A stretch of DNA of 64,000 nucleotides from Paludibacter sp. (GTDB lineage Bacteria; Bacteroidota; Bacteroidia; Bacteroidales; Paludibacteraceae), in NCBI GenBank assembly GCA_010365115.1, contig JAAFGX010000001.1, positions 1-64,000 on the forward strand. Reading direction: 5' to 3'. The notes beneath the pieces were generated by a model. The model searched no databases. It was given only the letters and a program-made list of their open reading frames with translations, and was not told the DNA's origin. Made by a program: the position numbers and the translations under genes. Position 1 is the first letter of the stretch, and the number at the start of each line of letters is the position of its first letter. Positions 1 through 64,000 of this stretch are shown one piece after another.

Positions 1-1
1 A

Positions 2-166
2 GAGCATAATATGCCAATTCTACAAGCACAGCGATACGATGAAATTCTTTTAAAACGCATTTCTCAGGCTGAACAAATGGGAATGGATGGGGAATTTATG
101 AAAACGGTTTTAGTAGCTATTCATGAAGAATCTGTTCGCCACCAACAAGAGATAATGAAATTGTAA
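2..166 (+). CDS. Chorismate mutase domain, 3' end of a gene cut by the window edge
   Basis: An open frame enters from the left edge and gives 54 residues ending HEESVRHQQEIMKL. The stretch NMPILQAQRYDEILLKR followed by an AIHEESVRHQ-type helix is the C-terminal part of an AroQ-type chorismate mutase, which converts chorismate to prephenate. In Bacteroidales this domain is usually the C-terminal half of a DAHP synthase/chorismate mutase fusion, so this is probably the end of that bifunctional enzyme. The fusion itself lies outside the window and is inferred. A hairpin follows directly. Confidence 0.7.
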   Translation, partial: EHNMPILQAQRYDEILLKRISQAEQMGMDGEFMKTVLVAIHEESVRHQQEIMKL

Positions 167-173
167 AAAATGT

Positions 174-208
174 GAACACCCATTTTTCGAATTGAAAAAT
201 GGGCGTTC
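174..208 (+). terminator. Hairpin after the chorismate mutase gene
   Basis: A 15-bp stem with one mismatch (GAACACCCATTTTTC / GAAAAATGGGCGTTC) and a 5-nt loop lies 8 bp after the stop codon. It is followed by TT and a mixed tract, so the U-tail is weak. It separates this gene from the converging gene that ends at 234. Confidence 0.6.
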
Positions 209-233
209 TTTAACAACACAATCTATACCTCAT

Positions 234-725
234 TTAAGATTTCTTGTCTTCTGCTTTTTCTTTTTTCATAGACCGTTGTTGATCGTTGTTCATACGATGT
301 TTACGCATCATTTGCATTTTCTCCGATCTATTCATTTTCTTCAAATGATCAATCTGAATGGCTTGAAGTTTCTGGAATTTTTCATTACCGATAATTTTAA
401 TTAAATCAGTTTCCATAACTTTACGATCAGTTTCAAATTTTGCTTTCTGTTCTTCTCTCATTTTCTTCATTTCTTCCATTTGCACTTTGTGTTTGGCTTC
501 TTGTTTCTCAAATAATGACTGAACTTTTGCTTTGTCAACATCAGAAAGTTCTAGTTGTTTTGCCATAAATTCGGCTTTTTTTTCTGGAGAGACCATTTTC
601 TTTTCTTCATGCTTAAATTCTTTTTTACCTACCCTTTCGTGATTTGGTTGGGCTTGATTTTGTGCAGTTAAAACTGTACTTAACATAAAAAACGCAGCTA
701 ATGCTACCATTGCATACTTTTTCAT
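234..725 (-). CDS. Periplasmic Spy/CpxP-like (DUF4890-type) small basic protein
   Basis: 163 residues. An N-terminal signal peptide (MKKYAMVALAAFFMLSTVLTAQ) is followed by a highly charged, Lys/Met/Gln-rich helical protein with no lipobox Cys. The segment AEFMAKQLELSDVDKAKVQSLFEKQ matches the helical pattern of Spy/CpxP and DUF4890 proteins, which are envelope-stress chaperone-like proteins of the periplasm. The match rests on composition and helix pattern rather than a full LTxxQ signature. It is monocistronic, with no convincing promoter upstream. Function is uncertain beyond 'small periplasmic helical protein'. Confidence 0.65.
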   Translation of the reverse strand: MKKYAMVALAAFFMLSTVLTAQNQAQPNHERVGKKEFKHEEKKMVSPEKKAEFMAKQLELSDVDKAKVQSLFEKQEAKHKVQMEEMKKMREEQKAKFETDRKVMETDLIKIIGNEKFQKLQAIQIDHLKKMNRSEKMQMMRKHRMNNDQQRSMKKEKAEDKKS

Positions 726-866
726 AATTCTTTGTTTTTAAATTATTAATACTCTAAATTTACTTTCTGAATATATTGACTAAACTGCTTTAGAATAGTT
801 TAATCTATTCAATTATCAATGTAAATTATTAACTACAATAAAAAACTTTGCTTATTATCTGACAAT

Positions 867-911
867 AAAAAAACAGAAAAGGAAATTCATTACTGAACTT
901 CCTTTTCTGTT
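867..911 (-). terminator. Intrinsic terminator of the tRNA gene
   Basis: Read on the minus strand, a perfect 14-bp stem (AAACAGAAAAGGAA pairing with TTCCTTTTCTGTTT, 14-nt loop) is followed by a run of T. It begins right at the CCA end of the tRNA and points the same way. Confidence 0.8.
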
Positions 912-988
912 TGGTAGCGGGAACGAGAGTTGAACTCGTGACCTCCGGGTTATGAATCCGACGCTCTAACCAACTGAGCTATCCCGCC
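912..988 (-). tRNA. tRNA with CAT anticodon, probably elongator tRNA-Met
   Basis: The minus strand folds into a full cloverleaf of 77 nt. The acceptor stem GGCGGGA pairs with TCCCGCT (first pair G-U), the D stem is GCTC/GAGC, the anticodon loop is TTCATAA, and the T arm is ACGAG-TTCAACT-CTCGT. CCA is encoded. The closing pair of the anticodon stem is an A31-C39 mismatch. A CAT anticodon fits elongator Met, initiator Met or lysidine-modified Ile. The paired first base excludes a typical bacterial initiator; Met versus Ile2 is not settled by sequence reading alone. Confidence 0.9.
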
Positions 989-1005
989 ATTTTTCTAAGC
1001 GAGTG

Positions 1006-1036
1006 CAAAGATAGCGTTTTTAGAGGATTTGACAAA
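1006..1036 (-). promoter_or_regulatory. Bacteroidota-type promoter of the tRNA gene
   Basis: On the minus strand, TTTG (1036-1033), a 19-bp spacer, then TATCTTTG (1013-1006). This fits the -33/-7 consensus TTTG/TAnnTTTG exactly and sits 18 bp upstream of the mature tRNA 5' end. Confidence 0.8.
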
Positions 1037-1283
1037 TTATTTGAATGAAAAAACGAATTTTTATCGTAAAAAATGGGTATCATTCCTAAATTATGCATAA
1101 AGAATGACCACATATCGATTTGTGCATCAATTAATTTGCCTATTGGTTAGACATCTCCATGTCCTGCTTTGGAATCAATTCGGATTAAAGTAGAGATTGT
1201 TCCATCATTTATTCTTTCAAAATAACAATTCATTAGAATGAATGAAAGTGCATGTAATTAACAATTAAATTGTGAATAACAAT

Positions 1284-2555
1284 TTATTTTAATGCTTGAT
1301 ATACTAAATTGTGAAATAACACTTTAAAATCAATGCCCGAATTATTGGGTTGCAAGTTTATATAAAACAGCAAGATTAAATCTTCTTTTGGATCTATCAC
1401 ATAATCGGTTCCGAACATTCCACCCCACCGCAATGACCCTTCAGAAGCAATAGTTTGATGAATATATTCTGGTCGAAAATCATCAAATGCCAGTCCAAAG
1501 CCGATTTCTCCACGTAAATCTTTTACTTGATTGCGGCGCATAAGATCCACCGTTTTTCTGCTTAGAATTCGCTTACCGTTAAATTCACCTCCATTTAGAA
1601 TCATCTGACAAAATTTTGCATAATCTTCAATTGCACCACAAAGTCCTGCGCCGGTACTGAAAAATGTTTTTGCACCGGAATATGGAAACGTCTGATAAAT
1701 CTCCACCGGATTTGGAATTAGTGGCGAAGTTGCATCTTTTTGATAAAGTGTAACTAATCGCTTTTCGTTGACTTTCGGCAGATAAAAAAAGGTGTTTTTC
1801 ATGCCTAGTGGTTCAAAAATACGTTGTTTAAAATACTGATCAACCGGCATTCCTGTAACAACTTCGATAAGGTAACCCAATACATCCACACTCATTCCAT
1901 AAGTGAATTTTTCTCCAGGATCATGTTCCAGTGGACATTTAGCAAGTAGTTTAATGATTTCCCCCAACTTTTTATTCTCCAACGTATAAAGCGGAGAAAC
2001 AGGAATTCCCATTTTGTCGTACATTTTTCTTGAATTTCCTGAACCGTATGAAATTCCGGATGTATGCGTTAATAAATTACGAATGGTAATATCTCGTTTC
2101 GCAGGACGGGTAGTAAAACTTGAATCGGCATGGTTGAACGACACCAACACTTGCGGATTGGCAAATTCAGGTATGTATTTTTTTATTGGTTCATCCAACA
2201 ATATTTTTCCTTCTTCAAACAAAGTCATAACTGCCACTGCGGTAATGGCTTTTGTTTGTGACGTCAGGCGAAAATAATCATCCTTTTCACATGGAACTTC
2301 ATTCTCAATATTCCGCCAACCGAAAGCCTTGTTATGAATTACTTTTCCATGATGTGCCACAAAAGTCACAGCATGAGGAATTGTTCCGTTGGTCACCAAC
2401 TTTTCAAATACACTATCCAATCGGGCTAAACGAACCGCATCAAAAGTTGTCGGCACTTTTTGCGAGTAAATAAATTTTTGCGGTTTACAATCATTTTTAG
2501 CAAAAGTTGCAACTGAAAATAAAATCAGAAAAATGTATATAAAACTTTTTTTCAT
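1284..2555 (-). CDS. Serine hydrolase of the beta-lactamase/class C family, secreted
   Basis: 423 residues when started at MKKSFIYIFLILFSVATFA, which gives a clean signal peptide; the longer frame (to 2585) adds ten unlikely residues. The SxxK motif is S-Q-T-K at about residues 99-102, after FRL. The second motif is Y-G-M-S near residue 219 rather than Y-x-N, and the third region has WGGMFGT near the C terminus. This pattern is closer to EstB-like esterases and penicillin-binding-protein-like hydrolases than to true AmpC enzymes. Substrate is unknown. It stands alone, with no partner genes. Confidence 0.8.
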   Translation of the reverse strand: MKKSFIYIFLILFSVATFAKNDCKPQKFIYSQKVPTTFDAVRLARLDSVFEKLVTNGTIPHAVTFVAHHGKVIHNKAFGWRNIENEVPCEKDDYFRLTSQTKAITAVAVMTLFEEGKILLDEPIKKYIPEFANPQVLVSFNHADSSFTTRPAKRDITIRNLLTHTSGISYGSGNSRKMYDKMGIPVSPLYTLENKKLGEIIKLLAKCPLEHDPGEKFTYGMSVDVLGYLIEVVTGMPVDQYFKQRIFEPLGMKNTFFYLPKVNEKRLVTLYQKDATSPLIPNPVEIYQTFPYSGAKTFFSTGAGLCGAIEDYAKFCQMILNGGEFNGKRILSRKTVDLMRRNQVKDLRGEIGFGLAFDDFRPEYIHQTIASEGSLRWGGMFGTDYVIDPKEDLILLFYINLQPNNSGIDFKVLFHNLVYQALK

Positions 2556-2618
2556 AGTACTAATTTTAAAAAATATTCTTAGCATGCTAACATTTTTGTG
2601 CCAAGCAACGACTATTCG

Positions 2619-4034
2619 TTATTTAGTTTTCGAAGTATTGACGCCTAATTCTTTTGCTAAAAGCATCATGTATTCTTTGGCAGCTTGGTACTCATTCGGA
2701 ATTATTCCATCCAAAATGGCGTCTTTAATCTTCATTTTTATTTCTCCAACAATTGAAGATGCAGGCAAATTAAAGGATTCCATAATTTCCTGACCGCTAA
2801 TGGGCGGTTGGAAATTTCGAACCCGGTCTTTCTCTTCAATTTCTTTCAGCTTTTGACGAACCAATTGAAAATTGGAACGAAACCGCTTTACTTTTTCGGG
2901 GTTTTTAGAAGTGATATCCGCTTCGCAAAGTTTCATTAAATCGTCAATATCATCGCCTGCATCAAACAGTAAACGCCGAATTGCCGAATCGGTAACTTCA
3001 TCTTCGCTTAAAACAATTGGTCGCATGTGCAGCGTAACAATCTTTTGCACGTACTTCATTTTCTCGTTTGTTGGCAACTTCATTTTCCGAAATATCTCCG
3101 GAATCATTTTTTCACCTACAAAATTATGATTGTGAAAAGTCCAGCCCAGACGTGCATCAAAACGTTTGGTTCTCGGCTTGCCAATATCATGTAATAATCC
3201 AGCCCATCGCAACCAAAGATTGTCGGTTTGCTCACATAATCCGTCCAACACAGCCAACGTATGATAAAAATTATCCTTATGCCCCACCCCATCTTTAGTT
3301 TCGGCGCCTTTCAATGCCAACAGTTCGGGAAAAATAAGTTCCAACAAACCTGTTTTTTCGAGTAAAATAAACCCCACCGATGGCTTACGCGACAACATAA
3401 TTTTATTCAATTCGTCGGCAATGCGTTCTTTGGATATTATTTCAATGCGTTCTTTGTTTCTTGCAATAGCTTCGAATGTTGATGATTCTAGAAAAAAACC
3501 GAGTTGAGCCGCAAACCGAATACCTCGCATCATACGCAACGGATCGTCCGAGAAAGTAATATCGGGACTTAATGGCGTGCGAATGACAAAATTTTTTAAA
3601 TCGTCCAATCCACCAAAAGGATCCACCAATTCGCCAAACCGATCTTTATTCAAACAAAGTGCCATTGCGTTTATCGTAAAATCTCGCCGATTCTGATCAT
3701 CTTCCAGCGTTCCATTTTCTACTATCGGGTTACGGGAATCGCGCTGATAAGATTCTTTTCTTGCTCCCACAAATTCAACTTCCAAATCCCTGAGCTTGAC
3801 CTGAGCAGTTCCAAAATTTTTAAAGATGGTAAGTTTTGCCTTTCTACCGAGTTTTTGAGTGACTTTTTCGGCCAGTTCTATCCCACTTCCAACTACAACC
3901 ACATCAATGTCTTTCGAAGGTCGTTTGAGAAAAATATCGCGAACAAATCCACCAATTACATAACATTCCTGTTTTTGTTCGTCAGCAGATTCTGATATTA
4001 TTTCAAATATTTTATCTTGTAAATGCTTTTTCAT
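2619..4034 (-). CDS. cca: CCA-adding enzyme / tRNA nucleotidyltransferase with HD domain
   Basis: 471 residues from MKKHLQDK. The nucleotidyltransferase head has the G-G-F-V-R-D flexible loop and the D-I-D-V-V-V metal motif. The tail carries an HD phosphohydrolase domain (HTLAVLDGL then LLHDIGKP). It adds or repairs the 3' CCA end of tRNAs. The first possible ATG (4061) lies at the predicted transcription start of the promoter at 4064-4094, so the internal ATG at 4034 is preferred; it also matches where the conserved fold begins. Monocistronic. Confidence 0.92.
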   Translation of the reverse strand: MKKHLQDKIFEIISESADEQKQECYVIGGFVRDIFLKRPSKDIDVVVVGSGIELAEKVTQKLGRKAKLTIFKNFGTAQVKLRDLEVEFVGARKESYQRDSRNPIVENGTLEDDQNRRDFTINAMALCLNKDRFGELVDPFGGLDDLKNFVIRTPLSPDITFSDDPLRMMRGIRFAAQLGFFLESSTFEAIARNKERIEIISKERIADELNKIMLSRKPSVGFILLEKTGLLELIFPELLALKGAETKDGVGHKDNFYHTLAVLDGLCEQTDNLWLRWAGLLHDIGKPRTKRFDARLGWTFHNHNFVGEKMIPEIFRKMKLPTNEKMKYVQKIVTLHMRPIVLSEDEVTDSAIRRLLFDAGDDIDDLMKLCEADITSKNPEKVKRFRSNFQLVRQKLKEIEEKDRVRNFQPPISGQEIMESFNLPASSIVGEIKMKIKDAILDGIIPNEYQAAKEYMMLLAKELGVNTSKTK

Positions 4035-4063
4035 CACTTTATAAGTTCCTTTTTTTTGCATTA

Positions 4064-4094
4064 CAAAAGTACACGAATAAATTTATATATCAAA
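4064..4094 (-). promoter_or_regulatory. Promoter of cca
   Basis: Minus strand TTTG (4094-4091), 19-bp spacer, TACTTTTG (4071-4064): an exact fit to TTTG/TAnnTTTG with the same spacing as the tRNA promoter. It places the start of transcription near 4057. Confidence 0.75.
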
Positions 4095-4390
4095 GTTGCA
4101 TTTATAGGCCGCAATTACCAGTCGTTAGGGAATATTATCGGCATCCTCTGACATTTTTTATCGATGGAAACTGTTAACTGTTCATGCCAGACTCACGTAT
4201 CATTTATATAATCATTTTTTTCTTGTTGATTTTTCGGGATAACATCAATAGTTATTCATGAAAAACGGTATCAGTGACTGTTATTTTCGATAATGAAAAC
4301 GCATAAAAAGCTATGAATGAGAATAATGTTATTTTTATATAATTTCAGAACAAAGAAAAAAAGAAAAATAAAAGTACGTAACTTTAAAAT
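4095..4390. other. Non-coding stretch between two diverging genes
   Basis: About 300 AT-rich bases between the cca promoter and the promoter of the lipoprotein gene. No reading frame with coding character, no tRNA-like fold and no strong hairpin were seen. A frame on the minus strand overlapping this area runs antisense into the lipoprotein gene and looks spurious. Confidence 0.5.
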
Positions 4391-4425
4391 TTAGTATAGT
4401 AGGAGAAAAATAATCTGTAACTTTG
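4391..4425 (+). promoter_or_regulatory. Probable promoter of the surface lipoprotein
   Basis: TAACTTTG (4418-4425) matches the -7 consensus exactly. TTAG (4391-4394), 23 bp upstream, is a one-mismatch -33 element. The predicted start leaves a leader of roughly 20 nt before the ATG at 4454. Confidence 0.5.
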
Positions 4426-4453
4426 TCATTCAAAAAAAAACAAATAACTAAAA

Positions 4454-5338
4454 ATGTTTTCGTCCACAAAATTTCCAACAATTCATCAGTCAATTGGCTT
4501 TTCACTGGTTTTTTTTCTTTTATTAATTTCGTGTAAGGGTAACGAACCAGAAACCTCATCGGACTATATTTCGGAAGTTTTCGAATACGTTTATGCTCCC
4601 GGACAACATGCGAATCTTGCATTAGAAAGCGATAAATTAAATTTCATTGGAATTCCTAAAAGTGATAAGGGATTTTTATATTTAGGAGGGTTTGGAGGGT
4701 TTGTGGTTGCCGGCTTTAACCACGATGTGAAAAATAATGAAGGAGCCGATTTTGAAGTATATGCCTTACAAGGCGCTTCACCAGAACCAGCTGTAGTATA
4801 TGTAATGCAGGATGTGAATGGTGATGGAAAACCAAACGAAACATGGTATGAGCTGAAAGGAAATCAGTTTTCAAAAACCAAACGCAACTATTGGGTGCGT
4901 TACTATAAAGCTCTTTCAGACACCAATAATATTAAATGGAAAGATAGTGACGGAATTAAGGGAGAACTGATTTCTGGTTACGGAAAAACATCCTCAAGCA
5001 AATGGTGGTGGTCGCACACAACTACTGATAGCATTACGTTTCATGGCACCCGTCTTCCCGATTCTTATGATAACAGTTCAAGTGGAGGCGCTGAATTATG
5101 GAATGTCCCTGCCGGCCGATTTACATGGGGATATGCAGAAAATATGAAAGGATTCGATTTTGACGCTGAGATTGGTGCCAACAAACTCGATATTTCAAAT
5201 GCAATTGATTCGCTCGGTAATGAAGCTAACTTATCAACTATTCGCTTTATAAAAGTTCAAACCGGTGTTTTTCAACAAGCCGGCTGGATGAATGAAGTTT
5301 CGTCGGAAGTGAGAGGTGCAAAGGATTTGAAAAACTGA
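4454..5338 (+). CDS. Surface-type lipoprotein with EVFEY-APGQ motif
   Basis: 294 residues with a lipoprotein signal ending L-L-I-S-C (Cys27), then a short Glu-rich linker. The mature part begins EVFEYVYAPGQHANL and contains DVNGDGKPNETWYEL, a calcium-binding-like D-x-N-x-D-G loop. This resembles Bacteroidota outer-membrane lipoproteins, often annotated as PKD-type or cell-surface proteins, whose function is not established. Many Trp/Tyr/Gly residues and beta-rich spacing suggest a jelly-roll-like or beta-sandwich fold. It is on the opposite strand to its neighbours and monocistronic. Confidence 0.6.
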   Translation: MFSSTKFPTIHQSIGFSLVFFLLLISCKGNEPETSSDYISEVFEYVYAPGQHANLALESDKLNFIGIPKSDKGFLYLGGFGGFVVAGFNHDVKNNEGADFEVYALQGASPEPAVVYVMQDVNGDGKPNETWYELKGNQFSKTKRNYWVRYYKALSDTNNIKWKDSDGIKGELISGYGKTSSSKWWWSHTTTDSITFHGTRLPDSYDNSSSGGAELWNVPAGRFTWGYAENMKGFDFDAEIGANKLDISNAIDSLGNEANLSTIRFIKVQTGVFQQAGWMNEVSSEVRGAKDLKN

Positions 5339-5417
5339 TTTAAAAAAAATTATTGAACAAAACATTCCGTTTAAATTCATAAGGTCAGTCTTTTTATCGT
5401 ATCGCATTTTTTTTCAT

Positions 5418-6590
5418 TTACTCACCACCATTATTTAAATCAGGATAAGTTTGTAATTTATTGATTAAGGGATTTGCATACATTTCTATCAACTTTGAAC
5501 GTAAAAACTTTTCATCCTTGTTTTCCAGTTCAATTTTGCAGATTTGAAAGGAAAGATAGCGATCGAAATCATTCTTTTCAGCCTCAGTATATTCTTTCAC
5601 AAATCTTTGTTCCTCTTCTTTCAGTACATCATATGCAATTTTATTATTTGCAAATACTGTATAATTTGCATGGATTCGTTTGTCTATTAACTCAGCAGTT
5701 AAAGTAATTTGCTCGTTCCTATTTGACGTTTGGCTGGCAATAATTTTCAAATCCCTGTTTATCGTTCCGGTAATTTCATAAACAACTTTTCCTTTATATC
5801 CCATCACACCTGTTTCCATATTGATCAGGTCATCCATTGGATTTTTAGTAAAATCGGGGTTGTCACGTTTTTGTTGCATTTCTTTTGCTTTCAGAAAATC
5901 GCAAGGATCATATTCATACGAAATACTCAAAGGACAGATGTTTAAATTGGATAGATTTTCAGTAAAACTTCCAGTTCCGTTCATATTGAACATTTTCAAC
6001 AAACTTTCTTGTGTTCTGTCGTTAGAATCTTTTGCTCTACCTTCGCGTTGTGCAATCCAAACCGACTGTTTTTTCTTATTTACTGTATGCTCAATATACG
6101 CTGATAATCTTTGTGAACTTTGTAGTATTTGACGAGAACTTAAGCCTCGTTTTACAATAAAGCTCTTATTTACACGAACCAAATCTTCAATCCACGGAGA
6201 AATTAATAAATTATCACCAATGGCAATTTCAACCGTATCCATTCCACGTTCAATAAATTTTCCACAAAGGAGAGCCGAATCAAGAATAATGTCACGATGG
6301 TTTGAAATGTAAAGATAGGAATCTTCAGGATTTATTTTATTTAAACCCAGTAATTCAATACCTTTAGTCATATTTGCTTCCAGATATTGCAAAAATGGAA
6401 ATACCATTTCCTTTTGAAACTCATAGTTTGAATGAAAACTTGCCAGTTTCTGCTTGATAATATCTTTTGGCATAAGAGGATAAATTGTACTGAGTATCTT
6501 CATGAAAGGTTTTTCATTACTCAAGCGCTCTAGAGCATCATGAACCTCTTCATTTTTATAGCACCGAATTTCTTCAAAATCAAATTCCAT
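5418..6590 (-). CDS. PlsC/PlsB-like glycerolipid acyltransferase
   Basis: 390 residues. The block YLYISNHRDIILDSALL carries the acyltransferase N-H-R-D motif, here with Asp six residues after His (H-R-D-I-I-L-D). A second block, IVKRGLSSRQILQSS, resembles motif II, and WIAQREGRAKD resembles motif III (EGxR-like). It probably transfers an acyl chain to a glycerophosphate backbone in the membrane. It lies 36 bp downstream of cdsA, the next step of phospholipid synthesis, which supports a lipid role. No transmembrane segment is obvious. Confidence 0.7.
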   Translation of the reverse strand: MEFDFEEIRCYKNEEVHDALERLSNEKPFMKILSTIYPLMPKDIIKQKLASFHSNYEFQKEMVFPFLQYLEANMTKGIELLGLNKINPEDSYLYISNHRDIILDSALLCGKFIERGMDTVEIAIGDNLLISPWIEDLVRVNKSFIVKRGLSSRQILQSSQRLSAYIEHTVNKKKQSVWIAQREGRAKDSNDRTQESLLKMFNMNGTGSFTENLSNLNICPLSISYEYDPCDFLKAKEMQQKRDNPDFTKNPMDDLINMETGVMGYKGKVVYEITGTINRDLKIIASQTSNRNEQITLTAELIDKRIHANYTVFANNKIAYDVLKEEEQRFVKEYTEAEKNDFDRYLSFQICKIELENKDEKFLRSKLIEMYANPLINKLQTYPDLNNGGE

Positions 6591-6626
6591 ATTTTTACGT
6601 TTGATTAGTTATTTTTGAATTGTTTA

Positions 6627-7448
6627 CTATTTTGCCTGTTGAAACAAAAAACTCAGGAAGATGAATACAACCGGTGCAGCTAATAACATGCTATCGAATC
6701 GATCGAGCAATCCACCATGCCCGGGAATTACATTTCCGGAATCTTTCACATCCACAGTTCTTTTTAACAGTGATTCTATTAAGTCTCCAAAAGTGCCGAA
6801 AATTACAATTATTTCAGAGAAAACCAGCCAATTGACTAAACTTATTTGAGGAATAAATAAAGAAAACAGATAACCTGATAGTAATGCTGCTACCGCACCT
6901 CCAAAGAATCCTTCCCATGATTTTTTTGGAGAAATACGTTCAAATAATCTATGTTTTCCAAAAGTAACCCCCACCAGATAAGCACCGGTATCGTTTATCC
7001 AAATGGTAATAAAAACTGATAAAAGTAAAAGTGGTTGCCAGCCCTCAATATAAAGAATGAAATTTAATAACGAAAAGGGCAGGGCAACGAAAATCTGACC
7101 AAGGATAAAATAAGCCCAATTGTTTATCGGGTTTGATTTTTGCTGGTATAATTCCGAAATAAATACCAGAACAATATAAAAACCATAAATTGAAAATACC
7201 GGATAGCGCCATGTTCCTGACGCAAACAAAAAGGAACATAAGAAAAGCAAAACAGCACCAGCGAACGAAAACCACACATTTACATTTACATCTTTCAATG
7301 TATTGGTCAGTTTGTGAAACTCATAAACTGACCAACCACAAATAATAGAAAAAACGGCAATAAATGCATACGGACTAAAAAAAATAGACCCAACAACAAG
7401 CACAACAAAAAGGAATCCGCTCAGTGTTCGTTTTACAAAGTTATTCAT
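6627..7448 (-). CDS. cdsA: Phosphatidate cytidylyltransferase
   Basis: 273 residues, an integral membrane protein with about seven or eight hydrophobic helices. The C-terminal signature KDSGNVIPGHGGLLDRFDS is the CDP-diglyceride synthase motif, with the metal-binding Asp residues. It makes CDP-diacylglycerol from phosphatidate and CTP, the branch point to all phospholipid head groups. It sits between the OmpA-like lipoprotein gene and the acyltransferase, same strand, with short gaps, likely one transcript. Confidence 0.93.
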   Translation of the reverse strand: MNNFVKRTLSGFLFVVLVVGSIFFSPYAFIAVFSIICGWSVYEFHKLTNTLKDVNVNVWFSFAGAVLLFLCSFLFASGTWRYPVFSIYGFYIVLVFISELYQQKSNPINNWAYFILGQIFVALPFSLLNFILYIEGWQPLLLLSVFITIWINDTGAYLVGVTFGKHRLFERISPKKSWEGFFGGAVAALLSGYLFSLFIPQISLVNWLVFSEIIVIFGTFGDLIESLLKRTVDVKDSGNVIPGHGGLLDRFDSMLLAAPVVFIFLSFLFQQAK

Positions 7449-7487
7449 GTGTGTAATGAAAATTTGAGAATTAATAAGAAATTATCG

Positions 7488-8387
7488 TTAATTAACCTTC
7501 AACAATTTCATAATTTCATCAAGCTTAGGTGATAAAATTATTTCTGTTCTGCGATTTCCGGCTCGTCCTTCAGGTGTTGCATTTGATGTTCTCGGAGCAT
7601 ATTCTCCTTTTCCTGAAGCGGTTAAGCGGGTTGGTGATATTTTATAGTCGTTGGTTAATATCCTAACTATGGATGTTGCTCTTGCAACACTTAAGTCCCA
7701 GTTGTCACCGTAGATTGCTGTTTTAATTGGGATGTTATCTGTATGTCCTTCAACTAAAATATCAATATCGCTATTTTTGGTTAGCACATCAGCTAATACT
7801 TTTATAGCTTCAATTCCTTTTGATTCTATTGCTGCACTTCCCGATTTGAAAAGTAATTTATCCGACATGGAAACATATACTTTTCCGTTTTTGACTTCAA
7901 CAGAAAGTTCGTCTGATTTGAAACTTAGTAGAGCATTTCTCAGAATATCATTCAATCGTTTAGTGATCGAATCTTGACGTGCAATTACTTTTTGCATATC
8001 TTTCAACGATTTTTCTCTGTCTATCAACAGATTTTCCTTTGATGTTAATTCGTCTGATTTTTGCCTTAATTCATCTGATTTTTGTTTTAAAGAAGCACTG
8101 AATTGTTCGGCTTGAGATAGATTTGTATTTGATAAATCGTTATATTGTTTTTCAAGTTTTTGATAATTGGAGTTTTGATTAGCAACAATAACATCCAAAT
8201 TTGAAATTTGATTTTCACGTAACGATAAAGTGGAACACAATGAATCGCGTTCGTTTATTACGGTCAAAATAATTTTTGGAAGAAATAATTTCTTTTCAGG
8301 TTTGGCTTCGCCACATTTATAAATGGGTTTGCACGAAAAAAACAGTATTGCAATAGCAAATGTAAATACTAAATTTGAACTTTTCAT
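7488..8387 (-). CDS. OmpA-family lipoprotein with coiled-coil stalk
   Basis: 299 residues. The signal ends with L-F-F-S-C (Cys19), so it should be lipid-anchored. Residues about 45-140 are heptad-rich with a small repeat (LKQKSDELRQKSDEL). The C-terminal 120 residues form an OmpA/MotB peptidoglycan-binding domain: DILVEGHTDNIPIK and RTSNATPEGRAGNRRTEI. It probably tethers the outer membrane to the cell wall. It has its own -7 element inside the end of the LUD gene. Confidence 0.85.
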   Translation of the reverse strand: MKSSNLVFTFAIAILFFSCKPIYKCGEAKPEKKLFLPKIILTVINERDSLCSTLSLRENQISNLDVIVANQNSNYQKLEKQYNDLSNTNLSQAEQFSASLKQKSDELRQKSDELTSKENLLIDREKSLKDMQKVIARQDSITKRLNDILRNALLSFKSDELSVEVKNGKVYVSMSDKLLFKSGSAAIESKGIEAIKVLADVLTKNSDIDILVEGHTDNIPIKTAIYGDNWDLSVARATSIVRILTNDYKISPTRLTASGKGEYAPRTSNATPEGRAGNRRTEIILSPKLDEIMKLLKVN

Positions 8388-8518
8388 ATCTTAAATTATT
8401 TGAGTGTTTTTAAGGATGTAAATTGTAATGTGGAAACTTAGATCTGAAGATTAAATAACAAGTTTCGAATTGAATTTTTATTCCCGAAAAATTTGATCGA
8501 AAGCATTTATAGAAAGCA

Positions 8519-8526
8519 CAAAGATA
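8519..8526 (-). promoter_or_regulatory. -7 element upstream of the OmpA-like lipoprotein
   Basis: TATCTTTG on the minus strand, an exact -7 match, next to the stop codon of the LUD gene and about 130 bp before the lipoprotein start. No TTTG is found at the usual -33 distance, so this is moderate evidence. Confidence 0.45.
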
Positions 8527-8534
8527 GCAAAACT

Positions 8535-9173
8535 TTACACTTTGGCGAGGAAAACCACAAATTCTTTTGGTCCGTGTGCCCCTAATACTAAAGTTTTTTC
8601 AATGTCGGCGGTACGGCTTGGTCCGGTTATGGTTGAAATTGTTGAAGGTAGGAATTCTCCGTATTTTTCTTGTAAAGCCATCAATGCGTTTTCGGGATAA
8701 TCAATAAGTTGCGAAATATGAGCTAGTACGATATGGACAGGTGGAAAAACATTCATTTGTCGTCCCGATTCCGAGGCTGATGAAACCATCACACTTCCTG
8801 TACGTGCGATTAGAAATTCACAACCGGTAATTCCCACCTGCATTTCAATAAACTCATCTTGATTGCATGTACAGGGAATATCGAAATCCTGCAATTGCCG
8901 ACTTATGTATGAATCACGACAATAAATAGCTGGAAAAGCATGAATCTCTATAAATGATTTGAGTTGATTGTACAAATCTGTTTCGTTTTCACAAATTATG
9001 CATTCTCCATTTATCGCTTTCAATTCATTTTTAAAGCAAGTAATTGAATCGGGTTCAATGGCTTTGTAAATTGGGTGAGTAGGAGTTAATAATGTCTCAA
9101 CGAAAACAGACCGCCTTTTTGGGGCGGCCGCTATTCGTTGTAATATTTCTTCTCGTGAAGAATTAATTTGCAT
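8535..9173 (-). CDS. LUD-domain protein (LutC/YkgG family)
   Basis: 212 residues. The C-terminal part has CEFLIARTGSVMVSS and STISTITGPSRTADIEKTLVLGAHGP, the signature of the LUD (LutC/YkgG) fold, which in other bacteria belongs to the lactate utilisation complex. lutA and lutB are absent here. The start ATG overlaps the ftsH stop codon (TAATG), which indicates translational coupling. The ftsH-LUD pairing recurs in Bacteroidales, so its role may not be lactate oxidation; the true function is open. Confidence 0.8.
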   Translation of the reverse strand: MQINSSREEILQRIAAAPKRRSVFVETLLTPTHPIYKAIEPDSITCFKNELKAINGECIICENETDLYNQLKSFIEIHAFPAIYCRDSYISRQLQDFDIPCTCNQDEFIEMQVGITGCEFLIARTGSVMVSSASESGRQMNVFPPVHIVLAHISQLIDYPENALMALQEKYGEFLPSTISTITGPSRTADIEKTLVLGAHGPKEFVVFLAKV

Positions 9174-11179
9174 TAGAAATCAACTTTTTTAACTTTCTTT
9201 TCTGTCGTTTCCGCCAATTCAGAAATTTCTTCAACATTCCCATTTTGGGCCATTAACTCATCATTTCTTGAAGTCCATGGTCGTTTTCCAAAAATCTTTT
9301 CTAAATCTTCTGCAAAAATAACTTCTTTCTCAATAAGCAATTCTGCTAATTTGTTGTGACCTTCAGCATTATCATTCAATATCTTTTTAGCCCTTTTGTA
9401 TTCAATGGCTACAATTTCTTTAGCTTCATTGTCAATTAGTTCTGCTGTTTTCTCGCTGTATGGTTTTGTAAATCCATAATCAGAGTTACCAGAAGAATCA
9501 TAATAGCTCATATTAGCGAGTTTTTCGCTCATTCCAAAATAAGCAACCATACCATAAGCCCTTTTTGTAACTCTTTCAAGGTCATTCATAGCTCCGGTTG
9601 ACATTTGGTGCAGAAAGACTTCTTCTGCAGCGCGTCCTCCCAATGTGGAGCACATTTCATCCAGCATATGTTCTTTGATCGTCAATTGACGTTCTTCGGG
9701 CAAGTACCATGCAGCTCCCAAAGCATCACCACGAGGAACAATAGTTACTTTTACAAGCGGATTGGCATGTTCTATCATCCAACTAATAGTGGCGTGTCCA
9801 GCTTCGTGATATGCTATTGATTTCTTTTCGGCAATAGTTGTAATTTTGGTTTTCTTTTCCAGACCACCAACAATACGATCCACTGCATCCATAAAATCTT
9901 GTTTATCAACAAATGATTTATTTTTACGAGCGGCAATCAATGCAGCTTCGTTACAAACGTTGGCAATATCAGCACCCGAAAAACCAGGTGTCTGTTTAGC
10001 CAAAAAATTTACATCTACAGTTTCGTTGATTTTAATAGGACGAAGATGTACGTTGAAAATCTGTTTGCGCTCGTGAACATCAGGCAAATCAACATGAATT
10101 TGGCGATCAAAACGACCTGCACGAAGCAATGCTTTGTCAAGAATATCAGCACGATTGGTTGCAGCTAAAATAATTACACCACTGTTGGATCCAAATCCGT
10201 CCATTTCTGTCAGTAATTGATTTAATGTGTTTTCACGCTCATCATTGCTTCCCATATTTGGATTTTTTCCACGAGCACGACCTACTGCATCAATCTCATC
10301 AATAAAAATGATACACGGTGCTTTTTCTTTTGCCTGACGGAATAAATCGCGAACACGCGATGCGCCAACACCTACAAACATTTCAACAAAATCAGAACCT
10401 GACATGGAAAAGAACGGTACGTCTGCTTCGCCGGCAACTGCTTTGGCCAACAATGTTTTACCTGTTCCAGGAGGGCCTACAAGTAAAGCTCCTTTTGGGA
10501 TTTTACCACCTAATTCGGTGTATTTTGATGGATTTTTCAGAAAGGATACAATTTCTTCAATTTCCTGTTTCGCTTCAGCTAAACCAGCCACTTCTTTGAA
10601 TGTGATTTTATTGGTTACATCCCCTTTGTCAAAAAGTTGTGCTTTGGATTTTCCAACATTAAAAATGCCACCGCCAGCTCCTCCGCCCATTTGACCTGAC
10701 ATGCGACGGTTCATAAAAACAAAGAAAAGTATTAGCAATAGAAAGGGCAAAATGCTATATAGAAATACATCAATGTAGTTTCTGCTTTCTTTGTATTCAA
10801 CTACCCCAGTAAAGGCATATTCATCTTTGGCTTTTTGAATAAATTTTGAGAATTCATCTACAGATGGAATTCTCACACTTATCATTCTTTCCTTGGCATA
10901 AGTTTCAGACTTATCACCAAATACCTTTTTTAGTGAGTCTTTATCAATTTTTGCTTCAACCGTATTCTTAGTTGAATATACATCAATTTTTTCGATCAAT
11001 CCTGTTTTTACATATTCCTCGAAAGTAGAGAAAGGGACTTCTTTCGTTGGCACATTATCAGAAAAAAAGTATGAACCAAATAGAACGAGTATAATTATTC
11101 CATAAATCCATGAAATATTAAATTTTGGCATTTTGCCGTTTGGTTTAGGCGGATTTTGATTCGGTGTTTTATTTTCCAT
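9173..11179 (-). CDS. ftsH: ATP-dependent membrane zinc protease FtsH
   Basis: 668 residues. TM helix 1 is at about 22-39, a periplasmic domain follows, and TM helix 2 is at about 138-156. The AAA+ module has Walker A GPPGTGKT at 235-242, Walker B ([11 protein letters not shown]) near 290-300 and the SRH near 341-360. The zinc protease motif HEAGH is at 458-462. It degrades damaged membrane proteins and short-lived regulators. It lies about 100 bp downstream of rsfS and is coupled to the LUD gene. Confidence 0.97.
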
Positions 11180-11278
11180 TATTTTAAAATATTGATATCT
11201 TAATAAGTTTGTTTAAAGTTGAAACAAGATTATTGGCAACTTGGTTTATTTGGCAATGTATTTTGTTTGTAAGAAAAA

Positions 11279-11635
11279 TTACAGAACATCTTCCAGTTTT
11301 TTCAATTGAGCATCAGCCCATAAATGTTCAATGTCATAAAATGCCCGTGTTGCTCTCTGAAAAACATGCACAATAATTTGTCCATAATCCATAGCAATCC
11401 ATTCGCTATTTTCAAATCCATCGGTTGCGTAGGGTTTTACTTTTATTTCTTCCCGAACATAATCTTTTATTGAATTTCCTACAGCATTAACATGTACATT
11501 TGAATCTCCTTCGCATATTACAAAATAGCTGCAAGGTGCTTCTTTTAATTTTGTCAGGTTTACTACTACAATATTCTTGCCTTTTCTTTCCTGTATACCT
11601 TCAACAATTTTTTCTACTATTTGTTCGTTATTCAT
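11279..11635 (-). CDS. rsfS: Ribosome silencing factor RsfS
   Basis: 118 residues, the usual family length. The core YFVICEGDSNVHVNAV and the later SEWIAMDYGQIIVHVF are diagnostic of the RsfS/DUF143 family, which binds L14 and keeps the ribosomal subunits apart in starved cells. It is the first gene of the rsfS-ftsH-LUD cluster, with its own promoter. The partner L14 gene is also in this window. Confidence 0.92.
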   Translation of the reverse strand: MNNEQIVEKIVEGIQERKGKNIVVVNLTKLKEAPCSYFVICEGDSNVHVNAVGNSIKDYVREEIKVKPYATDGFENSEWIAMDYGQIIVHVFQRATRAFYDIEHLWADAQLKKLEDVL

Positions 11636-11672
11636 CGTGCTGTTATAATGATTTTTTAAAATATATTTTCTG

Positions 11673-11703
11673 CAAAGATACAGTTAAATGCCCGAAAATG
11701 AAA
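11673..11703 (-). promoter_or_regulatory. Promoter of the rsfS-ftsH cluster
   Basis: Minus strand TTTC (11703-11700), 19-bp spacer, TATCTTTG (11680-11673). The -7 is exact and the -33 has one mismatch. The predicted start lies about 30 nt before the rsfS ATG. Confidence 0.6.
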
Positions 11704-11825
11704 ATGTTATTTGTTGATAATCCATTAATGTTCTTTAAAACTGCCAAAAAAGCAGCGTCTTTTTTAAACATGACATTTATTCAGGTTTTCAAAATAAATG
11801 ACATTTTTTTATGGATTCATTAAAC

Positions 11826-11863
11826 AAAAAAATCCGACACAAAGTATTTGCATCGGATTTTTT
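11826..11863 (-). terminator. Intrinsic terminator of the OmpA/TPR lipoprotein gene
   Basis: Minus strand stem AAAAAATCCGA / TCGGATTTTTT with a 16-nt loop, 16 bp after the stop codon, and a T run on the 3' arm. A classic intrinsic terminator. Confidence 0.8.
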
Positions 11864-11878
11864 AACATGATTGTTTAT

Positions 11879-13582
11879 TTACTTAACGATTGAAATAAAA
11901 GTTTCATCAGTAGCAAATTTTGCGAATTCAATGTCCTTAACGGCTTTTTGAGCTAACGATTTATCTTGCTTAACTGCATCTTTTAAGTTGCTGTAAACAG
12001 ATTCACGGTCATTTGTACGAGCTCCAATAATTGCTCCCAAATACGATGTCATTGCATTAGGTTGAGCAACTGCTGATAAAGTTTTGCGTGCACCACTATA
12101 ATCTGCATTCAAAATTTGAACTAATGCTGCGTTATTGGTAGCAGTAGAACCGAAATAGGTTTTAGCTTTAGTATAATCTCCTTTAATTACATAGACTGTT
12201 CCTAAACCCTGACTCAGGTTACCTGTTGTACCTGCGGCTTTACCAAATGATACTTCTGTGGCCGCCACATCACCTTTTGCTAATGAAGCAGCACCTGCAT
12301 TGTAATTAGCATCAGCCGATTTTGGATCAAGTTCCAATGCTTTAGCAAAATAGCGAGAAGCATCAGCAACATTTCCTTGTTGATATTTTACAGCACCCAA
12401 GTTATTGAAACCACGGGCATCAGTTGGATATAAATCAGTAACTTTGATATAGATTGCTTCTTTTTCAGACAAACTATTTGTCAAAGTAGCAGAATAAAGT
12501 AGCTCTTCAACAGATAGTTTTGAGGCATCTTCTTTTTCAAGTTTTGAAATCTCTTCGTCTGATTTGCCGGTTACATCTACTGTCAATTTTAAACGAGAAC
12601 GGCGTAATTGAGGAAGAATTTCTTCTGCAATACTTTTAAAAGCTACAGATAAGTTTTTGATTTCACGTTCACGTTGTTCAGGATCGGTGTACATGTTTAA
12701 AACACGTAGAATAACCTCTTTGTCCTGAATGTTTGATTTTTCCATCAATGCCTGGAAACCAGCCCAGTCTTCAGCTGTAAATTTAGAATCGATAGTAACG
12801 GTCGTTTTAAGTTTTTTCAATTCTTTATTTAAATAATCAACTGTAACTTTTTCGCGTTTTTCAGCTAAGTTTGTATTTAAATCTAAACCACCATCAGGTG
12901 ATGCATAACCTGAAATTTCAAATCCAGCAACTTTTTTATTTTGAGTATCATTAGCTGCTTTGATTTTTTTAGTAAGTTCAATAATATCAGTTGATTTTGT
13001 TTCAGTTTTACGAAGTGTAGATTGTTGAATTAAGAATAAAATATCAGCTTCTTGCATTTCTTGAATTACTCTTTGAAATTTATCAGGAATAATTACCGCA
13101 GAAATTTCACTTGCACTAGTTGAAGCCAATTGAGAAGTAGCAATAACTCCATCAGCAACTTTTACACTTGGAATTTGATATGTTTTCTTCTTAGTAGTGG
13201 CGCTGAATTCAAGATACAATTCAGATTTAGCCATTTCAGGAACATAATCAAAAGATGCTTTAATGGAATACGTACCGCCTAATTTGTACGAAATTGATTG
13301 ATCATTGCCAACAATTTTTTCACCTTGAAATGTTACAGGAGTACCTTTAACTTCTTTACCTTCGAATTTTAAAACAGGGGTTACAGTTACTGTGGCTTTT
13401 TTGTTGAAATACTTCACAGGGAATGTGCCTGTAATTGTCGCATCTACTTTTCCACCTTTTACTTCAAGTGGATTTGGGTTACATTTAAATAAGCTAGGAT
13501 CCAAGGCAGCCATGTCTTTGCTACAAGAACTGAAGACTAACGCAAGGACCACAGAAACTGCGAAAAATAATTGCTTTCTCAT
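11879..13582 (-). CDS. Outer-membrane lipoprotein with OmpA-like core and TPR repeats
   Basis: 567 residues from MRKQLFFAVSVVLALVFSSC; the lipobox Cys is residue 20 and the longer frame adds 19 residues without signal character. The N-terminal beta-rich region (FKCNPNPLEVKGG onward) is followed by an OmpA-like segment (FEISGYASPDGGLDLNTN). The C-terminal third has TPR units such as ARGFNNLGAVKYQQGNVADA and ANYNAGAASLAKGDVAATE. It probably acts as a periplasm-facing scaffold at the outer membrane. A monocistronic gene with a clear terminator. Confidence 0.75.
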   Translation of the reverse strand: MRKQLFFAVSVVLALVFSSCSKDMAALDPSLFKCNPNPLEVKGGKVDATITGTFPVKYFNKKATVTVTPVLKFEGKEVKGTPVTFQGEKIVGNDQSISYKLGGTYSIKASFDYVPEMAKSELYLEFSATTKKKTYQIPSVKVADGVIATSQLASTSASEISAVIIPDKFQRVIQEMQEADILFLIQQSTLRKTETKSTDIIELTKKIKAANDTQNKKVAGFEISGYASPDGGLDLNTNLAEKREKVTVDYLNKELKKLKTTVTIDSKFTAEDWAGFQALMEKSNIQDKEVILRVLNMYTDPEQREREIKNLSVAFKSIAEEILPQLRRSRLKLTVDVTGKSDEEISKLEKEDASKLSVEELLYSATLTNSLSEKEAIYIKVTDLYPTDARGFNNLGAVKYQQGNVADASRYFAKALELDPKSADANYNAGAASLAKGDVAATEVSFGKAAGTTGNLSQGLGTVYVIKGDYTKAKTYFGSTATNNAALVQILNADYSGARKTLSAVAQPNAMTSYLGAIIGARTNDRESVYSNLKDAVKQDKSLAQKAVKDIEFAKFATDETFISIVK

Positions 13583-13636
13583 AAATTTTTGTTTTTGTTG
13601 TAAATTATATAATTTTATATTTTGAACTTTTGCCTG

Positions 13637-13644
13637 CAAATATA
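13637..13644 (-). promoter_or_regulatory. -7 element of the OmpA/TPR lipoprotein gene
   Basis: TATATTTG on the minus strand matches TAnnTTTG and lies 55 bp before the chosen start. No good -33 partner is visible. Confidence 0.4.
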
Positions 13645-13778
13645 CAATCTTTCACGGAAATTAATGTAATATTCCTTGTGATTTTGTTGTTTATTTTGTT
13701 AATATGAATTCAAAATACATTAAAACATAATAGAATAACAAATTATTATTACATTTGTTTAAAAAAAAAGAATTAATA

Positions 13779-14798
13779 ATGCCACTAATCTTTAAAAACA
13801 TTCAAATAATTTTGAAATCATTACGATATTTTTCTTTACTCAAAATAAGTAATTTTTTAAGATTAATTTTTTCTTATGTTCTTTCCGCTGCTGGTATCAA
13901 AACTACCAAGATTGTATTACCAACTTTTATTTCCATTGAAATAACCAATTATTGTAACTTGCATTGTCCGGAATGTACTGTTGGGAAGAGTGAATACTCT
14001 ACTGATAAAAAAAGGAATTTCAATTTTGTACTTTTTAAAAACTTAATTGAACAATTAAAACCTACATTAACACATATCATTTTTTATTTTCAAGGTGAAC
14101 CCTTTCTCAACAACAGACTTACTGAATTTGTTGAATTTGCCCATAAATCAAATATTTTCACTTCTACTTCAACAAACGGACAATATTTAACAAAAAAAAT
14201 AGCAAATGAAATTGTAATTTCGGGGTTAGATAAAATAATTGTGTCTGTTGATGGAGCTACTCAGGAAGTTTATGAAAAATATCGAGTTGGTGGAAGTTTG
14301 AATAAAGCAATTGAAGGAATAAATGAACTTGTTAATGCAAAAAAGGAGCAAAAATCTTCTACTCCGTTCATTGAAGTTCAATTTTTGGTTTTGAAAACAA
14401 ACGAACACCAAATGTCTGACATGAAACGTTTGTCAAAATCATTACACGTTAACAAACTGACCTTTAAAACGGCGCAACTCTATGATTTTGAAAAAGGAAA
14501 TGATCTTATGCCCGTTACTAAAAAATATTCACGTTATAAAAAACGAAATGACGGCAAATTTTATCTGAAAGGCAATCAGCTTAACAGGTGTTGGAGAATG
14601 TACAGTGGTGCGGTAATTAATGTAAATGGTGAAGTATTACCCTGCTGTTTTGATAAAGGTTCTGATTATTCTTTTGGTAACATCAACGAAAAATTATTTA
14701 CTGATTGTTGGCATTCAAAAAAAGCTTCCGATTTCAGAGATGGTATTCTCCAAAACCGGAAGCAATATGAAATGTGTAGAAATTGTACTAGTAATTGA
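13779..14798 (+). CDS. Radical SAM protein with SPASM-type C-terminal cysteines
   Basis: 339 residues from the ATG at 13779; an upstream TTG gives a longer frame but is unlikely. The iron-sulfur motif is C-x3-C-x2-C (CNLHCPEC, Cys59/63/66), followed by FYFQGEPFLN and ISVDGATQEVYEKYR, typical of the SPASM/twitch subgroup. The C terminus has more cysteines (GEVLPCCFDKG and MCRNC) that could bind an auxiliary cluster. Such enzymes often mature peptides or modify envelope polymers. No peptide precursor or sugar gene is nearby, so the substrate is unknown. Its AT content is higher than that of its neighbours, and it lies alone on the opposite strand. Confidence 0.8.
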   Translation: MPLIFKNIQIILKSLRYFSLLKISNFLRLIFSYVLSAAGIKTTKIVLPTFISIEITNYCNLHCPECTVGKSEYSTDKKRNFNFVLFKNLIEQLKPTLTHIIFYFQGEPFLNNRLTEFVEFAHKSNIFTSTSTNGQYLTKKIANEIVISGLDKIIVSVDGATQEVYEKYRVGGSLNKAIEGINELVNAKKEQKSSTPFIEVQFLVLKTNEHQMSDMKRLSKSLHVNKLTFKTAQLYDFEKGNDLMPVTKKYSRYKKRNDGKFYLKGNQLNRCWRMYSGAVINVNGEVLPCCFDKGSDYSFGNINEKLFTDCWHSKKASDFRDGILQNRKQYEMCRNCTSN

Positions 14799-14809
14799 TT
14801 TATAGCAAA

Positions 14810-16297
14810 TTATTTAAAAATTGCTTTGAAAATATCATTTCCATTTGCAAAAAGAAGTAGCGCAAAGAGAAGTAACATTCCTCCAGTTTGAGCATATTCT
14901 AAAAATTTATCGTTTGGCTTTTTACCGGTTATCATTTCGTAAATCAAAAACATCACATAACCACCATCCAGAGCTGGGATGGGTAGAAAATTCATAAATG
15001 CCAGAATAACTGATAATAGAGCTGTTAGCGACCAAAACCTTTGCCAATCCCATGTTTTTGGAAACATTTTGCCAATACTACCAAAACCACCTAATTGTTT
15101 TGATCCTTCTTTGGTGAATACAATTTTAAATTGTTTCACATAACTTGTCAAAGTTTCCCAGCCCAAATTAATTCCAGCAGGAATGGCTTCAAAAAAACCA
15201 TAACTGATTTGTTTAGTGGACATAAATTCGTATGGACTTTTAACCGCCACTCCCAATTTTCCGTTTTCGGACAGTTGAATATTAGTTTCCATTACGTTTC
15301 CATTTCTTATAAATTGCAAATCAACATTTGAGTTTTTGGAAGCATCTAATTCTGCTGCAATATCTTGAAAGATATTAAGGGGTTTTCCGTTAATTCCGAT
15401 TATACTATCGCCAGATTGTAATTTTGCAACTTCGGCCGGCGATCCGGAAGATATTTCATCAACAACAAAAGGGTAACGAATAGCCACAAAGTCTGTTTCG
15501 CCTGCAGCAAGCACTTTTTGAGTAAAGTCGGATGGCAGTTTTAAATCTACAAGTTGATTATTCCTCGAAACAGTTATTGTTTGTTTACCATCAATGAGAA
15601 TTTTCTCAACAATATCAGCCTGATCAATCGCTGTTTCACCATCAATTCTAACAATTTTATCGCCATTCTGAAGTCCGCTTTTCAGTAAGGTTTGTGAGAA
15701 TTGAAGTCCGTATTTTGCATTTTCGATGGGTAGAAATTCTCTTCCCCATGTAAAGAGAATGGCAGAATAAATGACCATTGCCAAAATGAAATTTACAAAA
15801 ACTCCGCCGACAATAATTGGTAACCGTTGCCATACCGAACGTGAGCGGTATTCCCATGCCTGTGGTTCTTCCGACATTTGTGTTACATCCATCGATTCGT
15901 CAACCATACCGGCAATTTTACAGTAGCCGCCCAAAGGTAACCAACCAATTCCCCATTCGGTATTGTCGGGATATTTACGCCAATCGCCTTCTGGTAGTTC
16001 AGTCAAAGGAATTTTTTCCATAACCGATTTTCCTTTTGCATCAACTTTAACATCGCCATCAGCATCAAGCTTTGGACGTTCGTTTGCAGGTACATTTTGT
16101 GCCAAAAACTTAATTTCCCATTTTCCATTTATCTTTTTGGCACGGATTAACGAAAAATTGGGATTGAAAAACATATAGAATTTTTCGACACGTACTTTAA
16201 ACAAGCGTGCAAAAGCAAAATGGCCGAACTCGTGTAGTACGACTAAAATTGAAAGACTTAAAATAAGTTGCAATGCTCTGATAAGAAATGTTTCCAT
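14810..16297 (-). CDS. rseP: Site-2 membrane protease RseP
   Basis: 495 residues. The zinc motif HEFGH is in the first transmembrane helix (LVVLHEFGHFAFARLF). One clear PDZ domain is near residues 270-330 (SPAEVAKLQSGDSIIGINGK), with a second, weaker one before it (SGLQNGDKIVRIDG). The third metal ligand region is NFLPIPALDGGY near the C terminus. It performs intramembrane cleavage of anti-sigma factors and signal-peptide remnants. The long soluble insert after the first helix is common in Bacteroidota homologues. Last gene of the M23-dxr-methyltransferase-rseP run. Confidence 0.93.
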   Translation of the reverse strand: METFLIRALQLILSLSILVVLHEFGHFAFARLFKVRVEKFYMFFNPNFSLIRAKKINGKWEIKFLAQNVPANERPKLDADGDVKVDAKGKSVMEKIPLTELPEGDWRKYPDNTEWGIGWLPLGGYCKIAGMVDESMDVTQMSEEPQAWEYRSRSVWQRLPIIVGGVFVNFILAMVIYSAILFTWGREFLPIENAKYGLQFSQTLLKSGLQNGDKIVRIDGETAIDQADIVEKILIDGKQTITVSRNNQLVDLKLPSDFTQKVLAAGETDFVAIRYPFVVDEISSGSPAEVAKLQSGDSIIGINGKPLNIFQDIAAELDASKNSNVDLQFIRNGNVMETNIQLSENGKLGVAVKSPYEFMSTKQISYGFFEAIPAGINLGWETLTSYVKQFKIVFTKEGSKQLGGFGSIGKMFPKTWDWQRFWSLTALLSVILAFMNFLPIPALDGGYVMFLIYEMITGKKPNDKFLEYAQTGGMLLLFALLLFANGNDIFKAIFK

Positions 16298-16336
16298 ATA
16301 GAATTGTGTAGTTGTTTTATCGTTTGGTTTTTAAAT

Positions 16337-17413
16337 TTATATTTTTTCCATTAAAAATAGATATTCATTGTGTTTCTCGTCGCTATTAATCCATTCATTT
16401 GTAGAACGCATATTACTCATGACGTTTTTTTTATAATCTATCATTTTTATTTCGAGCAATTTGCCAGAGTCTGAAATGATATCGAGCAATTGGTCCTTTG
16501 TGGCTCTGCCTCCCGAACTGTACGACAACATCAAATATCGGGTGTTTGTTTCTTTTATTAGCTTTTTCAAAGCCTCCATTGCCATGAAATCGCCGGTAGC
16601 GTTTTTTCTAAATTCCTCAAAAACAGAGCCTGATATACCGTCCCGTGAATCTTCTCTACGATTGGCTTTTCCAAAAACCGCAGGTTGATCGTTCTTTATT
16701 ATTGTTGTCCAAATATGATAATACGCTGTGTAACGAACCCTGCTTGGTGGCATTTTTTCGTTATTTGAACCATACGGTGGATCAAAATAAACTAAATCGT
16801 AACTATTTTTTGCCACTGTATTGAAAATATCATCACGAATCACTTTATTATTTCCAGTGGATATAAATCTGTTTGGCAGTTTTAATTCCAAGTCTTTAAA
16901 CGAACGAGCCGACCAATCAGATAAATAGGCAACATAATGTCCAAGCGTATTATCAACCTTATCCATTGCGTAAATCAAACTTGTGAGCAAAACACATTTG
17001 TCTTCCCAAGCTAAATTCAAAACTTCAATTTCCTGACGAATTGCATCCAGCTTCTGAGTGTTTTTAATCTGAAACGGTTTTTTTATATCTTTTATTGTTC
17101 CGCCATAATTTTCTGTAAACCAACCATCAACGCTTTTTACGTTATTCAAGTGGTCAATTATTTCTTTGTAATAGTTATTTGACTGATTTGAGGTTAAATA
17201 ACAAGTGGCAAAAACTTCCGACCAGGACGAAATGTCGTTGGCAGTGGTTGAATATCCCAATTGTGCAAAAGCTTGCGATACCCGCGTCGATCCACTAAAT
17301 CCATCCAATACAGTTTGAACTCCATCCAACTTTTTTATCATGTCGAACATGAATGGCAAGAGTTTAAGTTTAGAACCGGCGTATTTTATACCTTCTGTTT
17401 TGGGAATTTCCAT
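16337..17413 (-). CDS. Orphan D12-class DNA adenine-N6 methyltransferase
   Basis: 358 residues. KYAGSKLKLLPFM at 10-22 and VLDGFSGSTRVSQAF at 35-49 form the SAM-binding motifs X and I. The catalytic D-P-P-Y is at 211-214, followed by G. This order (X, I, target recognition region, IV) fits the alpha/D12 class that methylates adenine. No restriction endonuclease is adjacent. It starts one base after the dxr stop codon and splits the dxr-rseP pair that is often contiguous, so it looks like an acquired gene riding the operon. The recognition sequence cannot be read from the protein. Confidence 0.82.
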   Translation of the reverse strand: MEIPKTEGIKYAGSKLKLLPFMFDMIKKLDGVQTVLDGFSGSTRVSQAFAQLGYSTTANDISSWSEVFATCYLTSNQSNNYYKEIIDHLNNVKSVDGWFTENYGGTIKDIKKPFQIKNTQKLDAIRQEIEVLNLAWEDKCVLLTSLIYAMDKVDNTLGHYVAYLSDWSARSFKDLELKLPNRFISTGNNKVIRDDIFNTVAKNSYDLVYFDPPYGSNNEKMPPSRVRYTAYYHIWTTIIKNDQPAVFGKANRREDSRDGISGSVFEEFRKNATGDFMAMEALKKLIKETNTRYLMLSYSSGGRATKDQLLDIISDSGKLLEIKMIDYKKNVMSNMRSTNEWINSDEKHNEYLFLMEKI

Positions 17414-18580
17414 TTATTTTATCAACTCACGAGTTATCACTCTAACTAATTCATCTGTTTTTACATAATCATCATAATTCGGTTTGGCTACAAACTCAGC
17501 TTTCATCAAAACATCTTCAATAATATCACTCATTTGCAGAAATCCGATTTTATCTTTTAAAAATGCTTCAACTACCACTTCGTTGGCTGCATTGAGCACA
17601 CAAGGCATATTTCCACCCTTTTCCATGGCATAATAAGCGTAACTTAAATTCCGGAAGCGTTCCAAATCTGGTCTTTCAAATGTAAATTGAGAGCAAACGT
17701 TAAAATCGAAACGAGGGAAATTTGTTTTCAACCGTTCGGGATAGGTAAATGCATATTGAATGGGCAATTTCATATCGGGCATTCCAAGTTGTGCTTTGAT
17801 GGAACCATCCACAAATTGAACCATGGAATGAATAATAGATTGTGGATGTACAACTACTTCAATTTGCTCCGGTGAAACTCCAAATAACCATTTGGCTTCA
17901 ATAATTTCGAAACCTTTATTCATTAAACTGGCAGAATCGATGGTTACTTTCGCACCCATTTCCCAATTTGGATGTTTCAACGCTTGAGCGCTGGTAACAT
18001 GTTCCAATTCGTTCATGGTTTTGGTACGAAACGGGCCACCCGAAGCTGTCAGAATCAATTTTTCTATCGGATTATTTCCTTCGCCCGCCAAGCATTGAAA
18101 AATAGCCGAATGTTCAGAATCAACCGGAAGGATGGAAACATGATGTTGAGCTGCCAATTCGCAAATTAGTTCACCGGCTACAACCAGTGTTTCTTTATTC
18201 GCTAACGCAATTTTTTTTCCTGCTTTAATGGCATTCATGGTTGGTTTGAGACCCGAATATCCAACCATTGCCGTAAGAACCATATCAATTGGTTGCATTT
18301 CTGCAACTTGTGCAATGGAATCTGCACCGGCAAAAACTTTTATTGGCAAATCGGACAAAGCGTTTTTTAATTGAAGATAATGCGCTTCATTGCCAATGGC
18401 AACCATTTCCGGATTGTATTTTCGGGCTTGATCAATCAATAAATCAACCTGATTATTGGCGGTTAGAGCATATATTTCAAACAACGAATCGTTTTCGGAA
18501 ATCACTTCCAAAGCTTGTGTTCCGATAGAACCAGTAGAGCCTAAAATTGCTATTTGTTTCTTTTGAATTTCGTTTTTCAT
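17414..18580 (-). CDS. dxr: 1-deoxy-D-xylulose 5-phosphate reductoisomerase
   Basis: 388 residues. The NADPH-binding N terminus is QIAILGSTGSIGTQALEV. The metal and substrate site includes LPVDSEHSAIFQCL, TASGGPFR and ASLMNKGFEIIEA. It converts DXP to MEP, the committed step of the MEP isoprenoid pathway. It follows the M23 gene by 5 bp and abuts the methyltransferase gene, so these are probably cotranscribed from the promoter at 19487-19517. Confidence 0.97.
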   Translation of the reverse strand: MKNEIQKKQIAILGSTGSIGTQALEVISENDSLFEIYALTANNQVDLLIDQARKYNPEMVAIGNEAHYLQLKNALSDLPIKVFAGADSIAQVAEMQPIDMVLTAMVGYSGLKPTMNAIKAGKKIALANKETLVVAGELICELAAQHHVSILPVDSEHSAIFQCLAGEGNNPIEKLILTASGGPFRTKTMNELEHVTSAQALKHPNWEMGAKVTIDSASLMNKGFEIIEAKWLFGVSPEQIEVVVHPQSIIHSMVQFVDGSIKAQLGMPDMKLPIQYAFTYPERLKTNFPRFDFNVCSQFTFERPDLERFRNLSYAYYAMEKGGNMPCVLNAANEVVVEAFLKDKIGFLQMSDIIEDVLMKAEFVAKPNYDDYVKTDELVRVITRELIK

Positions 18581-18585
18581 GATAT

Positions 18586-19455
18586 TTAAAAAATTATTAC
18601 TTCTTCAGGGTTAATTGGTTTACCCTGTTTCCATAATTCAAAATAAAACTGCGAACCTTTATTTTTGACTGCTGCTTCTCCAGTGATGGCAATACTTTCT
18701 CCTGCTTTTACTTCATCCCCCACCTTTTTCAATAAACGTGTGTTGTTTTTATAAATCGACAAGTAATTATTTTCGTGTTGAACCTGAATAACCCAGCCAT
18801 AATCAAATGTAAATTCAGCATAAACCACTGTTCCACCTAACACGCTGACTACACTTTCATTAGATGAAGTAATAAGATTTACACCAAAATGTTGTTCCGA
18901 TAAATTGAATTTAGATGAAATTACACCTCGCGTCGGACGAAAGAAAACGTACATATTTTCGTTTGGTTTAGCATCAATACTTGCCAGACTGTACTTCTCA
19001 TCCTCTTCGTAATTTTTCACAAAGTCTTTTTCTCTATTCGATTTTTCCAGAAAAACTCGCGCTTTTTCTTTTAACTCTACCGAATCTAATGACGCTATGG
19101 AATCTGGCTTGATATTGCCCGTGATAATTCCTTTGAGAATATCTACATAGCCTCTCTGTAATTCAATTTGTTTTACCAACGAATCGGTTTGCATGCTATT
19201 TTGAATTATTTTAGTGCGATTTCCGGAATCACCATAACCCGGTAAATATTGGCTTATTGGTGTCGCAAATATTAATACAGTAAGAATAATAAAAGTAAGA
19301 AAAACAAAGGTAGTTCCATACACAAACACACTGAAACGCGACAAGCGAACGTGCCAAGATTCTTCAAGTGTGTTTTCATTTAATATGGAAACACGGTACT
19401 TGAATCGGATTTTTTGTATAAATGGTTTTAGTTTATTTGATTTTTTCTTCTTCAT
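18586..19455 (-). CDS. M23/LytM-fold membrane protein, probably catalytically dead
   Basis: 289 residues. A basic N terminus is followed by one transmembrane helix (about 44-64), a helical linker, and a LytM-like domain from about 175. Active M23 enzymes carry H-x-G-x-D, a central His, a His in the Y-x-H strand, and H-x-H. Here the sites read H189-F-G-V-N193, H227, Y-K-N237 and Q269-F-Y271, so Asp, one His and both His of HxH are replaced. The fold is otherwise intact (GGTVVYAEFTFDYGWVIQVQ, VKAGESIAITG, FELW). Like EnvC/NlpD-type proteins it may activate another hydrolase. First gene of the dxr operon. Confidence 0.75.
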   Translation of the reverse strand: MKKKKSNKLKPFIQKIRFKYRVSILNENTLEESWHVRLSRFSVFVYGTTFVFLTFIILTVLIFATPISQYLPGYGDSGNRTKIIQNSMQTDSLVKQIELQRGYVDILKGIITGNIKPDSIASLDSVELKEKARVFLEKSNREKDFVKNYEEDEKYSLASIDAKPNENMYVFFRPTRGVISSKFNLSEQHFGVNLITSSNESVVSVLGGTVVYAEFTFDYGWVIQVQHENNYLSIYKNNTRLLKKVGDEVKAGESIAITGEAAVKNKGSQFYFELWKQGKPINPEEVIIF

Positions 19456-19486
19456 TTTATCAATAATCTACATAGCAATCCCAGCA

Positions 19487-19517
19487 CAAAAGTAGCGAAA
19501 TTGTAACTATAAACAAA
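19487..19517 (-). promoter_or_regulatory. Promoter of the M23-dxr operon
   Basis: Minus strand TTTG (19517-19514), 19-bp spacer, TACTTTTG (19494-19487), an exact consensus match. The -33 lies just beyond the terminator hairpin of the V-ATPase operon, which runs the same way. Confidence 0.75.
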
Positions 19518-19522
19518 ATAGA

Positions 19523-19556
19523 AGAAGCTCAAACGCATGAAGTCGTTCGAGCTTCT
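19523..19556 (-). terminator. Terminator after the V-ATPase operon
   Basis: Stem of 13 positions with one mismatch (AGAAGCTC then AACG pairing with CGTT then GAGCTTCT), 8-nt loop, 18 bp after the ntpK stop. The downstream tract TTCTATTTTG is moderately T-rich. Confidence 0.65.
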
Positions 19557-19574
19557 AAAATTAATAATGGATGA

Positions 19575-20057
<483 letters not shown>

Positions 20058-20079
20058 TTATTTTTTATTGTTTTAGTTG

Positions 20080-21915
20080 TCAAAAAAGACTCTCTTTTTC
20101 CTTGTAAGGTGCAAAAGGTTTGTATTTTTTTCCACCACCTTCGAAACCGGAGTTTTTATAAAATTCCACGAAAGTAAGACGCATCGGATGTACAAAAGCG
20201 CTCAGACCGGACATGAATATATTTATACTATGACCAATTAACATGATAATAATCATAATTATTGGACTCAACACCGGAATACTGCCACTTAAATTAATTG
20301 CTAAATCATTGAATACAAATCCCATTACTGCACCCGAAATTCCCAATGCAAATAGACGGATATAGGATAAAACGTCACCCAATAAACCGGTTGCCATATT
20401 ATAGGTGTCCCACAATCCGGCTCCAATGTTTATCAAAGGATTGCGTTTTATATCATTCAAAATAAAAATGAGCAATCCGCCAATTCCACCAATTATGATA
20501 TATGCCCATTTTGTAGTTAAAGGGAGTAACCCATTGTATGTTGAAAGTCCGTATACTGTTCCACAGCCTATCAACACAATTATCCAACCCCATGTGGAAA
20601 GAGAAGCAGACAATCCGAAACGACGAACCAACCCAACGGCTTTTATAATCATTCCAAACATAATTTGAATGACTCCCAAAATCAAGGCAGTGTAGAACAG
20701 TTGATTCGGGTCGAGCATAATTACTTTTATCGATTCTATCCACGCTATTTTTGATTCCAGTAAATTATATCCAAAAAAAGTTCCGCTTACTATTCCCAGA
20801 ATCACAGTGGCACTTCCCAGCCAAGTAACCAAAGAAAGTATTGGTTTTAGAGCTGGTTTTACTTTCTTGCGTGCAAAAATGGAAATCAAAACTAAAATAA
20901 ATCCATATCCGGCATCGCCCAGGCATAAACCAAAAAACAACATATAGAAAGGTGCAAAGAATGGAGTTAAATCAATCTCGTGATAATTTGGTATGTCGTA
21001 CAATTCACCAATCATCTCGTATAATTTTGCAAACCGGTTGTTTTTTAATTTTACAGGTATTTTATCTTCATCTGTTGGTACTTTTGATTCGAAATAAATT
21101 TCTGTAGTATCTAAAAATTGATTTAATGCAACATCAGAATCTTCAGGACACCAAGCTTCTAGTAACATTACTTTTTCATCGGCTTCGATTCTTGTATTCA
21201 ATATTACATTCGAAAAATCAATTTCTCCCAATACTTTTCCCTGAACAGATTTCAACGTTTGGTAATCTGAAACAGACATTTCTATTAAATTTAACTTTGC
21301 ATTCTCAATAATATGACGAAGTTCTTTAATTTCAACATCTAATTCTATAGCTGTTTTGCTTGATAATTTTATCGGATCAGCTTCAATTTCAACTACTTCT
21401 CCTGGTCGTGTAATTGTTATAAAATAACGGGTAGTTCCGACAGTGTCAATTTCAAAAGCATTATAAAGTACTTCCCATTCCTGATCGAATTTACGAACGT
21501 TGCAACTGTAGAACTGAATTTCAAAACCCATTTGTTTGAGTTGTTGCAGTCTCTCGTGACTAAACATTCCCCATACTTCCATGCGATCGCGTTCTTTCTC
21601 CGATAGTTGAAGTTTTAGATCGAGTTCATCTTTCTCAATAAGCGCATTTTCGACTTTGGATAATATTTCTAATCCGTTTGCATTGTTATTAGCCGGAGCT
21701 AAATTTGCATTTTTAGGTGTGCGTTTTTCAAGTTGTTTTAAAGCTGCTTTTACTCGGGCTGCAAACTGCATTTTATTCCGTAATGCATCGTTTTCGGGAA
21801 TACCTTCTGGTTTTTCGATCACATGCAAAACGCCTATTTCCCGAATTTTTTCGAGAAAATCGATGTAATTTTTGTGGTACACCAGAAAGGTGTATTTTTT
21901 CATTTTTAAAATCAT
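20080..21915 (-). CDS. ntpI: V-type ATPase stator/membrane subunit I
   Basis: 611 residues. A cytosolic N-terminal half with coiled coils is followed by a C-terminal membrane half from about residue 315 with seven or so helices. FFGLCLGDAGYGFILVL and LSYIRLFALGISGAVMGFVFND are family hallmarks, the latter with the essential Arg of the ion half-channel. It is the counterpart of the eukaryotic a-subunit. Its ATG overlaps the stop of ntpD by four bases (ATGA), which implies coupled translation. Confidence 0.93.
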   Translation of the reverse strand: MILKMKKYTFLVYHKNYIDFLEKIREIGVLHVIEKPEGIPENDALRNKMQFAARVKAALKQLEKRTPKNANLAPANNNANGLEILSKVENALIEKDELDLKLQLSEKERDRMEVWGMFSHERLQQLKQMGFEIQFYSCNVRKFDQEWEVLYNAFEIDTVGTTRYFITITRPGEVVEIEADPIKLSSKTAIELDVEIKELRHIIENAKLNLIEMSVSDYQTLKSVQGKVLGEIDFSNVILNTRIEADEKVMLLEAWCPEDSDVALNQFLDTTEIYFESKVPTDEDKIPVKLKNNRFAKLYEMIGELYDIPNYHEIDLTPFFAPFYMLFFGLCLGDAGYGFILVLISIFARKKVKPALKPILSLVTWLGSATVILGIVSGTFFGYNLLESKIAWIESIKVIMLDPNQLFYTALILGVIQIMFGMIIKAVGLVRRFGLSASLSTWGWIIVLIGCGTVYGLSTYNGLLPLTTKWAYIIIGGIGGLLIFILNDIKRNPLINIGAGLWDTYNMATGLLGDVLSYIRLFALGISGAVMGFVFNDLAINLSGSIPVLSPIIMIIIMLIGHSINIFMSGLSAFVHPMRLTFVEFYKNSGFEGGGKKYKPFAPYKEKESLF

Positions 21916-22517
21916 AGTTCAGCCTCCTTCATTTGTAGTTGGCGCGATTTTACAATTTTTTGTGATGACTTCGATAGGTTTTCCTCGTCTTCCATAAATC
22001 GCTTAATCATTCGAATGGCATCTTCATAACCCGGAATCTGTACCTTTTCAAAAAGATTCACTTTTTGCGTTGTTTTCTTGCGGGCATATTCCAGCAAATG
22101 GAGTTTCTGAGCCGAAAATTCACGCTCGATGCCCACTTGTGCCAGTTCTTTTAGTTGTGTCAAACCATCGGCATACCAGTTGGGTGAATTGAACAAACTA
22201 AAAGGTTTGGTAGTATAAACCACTTCTTCTAATATAGGAATTCGAACGCCGGCAATTTTTTTGATACTCATTTTTACATCATCCACTTTAAGCAACGAAG
22301 TGTCAAATTCGCCCCACAATGCCAGCATTTTATCATATGCTGCAATGCGTTGTTCCACTTCATCTTCAAGTCTCTTTATGTCGTCTTTGGCTCGTTTTAC
22401 TTCCATACGAAGCGCACTTTCCTTATTTTTAATAGTAGGCAAAGCTCGGACACGCATCTTTAGATTTTTCTCTAAAGATTGCAACGATGTTTTATTATAT
22501 TGAAATTGTACTCCCAT
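21912..22517 (-). CDS. ntpD: V-type ATPase central stalk subunit D
   Basis: 201 residues, almost entirely helical, with long coiled-coil segments at both ends (YNKTSLQSLEKNLKMRVRAL near the N terminus). The size and the two-helix pattern match subunit D, the rotating central axle inside the A3B3 head. It lies downstream of the inserted ORF6N gene and overlaps ntpI. Confidence 0.85.
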   Translation of the reverse strand: MGVQFQYNKTSLQSLEKNLKMRVRALPTIKNKESALRMEVKRAKDDIKRLEDEVEQRIAAYDKMLALWGEFDTSLLKVDDVKMSIKKIAGVRIPILEEVVYTTKPFSLFNSPNWYADGLTQLKELAQVGIEREFSAQKLHLLEYARKKTTQKVNLFEKVQIPGYEDAIRMIKRFMEDEENLSKSSQKIVKSRQLQMKEAEL

Positions 22518-22549
22518 AAATATCAGTCCTGTTGTTGATTAAAAAGAAT

Positions 22550-23143
22550 TTAATCTTTTAATTTTATATAAATCGGTTGATCCTCATGAACCTGATTTGT
22601 GCCGTTTTTACGTTTTATTGTGTGCTTTATTTTCAAAACTGCAAAATTCAACTCAATACTTGTTTCTGTCTCAGTGGCATCAAGCGATTCTCCCAGAATA
22701 TCTGAAATTATTTCACCACTTTTTTTCAACAACGATTTTTGTTTCTTATCTTCATGCACTTCAATTATTTCTGAAACAGTTCGTGTAAGATCTCTGATCT
22801 TTGTGAAAGTTTCTATAATTTCGATGGTCGTTTCTGTTGCTTTTTTGCTTTTCAGAATTGTAGCAAGCATATACAAACCTTTTTCCGTAAATGCTTTTGG
22901 ACTAACACGAGTTTTGGAAAAATTTGTGGACGAAAATTTCGACCGCAAATCTTCAAACTCTACATTATTCAGCTCAATGACATATCCATACGGAAATTTA
23001 TCGGGATTATTTTTTACAGCTTCATTGATTCGTTTAGTTTCAACATCATACAACTCAGCCACGTCGCTATCTAGCAAAACTTGCTGATTTCGAATAATCA
23101 TCAGTTTGCTCTCAACATTATTGTATTTCAATATATCAGACAT
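22550..23143 (-). CDS. ORF6N-domain DNA-binding protein inside the V-ATPase operon
   Basis: 197 residues. The N-terminal 90 residues (IRNQQVLLDSDVAELYDVET, then KNNPDKFPYGYVIEL) are the ORF6N domain, found in phage antirepressor-like and accessory DNA-binding proteins. AFTEKGLYMLATILKSKKA completes the domain. The C-terminal part is not recognised. The gene separates ntpB from ntpD, which are adjacent in most related operons, so it looks like an insertion that keeps the operon's direction. Any regulatory role on the ATPase genes is a guess. Confidence 0.8.
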   Translation of the reverse strand: MSDILKYNNVESKLMIIRNQQVLLDSDVAELYDVETKRINEAVKNNPDKFPYGYVIELNNVEFEDLRSKFSSTNFSKTRVSPKAFTEKGLYMLATILKSKKATETTIEIIETFTKIRDLTRTVSEIIEVHEDKKQKSLLKKSGEIISDILGESLDATETETSIELNFAVLKIKHTIKRKNGTNQVHEDQPIYIKLKD

Positions 23144-23232
23144 TTTTAAAACCTCCTCAATTCCCCAAAAGGAGAATAAAAATATAATAATTTAAACCTA
23201 AATTAAACCTCTTTTCAAGATATTTGGTGGGG

Positions 23233-24549
23233 TTACTTCCAATATTTATCGACCAATTCTTGTTTTATACTTACCTCGGCCGGTTTGAAATGTTCTCCTA
23301 ATAAACTCCATGCGACGTCCAACATTTTAGTTGTGTCGATATTAACATCAATTGCTAAAAGTTGAGTTGAATAATCTTTTGCGAAAGCCAATGTACGCTC
23401 ATCATAATCGGTTAAGTCAAAACCATTCTCCAATTTAGTTTTAGCATTGGCAGCATCAGCAAATAAACGAACAGAAGCATTCATTACTTGAGGGTGATCT
23501 TCGCGCGTTTTTTTACCAATTACCAACTGTTTCAATCGTGATAAAGAACGGAACGGATCGACAATTACTTTTCCTACATCCGAATCTCGACGAAGGAATA
23601 ACTGACCTTCAGTAATATAGCCTGTATTGTCAGGAATTGAGTGCGTAATATCCCCCCCCGAAAGAGTTGTCACCGCAATAATGGTGATGGAACCTCCCGC
23701 TGGAAATTGAACTGCTTTCTCGTATATTTTTGCCAAATCTGAATACAACGAACCCGGCATGGAATCTTTCGATGGAATTTGATCCATTCGATTCGAAACA
23801 ATAGCCAAGGCATCAGCATACGATGTCATATCGGTAAGTAAAACCAATACTTTTTCGTTTTTATCCACCGCAAAATATTCAGCAGCTGTCAATGCCATGT
23901 CAGGGATTAACAAACGCTCTACTGGTGGATTTTCTGTTGTATTCACAAAACTTACGATACGATCGAGAACCCCGGCATTATTAAATACATTTTTGAAATA
24001 GAGATAATCATCATTGGTTAAACCCATTCCACCCAAAATAATTTTGTCGGTTTGTGCTCGCAATGCTACATTTGCCATAACCTGATTATAAGGTTGATCG
24101 GGGTCGGCAAAAAATGGAATTTTTTGCCCGGAAACCAGGGTGTTATTTAAATCGATTCCGGCAATACCCGTGGCAATCAATTCCGATGGTTGTTTACGAC
24201 GAACAGGATTTACCGACGGACCGCCAATTTCACGTTCTTCACCTTCCACTTTTGGTCCACCATCTATAGGATCTCCAAATGAATTAAAAAAGCGTCCCGC
24301 CAATTGATCGCTTACTTTCAACGACGGAGCTTTTCCCAAAAATACGATTTCGGCATTGGTAGGAATTCCATCAGTTCCCGAAAAAACCTGTAGAGTAACT
24401 TCGTCACCCATAATTTTCACCACCTGGGCCAATTTGCCGTTGACAGTTGCCAGTTCATCATTTCCCACACCGTTTGCTTTTAGCGTACACGTCGCTTTGT
24501 TAATCTGAATGATTTTGGTATAAATTTTTTGAAATGCTTTTGTTGCCAT
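23233..24549 (-). CDS. ntpB: V-type ATPase regulatory subunit B
   Basis: 438 residues. It has the RecA-like fold without a Walker A motif, as expected for the non-catalytic subunit, with FFADPDQPYNQVMANVALRA in the P-loop region. DPFRSLSRLKQLVIGKKTREDHP near residues 335-357 is characteristic. Together with subunit A it forms the hexameric head. It lies 40 bp downstream of ntpA. Confidence 0.95.
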   Translation of the reverse strand: MATKAFQKIYTKIIQINKATCTLKANGVGNDELATVNGKLAQVVKIMGDEVTLQVFSGTDGIPTNAEIVFLGKAPSLKVSDQLAGRFFNSFGDPIDGGPKVEGEEREIGGPSVNPVRRKQPSELIATGIAGIDLNNTLVSGQKIPFFADPDQPYNQVMANVALRAQTDKIILGGMGLTNDDYLYFKNVFNNAGVLDRIVSFVNTTENPPVERLLIPDMALTAAEYFAVDKNEKVLVLLTDMTSYADALAIVSNRMDQIPSKDSMPGSLYSDLAKIYEKAVQFPAGGSITIIAVTTLSGGDITHSIPDNTGYITEGQLFLRRDSDVGKVIVDPFRSLSRLKQLVIGKKTREDHPQVMNASVRLFADAANAKTKLENGFDLTDYDERTLAFAKDYSTQLLAIDVNIDTTKMLDVAWSLLGEHFKPAEVSIKQELVDKYWK

Positions 24550-24589
24550 TTATAATGTTGATTCGTTGATTTGTACTTTTGTAAACTGG

Positions 24590-26344
24590 TTATTTTTTTC
24601 TTTCGTCCAATACTGCCTGGAGTTGGATGATGTATTTCTCAAAAGATTCGGAATGGAATTCGCTATAATTTAATTGCTTGCAAATGTTGATTAAGCTTTT
24701 AAAATAATCCATTACTTCCACAAATCCTTTGAATTGAAAATCGGAATTACAAATATCCATTACCAGATTGAGCATGAATTCTTGTCTGTCAAGGGGCGAA
24801 ACTGAGTCTATTTCGTCAAAGCCATCTTGTTGTAAAATAACAAAGTCAATCACCTCCGATTTCCAAAAAGTAACATGATATTCTACCGGAACACCGTCAT
24901 CCCCTAAAATATTAATTTGTTCCTGAATTTCCTTCCCGCGTTGAAGAATGGTTTTCATGTCGTTCACCTTGGTTGTCCAATCGGGCGAAATTCGTTTTGA
25001 GATATATTCTTCAAATTCTGGATATTCAATGTATTTAGAATAACTGTCGATTGGATTCACAGCCGGATAACGTTTGCGGTCGGCACGGGCTTGCTCTAAT
25101 GCGAAAAAACAGCGGGCTACTTTTTTAGTTCCTTCTGTTACCGGCTCTTTAAGGTTCCCGCCGGCAGGAGAAACGGTTCCAATAAAAGTGATAGATCCTG
25201 TTTTTCCATTTTTCAGAATTACGTAACCGGCACGACTGTAGAAAGTGCCGATAATTGCCGATAAGTCCATAGGGAAAGCATCTTGTCCCGGCAATTCCTC
25301 CATGCGGTTACTCATTTCGCGTAACGCCTGTGCCCATCGCGAAGTGGAGTCGGCCATCAGCAACACTTTCAATCCCATGGCGCGATAATATTCAGAAATA
25401 GTCATGGCGGTGTAAACCGACGCTTCACGCGATGCAACTGGCATGTTGGAAGTGTTGGCAATAATAATAGTACGTTCCATCAAAAAGCGACCGGTATGTG
25501 GATCTTTCAATTCCGGGAATTCGACAAATATTTCCACTACTTCGTTGGCACGCTCACCACAAGCTGCAATAATTACAATGTCGGCTTCGGCTTGTTTGGA
25601 AATGGCATGTTGAAGCACCGTTTTGCCAGTGCCAAACGGACCTGGAATAAATCCTGTTCCACCTTCTACAATTGGATTGGCGGTGTCAATTACCCGAACG
25701 CCGGTTTCGAGCAATTTGAATGGACGAGGTTTTTCTGTGTGAATACTAATCGCCCGTTTAACTGGCCATTTCTGAACCATTGTCACTTCAATTTCTTTAC
25801 CTTCGGAGTCGATAATCACAGCCATGGTATCGAAAATTTTATATTCACCTTCCACAGCTACACTTTTTACAGTATAAGTACCTTCGAAAGTAAACGGCAC
25901 CATTATTTTATGAGGTTGGAAGTTTTCGTCGACTTCACCTAACCAGGAAGCAGATTCAACTTTATCACCTGCTTTTGCAAGAGGAGTGAATTTCCACAAT
26001 TTTTCTTTGTCCAATGGAAAATTATATTCTCCACGTTTCAGAAAAATTCCAGTGAGTTTATCCAAGTCATTTTGAAGCCCATCGTAATTACGTGAAAGTA
26101 AACCTGGACCCAACGTAACTTCAAGCAAATGTCCCATAAACTCAACTTCGTTGCCAACTTTTAAGCCACGAGTACTTTCAAAAACCTGAACAAAAGCATT
26201 AGCGCCAGTCACTTTTAAAACTTCGGCCATGAGCTTTTGAGAGCCTAATTCAATATAGCAAATTTCATTTTGAGCTACTGGTCCATCCACTTCTACTGTT
26301 ACCAGGTTGGAAATAATTCCTTTTACTTTTCCTTTTGTCGACAT
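24590..26344 (-). CDS. ntpA: V-type ATPase catalytic subunit A
   Basis: 584 residues. Walker A is GPFGTGKT, in FIPGPFGTGKTVLQHAIS near residues 231-248. The ~90-residue non-homologous insert typical of V-type A subunits lies before it (roughly 110-200). LMADSTSRWAQALREMSNRM follows. This is the catalytic ATP-binding subunit. It is preceded by the DUF2764 gene with a 127-bp gap that holds no clear promoter. Confidence 0.97.
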   Translation of the reverse strand: MSTKGKVKGIISNLVTVEVDGPVAQNEICYIELGSQKLMAEVLKVTGANAFVQVFESTRGLKVGNEVEFMGHLLEVTLGPGLLSRNYDGLQNDLDKLTGIFLKRGEYNFPLDKEKLWKFTPLAKAGDKVESASWLGEVDENFQPHKIMVPFTFEGTYTVKSVAVEGEYKIFDTMAVIIDSEGKEIEVTMVQKWPVKRAISIHTEKPRPFKLLETGVRVIDTANPIVEGGTGFIPGPFGTGKTVLQHAISKQAEADIVIIAACGERANEVVEIFVEFPELKDPHTGRFLMERTIIIANTSNMPVASREASVYTAMTISEYYRAMGLKVLLMADSTSRWAQALREMSNRMEELPGQDAFPMDLSAIIGTFYSRAGYVILKNGKTGSITFIGTVSPAGGNLKEPVTEGTKKVARCFFALEQARADRKRYPAVNPIDSYSKYIEYPEFEEYISKRISPDWTTKVNDMKTILQRGKEIQEQINILGDDGVPVEYHVTFWKSEVIDFVILQQDGFDEIDSVSPLDRQEFMLNLVMDICNSDFQFKGFVEVMDYFKSLINICKQLNYSEFHSESFEKYIIQLQAVLDERKK

Positions 26345-26471
26345 AATTTTAAAAATGTGCCAATGTGCTGATTTTCAATCTAAAAACAATGGCTTTATAG
26401 TATGAATGATTCTATTTCTCTTGTTATATTTCTCAATTTGAGGTTTTTAAATTCGAAACTTCAAACTTTAT

Positions 26472-27302
26472 TTATTCTTCAAATTTCACTTCTTCTTTCA
26501 TACCCACCAGCATTTCCCTGAAAATTTGTGTCCCTTTTTCAATCGAAAGTGGTTTCCAACGGTCTAACATTTCCGATTTCAATACGAAGGCAAATATTTT
26601 TTCGATGGAAAAATAATGAAAGAAAGTGTGTTCATCCAACCAATTCCATTTAATTGCATCAATTTTCTTTTCGCGTTCCAACAAATTTGTATCATCTGCT
26701 ATTCGCAATACAGGATCCAACTGGTCGAAAATCCCGGTCAAGCCAAAATCGCGGGCATTGCTGGATTTAATTGCCATGGCCACCTCATTATTTCCCAATA
26801 CTAAAGCCTTCAAGTCAAAACCGTGTTTTCGACAGGTGACTGCTGTTAGTAAGTTATTGATATTCAAATTGAATTCGAACCATGCTTGTAAAAACTCATT
26901 TTTGCTTCGCATAGCATATTCGTAATATAAACCGGATAGATAGTCTTCGTGGGAAATTCCTTCCGTAAGAAATTTTTCATTGTTGACATTGGAATAAAAA
27001 GTATGTATATACGATAGAAGACGAATATCCTGAGGATGTTCGAATTCTTGCATCAATGCCAGAAGCTGATTTAAATGCTCGGATTTTAAATTACCAAGCG
27101 GATTCAATGCTGCATCTTTATTTTTGAGAAATCTCAACCAATTTTCATTATCAAATTTAGCAAAAAGCAATCTCAACAACTGCGCATCGGCATCCGATAA
27201 TTGATCCATCAATTCGTTTTTTAGTTCGATTAATGAAAGAGTCGATTTGTTATCTTCGGGTTGTAGGTCGGGTAATCCGGCTATAAGGCAATAGTAATTC
27301 AT
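26472..27302 (-). CDS. DUF2764 protein, likely V-ATPase C-like subunit
   Basis: 276 residues, starting MNYYCLIAGLPDLQPED, the recognisable start of the DUF2764 family. It is helical with no membrane segments. The gene sits between ntpE and ntpA, where subunit C is found in other bacterial V-ATPase operons, and no separate ntpC is present. It has therefore been proposed by position to fill the C-subunit role (the collar linking rotor and head); this is inferred from context, not shown by the sequence. Confidence 0.8.
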   Translation of the reverse strand: MNYYCLIAGLPDLQPEDNKSTLSLIELKNELMDQLSDADAQLLRLLFAKFDNENWLRFLKNKDAALNPLGNLKSEHLNQLLALMQEFEHPQDIRLLSYIHTFYSNVNNEKFLTEGISHEDYLSGLYYEYAMRSKNEFLQAWFEFNLNINNLLTAVTCRKHGFDLKALVLGNNEVAMAIKSSNARDFGLTGIFDQLDPVLRIADDTNLLEREKKIDAIKWNWLDEHTFFHYFSIEKIFAFVLKSEMLDRWKPLSIEKGTQIFREMLVGMKEEVKFEE

Positions 27303-27310
27303 TTTTATAA

Positions 27311-27336
27311 TTCCCCTAATGGGGGTTTAGGGGTCA
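27311..27336. repeat. C/G-rich CCCCTAA palindromic repeat
   Basis: TTCCCCTAATGGGGGTTTAGGGGT lies in the 34-bp gap between ntpE and the DUF2764 gene. It belongs to the same family as the larger inverted copies at 29121-29229 and 43796-43935. Confidence 0.5.
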
Positions 27337-27927
27337 TTAAAAAAGCATTTCTACTAATTTCGGACGCAAGAATTCTTTGAAATAGGCTATAAATTCGTCA
27401 TCTCCAAAAGTAATTTTATAACCGCCTTTAGCAGAATTGATGTCAAAATCAGCTTTTATTCCATTGGCTTCAGTAATTTTCACACCGTTGTTTAGTAATT
27501 CTTTTGCATTGGAAACGAAATACTCTGTCAAAGCCTTTGCGTCTTTTGCCTGTATAGTTAGCGATTCGGTTTTAGCCCATTCCTGAACCAACGCAAATAT
27601 AGTTTTTTGCATAAATACTTTATCGGAAGTGGCTGCTTTTACGGATTCGGAAACAATACTTCCGCTTAGTAAATCGGCAATTTCCGACTTCAATGCATTT
27701 ACCGATTGTTGCGCAAAAAGACGAAGTTCAGATTGTGTATTTTTTGACAATTCTGCGGCAGATGCAGTTGCATCTGCTATAATTTGCTGTGCATCTTTGT
27801 TCGCTTTTTCCAAAATTTCAGCAGCCTCTAGTTGAGCATTCTCTACAATGGTTTTAGCCTCATTATTACCTTTTTCTACGCCCTCCAGATAAATTTTATC
27901 TGTTAATTCTTGCAGTTTAGTATTCAT
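27337..27927 (-). CDS. ntpE: V-type ATPase peripheral stalk subunit E
   Basis: 196 residues. The N-terminal two thirds is a long charged helix (NTKLQELTDKIYLEGVEKGN), and the C-terminal domain is compact (FDINSAKGGYKITFGDDEFI). It forms the outer stalk that holds the head against rotation. First gene of the operon. A -7-like TAAATTTG at 27966-27973 lies 39 bp upstream without a clear -33. Subunits F and G were not found as separate genes in this operon. Confidence 0.87.
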   Translation of the reverse strand: MNTKLQELTDKIYLEGVEKGNNEAKTIVENAQLEAAEILEKANKDAQQIIADATASAAELSKNTQSELRLFAQQSVNALKSEIADLLSGSIVSESVKAATSDKVFMQKTIFALVQEWAKTESLTIQAKDAKALTEYFVSNAKELLNNGVKITEANGIKADFDINSAKGGYKITFGDDEFIAYFKEFLRPKLVEMLF

Positions 27928-28147
27928 TTAAATATATTTTATGCTGTTTTCATTTTTATCGTTCGCAAATTTAGCATTTTATATTTCATTAAAAATTATT
28001 TTAGGATATTTTAAAAGAAATACTTTTTTATGTGATTAAACAAAAAATACTTTTTAAAAATCTTATTTTATATGGTTTCGCAGTTTTAAGACTCATATTT
28101 ATCTGAATTTTATTTACTTTTGTTTGGAACAATTAGAATAAATTTAA

Positions 28148-28654
28148 ATGAAAAGAATAGGATTACTTTCAGATACACATGGAATGCTTGACGATCGCAT
28201 TCTTGAACATTTCGCATATTGCGATGAAGTTTGGCATTGCGGTGATTGGGGATCGTTGGAAGTGGTGAATAAACTTCAAGCTTTTAAGCCGCTCCGAGGA
28301 GTTTGGGGCAATATTGATGCACATGAAATTCGTTCACTTTTTCCTCAACACAATCGTTTCAAATGCGAAGAAGTAAAAGTCTGGCTCACGCATATTGGTG
28401 GTTATCCGGGGAATTACGACGCATTGGTTCGTCCGGGTATTTTTCAGCAGCCACCCAAGCTTTTTGTGTGTGGACACTCGCACATTCTGAAAGTAAAATA
28501 TGACAAATCGCTCGATTTGCTACATATAAATCCTGGTGCAGCTGGAAAATACGGTTTTCATAAAATACAAACACTGGTTCGCTTCGAAATTGATGGTGAC
28601 AAAATTCAAAATCTGGAAGTGATTGAATTGAAACCTAAAGAGGTTGAAAAATAA
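28148..28654 (+). CDS. YfcE/MJ0936-type metallophosphoesterase
   Basis: 168 residues. The metal-binding motifs of the calcineurin-like fold are all present: D-T-H (LLSDTHGML), the G-D-W-G variant in VWHCGDWGSL, G-N-I-D (VWGNIDAHE), and the paired His motifs LTHIGGYPG and FVCGHSHILK. The length fits the small phosphodiesterases of the YfcE/MJ0936 group. Substrate is unknown. It is monocistronic and points toward folB. Confidence 0.87.
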   Translation: MKRIGLLSDTHGMLDDRILEHFAYCDEVWHCGDWGSLEVVNKLQAFKPLRGVWGNIDAHEIRSLFPQHNRFKCEEVKVWLTHIGGYPGNYDALVRPGIFQQPPKLFVCGHSHILKVKYDKSLDLLHINPGAAGKYGFHKIQTLVRFEIDGDKIQNLEVIELKPKEVEK

Positions 28655-28673
28655 ACCACTTTGTTAATGATTT

Positions 28674-28691
28674 AACAAGAGGTTTCTTGTT
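28674..28691. terminator. Small hairpin between converging genes
   Basis: AACAAGA / TCTTGTT with a 4-nt loop, about 20 bp after the phosphoesterase stop and 24 bp after the folB stop on the other strand. It is AT-rich and short; it may serve both genes. Confidence 0.35.
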
Positions 28692-28714
28692 GAAATTTTA
28701 GTGAAATCATAATG

Positions 28715-29071
28715 TTATCTAGCTTTTTTTAGTTCAATGCTTACGTTTTGTACTTTGGCTCCAAGGGGTGGATTTAGTTTCGAAAGTTTTACTTTCAATT
28801 TTTTTATTTGCGGAAAACCATTAAAAATACTATCCAAAATTCGTTGACCCACATGCTCAATTAGTTTCGAAGGTATTTCCATTTGCTCTTTCACCACATC
28901 ATAAACCAATTGATAATTGAGCGTGTCGTGCAGTTCATCCGTTTTTCCTGCTTTCTCGATGTTCAATTCCATACTTACAGAAATGATAAACGTATTACCA
29001 AGTTGTTTTTCATGATCCAGACAACCATGAAAGGCATGGAATTCCATATTTTCGAGAATGATTTTTGACAT
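28715..29071 (-). CDS. folB: Dihydroneopterin aldolase
   Basis: 118 residues, the usual length. The N-terminal block ENMEFHAFHGCLDHEKQLGN contains the family's G-C-x-x-x-E-x-x-x-G-like signature. LNYQLVYDVVKEQM and KLIEHVGQRILDSI are the other conserved blocks, with the catalytic Glu/Lys region at the C-terminal end (KLSKLNPPLGAKVQNVSIEL). It makes 6-hydroxymethyl-dihydropterin for folate. Isolated from other folate genes here. Confidence 0.9.
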   Translation of the reverse strand: MSKIILENMEFHAFHGCLDHEKQLGNTFIISVSMELNIEKAGKTDELHDTLNYQLVYDVVKEQMEIPSKLIEHVGQRILDSIFNGFPQIKKLKVKLSKLNPPLGAKVQNVSIELKKAR

Positions 29072-29120
29072 TATGTTTTTTTTAAGGATAAAAAATACTC
29101 CAAACTCCTACCTAACAAAT

Positions 29121-29229
29121 ACAACCCCTAACCCCTAAAGGGGAATTAGCTACTTTGGTCTCAAATATTTTATAATTCAATTTGAGAAAAGGACTAACTC
29201 AGCTCCCCTTTAGGGGTTGGGGGTTATAT
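29121..29229. repeat. Inverted REP-like element, CCCCTAAAGGGG type
   Basis: The left arm AACCCCTAAAGGGG (with flanks 29121-29151) and the right arm CCCCTTTAGGGGTTGGGGGT (29201-29229) are inverted relative to each other. A second, inner pair TCTCAAAT/ATTTGAGA (29159-29166 and 29180-29187) lies in between. It fills the space between folB and fumarase. Confidence 0.65.
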
Positions 29230-29232
29230 TTT

Positions 29233-30864
29233 CTAGCAAACCATAGTTGGTTTTATCTGTTTAAAGAAATCATTTCCTTTATCGTCCACCAGAATAAATG
29301 CAGGGAAATTCTCTACTTCAATTTTCCAGATAGCCTCCATACCTAATTCAGGATACTCCAGACATTCTACTTTTTTGATGTTTTGTTCAGCCAAAATTGC
29401 AGCCGGACCGCCAATAGAACCAAGGTAGAAACCTCCATGCTTTAGGCAAGCGTCAGTCACTTGTTGGGTGCGGTTTCCTTTGGCAATCATAATCAAACTG
29501 CCGCCGTTTTCCTGTAATAAATCAACATAAGAATCCATACGTCCGGCTGTGGTTGGACCAAACGAACCGGAAGCCATGCCCTTTGGCGTTTTAGCCGGAC
29601 CAGCATAATAAATAGGATGATCTTTTGTATATTGTGGGAGCGGGTTCCCTGCATCAATCAGCTCTTTCAGTTTGGCATGTGCAATATCGCGACCAACAAC
29701 AATGGTTCCAGTCAACGAAAGACGAGTTGCTACAGGATATTTCGTCAGAATGCTCAAAATATCTTTCATTGGCATATTCAAGTCGATTTTTACAGCATCG
29801 CCTTCGCCTTGATTGCGAAGTTCAGCAGGAATCAAAGCTCCCGGATTGTCCTCCATTTTTTCCACCCATATACCATCTTTATTGATTTTACCTTTGATGT
29901 TACGGTCGGCAGAACACGAAACAGCCATACCTACAAAACAGGAAGCGCCATGACGAGAAAGACGAACAATGCGAATATCGTGTGCAAAATATTTTCCACC
30001 AAACTGAGCTCCCAAGCCAGAAGCCTGTGCTTGTTTCAGAATTTTTTGTTCCATTTCCACGTCACGGAATGCTTGTCCGAGGTCGTTTCCAGTGGTTGGC
30101 AATTCGTCGTAATATTTGGTCGAAGCTAGTTTCACTGTTTTCATGCAAGCATCGGCCGACGTTCCGCCAATGACAAAAGCAATGTGATACGGAGGACAAG
30201 CAGCTGTACCAAGGGTTTTCATTTTTTCAGTCAGGAATTTTTCAAGCGAAGTTGGGTTCAATAACGCTTTTGTTTCCTGAAAAAGGTATGATTTATTAGC
30301 CGAGCCACCACCTTTGGCAATAAACAGGAACTTGTATTCGTTTCCATGTCCGGCTACTAAGTCTATTTGAGCAGGCAGGTTAGTGCCAGTGTTCACTTCG
30401 TCGTACATGTTCAAAGCGGCATTTTGAGAGTAGCGTAGGTTTTCTTCGGTATACGTTTCGTAGATTCCTTTTGATAAAGCTTCTTCGTCACTACCATCAG
30501 TCCACACGTTGCTCCCTTTTTTTGCGTAAACGGTAGCTGTTCCTGTATCCTGACAAAAAGGCAATATTCCTTTTGCAGCAATTTCAGCATTGCGAAGCAT
30601 CGTCAATGCCACGTATTTATCATTTTCGCTAGCCTCTGAGTCAGCCAGAATTGCTGCAACCTGAAGTTGATGTTCAGGACGAAGCAAAAATGAACAGTCG
30701 CGCATAGCAGCACGAGCCAGTTTGGTCAATGCTTCAGGCTCTACTTTCAGAATTTGCTGTCCGTCAAATTCCGATACAGACACATGCTCTTTGGTAAGCA
30801 AATAATATTCGGTTTTTTCTTTTCCCAATGGGAAAGTTTCCTGATACTTGAATTCTTTAGCCAT
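29233..30864 (-). CDS. fumA: Class I (iron-sulfur) fumarate hydratase
   Basis: 543 residues, matching the two-domain fused class I enzyme. The alpha part has [34 protein letters not shown] and [16 protein letters not shown]; the cysteines there (with C in CFVGMAVSC) are candidates for the 4Fe-4S ligands. The C-terminal beta part has [21 protein letters not shown] and [13 protein letters not shown]. It interconverts fumarate and malate. Oxygen-labile class I enzymes fit an anaerobic lifestyle. Monocistronic, read leftward. Confidence 0.95.
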
Positions 30865-31054
30865 TATAAATGTTTATATTTTTGTAATTGTAGTTTGAAA
30901 AGAGTTGCAAAATTACGTAAATAATTTTGTAGTTCGTTTAAACATTTCAATAAAAGACAGTGAAAATTCTCACTCTCTAAACAATTAAACTAGAACCATT
31001 TAGTATCGGTTTTAGTCTAATTATTTATTATTGTTATGATTGGACGTGTATGAT

Positions 31055-33934
31055 TTAAAACAATGCCAATTGCCCATCTTCATCAACCATATCATTGGGT
31101 AAAACTGAATCGTTTTTTATCGTTTTAACTGGTTTTTCCTTTACTTTTTCATTTGGAGTTTCAGGTTCAGCAGGTTTCTTTGCAGTTTCTTTCTTTATTT
31201 TTGGAACTACAACTTCTTCAGTAATGTCTACAATCTCCGTTTTTTCTGAATACGTAAATTCAGCATCCACCTCTTCTATTGTATCCTCACTTTCGTCAGT
31301 TTCTTCCGCTTCTTTTTCGCCTGAATCATTACGGATATCTTCGATTTTTACTTTAAAGCGCAGTGGTTCTAATTCATTTATTGTTTCCACTTCGAAAGTT
31401 GTGAGTCGTTTTCCTTTTGCTTTGAAGCTTTTTACGCCGATAAATTCTTCAGCATCTATAACCAACGTTTCCCGGTAAGCATCGTTGCCGCCCATTACCA
31501 CTTCGAAACGTGGATAATCCACATCGGTCATTAGCATTAATCGTGATTCATTATTATCGCCCAGGAAATTTTGCAATTTCTGGTTGGCTTCGAACTGGAA
31601 ACGCTTTAGGTAATAAAATTTTTGTTCTGCATCCCACAAAGCTACTGACCAGACTTTATTTGCATCAAATTTCTCGATAACCAAAATATCTTTTTCGTAA
31701 TGGTTGTTCAGGTCGAAATTGGAAGTGTAATATTCACCTTTCGATGAAACCACCAAAATCATGTCATCGCTAAGGAATTCGCCCAAATGTTCGCCACGGT
31801 TATCGTAGTTCAACCGCAATACATCGCGGTCGAACCAAACTTGTCTTCCTCCAAGCGTTGAACCGCCTTTTTGTTTTAATGCAATTTTTTGAATATCGTT
31901 TTTGGTAAGAATATTTCCCATCGACTGACGGCCTTTGATGGCAATTTCACAGAAATCCTTCTCGAAATTCAATTTGAAAAGCCGTGGTTTAGGTTTCAAT
32001 GTTACCCGTATTACTTCGGCTTCGGCATTGGGGTTGGAAGTGAAATAAATCACCTTCGAGCCAGCAGTTCCTTGCGTTATGTCATAATCTTTATCGCGCG
32101 TAATGCCATTTACTGCAAAGCGTTTGATGTAATATGGTCCGGTTTTACCATCGCGATAAACAGTATTGTAAACTGTTCGTTTGTCGTTTTTCTTGAAAAC
32201 ATCTAAGTGCAAAATATTTTTGCCCACAAAAATTTTATCGGCTACTTTTACGATTTTATATTTTCCATCTTTAAAGAAAATAATAATATCGTCAATGTCT
32301 GAGCAATTGCATACAAATTCATCCTTGCGGAGTGAAGTGCCAATAAATCCTTCGTCGAAATTGACAAACAGTTTTTCGTTGGCTTCCACCACCTTCGAAG
32401 CCACAATGGTCTCAAAGTTTCGAATCTCCGTGCGACGTGGATAATCTTTTCCGTATTTGGCTTTCAATCCTTCGTACCATGCAATGGTATAATCCACCAA
32501 ATGAGCTAAATGATGGTCAATTTCATCGATTTTTTTCTGTATTGAAATCAGCATATCGTTCGCTTTGTCTGAGTCGAACTTGGTAATACGCATCATTTTT
32601 ATTTCGAGCAATTTCAAAAAATCTTCACGCACAATTTCACGTATAAAATCTTTTTTGAAAGGCTCTAATCGTTTGTCAATATGGCCAATAACTTCGTCCT
32701 GCGAAGTACTGTCCTCGAACCCTTTATCTTTATAAATGCGGTTTTCAATAAATATCTTCTCGAGCGAAGTGAAGAACAATTGTTCTTGTAATTCTCCTTT
32801 TTGTATTTCAAGTTCCGATTTCAGCAAATCCATAGTATGTTCACAACTAATGCGCAACATTTCACTCACTCCGCAAAAACGTGGTTTGTTATCATGAATA
32901 ACACAGCAATTTGGCGAAATACTGAGTTCACAGTCGGTAAAAGCATAAAGTGCGTCAATTGTTTTGTCGGATGATGAGCCAGGAATCAGATGTATAAGGA
33001 TTTCAACATTGGCGGAAGTGTTATCATCCACTTTGCGAATTTTAATTTTACCTTTATCGCTGGCACGTATTATCGATTCAATTAATTTGGATGTGTTTGA
33101 TCCGTATGGAATTTCGGTTATTGCAAGTGTTTTATTGTCAATTTTGCCGATTTTTGCACGTATTTTTACAGCACCACCACGTTCGCCATCATTATATCTG
33201 CTTACATCAATCGAGCCGCCGGTTTGAAAATCAGGAAAAAGGATAAACCCTTTTCCAAGTAAATGAGCAATACAAGCATCGAGTAATTCATTGAAATTAT
33301 GAGGCAAAATTTTCGAATTCAAACCTACTGCAATTCCTTCCACACCTTGCGCTAGCAGCAAGGGAAATTTTACTGGCAATGCAATTGGTTCTTTATTACG
33401 CCCATCGTAGGACGATTTCCATTCAGTAGTTTTTGGATTGAAAACCGTTTCGAGCGCAAATTTAGAAAGTCGGGCTTCGATATAACGGGGTGCAGCAGCA
33501 CCATCACCGGTAAGTATATTTCCCCAGTTTCCCTGGCAATCTATCAAAATGTCTTTTTGTCCGAGTTGCACCAATGCATCGCCGATGGACGCATCGCCAT
33601 GAGGGTGAAATTGCATGGTGTGGCCCACAATATTAGCCACTTTATTGTATCGACCATCATCCAGTCGTTTCATTGAATGCAAAATACGACGCTGAACGGG
33701 TTTTAATCCATCGTAAATATCGGGCACAGCACGTTCCAGAATTACATACGATGCATAGTCCAAAAACCAGTTTTGGTACATCCCCGATAGATGATGTTTA
33801 ACAGCATCGTCAGCAATTTTTGGCACTTTATATTGAGAATGTGCAGCAGATTCTGTCTCAATAGCGTTTTCTTCGGCTGCACCGTTCAATTCGTTTTCTT
33901 CGTTTTCCGCTTCAATTATTTCGTCTGTGCTCAT
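31055..33934 (-). CDS. parC: Topoisomerase IV/gyrase subunit A, ParC type with acidic tail
   Basis: 959 residues. The breakage-reunion domain has the active-site Tyr151 in AAAPRYIEARLS, preceded by FHPHGDASIGDALV (quinolone region). The C-terminal beta-pinwheel region follows from about 500. The last ~120 residues form a low-complexity Glu/Lys-rich tail (EEVVVPKIKKETAKKPAEP), ending D-E-D-G-Q-L-A-L-F. That ending fits the QL[SD]LF clamp-binding pattern. No parE is adjacent. Bacteroidota ParC proteins are commonly longer than those of Proteobacteria. No clear promoter was seen upstream. Confidence 0.9.
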   Translation of the reverse strand: MSTDEIIEAENEENELNGAAEENAIETESAAHSQYKVPKIADDAVKHHLSGMYQNWFLDYASYVILERAVPDIYDGLKPVQRRILHSMKRLDDGRYNKVANIVGHTMQFHPHGDASIGDALVQLGQKDILIDCQGNWGNILTGDGAAAPRYIEARLSKFALETVFNPKTTEWKSSYDGRNKEPIALPVKFPLLLAQGVEGIAVGLNSKILPHNFNELLDACIAHLLGKGFILFPDFQTGGSIDVSRYNDGERGGAVKIRAKIGKIDNKTLAITEIPYGSNTSKLIESIIRASDKGKIKIRKVDDNTSANVEILIHLIPGSSSDKTIDALYAFTDCELSISPNCCVIHDNKPRFCGVSEMLRISCEHTMDLLKSELEIQKGELQEQLFFTSLEKIFIENRIYKDKGFEDSTSQDEVIGHIDKRLEPFKKDFIREIVREDFLKLLEIKMMRITKFDSDKANDMLISIQKKIDEIDHHLAHLVDYTIAWYEGLKAKYGKDYPRRTEIRNFETIVASKVVEANEKLFVNFDEGFIGTSLRKDEFVCNCSDIDDIIIFFKDGKYKIVKVADKIFVGKNILHLDVFKKNDKRTVYNTVYRDGKTGPYYIKRFAVNGITRDKDYDITQGTAGSKVIYFTSNPNAEAEVIRVTLKPKPRLFKLNFEKDFCEIAIKGRQSMGNILTKNDIQKIALKQKGGSTLGGRQVWFDRDVLRLNYDNRGEHLGEFLSDDMILVVSSKGEYYTSNFDLNNHYEKDILVIEKFDANKVWSVALWDAEQKFYYLKRFQFEANQKLQNFLGDNNESRLMLMTDVDYPRFEVVMGGNDAYRETLVIDAEEFIGVKSFKAKGKRLTTFEVETINELEPLRFKVKIEDIRNDSGEKEAEETDESEDTIEEVDAEFTYSEKTEIVDITEEVVVPKIKKETAKKPAEPETPNEKVKEKPVKTIKNDSVLPNDMVDEDGQLALF

Positions 33935-33941
33935 GCAATTA

Positions 33942-33970
33942 GTTACAAGTTACGCGTTACAGGTTACGAG
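33942..33970. repeat. Heptad tract, GTTAC every 7 bp (left of an inverted pair)
   Basis: GTTAC recurs at 33942, 33949, 33956 and 33963, exactly 7 bp apart, just upstream of parC. The same word in reverse complement recurs at 34144-34171, so the two arrays face each other across the parC-glyS gap. Confidence 0.7.
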
Positions 33971-34082
33971 AGAGTTAGCATATAGTTGTTGCTTGATCGG
34001 ATGCAATCAATTTTTATTGCTCAAAAATCCCTACTACCATAGTATTTTTCAAATTCAATCGACAAAAATACAAAAAAAATAG

Positions 34083-34090
34083 TAACTTTG
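34083..34090 (+). promoter_or_regulatory. -7 element of glyS
   Basis: TAACTTTG, an exact -7 match, 87 bp before the glyS ATG. No TTTG is found at the normal -33 distance, so support is partial. The 5' leader would include the heptad tract. Confidence 0.45.
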
Positions 34091-34143
34091 CACCTCATTT
34101 TGGAGTACATTTTTATTCAAAAATTGACTACTTCAAATTTTTT

Positions 34144-34171
34144 GTAACTTGTAACTCGTAACTCGTAACTA
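34144..34171. repeat. Heptad tract, GTAAC every 7 bp (right of the pair)
   Basis: GTAAC recurs at 34144, 34151, 34158 and 34165, ending six bases before the glyS start codon. It is in inverted orientation to the array at 33942-33970. Confidence 0.7.
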
Positions 34172-34177
34172 AATATT

Positions 34178-35725
34178 ATGGCTTCACAAGAAGATGTTTT
34201 TAAAAAATTGATTGCGCATTGCAAAGAATATGGTTTTGTATTTCCGTCAAGCGAAATTTATGACGGATTAAGTGCAGTGTATGACTATGGTCAGAACGGT
34301 GTTGAGCTAAAAAACAACATAAAAAAATACTGGTGGGACAGCATGGTGTTGCTCAACGAAAATGTAGTTGGACTGGATGCAGCTATTTTTATGCACCCTA
34401 CAACATGGAAGGCTTCTGGTCACGTTGACGCATTTAACGATCCGTTGATTGACAACAAAGACAGCAAAAAACGCTATCGTGCCGATGTGCTGATTGAAGA
34501 TTTGTTGGCAAAGTACGACGACAAAATGAATAAAGAAGTTGAGAAAGCCGCCAAACGTTTTGGTGACAGCTTTGACGAAGCTGTTTTTCGGTCGACCAAT
34601 GAACGTGTATTGGAAAATCAGGCGAAGCGTAATGAAATTCATGCTCGTTTTGTAAAGGCGTTGAATGATTCTGATTTGGTTGAATTGAAAGCTATAATAG
34701 AAGATTATGAAGTGGTTTGTCCCGTAAGCGGAACCCGCAACTGGACTGATGTTCGTCAGTTTAACCTGATGTTTTCCACGGAAATTGGTTCAACTGCCGA
34801 TAGCGCTTTGAAAATTTACCTTCGTCCGGAAACTGCTCAGGGAATTTTTGTCAACTTCCTGAATGTGCAAAAAACAGGACGTATGAAAATCCCCTTTGGT
34901 ATTGCACAAATAGGTAAAGCATTCCGCAACGAGATTGTCGCCCGTCAGTTTATTTTCCGCATGCGCGAATTCGAACAAATGGAAATGCAATTTTTTGTTC
35001 GTCCCGGCGAGGAAATGAAATGGTTTGAACATTGGAAGGAATCCCGCTTAAAATGGCACAAAGCACTTGGATTGGGAGATCAAAAATATCGTTTTCATGA
35101 TCATGATAAATTAGCACATTATGCTAATGCTGCTACCGATATTGAATTTGAAATGCCTTTCGGGTTCAAAGAAGTGGAAGGAATTCATTCTCGTACCGAT
35201 TTCGATTTGAGCAGTCATGAAAAATTCTCGGGAAAAAACATCAAGTATTTTGATCCTGAAATAAATCAATCTTACACTCCGTATGTTATTGAAACATCGA
35301 TTGGTGTGGATCGTACATTTTTATCAATAATGGCAGCTTCGTACAACGAAGAAACACTTGAAAACGGAGAAACTCGTGTTGTATTGAATCTTCCACCGGT
35401 ATTAGCACCTGTTAAGGCTTGTATTATGCCTTTGGTTAAAAAAGACGGACTTCCTGAAAAGGCCCGTGAAATAATGAACGACCTAAAATTCGATTTCAAA
35501 TGCGCATATGATGAAAAAGATTCTATCGGGAAACGCTATCGTCGTCAGGATGCAATTGGAACTCCATTCTGTTTAACTGTCGATCATCAAACCATGGAAG
35601 ACAACTGCGTTACCATACGTTACCGTGATACCATGTTGCAGGAGCGTGTTGCCATAACTGATTTGCATAAAATTATTGGCGACTTGGTGAATATGAAAAA
35701 CTTGTTTCGTAAAATAGTTGGATAA
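34178..35725 (+). CDS. glyS: Glycyl-tRNA synthetase, single-chain dimeric type
   Basis: 515 residues, the length of the alpha2 (eukaryote/archaeal-like, class IIa) form found in Bacteroidota. Class II motif 2 is in FGIAQIGKAFRNEIVARQFIFRMREFEQMEMQFF, and motif 3 in TYGVDRTFLS-like VIETSIGVDRTFLSIM. Anticodon-binding domain from about residue 405 (LAPVKACIMPLVKKDGLPEK). It charges tRNA-Gly. It is followed by a strong terminator. Confidence 0.96.
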   Translation: MASQEDVFKKLIAHCKEYGFVFPSSEIYDGLSAVYDYGQNGVELKNNIKKYWWDSMVLLNENVVGLDAAIFMHPTTWKASGHVDAFNDPLIDNKDSKKRYRADVLIEDLLAKYDDKMNKEVEKAAKRFGDSFDEAVFRSTNERVLENQAKRNEIHARFVKALNDSDLVELKAIIEDYEVVCPVSGTRNWTDVRQFNLMFSTEIGSTADSALKIYLRPETAQGIFVNFLNVQKTGRMKIPFGIAQIGKAFRNEIVARQFIFRMREFEQMEMQFFVRPGEEMKWFEHWKESRLKWHKALGLGDQKYRFHDHDKLAHYANAATDIEFEMPFGFKEVEGIHSRTDFDLSSHEKFSGKNIKYFDPEINQSYTPYVIETSIGVDRTFLSIMAASYNEETLENGETRVVLNLPPVLAPVKACIMPLVKKDGLPEKAREIMNDLKFDFKCAYDEKDSIGKRYRRQDAIGTPFCLTVDHQTMEDNCVTIRYRDTMLQERVAITDLHKIIGDLVNMKNLFRKIVG

Positions 35726-35746
35726 TTAATTAGAAATATGTTTAAT

Positions 35747-35780
35747 ACAAACGGGGTGGCTTTAAGTCGCCCCGTTTTTG
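35747..35780 (+). terminator. Intrinsic terminator of glyS
   Basis: AAACGGGG pairs with CCCCGTTT (plus ACA/TGT extension) around a 13-nt loop, followed by TTTTTGTTTTTT. It lies 24 bp after the stop codon. Confidence 0.85.
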
Positions 35781-35788
35781 TTTTTTAA

Positions 35789-35904
35789 GGCTGACAGAGT
35801 TCCGGTCTTCCTGGGATGACAGAATTCCGATTCTGTTTAGGATGACAGAATTCCGATTCTGTCAATATTCTTCTTCTTTCGACAGAGTCGGAACTCTGTC
35901 ATCC
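35789..35904. repeat. Cluster of four REP palindromes, left of the RAYT gene
   Basis: Units: a degenerate copy at 35789-35810; GACAGAATTCCGATTCTGTT at 35818-35837; GACAGAATTCCGATTCTGTC at 35844-35863; and GACAGAGTCGGAACTCTGTC at 35881-35900, inverted. Each is an 8-bp perfect stem with a 4-nt TCCG or CGGA loop, flanked by GGAT or ATCC. The last two form a head-to-head pair separated by 17 bp. Confidence 0.85.
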
Positions 35905-35914
35905 CTGATCGCGA

Positions 35915-36565
35915 TTAAAATATTCTTGTTCCTTTCCATTCCCACCAGTTCTCAACTAAACATGCAGAAACCGGATTTTCTATTGTGTAGTTTATAGCAT
36001 TATGAAGATGTAAGTTGTCTCGAATAGTTGTGTCATAGCTTTCATTTTGCCAAATTGTTCCAGTTCGATTTTCAAGTTTATTGATTTGATTAGCAGAAAA
36101 TCTTTTTACAGATTGCAATATGTCCTGCAAATAAATAGGCTCACCAATTTCATCATTATCGAGCACTCTGAATACCCAATGTACATGATTGGACATTACA
36201 CATAAAGCATAATTTTCAATTCGCTTTCCTTCCCAGAAGCAAAGTGCATTTATTATTGCTTGCGTGTTCTCTTCTTTCGATAAATTGACAATAAATTCTG
36301 TTTGTAAATGTAGTAAATCGTCATAAGCTTTCATGTATTTTTTTCGAATCCTGAAATATTCTATTTTTAAATCGCTAATTTTTTCATCATCCGCAGTATT
36401 TATTTTTTCATTATCTATTAGATTCCTAATATTCTTTAATTGTATGGCATAACTTTCTAATGCCTTATGAGGAACGGCATCTTTTATACACCAAGTCACA
36501 AAATATGCCTGACCGGATTGTTGAAAGTGAGGTAAATGGCGACGGTGGTATTCTTTCTTTTCCAT
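35915..36565 (-). CDS. REP-associated tyrosine transposase (RAYT, HUH/Y1 family)
   Basis: 216 residues. N-terminal HRRHLPHFQQSGQAYFVTW is the conserved start of the family. The metal motif H-V-H is at 127-129 (MSNHVHWVF) and the catalytic Tyr is probably Y177 (WQNESYDTTIRD). It is a single-domain relaxase-like nuclease of the TnpA-REP type that cuts single-stranded REP DNA. It is flanked on both sides by matching palindromes. No frameshift or loss of the core residues is seen, so it may be active. Confidence 0.9.
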   Translation of the reverse strand: MEKKEYHRRHLPHFQQSGQAYFVTWCIKDAVPHKALESYAIQLKNIRNLIDNEKINTADDEKISDLKIEYFRIRKKYMKAYDDLLHLQTEFIVNLSKEENTQAIINALCFWEGKRIENYALCVMSNHVHWVFRVLDNDEIGEPIYLQDILQSVKRFSANQINKLENRTGTIWQNESYDTTIRDNLHLHNAINYTIENPVSACLVENWWEWKGTRIF

Positions 36566-36612
36566 GTAAGTAAGTTTAGATTTTTGCGAAGATAATTATT
36601 TTCTTTTAATTG

Positions 36613-36674
36613 GGATGACAGAATTCCGATTCTGTCAATATTCTTCTTCCGACAGAGTCGGAACTCTGTCATCC
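36613..36674. repeat. REP pair, right of the RAYT gene
   Basis: GACAGAATTCCGATTCTGTC (36617-36636) and inverted GACAGAGTCGGAACTCTGTC (36651-36670), separated by 14 bp, with GGAT and ATCC flanks. It matches the pair at 35840-35904 almost base for base. Confidence 0.85.
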
Positions 36675-36695
36675 CAAGCAACTCTATCCTCCCGA

Positions 36696-36730
36696 AAAAA
36701 AGCAGTTACCCGTTTCCGGATAACTGCTTT
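36696..36730 (-). terminator. Terminator of the EF-G-like gene
   Basis: Minus strand AAAGCAGTTA / TAACTGCTTT with a 12-nt loop, then seven T. It lies 26 bp after the stop codon. Confidence 0.85.
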
Positions 36731-36756
36731 GGTTTTGAATAGTAATAATCGTGTGT

Positions 36757-38916
36757 TTAATCTTCTTCTTTTTTCGAAGCTTCGTATTCTTTGAGCAATT
36801 TGTCCTGAATATCCATTGGAACTAATTCGTAGCTGGCAAACTTCATGCTGAATGAAGCACGTCCGCCGGTAAGCGAACTCAATGTAGTAGAGTAACTTCC
36901 CAATTCTTTTAGTGGAATTTTAGCGGTCAGTTTTTCGTAACCTTTTTCACTTTCCATTCCCATGATTACCGCCCTACGTGTTTGCAAGTCGCCCATCACA
37001 TCTCCAAGTCTATCGGTAGGAGCTTGAACAATTACATCATAAACCGGTTCTAATAATTTTGGACCTGCTTCTTTAAAAGCTTGTGAGAATGCATTTCGGC
37101 CTGCAAGACGGAACGAGATTTCGTTAGAATCTACCGGGTGCATTTTACCATCGTATACAATTACACGAACATCACGTGCATATGAACCTGTTAAAGGTCC
37201 TTGCTCCATTCGTTCCATAATTCCTTTCATAATGGCTGGTAAAAATCGCAAATCGATAGAACCACCCACAATACTATTGATAAGTACCAATTTTCCACCC
37301 CAGTCTAAATCGATAACCTGCGTATCGCGATTACTGATTTTATATTCCTGTCCGCTAAAACGGAATGTTTCCGGAGCTGGCATACCATCGAAATAGGGTT
37401 CTATAATCATATGAACTTCACCAAACTGACCAGAACCTCCCGATTGTTTTTTGTGACGATAGTCGGCACGTGCATTTTTAGTGATGGTTTCGCGGTATGG
37501 GATTTTTGGATCTTTATATTCAATTGCAATTTTATCGTTATTCTCAATGCGCCATTTGAGGGTGCGAAGGTGAAATTCACCTTGTCCGTACAAGATAGTT
37601 TGTTTTAGCTCTTTCGATTGTTCAACTACCCAAGTTGGATCTTCCTCGTGCATACGGGTCAAAATTTCACTCAATTTTTCTTCATCTGCTTCCGATTTCG
37701 CTTTTATTGCTCTGCGGTATTTAGGTTCAGGATATTTTATTTCCTTAAAATCATACTCGCAACCTTTAGCATTTAGGGTATTACCTGTTCTGGCGTCTTT
37801 CAACTTTACAGTTGCACCAATGTCACCGGCTACCAACTCTTCTACTTTGGTACGGATTTGTCCGGAAACTGAAAATATTTGACTAATACGCTCTTTGGAA
37901 CCTCTGTCAATGTTGATTAAATCATCACCTTCTTTTAATATTCCACTCATCACCTTAAAGAATGAAACTTCACCAATATGTGGTTCTATGCTGGTTTTAA
38001 AAACATAGATGCTGGTTGGACCACTTGGATCGGCAGTAACTTCAATACCGTCTATTGTTTTTGGCTTTTGAGTTGCATTCACACTTGGAGCTACATTTCC
38101 TACAAATTCCATAAGTCGGCGCACACACATATCTTTTCCTGCACACACACAAAAAACCGGGAACATATCTCTGTGAAGCATGCCCTTGCGAATCCCTATT
38201 CTTAATTCATCTTCGGTTAACGTACCCTGATCAAAGAATTTTTCCATCAATTCGTCATCATGTTCTGCAGCTGCTTCAACCAAAATATTGTGTAAGTTTT
38301 GAGCTTTATCGAACTCGCCGGATGGGATTTCCAACACATCAGGAACTCCACCTTCGGGTTTCCATTGGTACATTTTCATTTTCAACACATCAATAATAGC
38401 ATTGAAAGCTGGTCCGGTATTAATTGGAAATTGTATTTGAACCACTTTATTTCCGTAATTCTCTTTTAGTTGCAATAATGTCTTATCAAAATCAGCTTTC
38501 TCCTGATCAAGATGATTAGTAACAAAAATAATCGGTTTATTAAATTTCTCGGTATAACGAAAGTGATTGTTGGTGCCAACTTCAACGCCATATTGCGTAT
38601 TGAGAAGGATGAGAGCCGTATCGGTTACGTTGAGTGAAGTTACTACACCACCGATAAAATCGTCGGAACCAGGACAATCAATAAAATTTAGTTTTTTACC
38701 GTTCCATTCAGTTTGAATGATAGTTGAAAAAACTGAATAACCATACTCTTTTTCTACAGGGAAATAATCAGAAACAGTGTTTTGTCCATTAACTGTGCCT
38801 CTTCGTTTTATAACACCACTCTCGTAGAGCATGGCTTCTACAAGAGTGGTTTTCCCGGCGCCGGAACTACCCAATAATGAGATGTTCTTAATTTCATTTG
38901 ATTGATATACTTTCAT
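36757..38916 (-). CDS. EF-G paralogue lacking the catalytic switch-II histidine
   Basis: 719 residues with the five-domain EF-G layout. The P-loop is G-S-S-G-A-G-K-T at 16-23. Switch II reads D80-C-P-G-S84-D-D-F where canonical EF-G has D-T-P-G-H; the Ser replaces the His that activates GTP hydrolysis. The base-specificity motif is N-H-L-D (134-137) instead of N-K-x-D. Domain IV is intact (YRETITKNARADYRHKKQSGG). This pattern fits Bacteroidetes EF-G2-type paralogues, reported in Bacteroides to support translation with little GTP use under starvation. The housekeeping fusA would be elsewhere. Monocistronic. Confidence 0.87.
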   Translation of the reverse strand: MKVYQSNEIKNISLLGSSGAGKTTLVEAMLYESGVIKRRGTVNGQNTVSDYFPVEKEYGYSVFSTIIQTEWNGKKLNFIDCPGSDDFIGGVVTSLNVTDTALILLNTQYGVEVGTNNHFRYTEKFNKPIIFVTNHLDQEKADFDKTLLQLKENYGNKVVQIQFPINTGPAFNAIIDVLKMKMYQWKPEGGVPDVLEIPSGEFDKAQNLHNILVEAAAEHDDELMEKFFDQGTLTEDELRIGIRKGMLHRDMFPVFCVCAGKDMCVRRLMEFVGNVAPSVNATQKPKTIDGIEVTADPSGPTSIYVFKTSIEPHIGEVSFFKVMSGILKEGDDLINIDRGSKERISQIFSVSGQIRTKVEELVAGDIGATVKLKDARTGNTLNAKGCEYDFKEIKYPEPKYRRAIKAKSEADEEKLSEILTRMHEEDPTWVVEQSKELKQTILYGQGEFHLRTLKWRIENNDKIAIEYKDPKIPYRETITKNARADYRHKKQSGGSGQFGEVHMIIEPYFDGMPAPETFRFSGQEYKISNRDTQVIDLDWGGKLVLINSIVGGSIDLRFLPAIMKGIMERMEQGPLTGSYARDVRVIVYDGKMHPVDSNEISFRLAGRNAFSQAFKEAGPKLLEPVYDVIVQAPTDRLGDVMGDLQTRRAVIMGMESEKGYEKLTAKIPLKELGSYSTTLSSLTGGRASFSMKFASYELVPMDIQDKLLKEYEASKKEED

Positions 38917-39131
38917 ACTGAATTAAAATTTAAAGAATTAATACTAAAAAATTAATTGTTTTTTGTTATGAAAAATCGTATGGCAATGTATGAAATCTAT
39001 CATAAAATTGTATGTGATTTTTTATGTTTTACAACATGATTTTAACCCCATCCTTATCTGTTAGATAGGGTGAGGTAAATAAATTTTTCATCAAATAAAA
39101 TTGAAATAAAAAAATGACGGGTTAACACATA

Positions 39132-40391
39132 CTAACTTTCTGGTTCAGTTGGGGTTTTGTGGAATAATATTTTTGTTTCGGTCCAATATTCAGGAGATCT
39201 TGAAAGGAAGTATATGCTGACCAAAAGACAAACAGCTAAAATAACGCCAAATACAACAAAACTATTTTCATTTGTAAAATAGGTTGTTATAGAAAATAGG
39301 AATGTTCCAAGTAAAACAAAAATGAATGTAACTATATTCAGATAGGCTATCATATCACCTAACTTGCGTCCTAAATTCGATTTCTGAAGTAATGATAAGC
39401 ATGGAATCTGGAAAATTCCTCCCATAAATGCAACACCAAATACACAAATTATGAAAAATGCCAAACTCATATGAAAAAAGGTTAGTAATAACAGAAAGAC
39501 TGTCAGACCAAATAGACCTACGAGAATAAGCCCTTTTTTTACATTTTTGCCTGATAATTTGCCTGCAGCCCAACAACCAATAGCAATTCCTATAGCTGCA
39601 AAAGCCATTACCATACCTGTTGTTGTGTTTGATGCCTGATAAACTTTTTTACAATGTATAACCAAATTCATTTGCAACATGCCACCAATTAACCAAAATG
39701 ACGAAACACCAAGCACTGCACTGTTAATATAGTTGTGCTTTTTTGCAAATTTATAAGAATCCAATAAAAACAGAATTGGATTGAGATTACCAATGTTTTC
39801 TTTGTTTTCGGGTAATTCTACAGCTCGAATTGAGCGCGTTACAAAATAACCAAACAATGCCAATCCTATTAATATCACATATAAAATCCATTGATTGTAC
39901 ATGTCGGAAATAACTGAAGCTGATACTGTTCCAACCAAAATACCTAAAAACGCCATGGTTTCGAAAACGCCGCTTCCGAAAGAAGCTTCTTTCTCACCAC
40001 CAATATCACGGATTAAACTGTATTTTGAAGGTGAATACAAGCAACTCAGAATACCCATTATCAATACGGTAATCACTGCCAGAATAACCCATTGATAGTA
40101 AAAGGAAAGACAAGCTAGTAAAAGTATAGGAATTTCCAGTATTTTGAAAAACAAGAACACTTTTTTTTTGGAGTAGATAACTGATAATCGTCCTGCATAA
40201 GGTGACAAAAACAGATAAGGAATTATCAATGATGCTGATACTAATGATATGAGTTGTGACTGAGTCAGCCAGAAAGGTAGTGACCAACCTACTGCAATAA
40301 ATATGATGCAGTTTTTCAGGAAATTATCATTAAAAACTCCCAAAAAATTGCTAAGAAATAAGGGCGTCCATTTGTTTCTGAATAATTGCAT
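39132..40391 (-). CDS. LplT-like MFS transporter
   Basis: 419 residues, 11-12 hydrophobic helices. The N-terminal block TPLFLSNFLGVFNDNFLKN and ILSCLYSPSKYSLIRDIGG are characteristic of the LplT-type lysophospholipid flippase branch of the major facilitator superfamily. In some bacteria this module is fused to an acyltransferase; here it stands alone. It begins 55 bp after phoR on the same strand, so it may be cotranscribed with phoBR. Substrate is inferred. Confidence 0.75.
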   Translation of the reverse strand: MQLFRNKWTPLFLSNFLGVFNDNFLKNCIIFIAVGWSLPFWLTQSQLISLVSASLIIPYLFLSPYAGRLSVIYSKKKVFLFFKILEIPILLLACLSFYYQWVILAVITVLIMGILSCLYSPSKYSLIRDIGGEKEASFGSGVFETMAFLGILVGTVSASVISDMYNQWILYVILIGLALFGYFVTRSIRAVELPENKENIGNLNPILFLLDSYKFAKKHNYINSAVLGVSSFWLIGGMLQMNLVIHCKKVYQASNTTTGMVMAFAAIGIAIGCWAAGKLSGKNVKKGLILVGLFGLTVFLLLLTFFHMSLAFFIICVFGVAFMGGIFQIPCLSLLQKSNLGRKLGDMIAYLNIVTFIFVLLGTFLFSITTYFTNENSFVVFGVILAVCLLVSIYFLSRSPEYWTETKILFHKTPTEPES

Positions 40392-40446
40392 AAGTCATTT
40401 TCATTGCCGTTTTTTTTTCGGCTGGATTTAAAGAATAATATAGTGA

Positions 40447-42174
40447 TTATTTTTTCTTTAATGAGAAAATAAAACTAAGTCCACCACCGGGAATATTTTT
40501 AGCCGAAATGGTGCCGCGATGAAATATTACAGCATTTTTCACAATAGCCAATCCTAGTCCGGTGCCACCCATTTTGCGGCTTCGTCCTTTATCTACTCTG
40601 TAAAAACGTTCGAAAAGTCGGTTCAGATGTTCTTCTGCAACTCCAACTCCATTGTCGCTAAACGAAAAATAATAAAACATATCATCTTCACGATAACAAT
40701 TGATATCTATGGTTAGTTTTTCGCCTGCATAGGCCAAGACATTATCCATTAAATTTCGGAAAATGGAGTAAAGTAGCAATCGATTGCCTTGTATTTGTAA
40801 ATCTGGGTTGTAGTTTTCTAAAACAATGCATTCTTTTTGTTCAATCTCCAAATGGACATCGTTTAACATATCTGAGATTACTTCAGATATATTGCAACTT
40901 TCTTTTTCGAATAATCTTTTACCTTCATCAATTTTATTCAAAGTTGAGATATCTTGTAATAAATCTCTCAAACGGAGTGCCTGCTGGAATGAGCGCTCTA
41001 CAAAGAACCGCTGGCGCTGGGGATCTAAACCGGGATTTTCCAGAATGCTCTCCATGTAACCCAGTATACTGCTTACCGGCGTTTTCAATTCATGAGAAAT
41101 GTTTTGGGTTAAATGCCTTTTTAGCTCATTTTCATGTTCTTGTACCGAAATATCATTTATCGAAATTTCAAAAGTATCATCCTGAAAGACAATGCATTGT
41201 ACTGCGAAATTTCTACTGCCTTTTTCTATTGTAAGTCGTTTTTTAGTAAGTTTTTTGTGTAATAAGTTTTGATCTATAAATTCATTTAAATCGGCAAATT
41301 CCGGTAAAGAAAAGATTTCATTCGAACTATTAAACTGTTTGTCAGAAATAATATTGGTATATTGAATGAAATGAGTATTTGTCAATAATTCTTTCTTTTC
41401 GGATGAAAAAATGCCCAATCCTTCTTGTGATATTTGAAGGTGTTTAATTAATTTTTCTCGCTCCTTGTTTACTTCATCCTTCGTTTGAAGCAGCAATTTG
41501 TAAATTTGAACAATATTTCTGCTTATTTCACCCAATTCATCATTTGGAAATTCAATGTCAATATCCTGAAGTTCTTCTTTTTCAGCATTTTTTGTGAAAA
41601 TTCTCAATCTGTCGATAGAACGGGTGAAATTTCTAACTATAAAGTACAATGCCAATATTGCAATTATAAGTATGAACGCCATAAAATAAAGGAAAAATGT
41701 ATTGGCTTTAAGCATACTAACCAGACTTACATTGTAAGGCAATGCACTTCTTACATATCCATTGGGAAAACGATGTGCCAGATAATAATAATCTTTTCCG
41801 GTAGAAATGGAGTGGCGTATTGCTTTTCCATTCTCAGAAACATTTGCCATTTCAATTTCCGGACGATGGAGATGATTTCCCAATTGTAAACCATTTTCAA
41901 CGGATGAGTCAAAAATCACTAAACCCGTTGTGTCTATTACTGTAATCCGAAGATTTGAATCCGGGAAAAGTTGTACATAATCTGTGATGCTTTTTATAGA
42001 AGGATTCCGTTCAACAATAAACTTGTTGATGGAATAGTTGTATGTAGCAAGTTGTTGATCAAGTTGTTCAGTGCGAAATTCTTTCTCGCGCTGGTACTGA
42101 AAAAAACAGATGATAACCAGCATCATAAAAAATATGCTGAAAAAGTAGAGAAATATGCGGCGGTTTAAAGTCAT
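40447..42174 (-). CDS. phoR: PhoR-type sensor histidine kinase
   Basis: 575 residues. Transmembrane helices are at about 8-25 and 155-178 with a periplasmic sensing region between them. HAMP-like, then a PAS-like segment, then the HisKA H-box ISHELKTPVSSILGY. The ATPase domain has the N-box (FRNLMDNVLAYAG), G1 (FSDNGVGVAEEHL) and G2 (GGTGLGLAIVKNAV). It pairs with the PhoB-like regulator upstream, and both lie beside the pst-phoU genes, so phosphate sensing is the likely role. Whether it senses phosphate through PhoU/Pst is inferred. Confidence 0.85.
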   Translation of the reverse strand: MTLNRRIFLYFFSIFFMMLVIICFFQYQREKEFRTEQLDQQLATYNYSINKFIVERNPSIKSITDYVQLFPDSNLRITVIDTTGLVIFDSSVENGLQLGNHLHRPEIEMANVSENGKAIRHSISTGKDYYYLAHRFPNGYVRSALPYNVSLVSMLKANTFFLYFMAFILIIAILALYFIVRNFTRSIDRLRIFTKNAEKEELQDIDIEFPNDELGEISRNIVQIYKLLLQTKDEVNKEREKLIKHLQISQEGLGIFSSEKKELLTNTHFIQYTNIISDKQFNSSNEIFSLPEFADLNEFIDQNLLHKKLTKKRLTIEKGSRNFAVQCIVFQDDTFEISINDISVQEHENELKRHLTQNISHELKTPVSSILGYMESILENPGLDPQRQRFFVERSFQQALRLRDLLQDISTLNKIDEGKRLFEKESCNISEVISDMLNDVHLEIEQKECIVLENYNPDLQIQGNRLLLYSIFRNLMDNVLAYAGEKLTIDINCYREDDMFYYFSFSDNGVGVAEEHLNRLFERFYRVDKGRSRKMGGTGLGLAIVKNAVIFHRGTISAKNIPGGGLSFIFSLKKK

Positions 42175-42181
42175 GGTAGGG

Positions 42182-42228
42182 ATTTACTATTTATTCATTT
42201 ACCATTTACTATTTAATCGTAAATAGTA
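42182..42228. repeat. ATTTA heptad tract with hairpin
   Basis: ATTTA recurs at 42182, 42189, 42197, 42204 and 42211 (steps 7, 8, 7, 7). The last copy merges into a perfect hairpin TACTATTTA-ATCG-TAAATAGTA. It fills the gap between phoB and phoR. Confidence 0.55.
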
Positions 42229-42250
42229 CATAATAAAATGGTCAATGTGT

Positions 42251-42940
42251 CTACTCTTCAAAACAATATCCATAGCCCAGTCGGGTGACGATATTTTTCC
42301 CATAAGGACCAATTTTTTTTCGTAAACGGGTAATGTTTACGTCTATAGTGCGGTCAAGTACAATTACTTCGTCGCTCCACACGCGAGTGAGCATTTCATC
42401 GCGCGAGAAAACTCGATTTTTATTTTCAAGAAACAATTTTAAAATTTCAAATTCTTTTTTGGTAAATGGAACTTCCACTCCTTCGAGCATCACTTTTTTA
42501 TTTTCCATGTGCATTTCCAGATTCTCGTACGTTAAATGGAGTGGACTTGCAACTGACATTTTATTAGATTCTACCCGTCTGATGATGGCTTTTACACGTG
42601 CAATGACTTCACGTATTGAAAATGGTTTAGAAATATAATCATCAGCACCAACATTAAAACCTGTTAATCGATCGTTTTCCGAATCTTTAGCAGTGAGGAA
42701 AATAATTGGGATATTTCTCGTTTTGGGATTTTCGTTAAGCAATCGAGCCATTTTAAACCCCGACATCTCACCCATCATTACATCCAGCAACAGTAAATTA
42801 TAAACGGTGATGTCTTTTTTTAGTGCTTCCTCGGCCGAATTAGCTACATCAACCAAATAACCTTCAGTTTCTAAATTAAACTGAAGAATCTCACATAAAT
42901 CTTCTTCATCATCAACTACTAATATACGATAAGTATCCAT
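42251..42940 (-). CDS. phoB: PhoB-type response regulator
   Basis: 229 residues from MDTYRILVVDDEED; a start two codons upstream (42946) is equally possible, and the longer frame to 43057 passes through the predicted promoter. The receiver has the acidic pair in VVDDEED, phosphoacceptor Asp in LLLLDVMMGEM, and the Lys in DDYISKPF. The C-terminal winged helix (FTKKEFEILKLFLENKN, TIDVNITRLRKKIG) binds DNA. It is the likely reader of the 11-bp repeats in front of pstC. Confidence 0.88.
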   Translation of the reverse strand: MDTYRILVVDDEEDLCEILQFNLETEGYLVDVANSAEEALKKDITVYNLLLLDVMMGEMSGFKMARLLNENPKTRNIPIIFLTAKDSENDRLTGFNVGADDYISKPFSIREVIARVKAIIRRVESNKMSVASPLHLTYENLEMHMENKKVMLEGVEVPFTKKEFEILKLFLENKNRVFSRDEMLTRVWSDEVIVLDRTIDVNITRLRKKIGPYGKNIVTRLGYGYCFEE

Positions 42941-43014
42941 ATTCATTATATTATAGATTAATATTCTCCACAAAGAAACAAATTTTTTATTTCGGAGCCG
43001 TGTAATAACTATTA

Positions 43015-43048
43015 CAAAGATATGACAAAAAATGAACTTCTTTGCAAA
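43015..43048 (-). promoter_or_regulatory. Promoter of phoB-phoR
   Basis: Minus strand TTTG (43048-43045), 22-bp spacer, TATCTTTG (43022-43015). Exact elements with a spacer slightly longer than the other promoters here. No Pho-box-like repeats lie upstream, unlike in front of pstC. Confidence 0.65.
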
Positions 43049-43066
43049 TGAATCCAAAATTAGAAA

Positions 43067-43099
43067 AAACAGGCAAATCGGGAATCGATTTGCCTGTTT
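43067..43099 (-). terminator. Terminator of the pst-phoU operon
   Basis: A perfect 14-bp stem AAACAGGCAAATCG / CGATTTGCCTGTTT, 5-nt loop, then a T tract on the minus strand, 27 bp after the phoU stop. It cuts the pst operon from phoBR. Confidence 0.85.
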
Positions 43100-43126
43100 C
43101 TATGTCCAGATTATATGATTTAATGC

Positions 43127-43792
43127 TTATTTTCTAGGTGAATGCTTCAACACTTTGGCATCCAGATAGAAGAAGATTTCTTCGGCAATATTGCTGCAAT
43201 GATCGCCCATTCGCTCTATTTTTCGGAATGCACCGATCAAATGTAGACATTCCAGTGCTCTTTCAGGATTTTTTTGAATATAGTTGGCAATTATTTTTGG
43301 TGCATTTGCATTTATTTCATCCACCTGATAATCTTCGCTAAAAATAGCAGCTGCAAAGTCGGTTTTTTCATTTTCAAAAGCATCTAAACCTTGTAAAAGC
43401 ATTTGATTTACCTTATCAAACATATCACGTAAGTTGGTTTCAGAAATTAATTCAGCGTCAAGTATTACCGACGGATTTGAAATTAAAATGCGTGATATTC
43501 CATAAGCAAAATCTGCTATCCGTTCAAGATTGGAATTGATTTTGAAAACTGCCAATACAAAACGCAAATCCACAGCAACCGGTTGATGTAGAGCAATAAT
43601 ATTTTCACAAAAGCTATCAATTTTCAATTCATATGCGTCTACTTTTTTCTCGCGCATAGAAACTTTCATTGCTAACTCTTTATCGAATGATAAAATCGCC
43701 TCGCCAGCATTAGAAACTTGTGTAATGACCAATTTCCACATGTCAATTACATCTTGTCGAAGCATCACTAATTCCTGATCTAAATGTCTCAT
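43127..43792 (-). CDS. phoU: Phosphate regulon protein PhoU
   Basis: 221 residues from MRHLDQELVMLRQDV; an in-frame ATG five codons earlier lies inside a repeat and is less likely. Two repeated three-helix units carry the PhoU metal-binding patterns (e.g. VFKINSNLERIADFAYGI and FRKIERMGDHCSNIAEEI). It represses the phosphate response when phosphate is plentiful, linking PstSCAB to PhoR. Last gene of the operon. Confidence 0.93.
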   Translation of the reverse strand: MRHLDQELVMLRQDVIDMWKLVITQVSNAGEAILSFDKELAMKVSMREKKVDAYELKIDSFCENIIALHQPVAVDLRFVLAVFKINSNLERIADFAYGISRILISNPSVILDAELISETNLRDMFDKVNQMLLQGLDAFENEKTDFAAAIFSEDYQVDEINANAPKIIANYIQKNPERALECLHLIGAFRKIERMGDHCSNIAEEIFFYLDAKVLKHSPRK

Positions 43793-43795
43793 AAT

Positions 43796-43935
43796 AATTG
43801 CCCCCATGCCCCCTAAAGGGGGTTTTTGAAGTTAGTATTGTTTTGTAAAATATATTATATATCAATTATCAGTGCTAATATTTTTTGTTCCCCGCAATTT
43901 ATCCCGATTTTTATAGGGAGGGGTTAGGGGCAATT
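43796..43935. repeat. Inverted C/G-rich element between phoU and pstB
   Basis: Ends AATTGCCCC (43796-43804) and GGGGCAATT (43927-43935) are perfect inverted repeats. Next to the left end lies GCCCCCTAAAGGGGGT, a palindrome of the same CCCCTAAAGGGG family as at 29121. The ~140-bp element fits exactly between the two genes. Confidence 0.6.
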
Positions 43936-44688
43936 TCATCCAAACCTTCCGGTAATATAATTCTGAGTTGAAATTTCTTTTGGATTTGTAAAAATTTTAA
44001 TTGTATCGTCAAATTCAATTAATTCGCCAAGATAAAAATAGGCTGTTTTGTCGCTTACACGTGATGCTTGTTGCATATTATGCGTTACTATAATGATGGT
44101 GTAATCCTTTTTTAGCTCATAAATCAGTTCTTCAATTTTCGCTGTTGATATTGGATCGAGAGCAGATGCAGGTTCGTCCATAAGTACAACTTTTGGTGAA
44201 ATAGCTAATGCACGGGCAATGCAAAGCCGCTGTTGTTGTCCACCAGAAAGAGCAAAAGCCGATTTTTTCAGCTTGTCTTTTACCTCGTCCCATAATGCCG
44301 CCGATTTCAACGATTCTACCACCCGTTGTTCAATAAAGGTATTATCTTTTATTCCATTAACACGCAATCCGTAGGCAATGTTTTCGAAAATTGTTTTTGG
44401 AAAAGGGTTCGGTTTCTGAAATACCATTCCTACCTTTTTGCGCAATTCATCAACATGAACATTGGGCGCATAAATATCCTCGCCTTCCACCAACACAGAC
44501 CCTGTCATACGTGTTCCATCAATCAAATCGTTCATGCGGTTAAGCAACCGGAGAAATGTGGATTTACCGCAACCCGAAGGTCCGATTAAAGCCACAACTT
44601 TATTTTTCTCAACTTCGAGGCTGATGTTTTTAAGTGCATGAAATTCACTGTAATAAAAATCTACATTTTTTGCGTCAATTGTCAACAT
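43936..44688 (-). CDS. pstB: Phosphate transport ATP-binding protein PstB
   Basis: 250 residues. Walker [10 protein letters not shown] near 36-44, Q-loop ([15 protein letters not shown]), ABC signature [16 protein letters not shown], Walker [14 protein letters not shown] and the H-loop ([10 protein letters not shown]). The P-N-P-F-P motif is specific to PstB. It powers high-affinity phosphate uptake with PstC and PstA. It follows pstA with a gap of 68 bp that includes 7-bp-spaced AAGTT words. Confidence 0.96.
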
Positions 44689-44756
44689 ATGGTTTCGTTG
44701 AATGTTTGTAAAGTTGAAAGTTGAAAAGTCTTTATAACTTTATACTTTCAAACTGT

Positions 44757-45644
44757 TTAGTTTGTTTTTACTTTTTTAGAGAAATAATTTCTAAGGAAAT
44801 TCGCTAGTAAATTTACCAGTAATACAATTACAATTAGCACTAATGCAGTTCCGTATGCAATTCCGCGTGATGCTTCTACGTCAGTTCCACTTGTAGAAAT
44901 TACATACAAGTGATAGGGTAATGCCATCACCTGATCGAAAATACTTGTTGGAAGTTTTGGTAAAAAATAAGCAGCTACGGTAAAAAGAATAGGAGCCGTT
45001 TCGCCTGAAACCCGACCAATAGAAAGAATCAATCCCGTAATGATATTCGGGAAAGCCATTGGTAGAACTACTTTCCATATTGTTTGCAATTTAGTTGCAC
45101 CCAATGCCAAACTTCCTTCGCGGTACGATGTTTCAATTGCTTTCAATGATTCCTCTGTAGTGCGAATGACCAAAGGTAAGGAAAGTAAACCTAATGTCAA
45201 TGAACCGGCAAGAATTGAATCGCCAAAACCCATTGTGTTTACAAATAGTGCCATTCCAAATAATCCGAAAACAACAGAAGGAACTCCACTTAAATTATTG
45301 GTCATGATCCGAATAAAAGTGGCAATTTTACTGCCTTTGGCATATTCGTTCATGTAAATTCCCGACATGATTCCAATAGGAAAACTGAACAAACTGCTTC
45401 CAAGTACTAAATAAAGAGTCCCGATTATGGCCGGATAAATTCCGCCTTCAGTCATACCTTCTTTTGGAGGCTGAGTCAAAAACTCCCAATTGATTACACC
45501 AATTCCTTTGGTAATAATAAATCCGAGAATTAAAAACAAAATGGCTACCACCGAATAACTCATAAGTTTAAAAATGGTAAAAGCAATTGCCTGTGACCAT
45601 CTTTTTTTCTTATCTGTTTTATCTGCGCGTATTATTGGTGTCAT
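44757..45644 (-). CDS. pstA: Phosphate ABC transporter permease PstA
   Basis: 295 residues, six transmembrane helices. The EAA-type cytoplasmic loop is REGSLALGATKLQTIWKVVLPMAFPNIITG, and NNLSGVPSVVFGLFG is the conserved pore-helix region of PstA/PstC. It begins two bases after pstC, implying coupled expression. Confidence 0.94.
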   Translation of the reverse strand: MTPIIRADKTDKKKRWSQAIAFTIFKLMSYSVVAILFLILGFIITKGIGVINWEFLTQPPKEGMTEGGIYPAIIGTLYLVLGSSLFSFPIGIMSGIYMNEYAKGSKIATFIRIMTNNLSGVPSVVFGLFGMALFVNTMGFGDSILAGSLTLGLLSLPLVIRTTEESLKAIETSYREGSLALGATKLQTIWKVVLPMAFPNIITGLILSIGRVSGETAPILFTVAAYFLPKLPTSIFDQVMALPYHLYVISTSGTDVEASRGIAYGTALVLIVIVLLVNLLANFLRNYFSKKVKTN

Positions 45645-45646
45645 AA

Positions 45647-46834
45647 CTATTGATATTTCTTTTTTCCTATAAATTCAATACTAATACTAATAATCATGGT
45701 GATGAGAAACAAAATACATCCCAATGCAAAAAGTGCCTGATAATGACCGCTTCCGGCTGAAGCCTCGCCAAGTTCGGCAGCAATTGTAGCCGGAATTGTC
45801 CTAACCGGTTCTAGCAGTGTATGCGGAATTACTGCAGCGTTACCGGTTACCATCAATACTGCCATTGTTTCACCAATTGCACGCCCAATTCCAAGAACTG
45901 CTGCCGATGTTATTCCTGATTTAGAATAAGGAATTATCACCCTGTAAATAGTTTGCCAATGCGTTGCTCCTAATGCCAGACTGGCTTCTTTCATGGCTCG
46001 TGGCACCGTTCGCATGGCGTCTTCTGCAACTGTTATAATAGTTGGCAATGCCATAATTCCCAGCACTATACTTCCTGCTAAAGCAGTTTCGCCAACCGGC
46101 AATTTGAAAGACTCTTGTAAAAATGGTACAATTACTACTAAGCCGAAGAATCCATATACTACGGATGGTATTCCAGCAAGTAATTCAATAATCGGTTTCA
46201 GAAAATTGCGGACGCGCATGGTGGAAATTTCAGCCAGATATACTGCAACTGCAATTCCAAATGGTAATGATAAAAGTATAGCACCCAAACTTACCCAAAG
46301 CGTTCCTAAAAGGAGTGGGAGTAAGCCATATTGAGCCGAAGGAGTTGCAGTTGGATACCATTCTTTGCCACCAAAGAAATCTCCTGGTTGAATGGTTTCG
46401 TGTTCGAGTAAAGTGCCATTAAAGTTTTTGGCTACATATTGCTTGGGAAGAAAAAGTACAATTCCAGGGAGTTTTGCGGTTAATTCGCTGGCTTTAGAAG
46501 GTATGTTTTCAAATTCGGCCCCTAGTTCTTCTTCTGTATAATATTTTGTCAGATCGCTCAATCGAACCACTTCAATTGGCTCTTCTTTTCCGCCAACTTC
46601 GTCCCAGTTTGTTATTTCAGCATCAAATATTTGTTTGATTTGATAGGCATCCAGTTTTTTTACTGGATTTGATTTATTCATTGCCAACACATATCCTTCT
46701 TCTATCACGGGAGCATTAAATAAGCCTGAAGCCTCTTTGAATAAGAAAAGAATAATCAATAAAATGGTAATACTGGTTATGCTACCACTTATCAATAAAG
46801 TTCCTTCTACCAGCTTTTCAAAAAATCGTTTCAC
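45647..46834 (-). CDS. pstC: Phosphate permease PstC with PstS-like insert
   Basis: 395 residues, longer than the usual ~300-320. After the first helix (about 14-33) there is a ~130-residue extracytoplasmic segment before the remaining helices. Within it, residues 52-92 (MNKSNPVKKLDAYQIKQIF, then ITNWDEVGGKEEPIEVV) match the NPV-x-x-L-x-x-x-Q-x-x-x-I-F...NW-x-x-VGG pattern of the phosphate-binding protein PstS. The permease part has LLAGIPSVVYGFFGL and EASLALGATHWQTIYRV. First gene of the operon, behind the Pho-box array; no pstS gene is next to it. Confidence 0.9.
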   Translation of the reverse strand: MKRFFEKLVEGTLLISGSITSITILLIILFLFKEASGLFNAPVIEEGYVLAMNKSNPVKKLDAYQIKQIFDAEITNWDEVGGKEEPIEVVRLSDLTKYYTEEELGAEFENIPSKASELTAKLPGIVLFLPKQYVAKNFNGTLLEHETIQPGDFFGGKEWYPTATPSAQYGLLPLLLGTLWVSLGAILLSLPFGIAVAVYLAEISTMRVRNFLKPIIELLAGIPSVVYGFFGLVVIVPFLQESFKLPVGETALAGSIVLGIMALPTIITVAEDAMRTVPRAMKEASLALGATHWQTIYRVIIPYSKSGITSAAVLGIGRAIGETMAVLMVTGNAAVIPHTLLEPVRTIPATIAAELGEASAGSGHYQALFALGCILFLITMIISISIEFIGKKKYQ

Positions 46835-46857
46835 ATCAATGCTTTTTAAATTGTATG

Positions 46858-46865
46858 CAAAGAAA
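46858..46865 (-). promoter_or_regulatory. Probable -7 element of the pst operon
   Basis: TTTCTTTG on the minus strand, one mismatch from TAnnTTTG, lies 9 bp downstream of the nearest Pho-box half-site and 24 bp upstream of the pstC ATG. There is no TTTG at -33; the half-sites occupy that place, as expected for an activator-dependent promoter. Confidence 0.45.
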
Positions 46866-46874
46866 CTGATTCGG

Positions 46875-46913
46875 TATTAAAACGGAATTAAGAACGTGTT
46901 ACAATGGTGTTAC
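46875..46913 (-). promoter_or_regulatory. Four Pho-box-like half-sites in front of pstC
   Basis: On the minus strand, GTAACA, GTAACA, TTAATT and TTAATA start exactly 11 bp apart (5-nt spacers). They fit the TT[ACT]A[CT]A half-site of Bacillus PhoP boxes (one at 6 of 6, three at 5 of 6), and 11-bp phasing is typical of PhoB/PhoP binding. They end 9 bp from the probable -7 element. The regulator would be the phoB product encoded downstream. Confidence 0.6.
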
Positions 46914-46940
46914 GATTTTACTTTCGTTGAAGATTATTCA

Positions 46941-46993
46941 AACAATCGTGTAGGAAGTGAGCGAAATAATTGCTCACTTCCTACACGATTGTT
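46941..46993. repeat. Perfect 22-bp inverted repeat
   Basis: Arms 46941-46962 and 46972-46993 are exact reverse complements with a 9-nt loop (GAAATAATT). It lies between the lipoprotein gene and the pst promoter. Read on the minus strand it would make a strong hairpin, but only TTTG follows, so it is not a textbook terminator. It may end transcription from the upstream lipoprotein genes. Confidence 0.7.
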
Positions 46994-47157
46994 ATTTTGA
47001 TTTGAAATAACCTCAAATCAATTCATAGGAGTAGGCGGAGCAACCTGTTTGTTCGTGTTTCTTGAATTTACAGCCTAATCAAATTATACGATTCAATTCT
47101 ATTACTATACCGAACCAATAAAAATTAACCTGGACATCAAACCCTGATTTCTCCGTA
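46994..47157. other. Non-coding remainder upstream of the pst promoter
   Basis: Together with the Pho box and the inverted repeat this fills the 323-base gap between pstC and the lipoprotein gene. No open frame with coding character, RNA fold or further repeat was recognised in this part. Confidence 0.4.
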
Positions 47158-48738
47158 TCAACTCCTTATAAATTGCCGGATACGCGTCGGAACGATTGCG
47201 CCATTTTCGTAATACTCGACAGTGTAAGTTCCGGATGAGGTAAACGTAATGGACATATCAGTAGGTTTATTACTGTCGGTCACCGTAAATTCCTGACTTT
47301 TCGAGGCAGTATTGTATGTGCCAATGGTCCAGTTCAGAGGTACAAAATCAGTGAGTACCCATGTGCCTCCTTTTAAAACTATTCTCAGCGATTTACCTTG
47401 GGGAACTTCAGCTTTTATTGAATATACTTTACCACTACGGGTTATTTGCAGTGAATCGTTCAATATATTTTCTCCTGCTTTGCCAGTAAGCGGATAAGTT
47501 ATGAAGTTTACAATCGGAGCAGGATCACTAACATTAAGTTGCTTTACCCGGGTAGGTGTTATAGCACCATTTTCGTAATACTCAATTGTTACTGTTCCAG
47601 CATCGAACAACATAGCTATATCGTTAGGCGTATTATTTTTATTGACTGAAAACTCCTGTACTTTTGAGGACTCGTCATATATACCGACAGTCCAGTTTAC
47701 TGGTACCGGTATAGCTCTGTAATACCATTTACTGCCTTTAAGTACCACTCTCAGGCTAGTTCCTTGAGGTAAATTAGCTGTCATAGAATAGTATACTGTC
47801 GTCGATGAATAGAAGTCCCTTGGATGTATAGAAGTAATAGAATCCGACAATATATTAATGCCCGAATCCCCTCTGTCCGGATAAGTAATCATTTTAGTCT
47901 GTGTGTATATTGTTTTGCTGATAAACTCCTGCACTTTCGATTCAAAATCTGGAATTTTCACGTTGTTAAGCCCAAGTTCAGTATATTTAGCCACCAAGTG
48001 CTCTCGTACAGAAGGCAATGAAATAAATTTTGCATTATTAATCATTGCAGAACCCAGTGATGCATCGTCCAGTTTTCCATCAGTTTTGATATCGGCAATG
48101 ATATTGGCCATGAGTTCCGACATATCAGCTGTGCTCAACTGACCTTGTAAAATACACGAAACTGCGAGCAGAATAGCATTATCTTCTCCATTACCACTCA
48201 AATTAAGGCTTTCGGAAGTTGAATCGGAAGGTAGGGTCAGGTTGAAAATCTGTAAAACTTCGGTTTGAGCCTGCTTCTTGGCAGCTGCAAAAGTTATTTT
48301 ATTTTCCTGCACCAAATACTCCACCCTGCTTTTTTCCAAATGAGTCAACACGTTTATATTGGCCGAATTCACAACCGACACATCGGCCAACGCATACAGC
48401 GTGAGTTGTCCCGTAGACGATTCACCGCTTACTTCGTTAAAATAGTAACCATCGGCTTTAAGTTGAACGTATTTGGAAACGAGTTCGATTTTCTTTTGTT
48501 CGAAACTACCCGAATTATTGCTCACCGTAGTTGAATAGCTCCGCCCTGTCTGATCGAGCAACGTATCCAGTTCCGAAATAATAACTGATGAACCGTTGAT
48601 AAACGGACCTTTTTGCACGTATCCGCTGAAAAGTTCTTTTTTAAGCGGTTCAGCCGGTTTCTCCAGCACAATGGTTTCGCACCCGATAAGTATCAGGGAC
48701 AAACCCAATACAACGAAAGAAAAGATTTTTGTTTTCAT
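47158..48738 (-). CDS. Lipoprotein with two C-terminal tandem domains
   Basis: 526 residues with a lipoprotein signal ending L-I-L-I-G-C (Cys20). The N-terminal part has GYVQKGPFINGSSVIISEL, a carboxypeptidase-regulatory-like beta module found in bacterial surface proteins. The middle is helical (about 130-285). Residues about 286-406 and 415-526 are repeats of each other: both run NIL-x-DS, LPQG or VPQG then SLR-x-VLKG, VNWT/LNWT, S-K-x-QEF and end EYYENGAI-x-PTR. It probably sits on the cell surface. Function unknown. It follows the T9SS protein gene by 20 bp on the same strand. Confidence 0.75.
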   Translation of the reverse strand: MKTKIFSFVVLGLSLILIGCETIVLEKPAEPLKKELFSGYVQKGPFINGSSVIISELDTLLDQTGRSYSTTVSNNSGSFEQKKIELVSKYVQLKADGYYFNEVSGESSTGQLTLYALADVSVVNSANINVLTHLEKSRVEYLVQENKITFAAAKKQAQTEVLQIFNLTLPSDSTSESLNLSGNGEDNAILLAVSCILQGQLSTADMSELMANIIADIKTDGKLDDASLGSAMINNAKFISLPSVREHLVAKYTELGLNNVKIPDFESKVQEFISKTIYTQTKMITYPDRGDSGINILSDSITSIHPRDFYSSTTVYYSMTANLPQGTSLRVVLKGSKWYYRAIPVPVNWTVGIYDESSKVQEFSVNKNNTPNDIAMLFDAGTVTIEYYENGAITPTRVKQLNVSDPAPIVNFITYPLTGKAGENILNDSLQITRSGKVYSIKAEVPQGKSLRIVLKGGTWVLTDFVPLNWTIGTYNTASKSQEFTVTDSNKPTDMSITFTSSGTYTVEYYENGAIVPTRIRQFIRS

Positions 48739-48758
48739 AGAAGTAGAAATTATATATA

Positions 48759-50270
48759 TTATAGTTTAATTAGTTTCTGCGACTCACTCCTACTCTCGTA
48801 TCGCAATTTTACGAAATAGATTCCGGAACGATAGGTTGATAAATTGAGTGTTACACCTGACATATCAGGATTTTGAAGGATTCGGATTCGCTGACCCGAA
48901 AAGTCCATCAATTCCAATGAAGTACAAGGACTGGTGTTGGCTGCGAATTCAACTTTTACAAAGTTAGTGGCTGGGTTGGGTGAAAATGTTACGTTTAATT
49001 TATTCTGGTTTACAAGTGGAACATCGTCTACAGGATTGTCACAAAACCATGTGCTTGCACATAAAGCCGCATTGAGATAAATCAAACTGTCGTTCCGTTC
49101 AAACGAAAGCAAAGCCGTCCCACCGCAATCGCATGTAGGAATTGGATGAGGGATGTGTAAAAACCCATTTGTACTACCAATTCCTTCTATCCATGTATCA
49201 TTATCGATATATATCATTTTTCGTTGCTCACCATTTCTCATGCTAATATTTTCAATTCCTCTTACAACAGGACATTTTGAATATTCGTCGAAAAGCGGTT
49301 TGTATCGGATGGTATCACCTACCTTAACATCAAAGTCATATAACAGACTTTCTTCATGGTTTTCAGAATTATTTAAACTGATACTGTACACTTTTTTATT
49401 ATTTTCCCGAACTCCGAGATAAGATTCTCCTGTGAATATCATATACGATTTACCGTTTATCAGCGTATCTCCCTTCAGGTATTCATTTTGGTCCGTCATG
49501 AAATGATCATCATAATTCTGCACAATATCTACTCTGTAATACCAGTGATTCTCTTTTCCAAAATATTTGAAAGAACTTAGCTTTTCTGTTGAATTACAAT
49601 CCAGATAGGTAGGATTTAAATACAGAGATTCACCGTTTTGGCTGAAACAGATATGTTCCATTATAAAACCATCTCCACAGCTAATCATTGGTGTTGCCCA
49701 TCCGAATAAACCTGAGGTTACATTTCCGATTCCTTCTATCACTAATTCGTTACTGTATTTAAAACGATACGTTTTTCGATAAGAATGTCCAACCAAAATT
49801 GAATCAATTTTTTCAATTTCACCTCCTTTATACCCCCACAGAACCTGATCGCCTTCATGTACATTAAAATCGTAGAGCAAAATTTCATTTTCACTTGTAG
49901 ATGGTGTCGAATATCCACAATCAGCTATCTTTTTTATTCTTTGTTGGCTCACTGAACTTACATCAAAATAACCCTGTCCTACATAAAATATCTGCTTATT
50001 AGATTCGCGCAAACCTCCAACTCCGATATAAACCGGATTCTCAGAAATACCTTTAATCAAGCAAATTTTTTTGTAAGATATATCATTAATAATTGTATCA
50101 CCTCTTAGAGTATATTTCAGTAACGTACTTACTTTAGCAAAAGGATAATCTACATATGAGTATTCATTAAGCACATTCCACTCCGCATTTTCAGTGGGGA
50201 ACGATACGTATTGCTGAGCCGAAATCGGTAAGGCAAGAAGTATTAAAAGAAAGAATACCGATTTTTTCAT
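48759..50270 (-). CDS. T9SS type A sorted surface protein with duplicated domain
   Basis: 503 residues from MKKSVFFLLILLALPISAQ (signal peptide); the longer frame adds 19 unlikely residues. Two related ~190-residue halves share the order L-x-GDT-x-I-N, Y-x-x-I-C/F, VRENNKK or LRESNKQ, LLYDFxV, IEGIG and a final xLYLN or LIYLN. The last ~75 residues are a type A T9SS sorting domain (LNVTFSPNPATNFVKVEF, LSTYRSGIYFVKL), so the protein is exported across the outer membrane. Binding target unknown. It is the promoter-proximal gene of a two-gene unit. Confidence 0.85.
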   Translation of the reverse strand: MKKSVFFLLILLALPISAQQYVSFPTENAEWNVLNEYSYVDYPFAKVSTLLKYTLRGDTIINDISYKKICLIKGISENPVYIGVGGLRESNKQIFYVGQGYFDVSSVSQQRIKKIADCGYSTPSTSENEILLYDFNVHEGDQVLWGYKGGEIEKIDSILVGHSYRKTYRFKYSNELVIEGIGNVTSGLFGWATPMISCGDGFIMEHICFSQNGESLYLNPTYLDCNSTEKLSSFKYFGKENHWYYRVDIVQNYDDHFMTDQNEYLKGDTLINGKSYMIFTGESYLGVRENNKKVYSISLNNSENHEESLLYDFDVKVGDTIRYKPLFDEYSKCPVVRGIENISMRNGEQRKMIYIDNDTWIEGIGSTNGFLHIPHPIPTCDCGGTALLSFERNDSLIYLNAALCASTWFCDNPVDDVPLVNQNKLNVTFSPNPATNFVKVEFAANTSPCTSLELMDFSGQRIRILQNPDMSGVTLNLSTYRSGIYFVKLRYESRSESQKLIKL

Positions 50271-50384
50271 GCCATCTGTATTTAAGGGATTGTTACACAA
50301 TTTTATTAAAATCCAAATCAGATACAAATATATTAACTATAATCGATAATTTTCCCTAAATGTTAGTTAATTATATTTAAAAAC

Positions 50385-50420
50385 AAAAAGAGCAAAATCT
50401 ATATAGATTTCGCTCTTTTT
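50385..50420 (-). terminator. Terminator of the ribosomal operon
   Basis: AAAAAGAGC...ATCT pairs with AGAT...GCTCTTTTT over 16 positions with one mismatch and a 4-nt ATAT loop, 25 bp after the rplQ stop. T-rich 3' arm on the minus strand. Confidence 0.85.
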
Positions 50421-50444
50421 ATATAAAATAGTATTAGTATTGAA

Positions 50445-50951
50445 TTACTCTGCAGCAACTGGAGTTTCATCTGTTGCTACGGGTGCTGCAACAGGTGCTT
50501 CAACAGCAACAGGAGCAGCTTCAGCTTTTTTAGCTACACCGGCACGACGTGTACGGGCAGCTTTTTTAGTTGCTTTTTCTTTCAACATGTTTTCGTTGTA
50601 ATCCACCAATTCGATAATACACATTTCTGCGTTATCACCCAAACGGAAACCGGTACGTAAAATACGGGTATAACCTCCCGGACGACTGGCAATTTTCACC
50701 GACACATTCTGAAACAGTTCAGTAACCATTTCTTTGTTTTGCAAGTGACTAAATACCATACGACGTGAATGCGTTGTATCTTCTTTTGATTTCGTTAAAA
50801 GTGGTTCTACGTAGACCTGCAATGCTTTTGCTTTTGCAAGTGTAGTAGCAATTCTCTTATGCTGAATAAGAGAAGAAGCCATATTGGCTAACATCGCCTT
50901 ACGGTGAGATGTTGTACGGCCTAAGTGGTTGAATTTTTTATTATGTCTCAT
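50445..50951 (-). CDS. rplQ: 50S ribosomal protein L17
   Basis: 168 residues: the conserved L17 body ([21 protein letters not shown]) to about residue 125, then a Lys/Arg then Ala/Val/Pro-rich tail ([18 protein letters not shown]) absent from the short E. coli form. Such tails are common in Bacteroidota. Last gene of the operon. Confidence 0.97.
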
Positions 50952-50955
50952 CTCT

Positions 50956-51948
50956 TTACTCTTTTTCTAATTTATATTTAGCGATATCCATACCAAATGA
51001 CAGATTTAGGCTTTCTAATTTTTCATCTAACTCAGTAAGCGATTTTTTACCAAAGTTACGGAACTTCAATAAATCGTGTTTGTGATATCCTGCCAATTGA
51101 CCCAATGTGTCAACATCAGCTGCTTTCAAACAATTCAGAGCACGAACCGAAAGTTCGAGATCAGTTAATTTTGTTTTCAACAATTGACGCATGTGCAGAA
51201 TTTCTTCGTCAAACTCATCACTTCCTTCACCTTCGGTTACTTCCAGCGAAATTTTTTCGTCAGAGAACAACATAAAGTGGTGAATCAAAATTTTTGCTGC
51301 TTCTTTCAAAGCTTCTTTTGGATGAATAGAACCATCGGTACTGATTTCCAATACTAGTTTCTCATAATCAGTAACTTGCTCTACACGGAAGTTTTCGATA
51401 GCGTACTTCACATTACGAATAGGAGTAAAGATAGCATCGATTGGAATAACACCGATTTCGGCAGTTGCCGATCTGTTTTCTTCCGCAGGAACATATCCAC
51501 GTCCTTTGCTCACTGTGATGTCAATTTGAAAACTGCCAGTAGGATCAAGTTCGCAAATCACCAGTTTAGGATTTAGTACTTCAAAACCAGTAAAGTATTT
51601 ACCTATGTCGCCGGCTTTAAGTGATGTTCCACCTGTAACATTAATGGTCACTTTCTCAGTATCGATATCTTCAACAATTTGTTTGAAACGCACTTGTTTC
51701 AAATTCAGAATGATGTTGGTAACATCATCAATTACACCCGGAATAGTTGAGTACTCATGATCTATTCCTTCAATTTTGATAGAAGTAATAGCGAAACCTT
51801 CGAGTGAAGACAAGAGGATACGGCGTAAAGCATTACCTATAGTAATACCGTAACCTGGTTCCAACGGACGAAATTCAAATTTACCTTGAAATGCGTCAGC
51901 TTCCAACATGATTACCTTTTCGGGTTTTTGAAATGCTAATATAGCCAT
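50956..51948 (-). CDS. rpoA: RNA polymerase alpha subunit
   Basis: 330 residues. N-terminal dimerisation domain ([36 protein letters not shown]) and C-terminal DNA/activator-contacting domain ([31 protein letters not shown]-like [18 protein letters not shown]). In the usual alpha-operon position between rpsD and rplQ. Confidence 0.98.
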
Positions 51949-51959
51949 GGATTCAATTA

Positions 51960-52565
51960 TTATTTAGAGTATAACTCAACGATTAATTGTTCTTTGATAT
52001 TTTCAGGAATATCTTCGCGTTCCGGAACGTGTAAGAATGTACCTGACATTGAAGCGGCATTCCACTCAATCCAAGGATATTTGCTGTGATTAAAACCTTC
52101 CAATGAAGTATTGATAACTTCCATCGATTTGTTTTTTTCACGTACTGCAATTACCTGACCCGGACGTGTATGATAAGAAGCTATGTTTACCACTTTACCA
52201 TCAACTGTAATGTGCTTGTGACTAACTAGCTGACGAGCACCTGAACGAGTTGGAGCGAATCCTAAACGATAAACCAGGTTGTCTAAGCGAGATTCCAATA
52301 ATTGTAATAATACTTCACCTGTAACACCTTTTGTGCTATGGCTTTTTTCATATAAATTACGGAATTGTTTTTCCAATACACCATAAGTATATTTCGCTTT
52401 TTGTTTTTCGCGTAATTGTATTCCATATTCTGATGTTTTTTTACGACGACTTTGTCCGTGTTGTCCAGGTGGATAATTTTTCTTAGCCAACACTTTGTCA
52501 GGGCCGAAAATTGCTTCACCAAACTTACGAGCAATTCTTGATTTTGGTCCAATATATCTTGCCAT
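51960..52565 (-). CDS. rpsD: 30S ribosomal protein S4
   Basis: 201 residues, [20 protein letters not shown], then an S4 RNA-binding domain ([30 protein letters not shown]). The N terminus lacks the zinc-type Cys cluster. It is a primary 16S rRNA binder and a likely autoregulator of the operon in other bacteria. A 227-bp gap separates it from rpsK. Confidence 0.98.
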
Positions 52566-52700
52566 TTTTTTTTTAATTTATTTGTTTTTGTTTCGTGCCA
52601 GCTAATTTTGTCTTGATAGAGCCGCGATTGCTGAGAGGTTTTTGTTCTGCAATCTAAATCAATCCGCTTTCAGTTCAAACACTTCTATTTTTGTTTATTG

Positions 52701-52790
52701 GTTAATTAGTTTATTAGTTAATTAGTTGCAGTATTAAATAAACTTCAATTTACTACAAACTTTAAACTACAAACTATAAACTACAAACTA
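52701..52790. repeat. Facing TTAGTT and AAACT repeat tracts between rpsD and rpsK
   Basis: TTAGTT recurs at 52706, 52714 and 52722 (8 bp apart). AAACT then recurs at 52757, 52764, 52771, 52778 and 52785, exactly 7 bp apart. The words are near reverse complements, giving an inverted pair of arrays inside the ribosomal operon. Confidence 0.65.
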
Positions 52791-52792
52791 AC

Positions 52793-53182
52793 TTATACTC
52801 TACGACGTTTAGGAGGACGACAACCATTGTGGGGAAGTGGAGTAACGTCAATAATTTCAGTTACTTCAATACCTGCACCGTGGATAGTACGGATCGCTGA
52901 TTCACGACCATTTCCTGGTCCTTTTACGTAGGCTTTTACTTTTTTTAAACCTAAATCTACTGCAACTTTCGAGCAGTCCTGTGCAGCCATTTGGGCAGCA
53001 TAAGGAGTGTTTTTCTTTGAGCCACGGAATCCCATCTTACCGGCTGACGACCAAGATATTACTTGACCACTACCATTAGCAAGTGTAACAATAATGTTAT
53101 TAAATGAAGAATGTACGTGCAATTGACCTACACCATCTACTTTAACGATTCTTTTTTTGGCTGCAACTGTTTTCTTTGCCAT
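52793..53182 (-). CDS. rpsK: 30S ribosomal protein S11
   Basis: 129 residues. Core blocks [39 protein letters not shown] and the basic end [12 protein letters not shown] are diagnostic. Platform protein of the small subunit, next to rpsM. Confidence 0.98.
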
Positions 53183-53235
53183 ATTATTTAAATATTTTTT
53201 TTGCTTTTTCTAAAATTCGCAAACAGTTAATAACC

Positions 53236-53616
53236 TTATTTAGTTGCTTTTTTCTTGTTAGCAACTGTTTTCTTTTTACCTTTACGTGTACGAGCATTAT
53301 TTTTCGTACTTTGTCCTCTTAATGGAAGACCGATACGGTGGCGAACACCGCGGTAGCAACCGATATCCATCAATCGCTTGATGTTCGTTTGTACCTCAGA
53401 GCGAAGGTCACCCTCCACTTTGAATCCCGCTCCAATAATTTCGCGGATTTTAGATGCTTGGTCGTCTGTCCAATCTTTCACTTTGATGTTGATATCAACA
53501 CCGGCAGTTTCTAAAATCTTTTTTGCACTATTGCGACCTATTCCGTAGATATAAGTCAATCCAACTTCTCCTCTTTTGTTTTGAGGTAAATCTACTCCGA
53601 CAATTCTTATAGCCAT
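53236..53616 (-). CDS. rpsM: 30S ribosomal protein S13
   Basis: 126 residues, with [24 protein letters not shown] at the N terminus and the basic tail [20 protein letters not shown]. Head protein contacting the P-site tRNA and the large subunit. Confidence 0.98.
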
Positions 53617-53643
53617 AAACTCATTTTTTTCAAAAATAAATAC

Positions 53644-53760
53644 TTATCCTTGACGTTGTTTAAACTTGGGATTTTTTTTGTTGATAACATACAAGCGGCC
53701 TTTTCGGCGAACAATTTTACAATCGTCGGTGCGCTTTTTTACAGATGCTCTTACTTTCAT
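53644..53760 (-). CDS. rpmJ: 50S ribosomal protein L36, zinc-free form
   Basis: 38 residues: [20 protein letters not shown], then [18 protein letters not shown]. The family zinc ligands (C-x2-C...C...H) are mostly gone: only the Cys at 14 remains. This is the C-minus version common in Bacteroidota. It is too short to be noticed by length-based gene finding but lies in the standard infA-rpmJ-rpsM order. Confidence 0.95.
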
Positions 53761-53776
53761 ATGAAATATTTTATTT

Positions 53777-53995
53777 TTATTTGTATCTAAAAGAGATTCT
53801 TCCTTTGGACAAATCGTATGGCGACATTTCTACTTTCACTTTATCACCGGGTAAAATCTTTATGTAATGCATGCGCATTTTACCGGAAATATGTGCGGTT
53901 ATAACGTGACCGTTTTCCAATTCTACACGAAACATGGCATTAGATAATGCTTCGATTATCTTTCCATCTTGTTCAATTGCTGTTTGTTTGGCCAT
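53777..53995 (-). CDS. infA: Translation initiation factor IF-1
   Basis: 72 residues, one S1/OB-fold domain ([38 protein letters not shown]). It binds the ribosomal A site during initiation. In standard order between map and rpmJ. Confidence 0.97.
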
Positions 53996-54036
53996 CTTTA
54001 AATTTACAATTACGTTGTTTAATTTTTTCTACTATT

Positions 54037-54062
54037 AACTAGTAACTATAAACTAGTAACTA
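54037..54062. repeat. AACT heptad tract between infA and map
   Basis: AACT recurs at 54037, 54044, 54051 and 54058, exactly 7 bp apart, in the gap of the two genes. It is the same word and period as the tracts at 52757 and 34144. Confidence 0.6.
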
Positions 54063-54065
54063 AGA

Positions 54066-54851
54066 TTATATTGCTTTGTTGCCTAAAATTTGTTCTATAT
54101 ATTCAAAACTCGATAATATATCGGCTTTGCCTCTACGTATTGCCACTGAGTGTTCAAAGTGAGCCGATGGTTTCCGATCAACTGTCCGGGTTGTCCATCC
54201 ATCTTTTTCGAACACTAGATTTCTACTTCCTAGATTTATCATTGGTTCGATAGCAATGGTCATTCCTGCTTTAAGCATAATTCCATTTCCCTTACGTCCA
54301 TAATTCGGAACTTCGGGTGCTTCGTGCAATTTACGTCCTACTCCATGTCCGATCATTTCACGAACCACAGAATATCCGCGCTTTTCGCAGTAAGTTTGAA
54401 TGGCATTACCCAAATCGCCTAACCGTTTGCCTTCTTCCGCTTGTTCTATTCCTTTGTACAGCGATTCTTTAGTTGCACGCAATAAATCAATTATTTCCGG
54501 TTTCACATTACCAACACAAAAAGTGTAAGCTGAGTCGCCATGAAATCCATTAATAAATGCTCCGCAATCCACAGAAATAATATCGCCATCTTCAAGAATA
54601 ACTTTATCAGAAGGTATTCCATGAACAACCTGCTCGTTTACAGATGTACAAATTGACTTCGGAAATCCACCGTAACCCAAAAAACCAGGTACAGCTCCAT
54701 TATCTCGTATAAATTCTTCAGCTACTTTATTTAATTGCTCAGTGCTAACGCCCGGTGCTATTATTTTCGCCATTTCAGCTAACGTTTTAGCTACAATTTG
54801 ATTACTGATACGAAGTAATTCTATTTCCTCGTCCGATTTTAAAAAAATCAT
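54066..54851 (-). CDS. map: Methionine aminopeptidase, type I
   Basis: 261 residues. The pita-bread fold metal ligands are visible: ISVDCGAFINGFHGDSAYTF (two Asp), GHGVGRKLHEAPEVPNYG (His) and IAIEPMINLG (Glu), with a further Glu near the end (FEHSVAI). It removes the initiator Met. Located between secY and infA. Confidence 0.97.
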   Translation of the reverse strand: MIFLKSDEEIELLRISNQIVAKTLAEMAKIIAPGVSTEQLNKVAEEFIRDNGAVPGFLGYGGFPKSICTSVNEQVVHGIPSDKVILEDGDIISVDCGAFINGFHGDSAYTFCVGNVKPEIIDLLRATKESLYKGIEQAEEGKRLGDLGNAIQTYCEKRGYSVVREMIGHGVGRKLHEAPEVPNYGRKGNGIMLKAGMTIAIEPMINLGSRNLVFEKDGWTTRTVDRKPSAHFEHSVAIRRGKADILSSFEYIEQILGNKAI

Positions 54852-54866
54852 TCGGTTATCTATTTA

Positions 54867-56207
54867 TTAGTAGGCGGATGCTCCACCTGTACGTCCTTTT
54901 ATACGTCCCGTCTTAAGTAAACCATCATAATGTCGCATCAACAGATGACTTTCAATTTGTTGAAGTGTGTCGAGTACTACTCCAACTAAAATCAACAAGG
55001 ATGTTCCACCAAAAAATTGTGCGAAGCCTTGATTTATTCCCATGATGTTTGCAAATGCAGGCATAATGGCAATTATAGCAAGGAATATTGAGCCGGGTAG
55101 AGTAATACGAGACATGATTAAATCTAAATATTCAGAAGTGCGTTTTCCAGGTTTAATGCCAGGAATGAAACCATTATTTCGTTTCATGTCTTCAGCCATT
55201 TGAGTTGGATTGATAGTGATTGCAGTATAAAAATATGTAAATATAACAATCAATAGACCAAACACAAAATTATACCAGAAACCATTATTATCCATAAATG
55301 CGCCAACAAATCCTCTCATTGATTCCGAATTTGAAAAACCAACCAGTGTCATTGGAATAAACATAATTGCTTGAGCAAAAATGATAGGCATTACACCTGC
55401 AGCATTAATTTTTAATGGAATGTATTGGCGAACGCCACCATATTGTTTGTTACCAACTACACGTTTAGCATATTGAACAGGAATCTTACGAGTTCCCTGA
55501 ACCAGCATGATAGAAGCGGCAATAACCGCTAACAGAGCAATAAGTTCAAATAAGAACATAACCAAACCACCGCCTGCATCGCCTAAACGAGAAGCAAATT
55601 CTTTGATAATTGAACCTGGGAAACGAGAGATAATACCCACTAAGATAATGAATGAAATACCATTACCAATACCTTTGTCGGTAATACGCTCACCGAGCCA
55701 CATTACAAACATACTACCACCACACAAAATCAAAGTAGAAGATAGTGTGAATAGGAATCCGCTTGGAATTGCCGAACCGGCTTGTGCCAACTGAACACTT
55801 AAATTCACCAGATATGATGGACCTTGCAAAAGCAAAATCGCAACAGTTAGGTAACGAGTCAACTGATTCATTTTGCGTCGACCACTTTCGCCTTCTCGTT
55901 GCATTTTCTGAAAATAAGGAACTGCAATGGTCAATAATTGAATAACAATAGAGGCTGAAATGTACGGCATGATTCCTAATGCAAATATCGATGCATTTGC
56001 AAAAGCACCACCCGAGAACATATCCAACAAAGCAAGCAAACCACCACTGGTTTGAGCTTTTAACGCAGTCAAAGCAGTTGGGTCAATACCCGGAAGTACC
56101 ACAAATGAACCAAAACGATAAATCATTACAAACAATATAGTTGTCAGCAACCGATTACGAAGGTCTTCAATTCTCCAGATATTTTTTAATGTCTCTATGA
56201 TTTTCAT
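54867..56207 (-). CDS. secY: Preprotein translocase channel SecY
   Basis: 446 residues with ten transmembrane helices. RFGSFVVLPGIDPTAL in helix 1-2 region, GIMPYISASIVIQLL, ERITDKGIGNGISFIIL and the cytosolic loop VQGTRKIPVQYAKRVVG are all conserved. Central pore of protein export. It sits after rplO, as usual. Confidence 0.98.
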   Translation of the reverse strand: MKIIETLKNIWRIEDLRNRLLTTILFVMIYRFGSFVVLPGIDPTALTALKAQTSGGLLALLDMFSGGAFANASIFALGIMPYISASIVIQLLTIAVPYFQKMQREGESGRRKMNQLTRYLTVAILLLQGPSYLVNLSVQLAQAGSAIPSGFLFTLSSTLILCGGSMFVMWLGERITDKGIGNGISFIILVGIISRFPGSIIKEFASRLGDAGGGLVMFLFELIALLAVIAASIMLVQGTRKIPVQYAKRVVGNKQYGGVRQYIPLKINAAGVMPIIFAQAIMFIPMTLVGFSNSESMRGFVGAFMDNNGFWYNFVFGLLIVIFTYFYTAITINPTQMAEDMKRNNGFIPGIKPGKRTSEYLDLIMSRITLPGSIFLAIIAIMPAFANIMGINQGFAQFFGGTSLLILVGVVLDTLQQIESHLLMRHYDGLLKTGRIKGRTGGASAY

Positions 56208-56211
56208 TCGA

Positions 56212-56658
56212 TTATAATTTTACTACGGTTCCACCTGCTGCAATAATTGCTTCTTCTGCCGATTTAGAAAATCCATTGGCTTCAACTTCAATCTTTGCAG
56301 TCAAAACGCCTTTGCCTAAAATTTTAGCTAAAGCTGTTCTCGAAAGATATCCTGCTTCTCTTAGTTCAATTACACCAATTTTAGTCAGTTTTTTACTTTC
56401 GGCAAGAATCTGTAAAGTATCCAAATTGATAGCTTTATATTCAACACGATTAATGTTTTTGAAACCAAATTTTGGCAAACGACGTTGAATTGGCATTTGA
56501 CCGCCTTCAAAACCGATTTTTTTAGAATAACCAGAACGTGATTTCTGTCCTTTGTGCCCTTTTGTAGAAGTTCCACCTAATCCTGAACCGGTACCACGAC
56601 CAATTCTTTTTCTGGTAAAAGTAGAACCTGCTGCTGGGGTTAAATTACTTAAATTCAT
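56212..56658 (-). CDS. rplO: 50S ribosomal protein L15
   Basis: 148 residues: the Gly/Lys/Arg-rich start (RKRIGRGTGSGLGGTSTKGH) and a compact C-terminal domain (LGKGVLTAKIEVEANGFSK). Late assembly protein of the large subunit. Confidence 0.97.
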   Translation of the reverse strand: MNLSNLTPAAGSTFTRKRIGRGTGSGLGGTSTKGHKGQKSRSGYSKKIGFEGGQMPIQRRLPKFGFKNINRVEYKAINLDTLQILAESKKLTKIGVIELREAGYLSRTALAKILGKGVLTAKIEVEANGFSKSAEEAIIAAGGTVVKL

Positions 56659-56689
56659 ATCTTTTTATTTAAAGAGTCTTAGAATAATA

Positions 56690-56866
56690 TTAATTGATCA
56701 CTTCAACCAAGTGTTTCACTTTAGCCACCATACCCAAAATTTGAGGAGTAGCTTCATGTTCGACTACGGCATTCATTTTTTTTAAACCTAATGCTTCCAA
56801 AGTCAATTTCTGAACTTTAGGAGATTTGATTTTACTTCTTACTTGTTTGATTTTTATTGTTGCCAT
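56690..56866 (-). CDS. rpmD: 50S ribosomal protein L30
   Basis: 58 residues, MATIKIKQVRSKIKSPKVQK, LTLEALGLKKMNAVVEHEAT and a PQILGMVAKVKHLVEV end, typical of bacterial L30. It lies between rpsE and rplO, where L30 is expected. Confidence 0.95.
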   Translation of the reverse strand: MATIKIKQVRSKIKSPKVQKLTLEALGLKKMNAVVEHEATPQILGMVAKVKHLVEVIN

Positions 56867-56877
56867 AATTTTTAAAA

Positions 56878-57396
56878 TTAACCGTTAAACACTGTATCAA
56901 GTGAAACACCTCTGTTTTGAGCAACAGTATGTGCATCACGCAATTCACCTAATGCCACAATAGTAGCTTTTACTAAATTGTGAGGGTTAGATGAACCTTT
57001 TGATTTTGCTAATACGTCAGTAACACCAACGCTTTCGAGTACCGCACGCATTGCACCACCTGCTTTAACTCCAGTACCATGTGATGCTGGGTGAATAAAC
57101 ACCTGAGCACCGCCAAATTTTGAAATTTGCATGTGTGGAATAGTTCCTTTGTAAATAGGAACTTTGATAAGGTTTTTCTTTGCAGCTTCAGTTCCTTTAG
57201 CAATAGCAGCGGTTACTTCACCAGCTTTACCTAGTCCCCAACCTACAATGCCATCTTCATTTCCAACTACAACGATTGCCGAGAAACTGAAGGTACGTCC
57301 TCCTTTGGTAACTTTTGTTACACGATTAATAGCTACTAATCTATCTTTAAGTTCCAAATCGTTGGTCGATTTCACTTTATTCATATTTGTTGCCAT
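56878..57396 (-). CDS. rpsE: 30S ribosomal protein S5
   Basis: 172 residues. The double-stranded RNA-binding-like N-terminal part ([20 protein letters not shown]) and the S5 C-terminal fold ([20 protein letters not shown]) are clear. Involved in decoding accuracy. Confidence 0.98.
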
Positions 57397-57402
57397 GCTT
57401 GA

Positions 57403-57747
57403 TTAAAATTTAAGACCAGCTTCGCGAGCGGCGTCAGCTAATTGTTTAACTCTACCATGGTATAAATAACCGTTACGGTCGAATACCACTTCTGTAATTC
57501 CGGCTTCTTGAGCAACTTTAGCTATCAAAGCGCCAACTTTTGCAGCTTGTTCAATTTTTGTTGCTTTTTCTTTTACTCCCAATGATGAAGCTGCAGCTAA
57601 GGTTACACCAGTTACGTCATCAATTAATTGAGCGTAAATCTGAGTATTGCTTCTAAAAACAGTCATGCGTGGTTTTAAAGCAGTTCCGGACACTTTGTGG
57701 CGGATATGTGCTTTTATTCTAGTTCTTCTATCTAAATTTGTTGTCAT
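57403..57747 (-). CDS. rplR: 50S ribosomal protein L18
   Basis: 114 residues: [20 protein letters not shown] and [20 protein letters not shown] are family hallmarks. Binds 5S rRNA with L5. Confidence 0.97.
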
Positions 57748-57768
57748 AATTTCACAAGTTTACGTAAA

Positions 57769-58320
57769 TTATTTACCGGCAGATTTACCTGCTTTGCGGC
57801 GAAGTACTTCACCCGCGAATTTAACACCTTTTCCTTTGTAAGGTTCTGGCTTACGGAATGAACGGATTTTTGCGCAAACTTGTCCAATCAATTGTTTGTC
57901 GCAACTTTCCAAAATAAGTACTGGATTTTGGTTACGTTCGCTTTTAGTTTCGATTTTCAGTTCAGCAGGCAAACTCAAAAAGATATTGTGAGTATAACCT
58001 AAAGAGAATTCCAATACTTGACCTTGGTTTGATACACGGTATCCAACACCAACTAATTCCAATGTTTTTTTGTAACCTTCAGAAACTCCAACAATCATGT
58101 TCGAAATTAATGAACGATACAAACCGTGGAATGCACGACTTTGTTTTTCTTCATCATGACGTGAAACAGTACAGATGCTGTTTTCAACCGATACAGTGAT
58201 TTTTGGATTGACTTCCTGAGTCAACACTCCTTTTGGTCCTTTTACAGTAACCAAGGTATCCTGAACCGAGATAGTTACTCCGGCAGGTACATTAATGGGT
58301 AATTTTCCTATTCTTGACAT
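57769..58320 (-). CDS. rplF: 50S ribosomal protein L6
   Basis: 183 residues made of two similar domains; MSRIGKLPINVPAGVTISV at the start and KPEPYKGKGVKFAGEVLRRK at the end match L6. Lies near the factor-binding site of the large subunit. Confidence 0.98.
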   Translation of the reverse strand: MSRIGKLPINVPAGVTISVQDTLVTVKGPKGVLTQEVNPKITVSVENSICTVSRHDEEKQSRAFHGLYRSLISNMIVGVSEGYKKTLELVGVGYRVSNQGQVLEFSLGYTHNIFLSLPAELKIETKSERNQNPVLILESCDKQLIGQVCAKIRSFRKPEPYKGKGVKFAGEVLRRKAGKSAGK

Positions 58321-58338
58321 ATTACTTTTCTCCTACTA

Positions 58339-58734
58339 TTAATAAATGTAACACAATACCTCGCCACCTACTTTTAAGTCTGCGGCCTCTTTGTTGGTGA
58401 TTACTCCTTTAGAAGTAGAAAGAATTGCAATACCCAATCCGTTTAATACACGTGGCATATCTTGATATCCTGCGTATTGACGAAGACCTGGAGTAGAAAC
58501 TCTGATTAATTTTTTGATCGAGTTAACCTTGTTAACCGAATCGTACTTCAAGGCTATTTTAATTATGCCTTGTGGACCTTCTTCTACAAATTTGTAGTTA
58601 AGGATATAGCCTTTTTCATGCAATATCCGGGTCATTTCCTTTTTTAAATTCGATGCTGGAACTTCAACCACACGGTGGTTTGCTTTAATAGCGTTCCGCA
58701 ATCGGGTAAGATAATCTGCTATTGGATCTGTCAT
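58339..58734 (-). CDS. rpsH: 30S ribosomal protein S8
   Basis: 131 residues: MTDPIADYLTRLRNAIKANH and STSKGVITNKEAADLKVGGE are diagnostic. It binds central-domain 16S rRNA and in other bacteria represses the spc operon. Confidence 0.98.
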   Translation of the reverse strand: MTDPIADYLTRLRNAIKANHRVVEVPASNLKKEMTRILHEKGYILNYKFVEEGPQGIIKIALKYDSVNKVNSIKKLIRVSTPGLRQYAGYQDMPRVLNGLGIAILSTSKGVITNKEAADLKVGGEVLCYIY

Positions 58735-58794
58735 ATTATTGTTTTTAAATTGATCCCGACCATCGGGACAATATTTAATTATTTAAAGCTCCTT

Positions 58795-58814
58795 AAATCC
58801 CCCGAGGGGGATTT
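58795..58814. repeat. Perfect C/G palindrome between rpsH and rpsN
   Basis: AAATCCCCC / GGGGGATTT with a 2-nt GA centre, a member of the C/G-rich palindrome group seen elsewhere in the window. A second small hairpin, TCCCGACCATCGGGA, lies about 40 bp to its left. They sit inside the ribosomal operon and may slow or trim the message. Confidence 0.6.
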
Positions 58815-58878
58815 CAAGAACATTATTTCATTTCAATATTTAAAAGAACACTCTATTCTCCTTTTGGAAGTTAGAGGT

Positions 58879-59148
58879 TTACCAGCTTGCTTTTTTTACT
58901 CCCGGTATTAAACCGTTAGAAGCCATTTCGCGGAATTGAATACGTGAAATTCCAAACTGACGCATATACCCTTTTGGACGACCGGTGATTTTGCAACGGT
59001 TGTGTAAGCGTACAGGCGAAGCGTTTTTAGGAATCGATTGAAGGGCTTCATAGTTCCCTTCGGCGATATATTTTTCACGTTTCACAGCGAATTTAGCAAC
59101 TAGTTTGGCTCTTTTTACCTCACGGGCTTTCATTGATTCTTTTGCCAT
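58879..59148 (-). CDS. rpsN: 30S ribosomal protein S14, zinc-free form
   Basis: 89 residues, the long zinc-less version: [20 protein letters not shown] near the end without a C-x2-C...C-x2-C set. The start is [17 protein letters not shown]. Matches the zinc-free L36 in the same operon. Confidence 0.97.
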
Positions 59149-59160
59149 TGTGTGTCTAAA

Positions 59161-59706
59161 TTAGTTTTTTTTGAATGGTAATCCAAATTCTTTCAACAAT
59201 GCATAACCTTCTTCATCGGTTGCAGCAGTTGTTACAAAAGTAATGTTCATACCCAACATACGGGTAATTCCATCAATGTTGATTTCAGGGAAAATAATTT
59301 GCTCAGTAATACCAAGTGTATAATTTCCACGTCCGTCCAACTTGTTTTCGATTCCTCTAAAGTCACGAACACGTGGTAATGCTACACGCACTAAACGTTC
59401 CATGAATTCATACATACGTTCTCCACGTAACGTAACACGAACACCGATAGGCATTTTTTTACGTAATTTGAAGTTCGAAATATCTTTTTTAGAGATAGTT
59501 GCAACTGCTTTCTGACCAGTAATAGTTGTCATTTCGTTGATAGCTACTTCGATAATTTTTTTATCGGCAACGGCTATACCCAAACCTTGGTTAAGAACAA
59601 TTTTTTCGAGTTTTGGTGCTTGCATAACTGAGCTGTAACCAAACTCTTTCATTAAGATAGGAACGATACGTTCTCTGTAATCTTGTTTTAAACTTGCTGT
59701 ATTCAT
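59161..59706 (-). CDS. rplE: 50S ribosomal protein L5
   Basis: 181 residues; [20 protein letters not shown] and [20 protein letters not shown] are conserved. 5S rRNA binder of the central protuberance. An AGGAGGAGAG run ends 7 bases before its ATG but also encodes the last residues of L24. Confidence 0.98.
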
Positions 59707-59708
59707 TC

Positions 59709-60020
59709 TTAAATCTCTCCTCCTGATTTTTTAGAAATACGTACTAATTTTCCATCAGCATTCAATTTGCGACCAACGCGAACGGGTTTCCCGTTTTCAA
59801 CTGGATTTAAATTGGAGATATGGATAGTAGATTCCTTTTTGATTATACCACCTTGAGGACTTTTCGCGTTAGGTTTGGTGCTCTTTGACACCATATTTAC
59901 ACCTTCTACAATAGCGCGTTGCTCTTTCACAAGAACTTCCAACACGCGACCGGTCTTGCCTTTGTCAACTCCGGTATTTACGAAGACGGTGTCACCTTTT
60001 TTTATGTGTAATTTACTCAT
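59709..60020 (-). CDS. rplX: 50S ribosomal protein L24
   Basis: 103 residues from the second of two adjacent ATG codons. KOW motif region [20 protein letters not shown] and the L24 end [20 protein letters not shown]. Early assembly initiator protein of the large subunit. Confidence 0.96.
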
Positions 60021-60041
60021 CACTGTTTTATTTTTCGAAGA

Positions 60042-60407
60042 TTAAAGCACTTCTGGTGCAAGTGATATGATTTTCATATTAGTAGCACGTAATTCACGGG
60101 CTACTGGGCCAAATATACGGCTACCGCGGATTTCACCAGTATTGTTTAATAGTACGCAGGCGTTATCATCGAAGCGAATATAAGATCCATCTTGGCGACG
60201 GACTTCTTTTTTCGTACGAACGATAACAGCTTTAGAAACAATACCTTTTTTGATGTCGCTGGAAGGTATTACACTTTTTACGGCAACAACGATGATATCG
60301 CCAAGTGTAGCGTAACGCTTGCTGGTTCCTCCTAATACGCGGATACAGAGGCATGTTTTTGCTCCACTGTTATCTGCAACTACGAGTCTTGATTCTTGTT
60401 GTATCAT
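60042..60407 (-). CDS. rplN: 50S ribosomal protein L14
   Basis: 121 residues: [20 protein letters not shown] and [20 protein letters not shown] are diagnostic. It sits at the subunit interface and is the docking site of RsfS, whose gene is also in this window. Confidence 0.98.
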
Positions 60408-60409
60408 AA

Positions 60410-60667
60410 TTACTTAACTCTTTCGATAATTTCGGTTAATCTCCATCTCTTTAATTTACTCAGCGGGCGAGTTTCCATAATGCGAACAGTGTCACCAATG
60501 TTGCATTCGTTTTTCTCGTCATGAGCATGATATTTCTTCGTTTTGTTAACGAATTTACCATAAATAGGGTGTTTTTCTTTCCATTTTACAGCAATAGTTA
60601 TGGTTTTATCCATCTTGTTGCTAAAAACGACACCTGTTCTTTCTTTTCTTAAATTTCTTGTTTCCAT
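60410..60667 (-). CDS. rpsQ: 30S ribosomal protein S17
   Basis: 85 residues from [20 protein letters not shown], the natural L29-S17 order; the longer frame to 60781 overlaps rpmC and is rejected. [20 protein letters not shown] is the S17 OB-fold signature. Confidence 0.97.
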
Positions 60668-60680
60668 CAGGGTCTTAATT

Positions 60681-60875
60681 TTATTGATTAATTTCTCTCT
60701 GACGTAACTCTGTAGCAAAACGAGCGATAGTTCTACGAACCTCCTTGATTTGCAACGGATTGTCAAGAGGAGAAATGGCATGATTCAATTTTAAGCGAAC
60801 CATGTGCTCTTGTTCAGCATCCATACGCTCTTGAATCTCTTTGTTATTTAGTTCTTTAATTTCTCTTGTTTTCAT
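60681..60875 (-). CDS. rpmC: 50S ribosomal protein L29
   Basis: 64 residues, two helices: [20 protein letters not shown] and [20 protein letters not shown]. Short coiled protein near the peptide exit tunnel, between rplP and rpsQ. Confidence 0.96.
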
Positions 60876-60880
60876 TTTCC

Positions 60881-61315
60881 TTACACATTTTGAGAGGTTA
60901 AATCATAATCTCTTCTTACTACAAATTTTGTAGTTACGGGAAGTTTTTGAGCAGCTAAACGTAATGCTTCTTTTGCAATATCAAAGGATACTCCTTCTAC
61001 TTCGAATAACATACGTCCTGGTGTGATAGGAGCCACGAAACCTTCGGGAGCACCTTTACCTTTACCCATACGAACCTCAGCAGGTTTTTTAGTAATTGGT
61101 TTATCAGGGAATACGCGTATCCAGATTTGACCTTGACGTTGCATATAGCGGGTTACAGCAATACGGGCGGCTTCAATTTGACGACCAGTTAGCCATTTAG
61201 ATTCTAATGATTTTATTCCAAAAGATCCGAAAGCCAACTGATTACCTCTTTGGGCATTTCCTTTCATGCGCCCCTTCTGCTGTCTCCTGAACTTTGTTTT
61301 TTTAGGTTGTAACAT
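60881..61315 (-). CDS. rplP: 50S ribosomal protein L16
   Basis: 144 residues: [20 protein letters not shown] and [20 protein letters not shown] are family hallmarks. It contacts the A-site tRNA elbow and is assembled late. Confidence 0.98.
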
Positions 61316-61348
61316 AATATTTCCTTAAATCAAATTCATTAATAACAG

Positions 61349-62110
61349 TTAATTTTTTCTCTTTTTAAAGCCACCTTTTCCACCACGGTCGTTACGATCT
61401 TTACGATCATTACGGTCTCCATAGCTACGTTCACCACCACGTGATGTTTCTTTTGTAGCAGTAAAGTTTGGAGCTAAGTCAACTTTGCCATATTTTTCAC
61501 CACGGCAAATCCATACTTTGATACCAATGATACCAACTTTTGTCATTGCTTCGGCGTGTGCATAATCAATATCGGCTCTGAATGTATGAAGTGGAGTTCT
61601 TCCTTCTTTATACATTTCTGAACGTGCCATCTCAGCACCATTCAAACGACCTGAACACATGATTTTGATTCCTTCAGCACCCATTCTCATGGTTGACTGA
61701 ATTGCCATTTTAGTTGCACGACGGTAAGCTATTTTTCCTTCAACCTGACGAGCTACGTTGTTAGCAACGATAACTGCATCCAATTCCGGACGTTTTACTT
61801 CGAAGATGTTGATTTGTACTTCTTTATCAGTAATTTTTTTCAATTCTTCTTTCAATTTGTCAACTTCTTGACCACCTTTACCGATAATAATACCCGGACG
61901 GGCAGTACAAACGGTTATAGTAACTAGTTTCAAAGTACGTTCGATAACAATGCGCGAGATACTCGCTTTTGCTAAACGGGCATTGAGATATTTTCTGATT
62001 TTGTGATCTTCAAGAATGGTATCACCATAATTGTTTCCACCATACCAGTTTGAATCCCAACCACGAATGATACCTAAGCGGTTACTTATTGGATTAATTT
62101 TTTGTCCCAT
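61349..62110 (-). CDS. rpsC: 30S ribosomal protein S3
   Basis: 253 residues from [20 protein letters not shown]; the longer frame overlaps rplV and is rejected. KH domain with [20 protein letters not shown]. The tail is Gly/Arg/Asp-rich ([20 protein letters not shown]), an RGG-like extension beyond the usual end. Confidence 0.97.
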
Positions 62111-62117
62111 CGAGCAA

Positions 62118-62528
62118 TTAATTTTGATTATCGTTAGTATTCTTTGAGTCAACAAACAATGTAACGTGGTTAGAACGTTTACGAATGCGGTAACCACGAC
62201 CTTGTGGAGCTGTGCGCAGACGTTTAAGCATAGTTGCTGAATCTACTGAAATTCCACTTACATATAAGTTTGCATTATCGGCTTTTTGCTCTGTTTTTGT
62301 TTCCCAGTTAGCAATAGCTGATTTAAGCAATTTTTCTAATCGTCCCGAAGCTTCTTTTGACGAAAACTTCAGTACGCTCAATGCTTTGTTCACTTCCATG
62401 CCACGGATCATATCCGCCACAAGGCGCATTTTACGTGGTGAGGTAGGAACTCCGTTGAGCTTGGCAAAGTAAAGAGTCTTGTTAGCTTCTTTTCTTTCTT
62501 CGGCTGATATTTTTTTTCTTGCACCCAT
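62118..62528 (-). CDS. rplV: 50S ribosomal protein L22
   Basis: 136 residues: [20 protein letters not shown] and [20 protein letters not shown] (the exit-tunnel beta-hairpin). The hairpin lines the nascent-chain tunnel. Confidence 0.97.
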
Positions 62529-62572
62529 TTTCTTGAAATGTTTATTTTTTTCTGATTTTAAATTTCAATGGA

Positions 62573-62839
62573 TTATTTTTTCTTACCACCGTGACCGCGG
62601 AAGTTACGAGTAGGAGAAAATTCGCCTAACTTGTGACCAACCATATTTTCGGTTACATACACGGGGATAAACTTATTACCATTGTGAACTGCAATTGTGT
62701 GACCTACAAAATCAGGTGATATCATTGAAGCGCGAGCCCATGTTTTGATCACGGTCTTTTTTCCGCTTTCATTCATAGCTAATACTTTATTCTCTAGCTT
62801 CAAGTAGATGTAGGGTCCTTTTTTTAATGAACGGCTCAT
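62573..62839 (-). CDS. rpsS: 30S ribosomal protein S19
   Basis: 88 residues: [20 protein letters not shown] and [20 protein letters not shown]. Head protein paired with S13. Confidence 0.98.
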
Positions 62840-62861
62840 ATTATTTACTTAATTTTTTCGA

Positions 62862-63686
62862 TTATTTTTTCTTTCTTTCAATAATATATTGACTTGATTG
62901 CTTCTTTTTAGAGCGCGTTTTGAACCCTTTAGCTAACAAGCCTTTGCGAGAACGTGGGTGTCCTCCAGAAGCGCGGCCTTCGCCACCACCCATGGGGTGA
63001 TCAACCGGATTCATTGCAACACCACGAACGCGTGGACGGCGTCCAAGCCAGCGTGAGCGTCCTGCTTTACCTGATCTTTCTAGTGCATGGTCAGAGTTTC
63101 CTACGCTACCAATAGTAGCGATACAAGTGCCAAGCACTTTGCGAACTTCACCTGAAGGCAATTTGACAATGCAATACTTGTCCTCACGTGAAGTGAGTTG
63201 TGCAAATGTTCCTGCCGAACGTACCATCGCGGCACCTTGACCTGGGCGTAATTCAATGCTATGAATTATAGTTCCCAGTGGAATGTTTTGCAACGGCAAT
63301 GCGTTACCAACTTCAGGAGCAGCTTCCGCTCCAGAAACGATTTTCTGACCAACTTGCAATCCATTTGGCGCAAGAATGTATCTTTTTTCACCATCAACAT
63401 AATAAAGTAATGCGATACGTGCCGAACGATTCGGATCGTATTCGATTTCCTTTACCACAGCGGGAACTCCCTCTTTGTTGCGTTTAAAGTCAATTACTCT
63501 ATATTTCTGCTTGTGTCCGCCACCAACGTTACGGATAGTCATTTTACCATCGTGGTTACGACCTCCGGATTTCGTTCCGCCTCTCACAAGAGATTTCTCT
63601 GGTGCATTCGTAGTAATTGTTTCGAACGTACCAATAATCTTGTGTCTTTGCCCCGGTGTTGTGGGTCTTAGTTTACGTACAGCCAT
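62862..63686 (-). CDS. rplB: 50S ribosomal protein L2
   Basis: 274 residues: [20 protein letters not shown] and the C-terminal [20 protein letters not shown], including the His of the peptidyl-transferase region. Core 23S rRNA binder. Confidence 0.98.
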
Positions 63687-63694
63687 TTTTCTTA

Positions 63695-63985
63695 TTAAAT
63701 ATTGCTATAAAAATCAATTTGTTCTCCATCTTTCACTGTAACAATAGCTTTCTTATAAGCTGATGCACTACCTTTAATTACACCACCTTTTGTAAAGCGG
63801 CTTTTTTTCTTAGGTGCTACAACCATTGTATTCACTTCATTTACAGTTACATTATACATCGCTTCAACCGCTTGTTTGATCTCAATCTTGTTTGCGGTTT
63901 TTTGAACTTTAAAGCCATAGCGATTCAGTTTGTCGCCCAGCTTAGTCATCTTTTCTGTAACGATTGGTTTTATGATAATTCCCAT
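63695..63985 (-). CDS. rplW: 50S ribosomal protein L23
   Basis: 96 residues: [20 protein letters not shown] and [18 protein letters not shown]. At the tunnel exit it docks trigger factor and SRP. The minus-strand bases just upstream contain a TAA that is probably the stop of rplD, which lies outside the window. Confidence 0.97.
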
Positions 63986-63992
63986 ATTCTGT

Positions 63993-63997
63993 CTCCT
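63993..63997 (-). promoter_or_regulatory. Shine-Dalgarno site of rplW
   Basis: AGGAG, 7 nt before the rplW ATG. This is unusual for this genome, where most starts in the operon lack such a site. Confidence 0.6.
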
Positions 63998-64000
63998 TAT

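What the first reader, a model, noticed from the sequence alone, without database searches (positions are those of the whole stretch)
46858..46913. Four-site, 11-bp-phased Pho-box array before the pst operon
Seen: on the minus strand GTAACA, GTAACA, TTAATT and TTAATA begin at exact 11-bp steps, 9 bp from a near-consensus -7 element, 41-79 bp upstream of the pstC start. The -33 box is missing and the half-sites occupy its place. Known: Bacillus PhoP and E. coli PhoB bind direct repeats with 11-bp phasing, and pst genes are their main targets. Inference: the adjacent phoB product activates this promoter, which would give a candidate Pho box for a phylum with a non-standard sigma consensus.
Basis: partly seen in the sequence, partly recalled or inferred. 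Interest (0 to 1): 0.75.

Follow-up and report, generated by a model that had tools for sequence, protein, structure and literature searches.

The report
Phosphate-starvation switch of the pst operon
A row of four evenly spaced short DNA words in front of the phosphate-uptake genes is very probably the landing strip of the phosphate-starvation regulator PhoB; the same layout recurs before other phosphate genes and in related bacteria, so a known kind of switch can now be read in a group with unusual promoters.

Summary
On the minus strand GTAACA, GTAACA, TTAATT and TTAATA start at 46913, 46902, 46891 and 46880, 9 bp before TTTCTTTG (46865-46858); pstC starts at 46834. The array scores 23/24; the best of 100 Markov-resampled windows is 21, and no other step from 8 to 14 bp exceeds 19. 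It aligns without gaps in 13 pstC leaders. A profile of those leaders alone, run over the whole genome, finds four more sites before anything else: porin-like gene + pstS, a second PhoB-like gene, phoB itself (window 43026-42971) and a small secreted-protein gene. Bacteroides, Parabacteroides and Phocaeicola leaders carry six phased sites, again ending 9 bp from the -7 box. B. fragilis PhoB binds the pstC promoter and is needed for pst expression (PMC3547664); its box was not mapped in what I read. Best explanation: a Pho box where PhoB dimers stand in for the missing -33 element. Pho boxes are a known kind, and a TTTAACA PhoP motif is published for another Bacteroidota, Riemerella (PMC9603813). 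I did not find the promoter geometry in print. No binding was measured here.

The parts
46908..46913 (-). half-site 1, GTAACA
   Evidence: sequence; T, second A, C and last A invariant, G and first A nearly so, in 13 leaders
46897..46902 (-). half-site 2, GTAACA
   Evidence: sequence; G, T and second A invariant in 13 leaders
46886..46891 (-). half-site 3, TTAATT (least conserved; lies where a -33 box would be)
   Evidence: sequence; mean information 1.11 bits per column against 1.49-1.70 for the others
46875..46880 (-). half-site 4, TTAATA
   Evidence: sequence; TAA and last A invariant in 13 leaders
46858..46865 (-). -7 octamer TTTCTTTG, 9 bp after half-site 4; predicted start of transcription near 46853 if the -12 to -5 placement reported for F. 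psychrophilum holds
   Evidence: placement from passages of PMC9723704; inference
45647..46834 (-). pstC, phosphate ABC permease (GTG start)
   Evidence: over the TIGR02138 cut-off
44757..45644 (-). pstA
   Evidence: permease domain; name by gene order
43936..44688 (-). pstB, ABC ATPase
   Evidence: name by gene order
43127..43807 (-). phoU
   Evidence: two PhoU domains
43064..43099 (-). hairpin plus T-run between phoU and phoB, read by eye as an intrinsic terminator
   Evidence: sequence; not scored by a terminator tool
42971..43026 (-). second array, before phoB: GTCATA 43026, GTAATA 43015, TACACG 43004, GAAATA 42993, nine bases, TTTCTTTG 42978-42971
   Evidence: model hit E 6.8e-4 with the pstC-only model; read
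42251..42946 (-). phoB, response regulator (ATG at 42946)
   Evidence: Response_reg and Trans_reg_C; closest solved DNA-binding domains are E. coli PhoB
40447..42174 (-). phoR-like sensor kinase
   Evidence: HisKA and HATPase_c; name by position beside phoB

Best explanation
The array is the Pho box of the pstCAB-phoU operon. When phosphate runs short the PhoR-like kinase phosphorylates PhoB. Two PhoB dimers then bind head to tail on one face of the DNA, one monomer per 11-bp repeat, with the last repeat fixed 9 bp upstream of a sub-consensus -7 octamer (TTTCTTTG). There is no -33 box. The promoter-proximal PhoB subunits sit where it would be and recruit the Bacteroidota primary sigma factor, so the promoter is off without active PhoB. 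The same arrangement drives the porin-pstS operon and phoB itself (positive feedback). Shown here: sequence, phasing, conservation, genomic targets and regulator homology. Shown by others in B. fragilis: PhoB binding to the pstC promoter and PhoB dependence of pst expression. Inferred: PhoB as the binder in this species, dimer number, sigma contact, activator dependence, feedback.
For: Exact geometry, not reached by resampled windows. Gap-free alignment of 13 leaders. A pstC-only profile finds, in 4.79 Mb: porin-pstS (E 6.5e-8), second PhoB-like gene (7.2e-5), phoB (6.8e-4), small secreted-protein gene (0.0037); next hit 0.105. Strict pattern in 40 genomes of the genus: 33 matches against 1 for the reversed pattern. 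Outside the training group, a weight matrix gives the shuffle floor (p=0.005) in 24 of 29 pstC leaders without a flagged pstS directly upstream and 0 of 11 with one. Six phased sites in 14 Bacteroides/Parabacteroides-type leaders, information falling from 1.0-1.8 to 0.2-0.5 bits per column beyond the sixth. DNA-binding domain closest to E. coli PhoB, including entry 1gxp (that 1gxp holds DNA is recalled). PMC3547664: PhoB EMSA on the pstC promoter; pstB, pstC and pstA listed as 353-, 428- and 542-fold down in the phoB mutant.
Against: No protein-DNA experiment on this box. In PMC3547664 wild-type pstC, pstA and pstB are not listed as changed by phosphate limitation, only as lost in the phoB mutant, so low-phosphate induction through the box is not shown there. 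5 of 29 leaders miss the floor: in four (L194, L219, L236, L238) the match begins inside or before an upstream pstS, judged from match lengths, but L222 is a real weak case (p=0.025). L225 reaches the floor with two or three good sites and no proper -7 box. phoB leaders score in 8 of 11 loci and pstS leaders in 15 of 32. Repeat-like elements in G005 also match the profile. A second regulator could be the binder. The genome is a 207-contig assembly with 7.2% estimated contamination, and the porin-pstS and second-regulator contigs are not physically joined to the window's.
Confidence: 0.9

Rival explanations
1. The array is read mainly by the second PhoB-like regulator (G000:C30), or by both regulators competing, rather than by PhoB alone.
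For: The two proteins are 77% identical and closest over the last third, including the stretch aligned to E. coli PhoB's DNA-binding domain. The second gene has its own array, and similar genes follow arrays in G024, G033 and G016.
Against: Only phoB lies beside a kinase and the pst operon; no kinase was seen beside the second gene in the stretch read. In B. fragilis deletion of phoB alone leaves only a trace of pstC expression (PMC3547664); whether B. fragilis has a second copy was not checked.
Confidence: 0.2
2. The array is bound by a different OmpR-type regulator with 11-bp repeats (for example an ArcA-like one) and the link with phosphate genes is secondary.
For: OmpR-family regulators share direct-repeat binding (recalled); the Riemerella PhoP motif was reported as highly similar to E. 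coli ArcA's (PMC9603813).
Against: The named targets are mostly phosphate genes: pstC, pstS, porin-like gene beside pstS, phoB, phosphoesterase, PHO4-family permease, PhoU.
Confidence: 0.05
3. Chance AT-rich words or an UP-like element before an ordinary promoter.
For: The region is AT-rich and words such as TTAATA are common.
Against: 11-bp phase only, not reached in 100 Markov windows, gap-free conservation, 33 against 1 reversed-pattern matches.
Confidence: 0.01

Closest known systems
E. coli Pho box (PhoB)
   Same: [quoted passage not shown] closest solved DNA-binding domain; takes the place of the upstream promoter element (recalled).
   Different: Half-site here is KTAAYA; the E. coli core is CTGTCAT. 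The promoter here has a Bacteroidota -7 octamer, not a -10 hexamer. phoB's own array does use GTCATA for its first site.
Bacillus subtilis PhoP core binding region
   Same: Four TT(A/T/C)ACA-like direct repeats at 11-bp steps between about -20 and -60 (recalled; one search found no paper on it). Here the array would span about -60 to -22.
   Different: Different sigma consensus and phylum.
Riemerella anatipestifer PhoP motif (Bacteroidota)
   Same: DAP-seq motif with TTTAACA as most conserved bases; PhoP binds upstream of its own operon, a TonB-dependent receptor gene and dedA (PMC9603813, passages and section 5).
   Different: 583 peaks read as ArcA-like; no word beginning with 'pst' in the main text and no mention of direct repeats. 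The motif figure itself could not be seen.
Bacteroides fragilis PhoB and pst promoter
   Same: PhoB binds a 512-bp pstC promoter fragment by EMSA and is needed for pst expression (PMC3547664, passages and one results section).
   Different: Binding site not mapped in the parts read; 'binding site' and 'consensus' do not occur in the main text.
Predicted Pho boxes at plcP clusters of marine bacteria
   Same: Putative PhoB sites were marked before plcP genes (PMC4796936, passages); a plcP-like gene is a target here too.
   Different: The motif used, and whether Bacteroidota were among the marked genes, was not seen in the passages.

Membership tests
Pho box (PhoB/PhoP direct-repeat operator) | two or more 11-nt direct repeats in phase | tested here: met
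Pho box (PhoB/PhoP direct-repeat operator) | lies before pst and other phosphate-starvation genes across the genome | tested here: met
   within loci centred on pstC
Pho box (PhoB/PhoP direct-repeat operator) | conserved in relatives with conserved pst operons | tested here: met
   exceptions listed in the Against line
Pho box (PhoB/PhoP direct-repeat operator) | PhoB-type regulator encoded in the genome | tested here: met
   two candidates. The full-length protein's best solved match is RegX3, the DNA-binding domain's is E. coli PhoB
Pho box (PhoB/PhoP direct-repeat operator) | PhoB protects the repeats | not testable with these tools
   needs a footprint; EMSA only, in B. fragilis (PMC3547664)
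Pho box (PhoB/PhoP direct-repeat operator) | low-phosphate induction through the box | not testable with these tools
   needs a reporter or transcript-start mapping
Bacteroidota primary-sigma promoter (TTG ... TAnnTTTG; the -33 part recalled) | -7 octamer TAnnTTTG | tested here: inconclusive
   TTTCTTTG fits 5 of 6 fixed bases; some other families keep a full TAnnTTTG in the same register, e.g. L242 TACTTTTG
Bacteroidota primary-sigma promoter (TTG ... TAnnTTTG; the -33 part recalled) | -33 TTG at about 19-21 bp | tested here: not met
   0 of 13 pstC and 0 of 9 porin-pstS promoters have a TTG ending 16-24 bp before the octamer

The most novel reading that the evidence does not exclude
Bacteroidota use one rigid Pho promoter design: an even number of PhoB repeats (four or six) that ends 9 bp before the -7 box, combined with a Pho-typical weakened -7 octamer (TTnCTTTG instead of TAnnTTTG) and no -33 box, so that transcription needs PhoB to hold the phylum's unusual sigma factor. 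The box then reads out whole Pho regulons, including lipid remodelling and a second PhoB.
Probability: 0.5. Interest if true: 0.6.

Novelty: new member of a known kind. Interest (0 to 1): 0.5.

Why it matters
Activator-dependent promoters are poorly mapped in Bacteroidota, whose sigma factor reads TAnnTTTG. A site with fixed geometry, found before pst genes in gut genera such as Bacteroides, Parabacteroides and Phocaeicola, lets Pho regulons be predicted from sequence, helps to say which B. fragilis PhoB effects are likely direct, and gives a compact promoter that can be tested half-site by half-site.

Tried and rejected
Chance or an UP-like element: rejected. A flexible repeat: the step is 11 bp and the gap to -7 is 9 bp in the aligned sets. 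An RNA element: Rfam gives 11 matches with E up to 1 in 46840-47160, all far below the gathering scores. A disguised -33 box in the porin promoter (TTTGACAAAA): no TTG ends 16-24 bp before -7 in any of nine. Porin identity by Pfam: no family for the own-genome protein even at E 0.1, so 'porin-like' rests on its N-terminus and place beside pstS. Profile hits in G005: those read (C2, C74, C101) are tandem CACTGTAATAT-like repeats in inverted pairs, set aside as mimics; paired hits on C3, C13, C55 and C95 look alike by position but were not read. A B. fragilis promoter was not obtained. A reversed-profile control was not built; the reversed-pattern control stands in.

Rows left out. Of 21 full-length PstC loci (L002-L022) 12 entered the alignment; L009, L015 and L022 have no usable upstream sequence, L016 and L018-L021 have the end of a pstS-like gene just upstream, L017 has another arrangement; L032 made 13. 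Of 11 fetched relatives of the porin region (L060-L070) eight gave the array; L066 gave no porin frame, L068 ends at the contig edge, L070 (another family) was left out. The 14 leaders were picked by eye as Bacteroides/Parabacteroides-type, and their -7 boxes were chosen partly by the fit of the last half-site. Its information values lack the small-sample correction used; L190 there has only four clear sites.

Limits of the counts: the matrix was trained on the 22 leaders; ten of the 12 Paludibacter-type rows are the same contigs. L197-L201 are near-identical. The -7 comparison (TTnCTTTG in 35 of 54 octamers with an array, 4 of 90 without; 3 of 147 intermediate octamers dropped) uses loci partly chosen by the profile, and related sequences count separately.

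Full report
What is there. The minus strand upstream of pstC reads GTAACA-N5-GTAACA-N5-TTAATT-N5-TTAATA-N9-TTTCTTTG at 46913-46858, with the GTG of pstC at 46834. The gene order on that strand is pstC, pstA, pstB, phoU, phoB and a kinase gene. No pstS was seen beside the operon; the one followed up lies on another contig. The closest named relatives are uncultured Paludibacter-type genomes, so I call the group Paludibacter-like.

Chance. Scored against KTAAYA the four words give 23 of 24. No other place on that strand of the window reaches 22. One hundred first-order Markov windows have maxima of 18 to 21. Steps of 8, 9, 10, 12, 13 and 14 bp give at most 19 in the real sequence. The word was chosen with the array in view, so the later tests carry the weight.

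Conservation. PstC searches of 60 relatives (39 with a match) and of 295 genomes of the order (50 with a match at 1e-100) gave the close orthologues. With the window, 13 leaders (11 of the genus, 2 of another family) align without a gap over 65 columns; 21 columns are invariant, 7 of them in the -7 octamer. Aligned on the octamer, mean information is 1.70, 1.49, 1.11 and 1.63 bits per column in the four sites and 0.12-0.46 in the next four 11-bp steps upstream: the array is four sites long.

The same array at other genes. In this genome a pstS lies on another contig behind a porin-like gene. Its leader reads GTAATA-N5-GTAACA-N5-GGCAAA-N5-GTAACA-N9-TTTCTTTG, and eight of eleven fetched relatives show the same layout. 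A profile built only from the 13 pstC leaders was run over the whole 4.79-Mb genome. After pstC it ranks porin-pstS (E 6.5e-8), a second PhoB-like gene (7.2e-5), phoB in the window (6.8e-4) and a small CarboxypepD_reg-type secreted-protein gene just before the second regulator (0.0037; domain); the next hit has E 0.105. E-values are rough by the tool's own statement. The phoB array is GTCATA, GTAATA, TACACG, GAAATA at 43026, 43015, 43004 and 42993, then nine bases and TTTCTTTG, 24 bp before the ATG at 42946 and behind what looks like a terminator after phoU. So phoB probably has its own promoter and feeds back on itself.

Regulon members in relatives. I read the genes behind 31 hits in 11 stretches and named some by Pfam. 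They add: phoB, the second PhoB-like gene in G024, G033 and G016, a calcineurin-like phosphoesterase with a glycosyltransferase behind it, an endonuclease/exonuclease/phosphatase-family secreted protein, a VTT-domain (DedA) protein, a PHO4-family permease and CarboxypepD/TonB-type proteins. The phosphoesterase pair recalls the plcP-glycosyltransferase clusters of lipid remodelling in PMC4796936 (passages seen); the name PlcP is by resemblance, and in this genome its hit is weak (E 0.517, 0.0565). Not all hits are of this kind: six in G005 are tandem 11-bp repeats in inverted pairs, and a few (for example G033:C27:374986 and G001:C2:360099) stand before no clear gene.

Pattern control. The strict pattern TAAY-N7-TAAY-N18-TAAY-N10-TTNCTTTG in 40 genomes of the genus gives 33 matches in 17 genomes; the same pattern read backwards gives 1. 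Six matches that I did not recognise as pstC or porin leaders were read: two PhoB-like genes, phoU, a secreted phosphatase, one transposase-like gene that looks like chance, and one without a frame before the contig end. A looser -7 (TWNNTTTG) in 395 genomes over the phylum gives 11 matches in 10 genomes (2 of them in this genome) and 0 backwards in the rows shown. Of the nine outside, seven have an open frame starting within about 75 bp: a phosphoesterase plus glycosyltransferase pair, two CarboxypepD/TonB-type receptors, three members of one secreted protein family, one unknown; two have none. The pattern cannot see six-site arrays, so 10 of 395 is no measure of absence.

Wider Bacteroidales. 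The best 80 of 228 named loci came from the genome collection. A weight matrix from the 22 leaders was tested against 200 dinucleotide shuffles for the 52 loci with at least 90 bp upstream. All 12 Paludibacter-type rows reach the floor p=0.005, but ten are the training contigs. Of 29 other loci without a flagged pstS directly upstream, 24 reach it. Of 11 with pstS directly upstream, none does, as expected if the operon starts further up. Over 330 upstream regions of genes in these loci, scores of 5 or more occur in 32 of 44 pstC, 15 of 32 pstS, 8 of 11 phoB, 3 of 3 phosphoesterase and 31 of 240 other regions. Of the 12 pstC misses ten have a pstS frame just upstream. Of the 31 'other' regions I read, by eye, 26 as porin-like genes, two as DedA, and one each as pstB, a pstC that my label missed, and a kinase-like gene. 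The loci are centred on pstC, so this is enrichment within a biased set.

Six sites. Fourteen pstC leaders of Bacteroides, Parabacteroides, Phocaeicola and relatives, aligned on the -7 box, show six 11-bp steps with 1.02-1.77 bits per column, and 0.17 and 0.51 in steps seven and eight. Words in L197 are GTAACA, GTAACA, GAAATA, TTCAAG, GACACA, TTAACA. The last again ends 9 bp before the octamer. Four and six are both even, which suits PhoB dimers; this is inference, and L190 has only four clear sites.

The promoter. In F. psychrophilum the -7 box TAnnTTTG lies at -12 to -5 (PMC9723704, passages). By that rule transcription starts near 46853 and the array covers about -60 to -22. No TTG ends 16-24 bp before the octamer in 13 pstC and 9 porin leaders. 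In a wider set of Paludibacter-type upstream regions a TTG 18-22 bp before the octamer occurs at 2 of 54 octamers with an array and at 11 of 55 TAnnTTTG octamers without; TTnCTTTG makes up 35 of 54 with and 4 of 90 without (loci partly chosen by the profile). So these promoters seem to lack the upstream box and to carry a weakened -7 box, as activator-dependent promoters do.

The regulator. The window's PhoB has a receiver and a winged-helix domain. The full-length protein matches RegX3 best among solved structures; its DNA-binding domain alone matches E. coli PhoB best (1qqi, 1gxp, 3t72; E about 4e-13). The second PhoB-like protein is 77% identical and most alike at the C-terminus, so it may read the same boxes.

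Literature. B. fragilis PhoB binds the pstC promoter (512-bp fragment, EMSA). pstC, pstA and pstB are listed as 353- to 542-fold down in the phoB mutant, while in wild type they are not listed as changed by phosphate limitation; a putative phosphate permease and one porin also fall in the mutant, a second porin does not (PMC3547664; passages and one section). In R. anatipestifer PhoP has a DAP-seq motif with core TTTAACA and binds upstream of dedA and a TonB-receptor gene (PMC9603813; passages and section 5), which fits the half-site and two target types here. In searches I found no description of this array geometry or of a mapped Pho box in Bacteroidales. These cover open-licence PubMed Central papers only; I saw passages of seven papers and otherwise listings.

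Judgement. A Pho box for the pst operon with high confidence; a known kind of element, a precise new instance, and a usable definition for Bacteroidales. Direct PhoB binding, dimer number and sigma contact are inferred.

Noticed in passing
window 46941-46993: Hairpin (22-bp stem, 9-nt loop, -38.4 kcal/mol, z -11.3) between the upstream lipoprotein-like gene and the array; the genome search found only itself and its own complement. Possibly a terminator, though no clear T-run follows.
   Followed up: partly
L130 (G000:C30:61928-63300): Second PhoB-like regulator with its own Pho array and no kinase seen beside it, followed by a gene that looks patatin-like by eye; similar regulators follow arrays in G024, G033 and G016, with the patatin-like gene in the last two.
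   Followed up: partly
L139 (G005:C101:62360-62474), L140 (G005:C2:19302-19409), L134 (G005:C74:17028-17147): Elements of tandem 11-bp CACTGTAATAT-like repeats in inverted pairs that mimic Pho half-sites; could act as decoys or be plain repeat elements.
   Followed up: no
L225, L235, L238: PstC genes 61% identical to the window's in records labelled Fibrobacteria or Fibrimonas, another phylum; gene transfer, mislabelled bins or loose labels. L225 and L235 leaders show partial arrays; L238 scores above 5 before a porin-like gene and pstS.
   Followed up: no
L256, L257, L258: Three genomes of one genus in another family of the class carry the array before one secreted protein family of about 430 aa; possibly the phosphate-induced lipoproteins reported in Flavobacterium (PMC8115612, passages), not compared.
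   Followed up: no
window 47158-48738: 526-aa lipoprotein-like gene upstream of pstC without a Pfam match at E 0.001.
   Followed up: no
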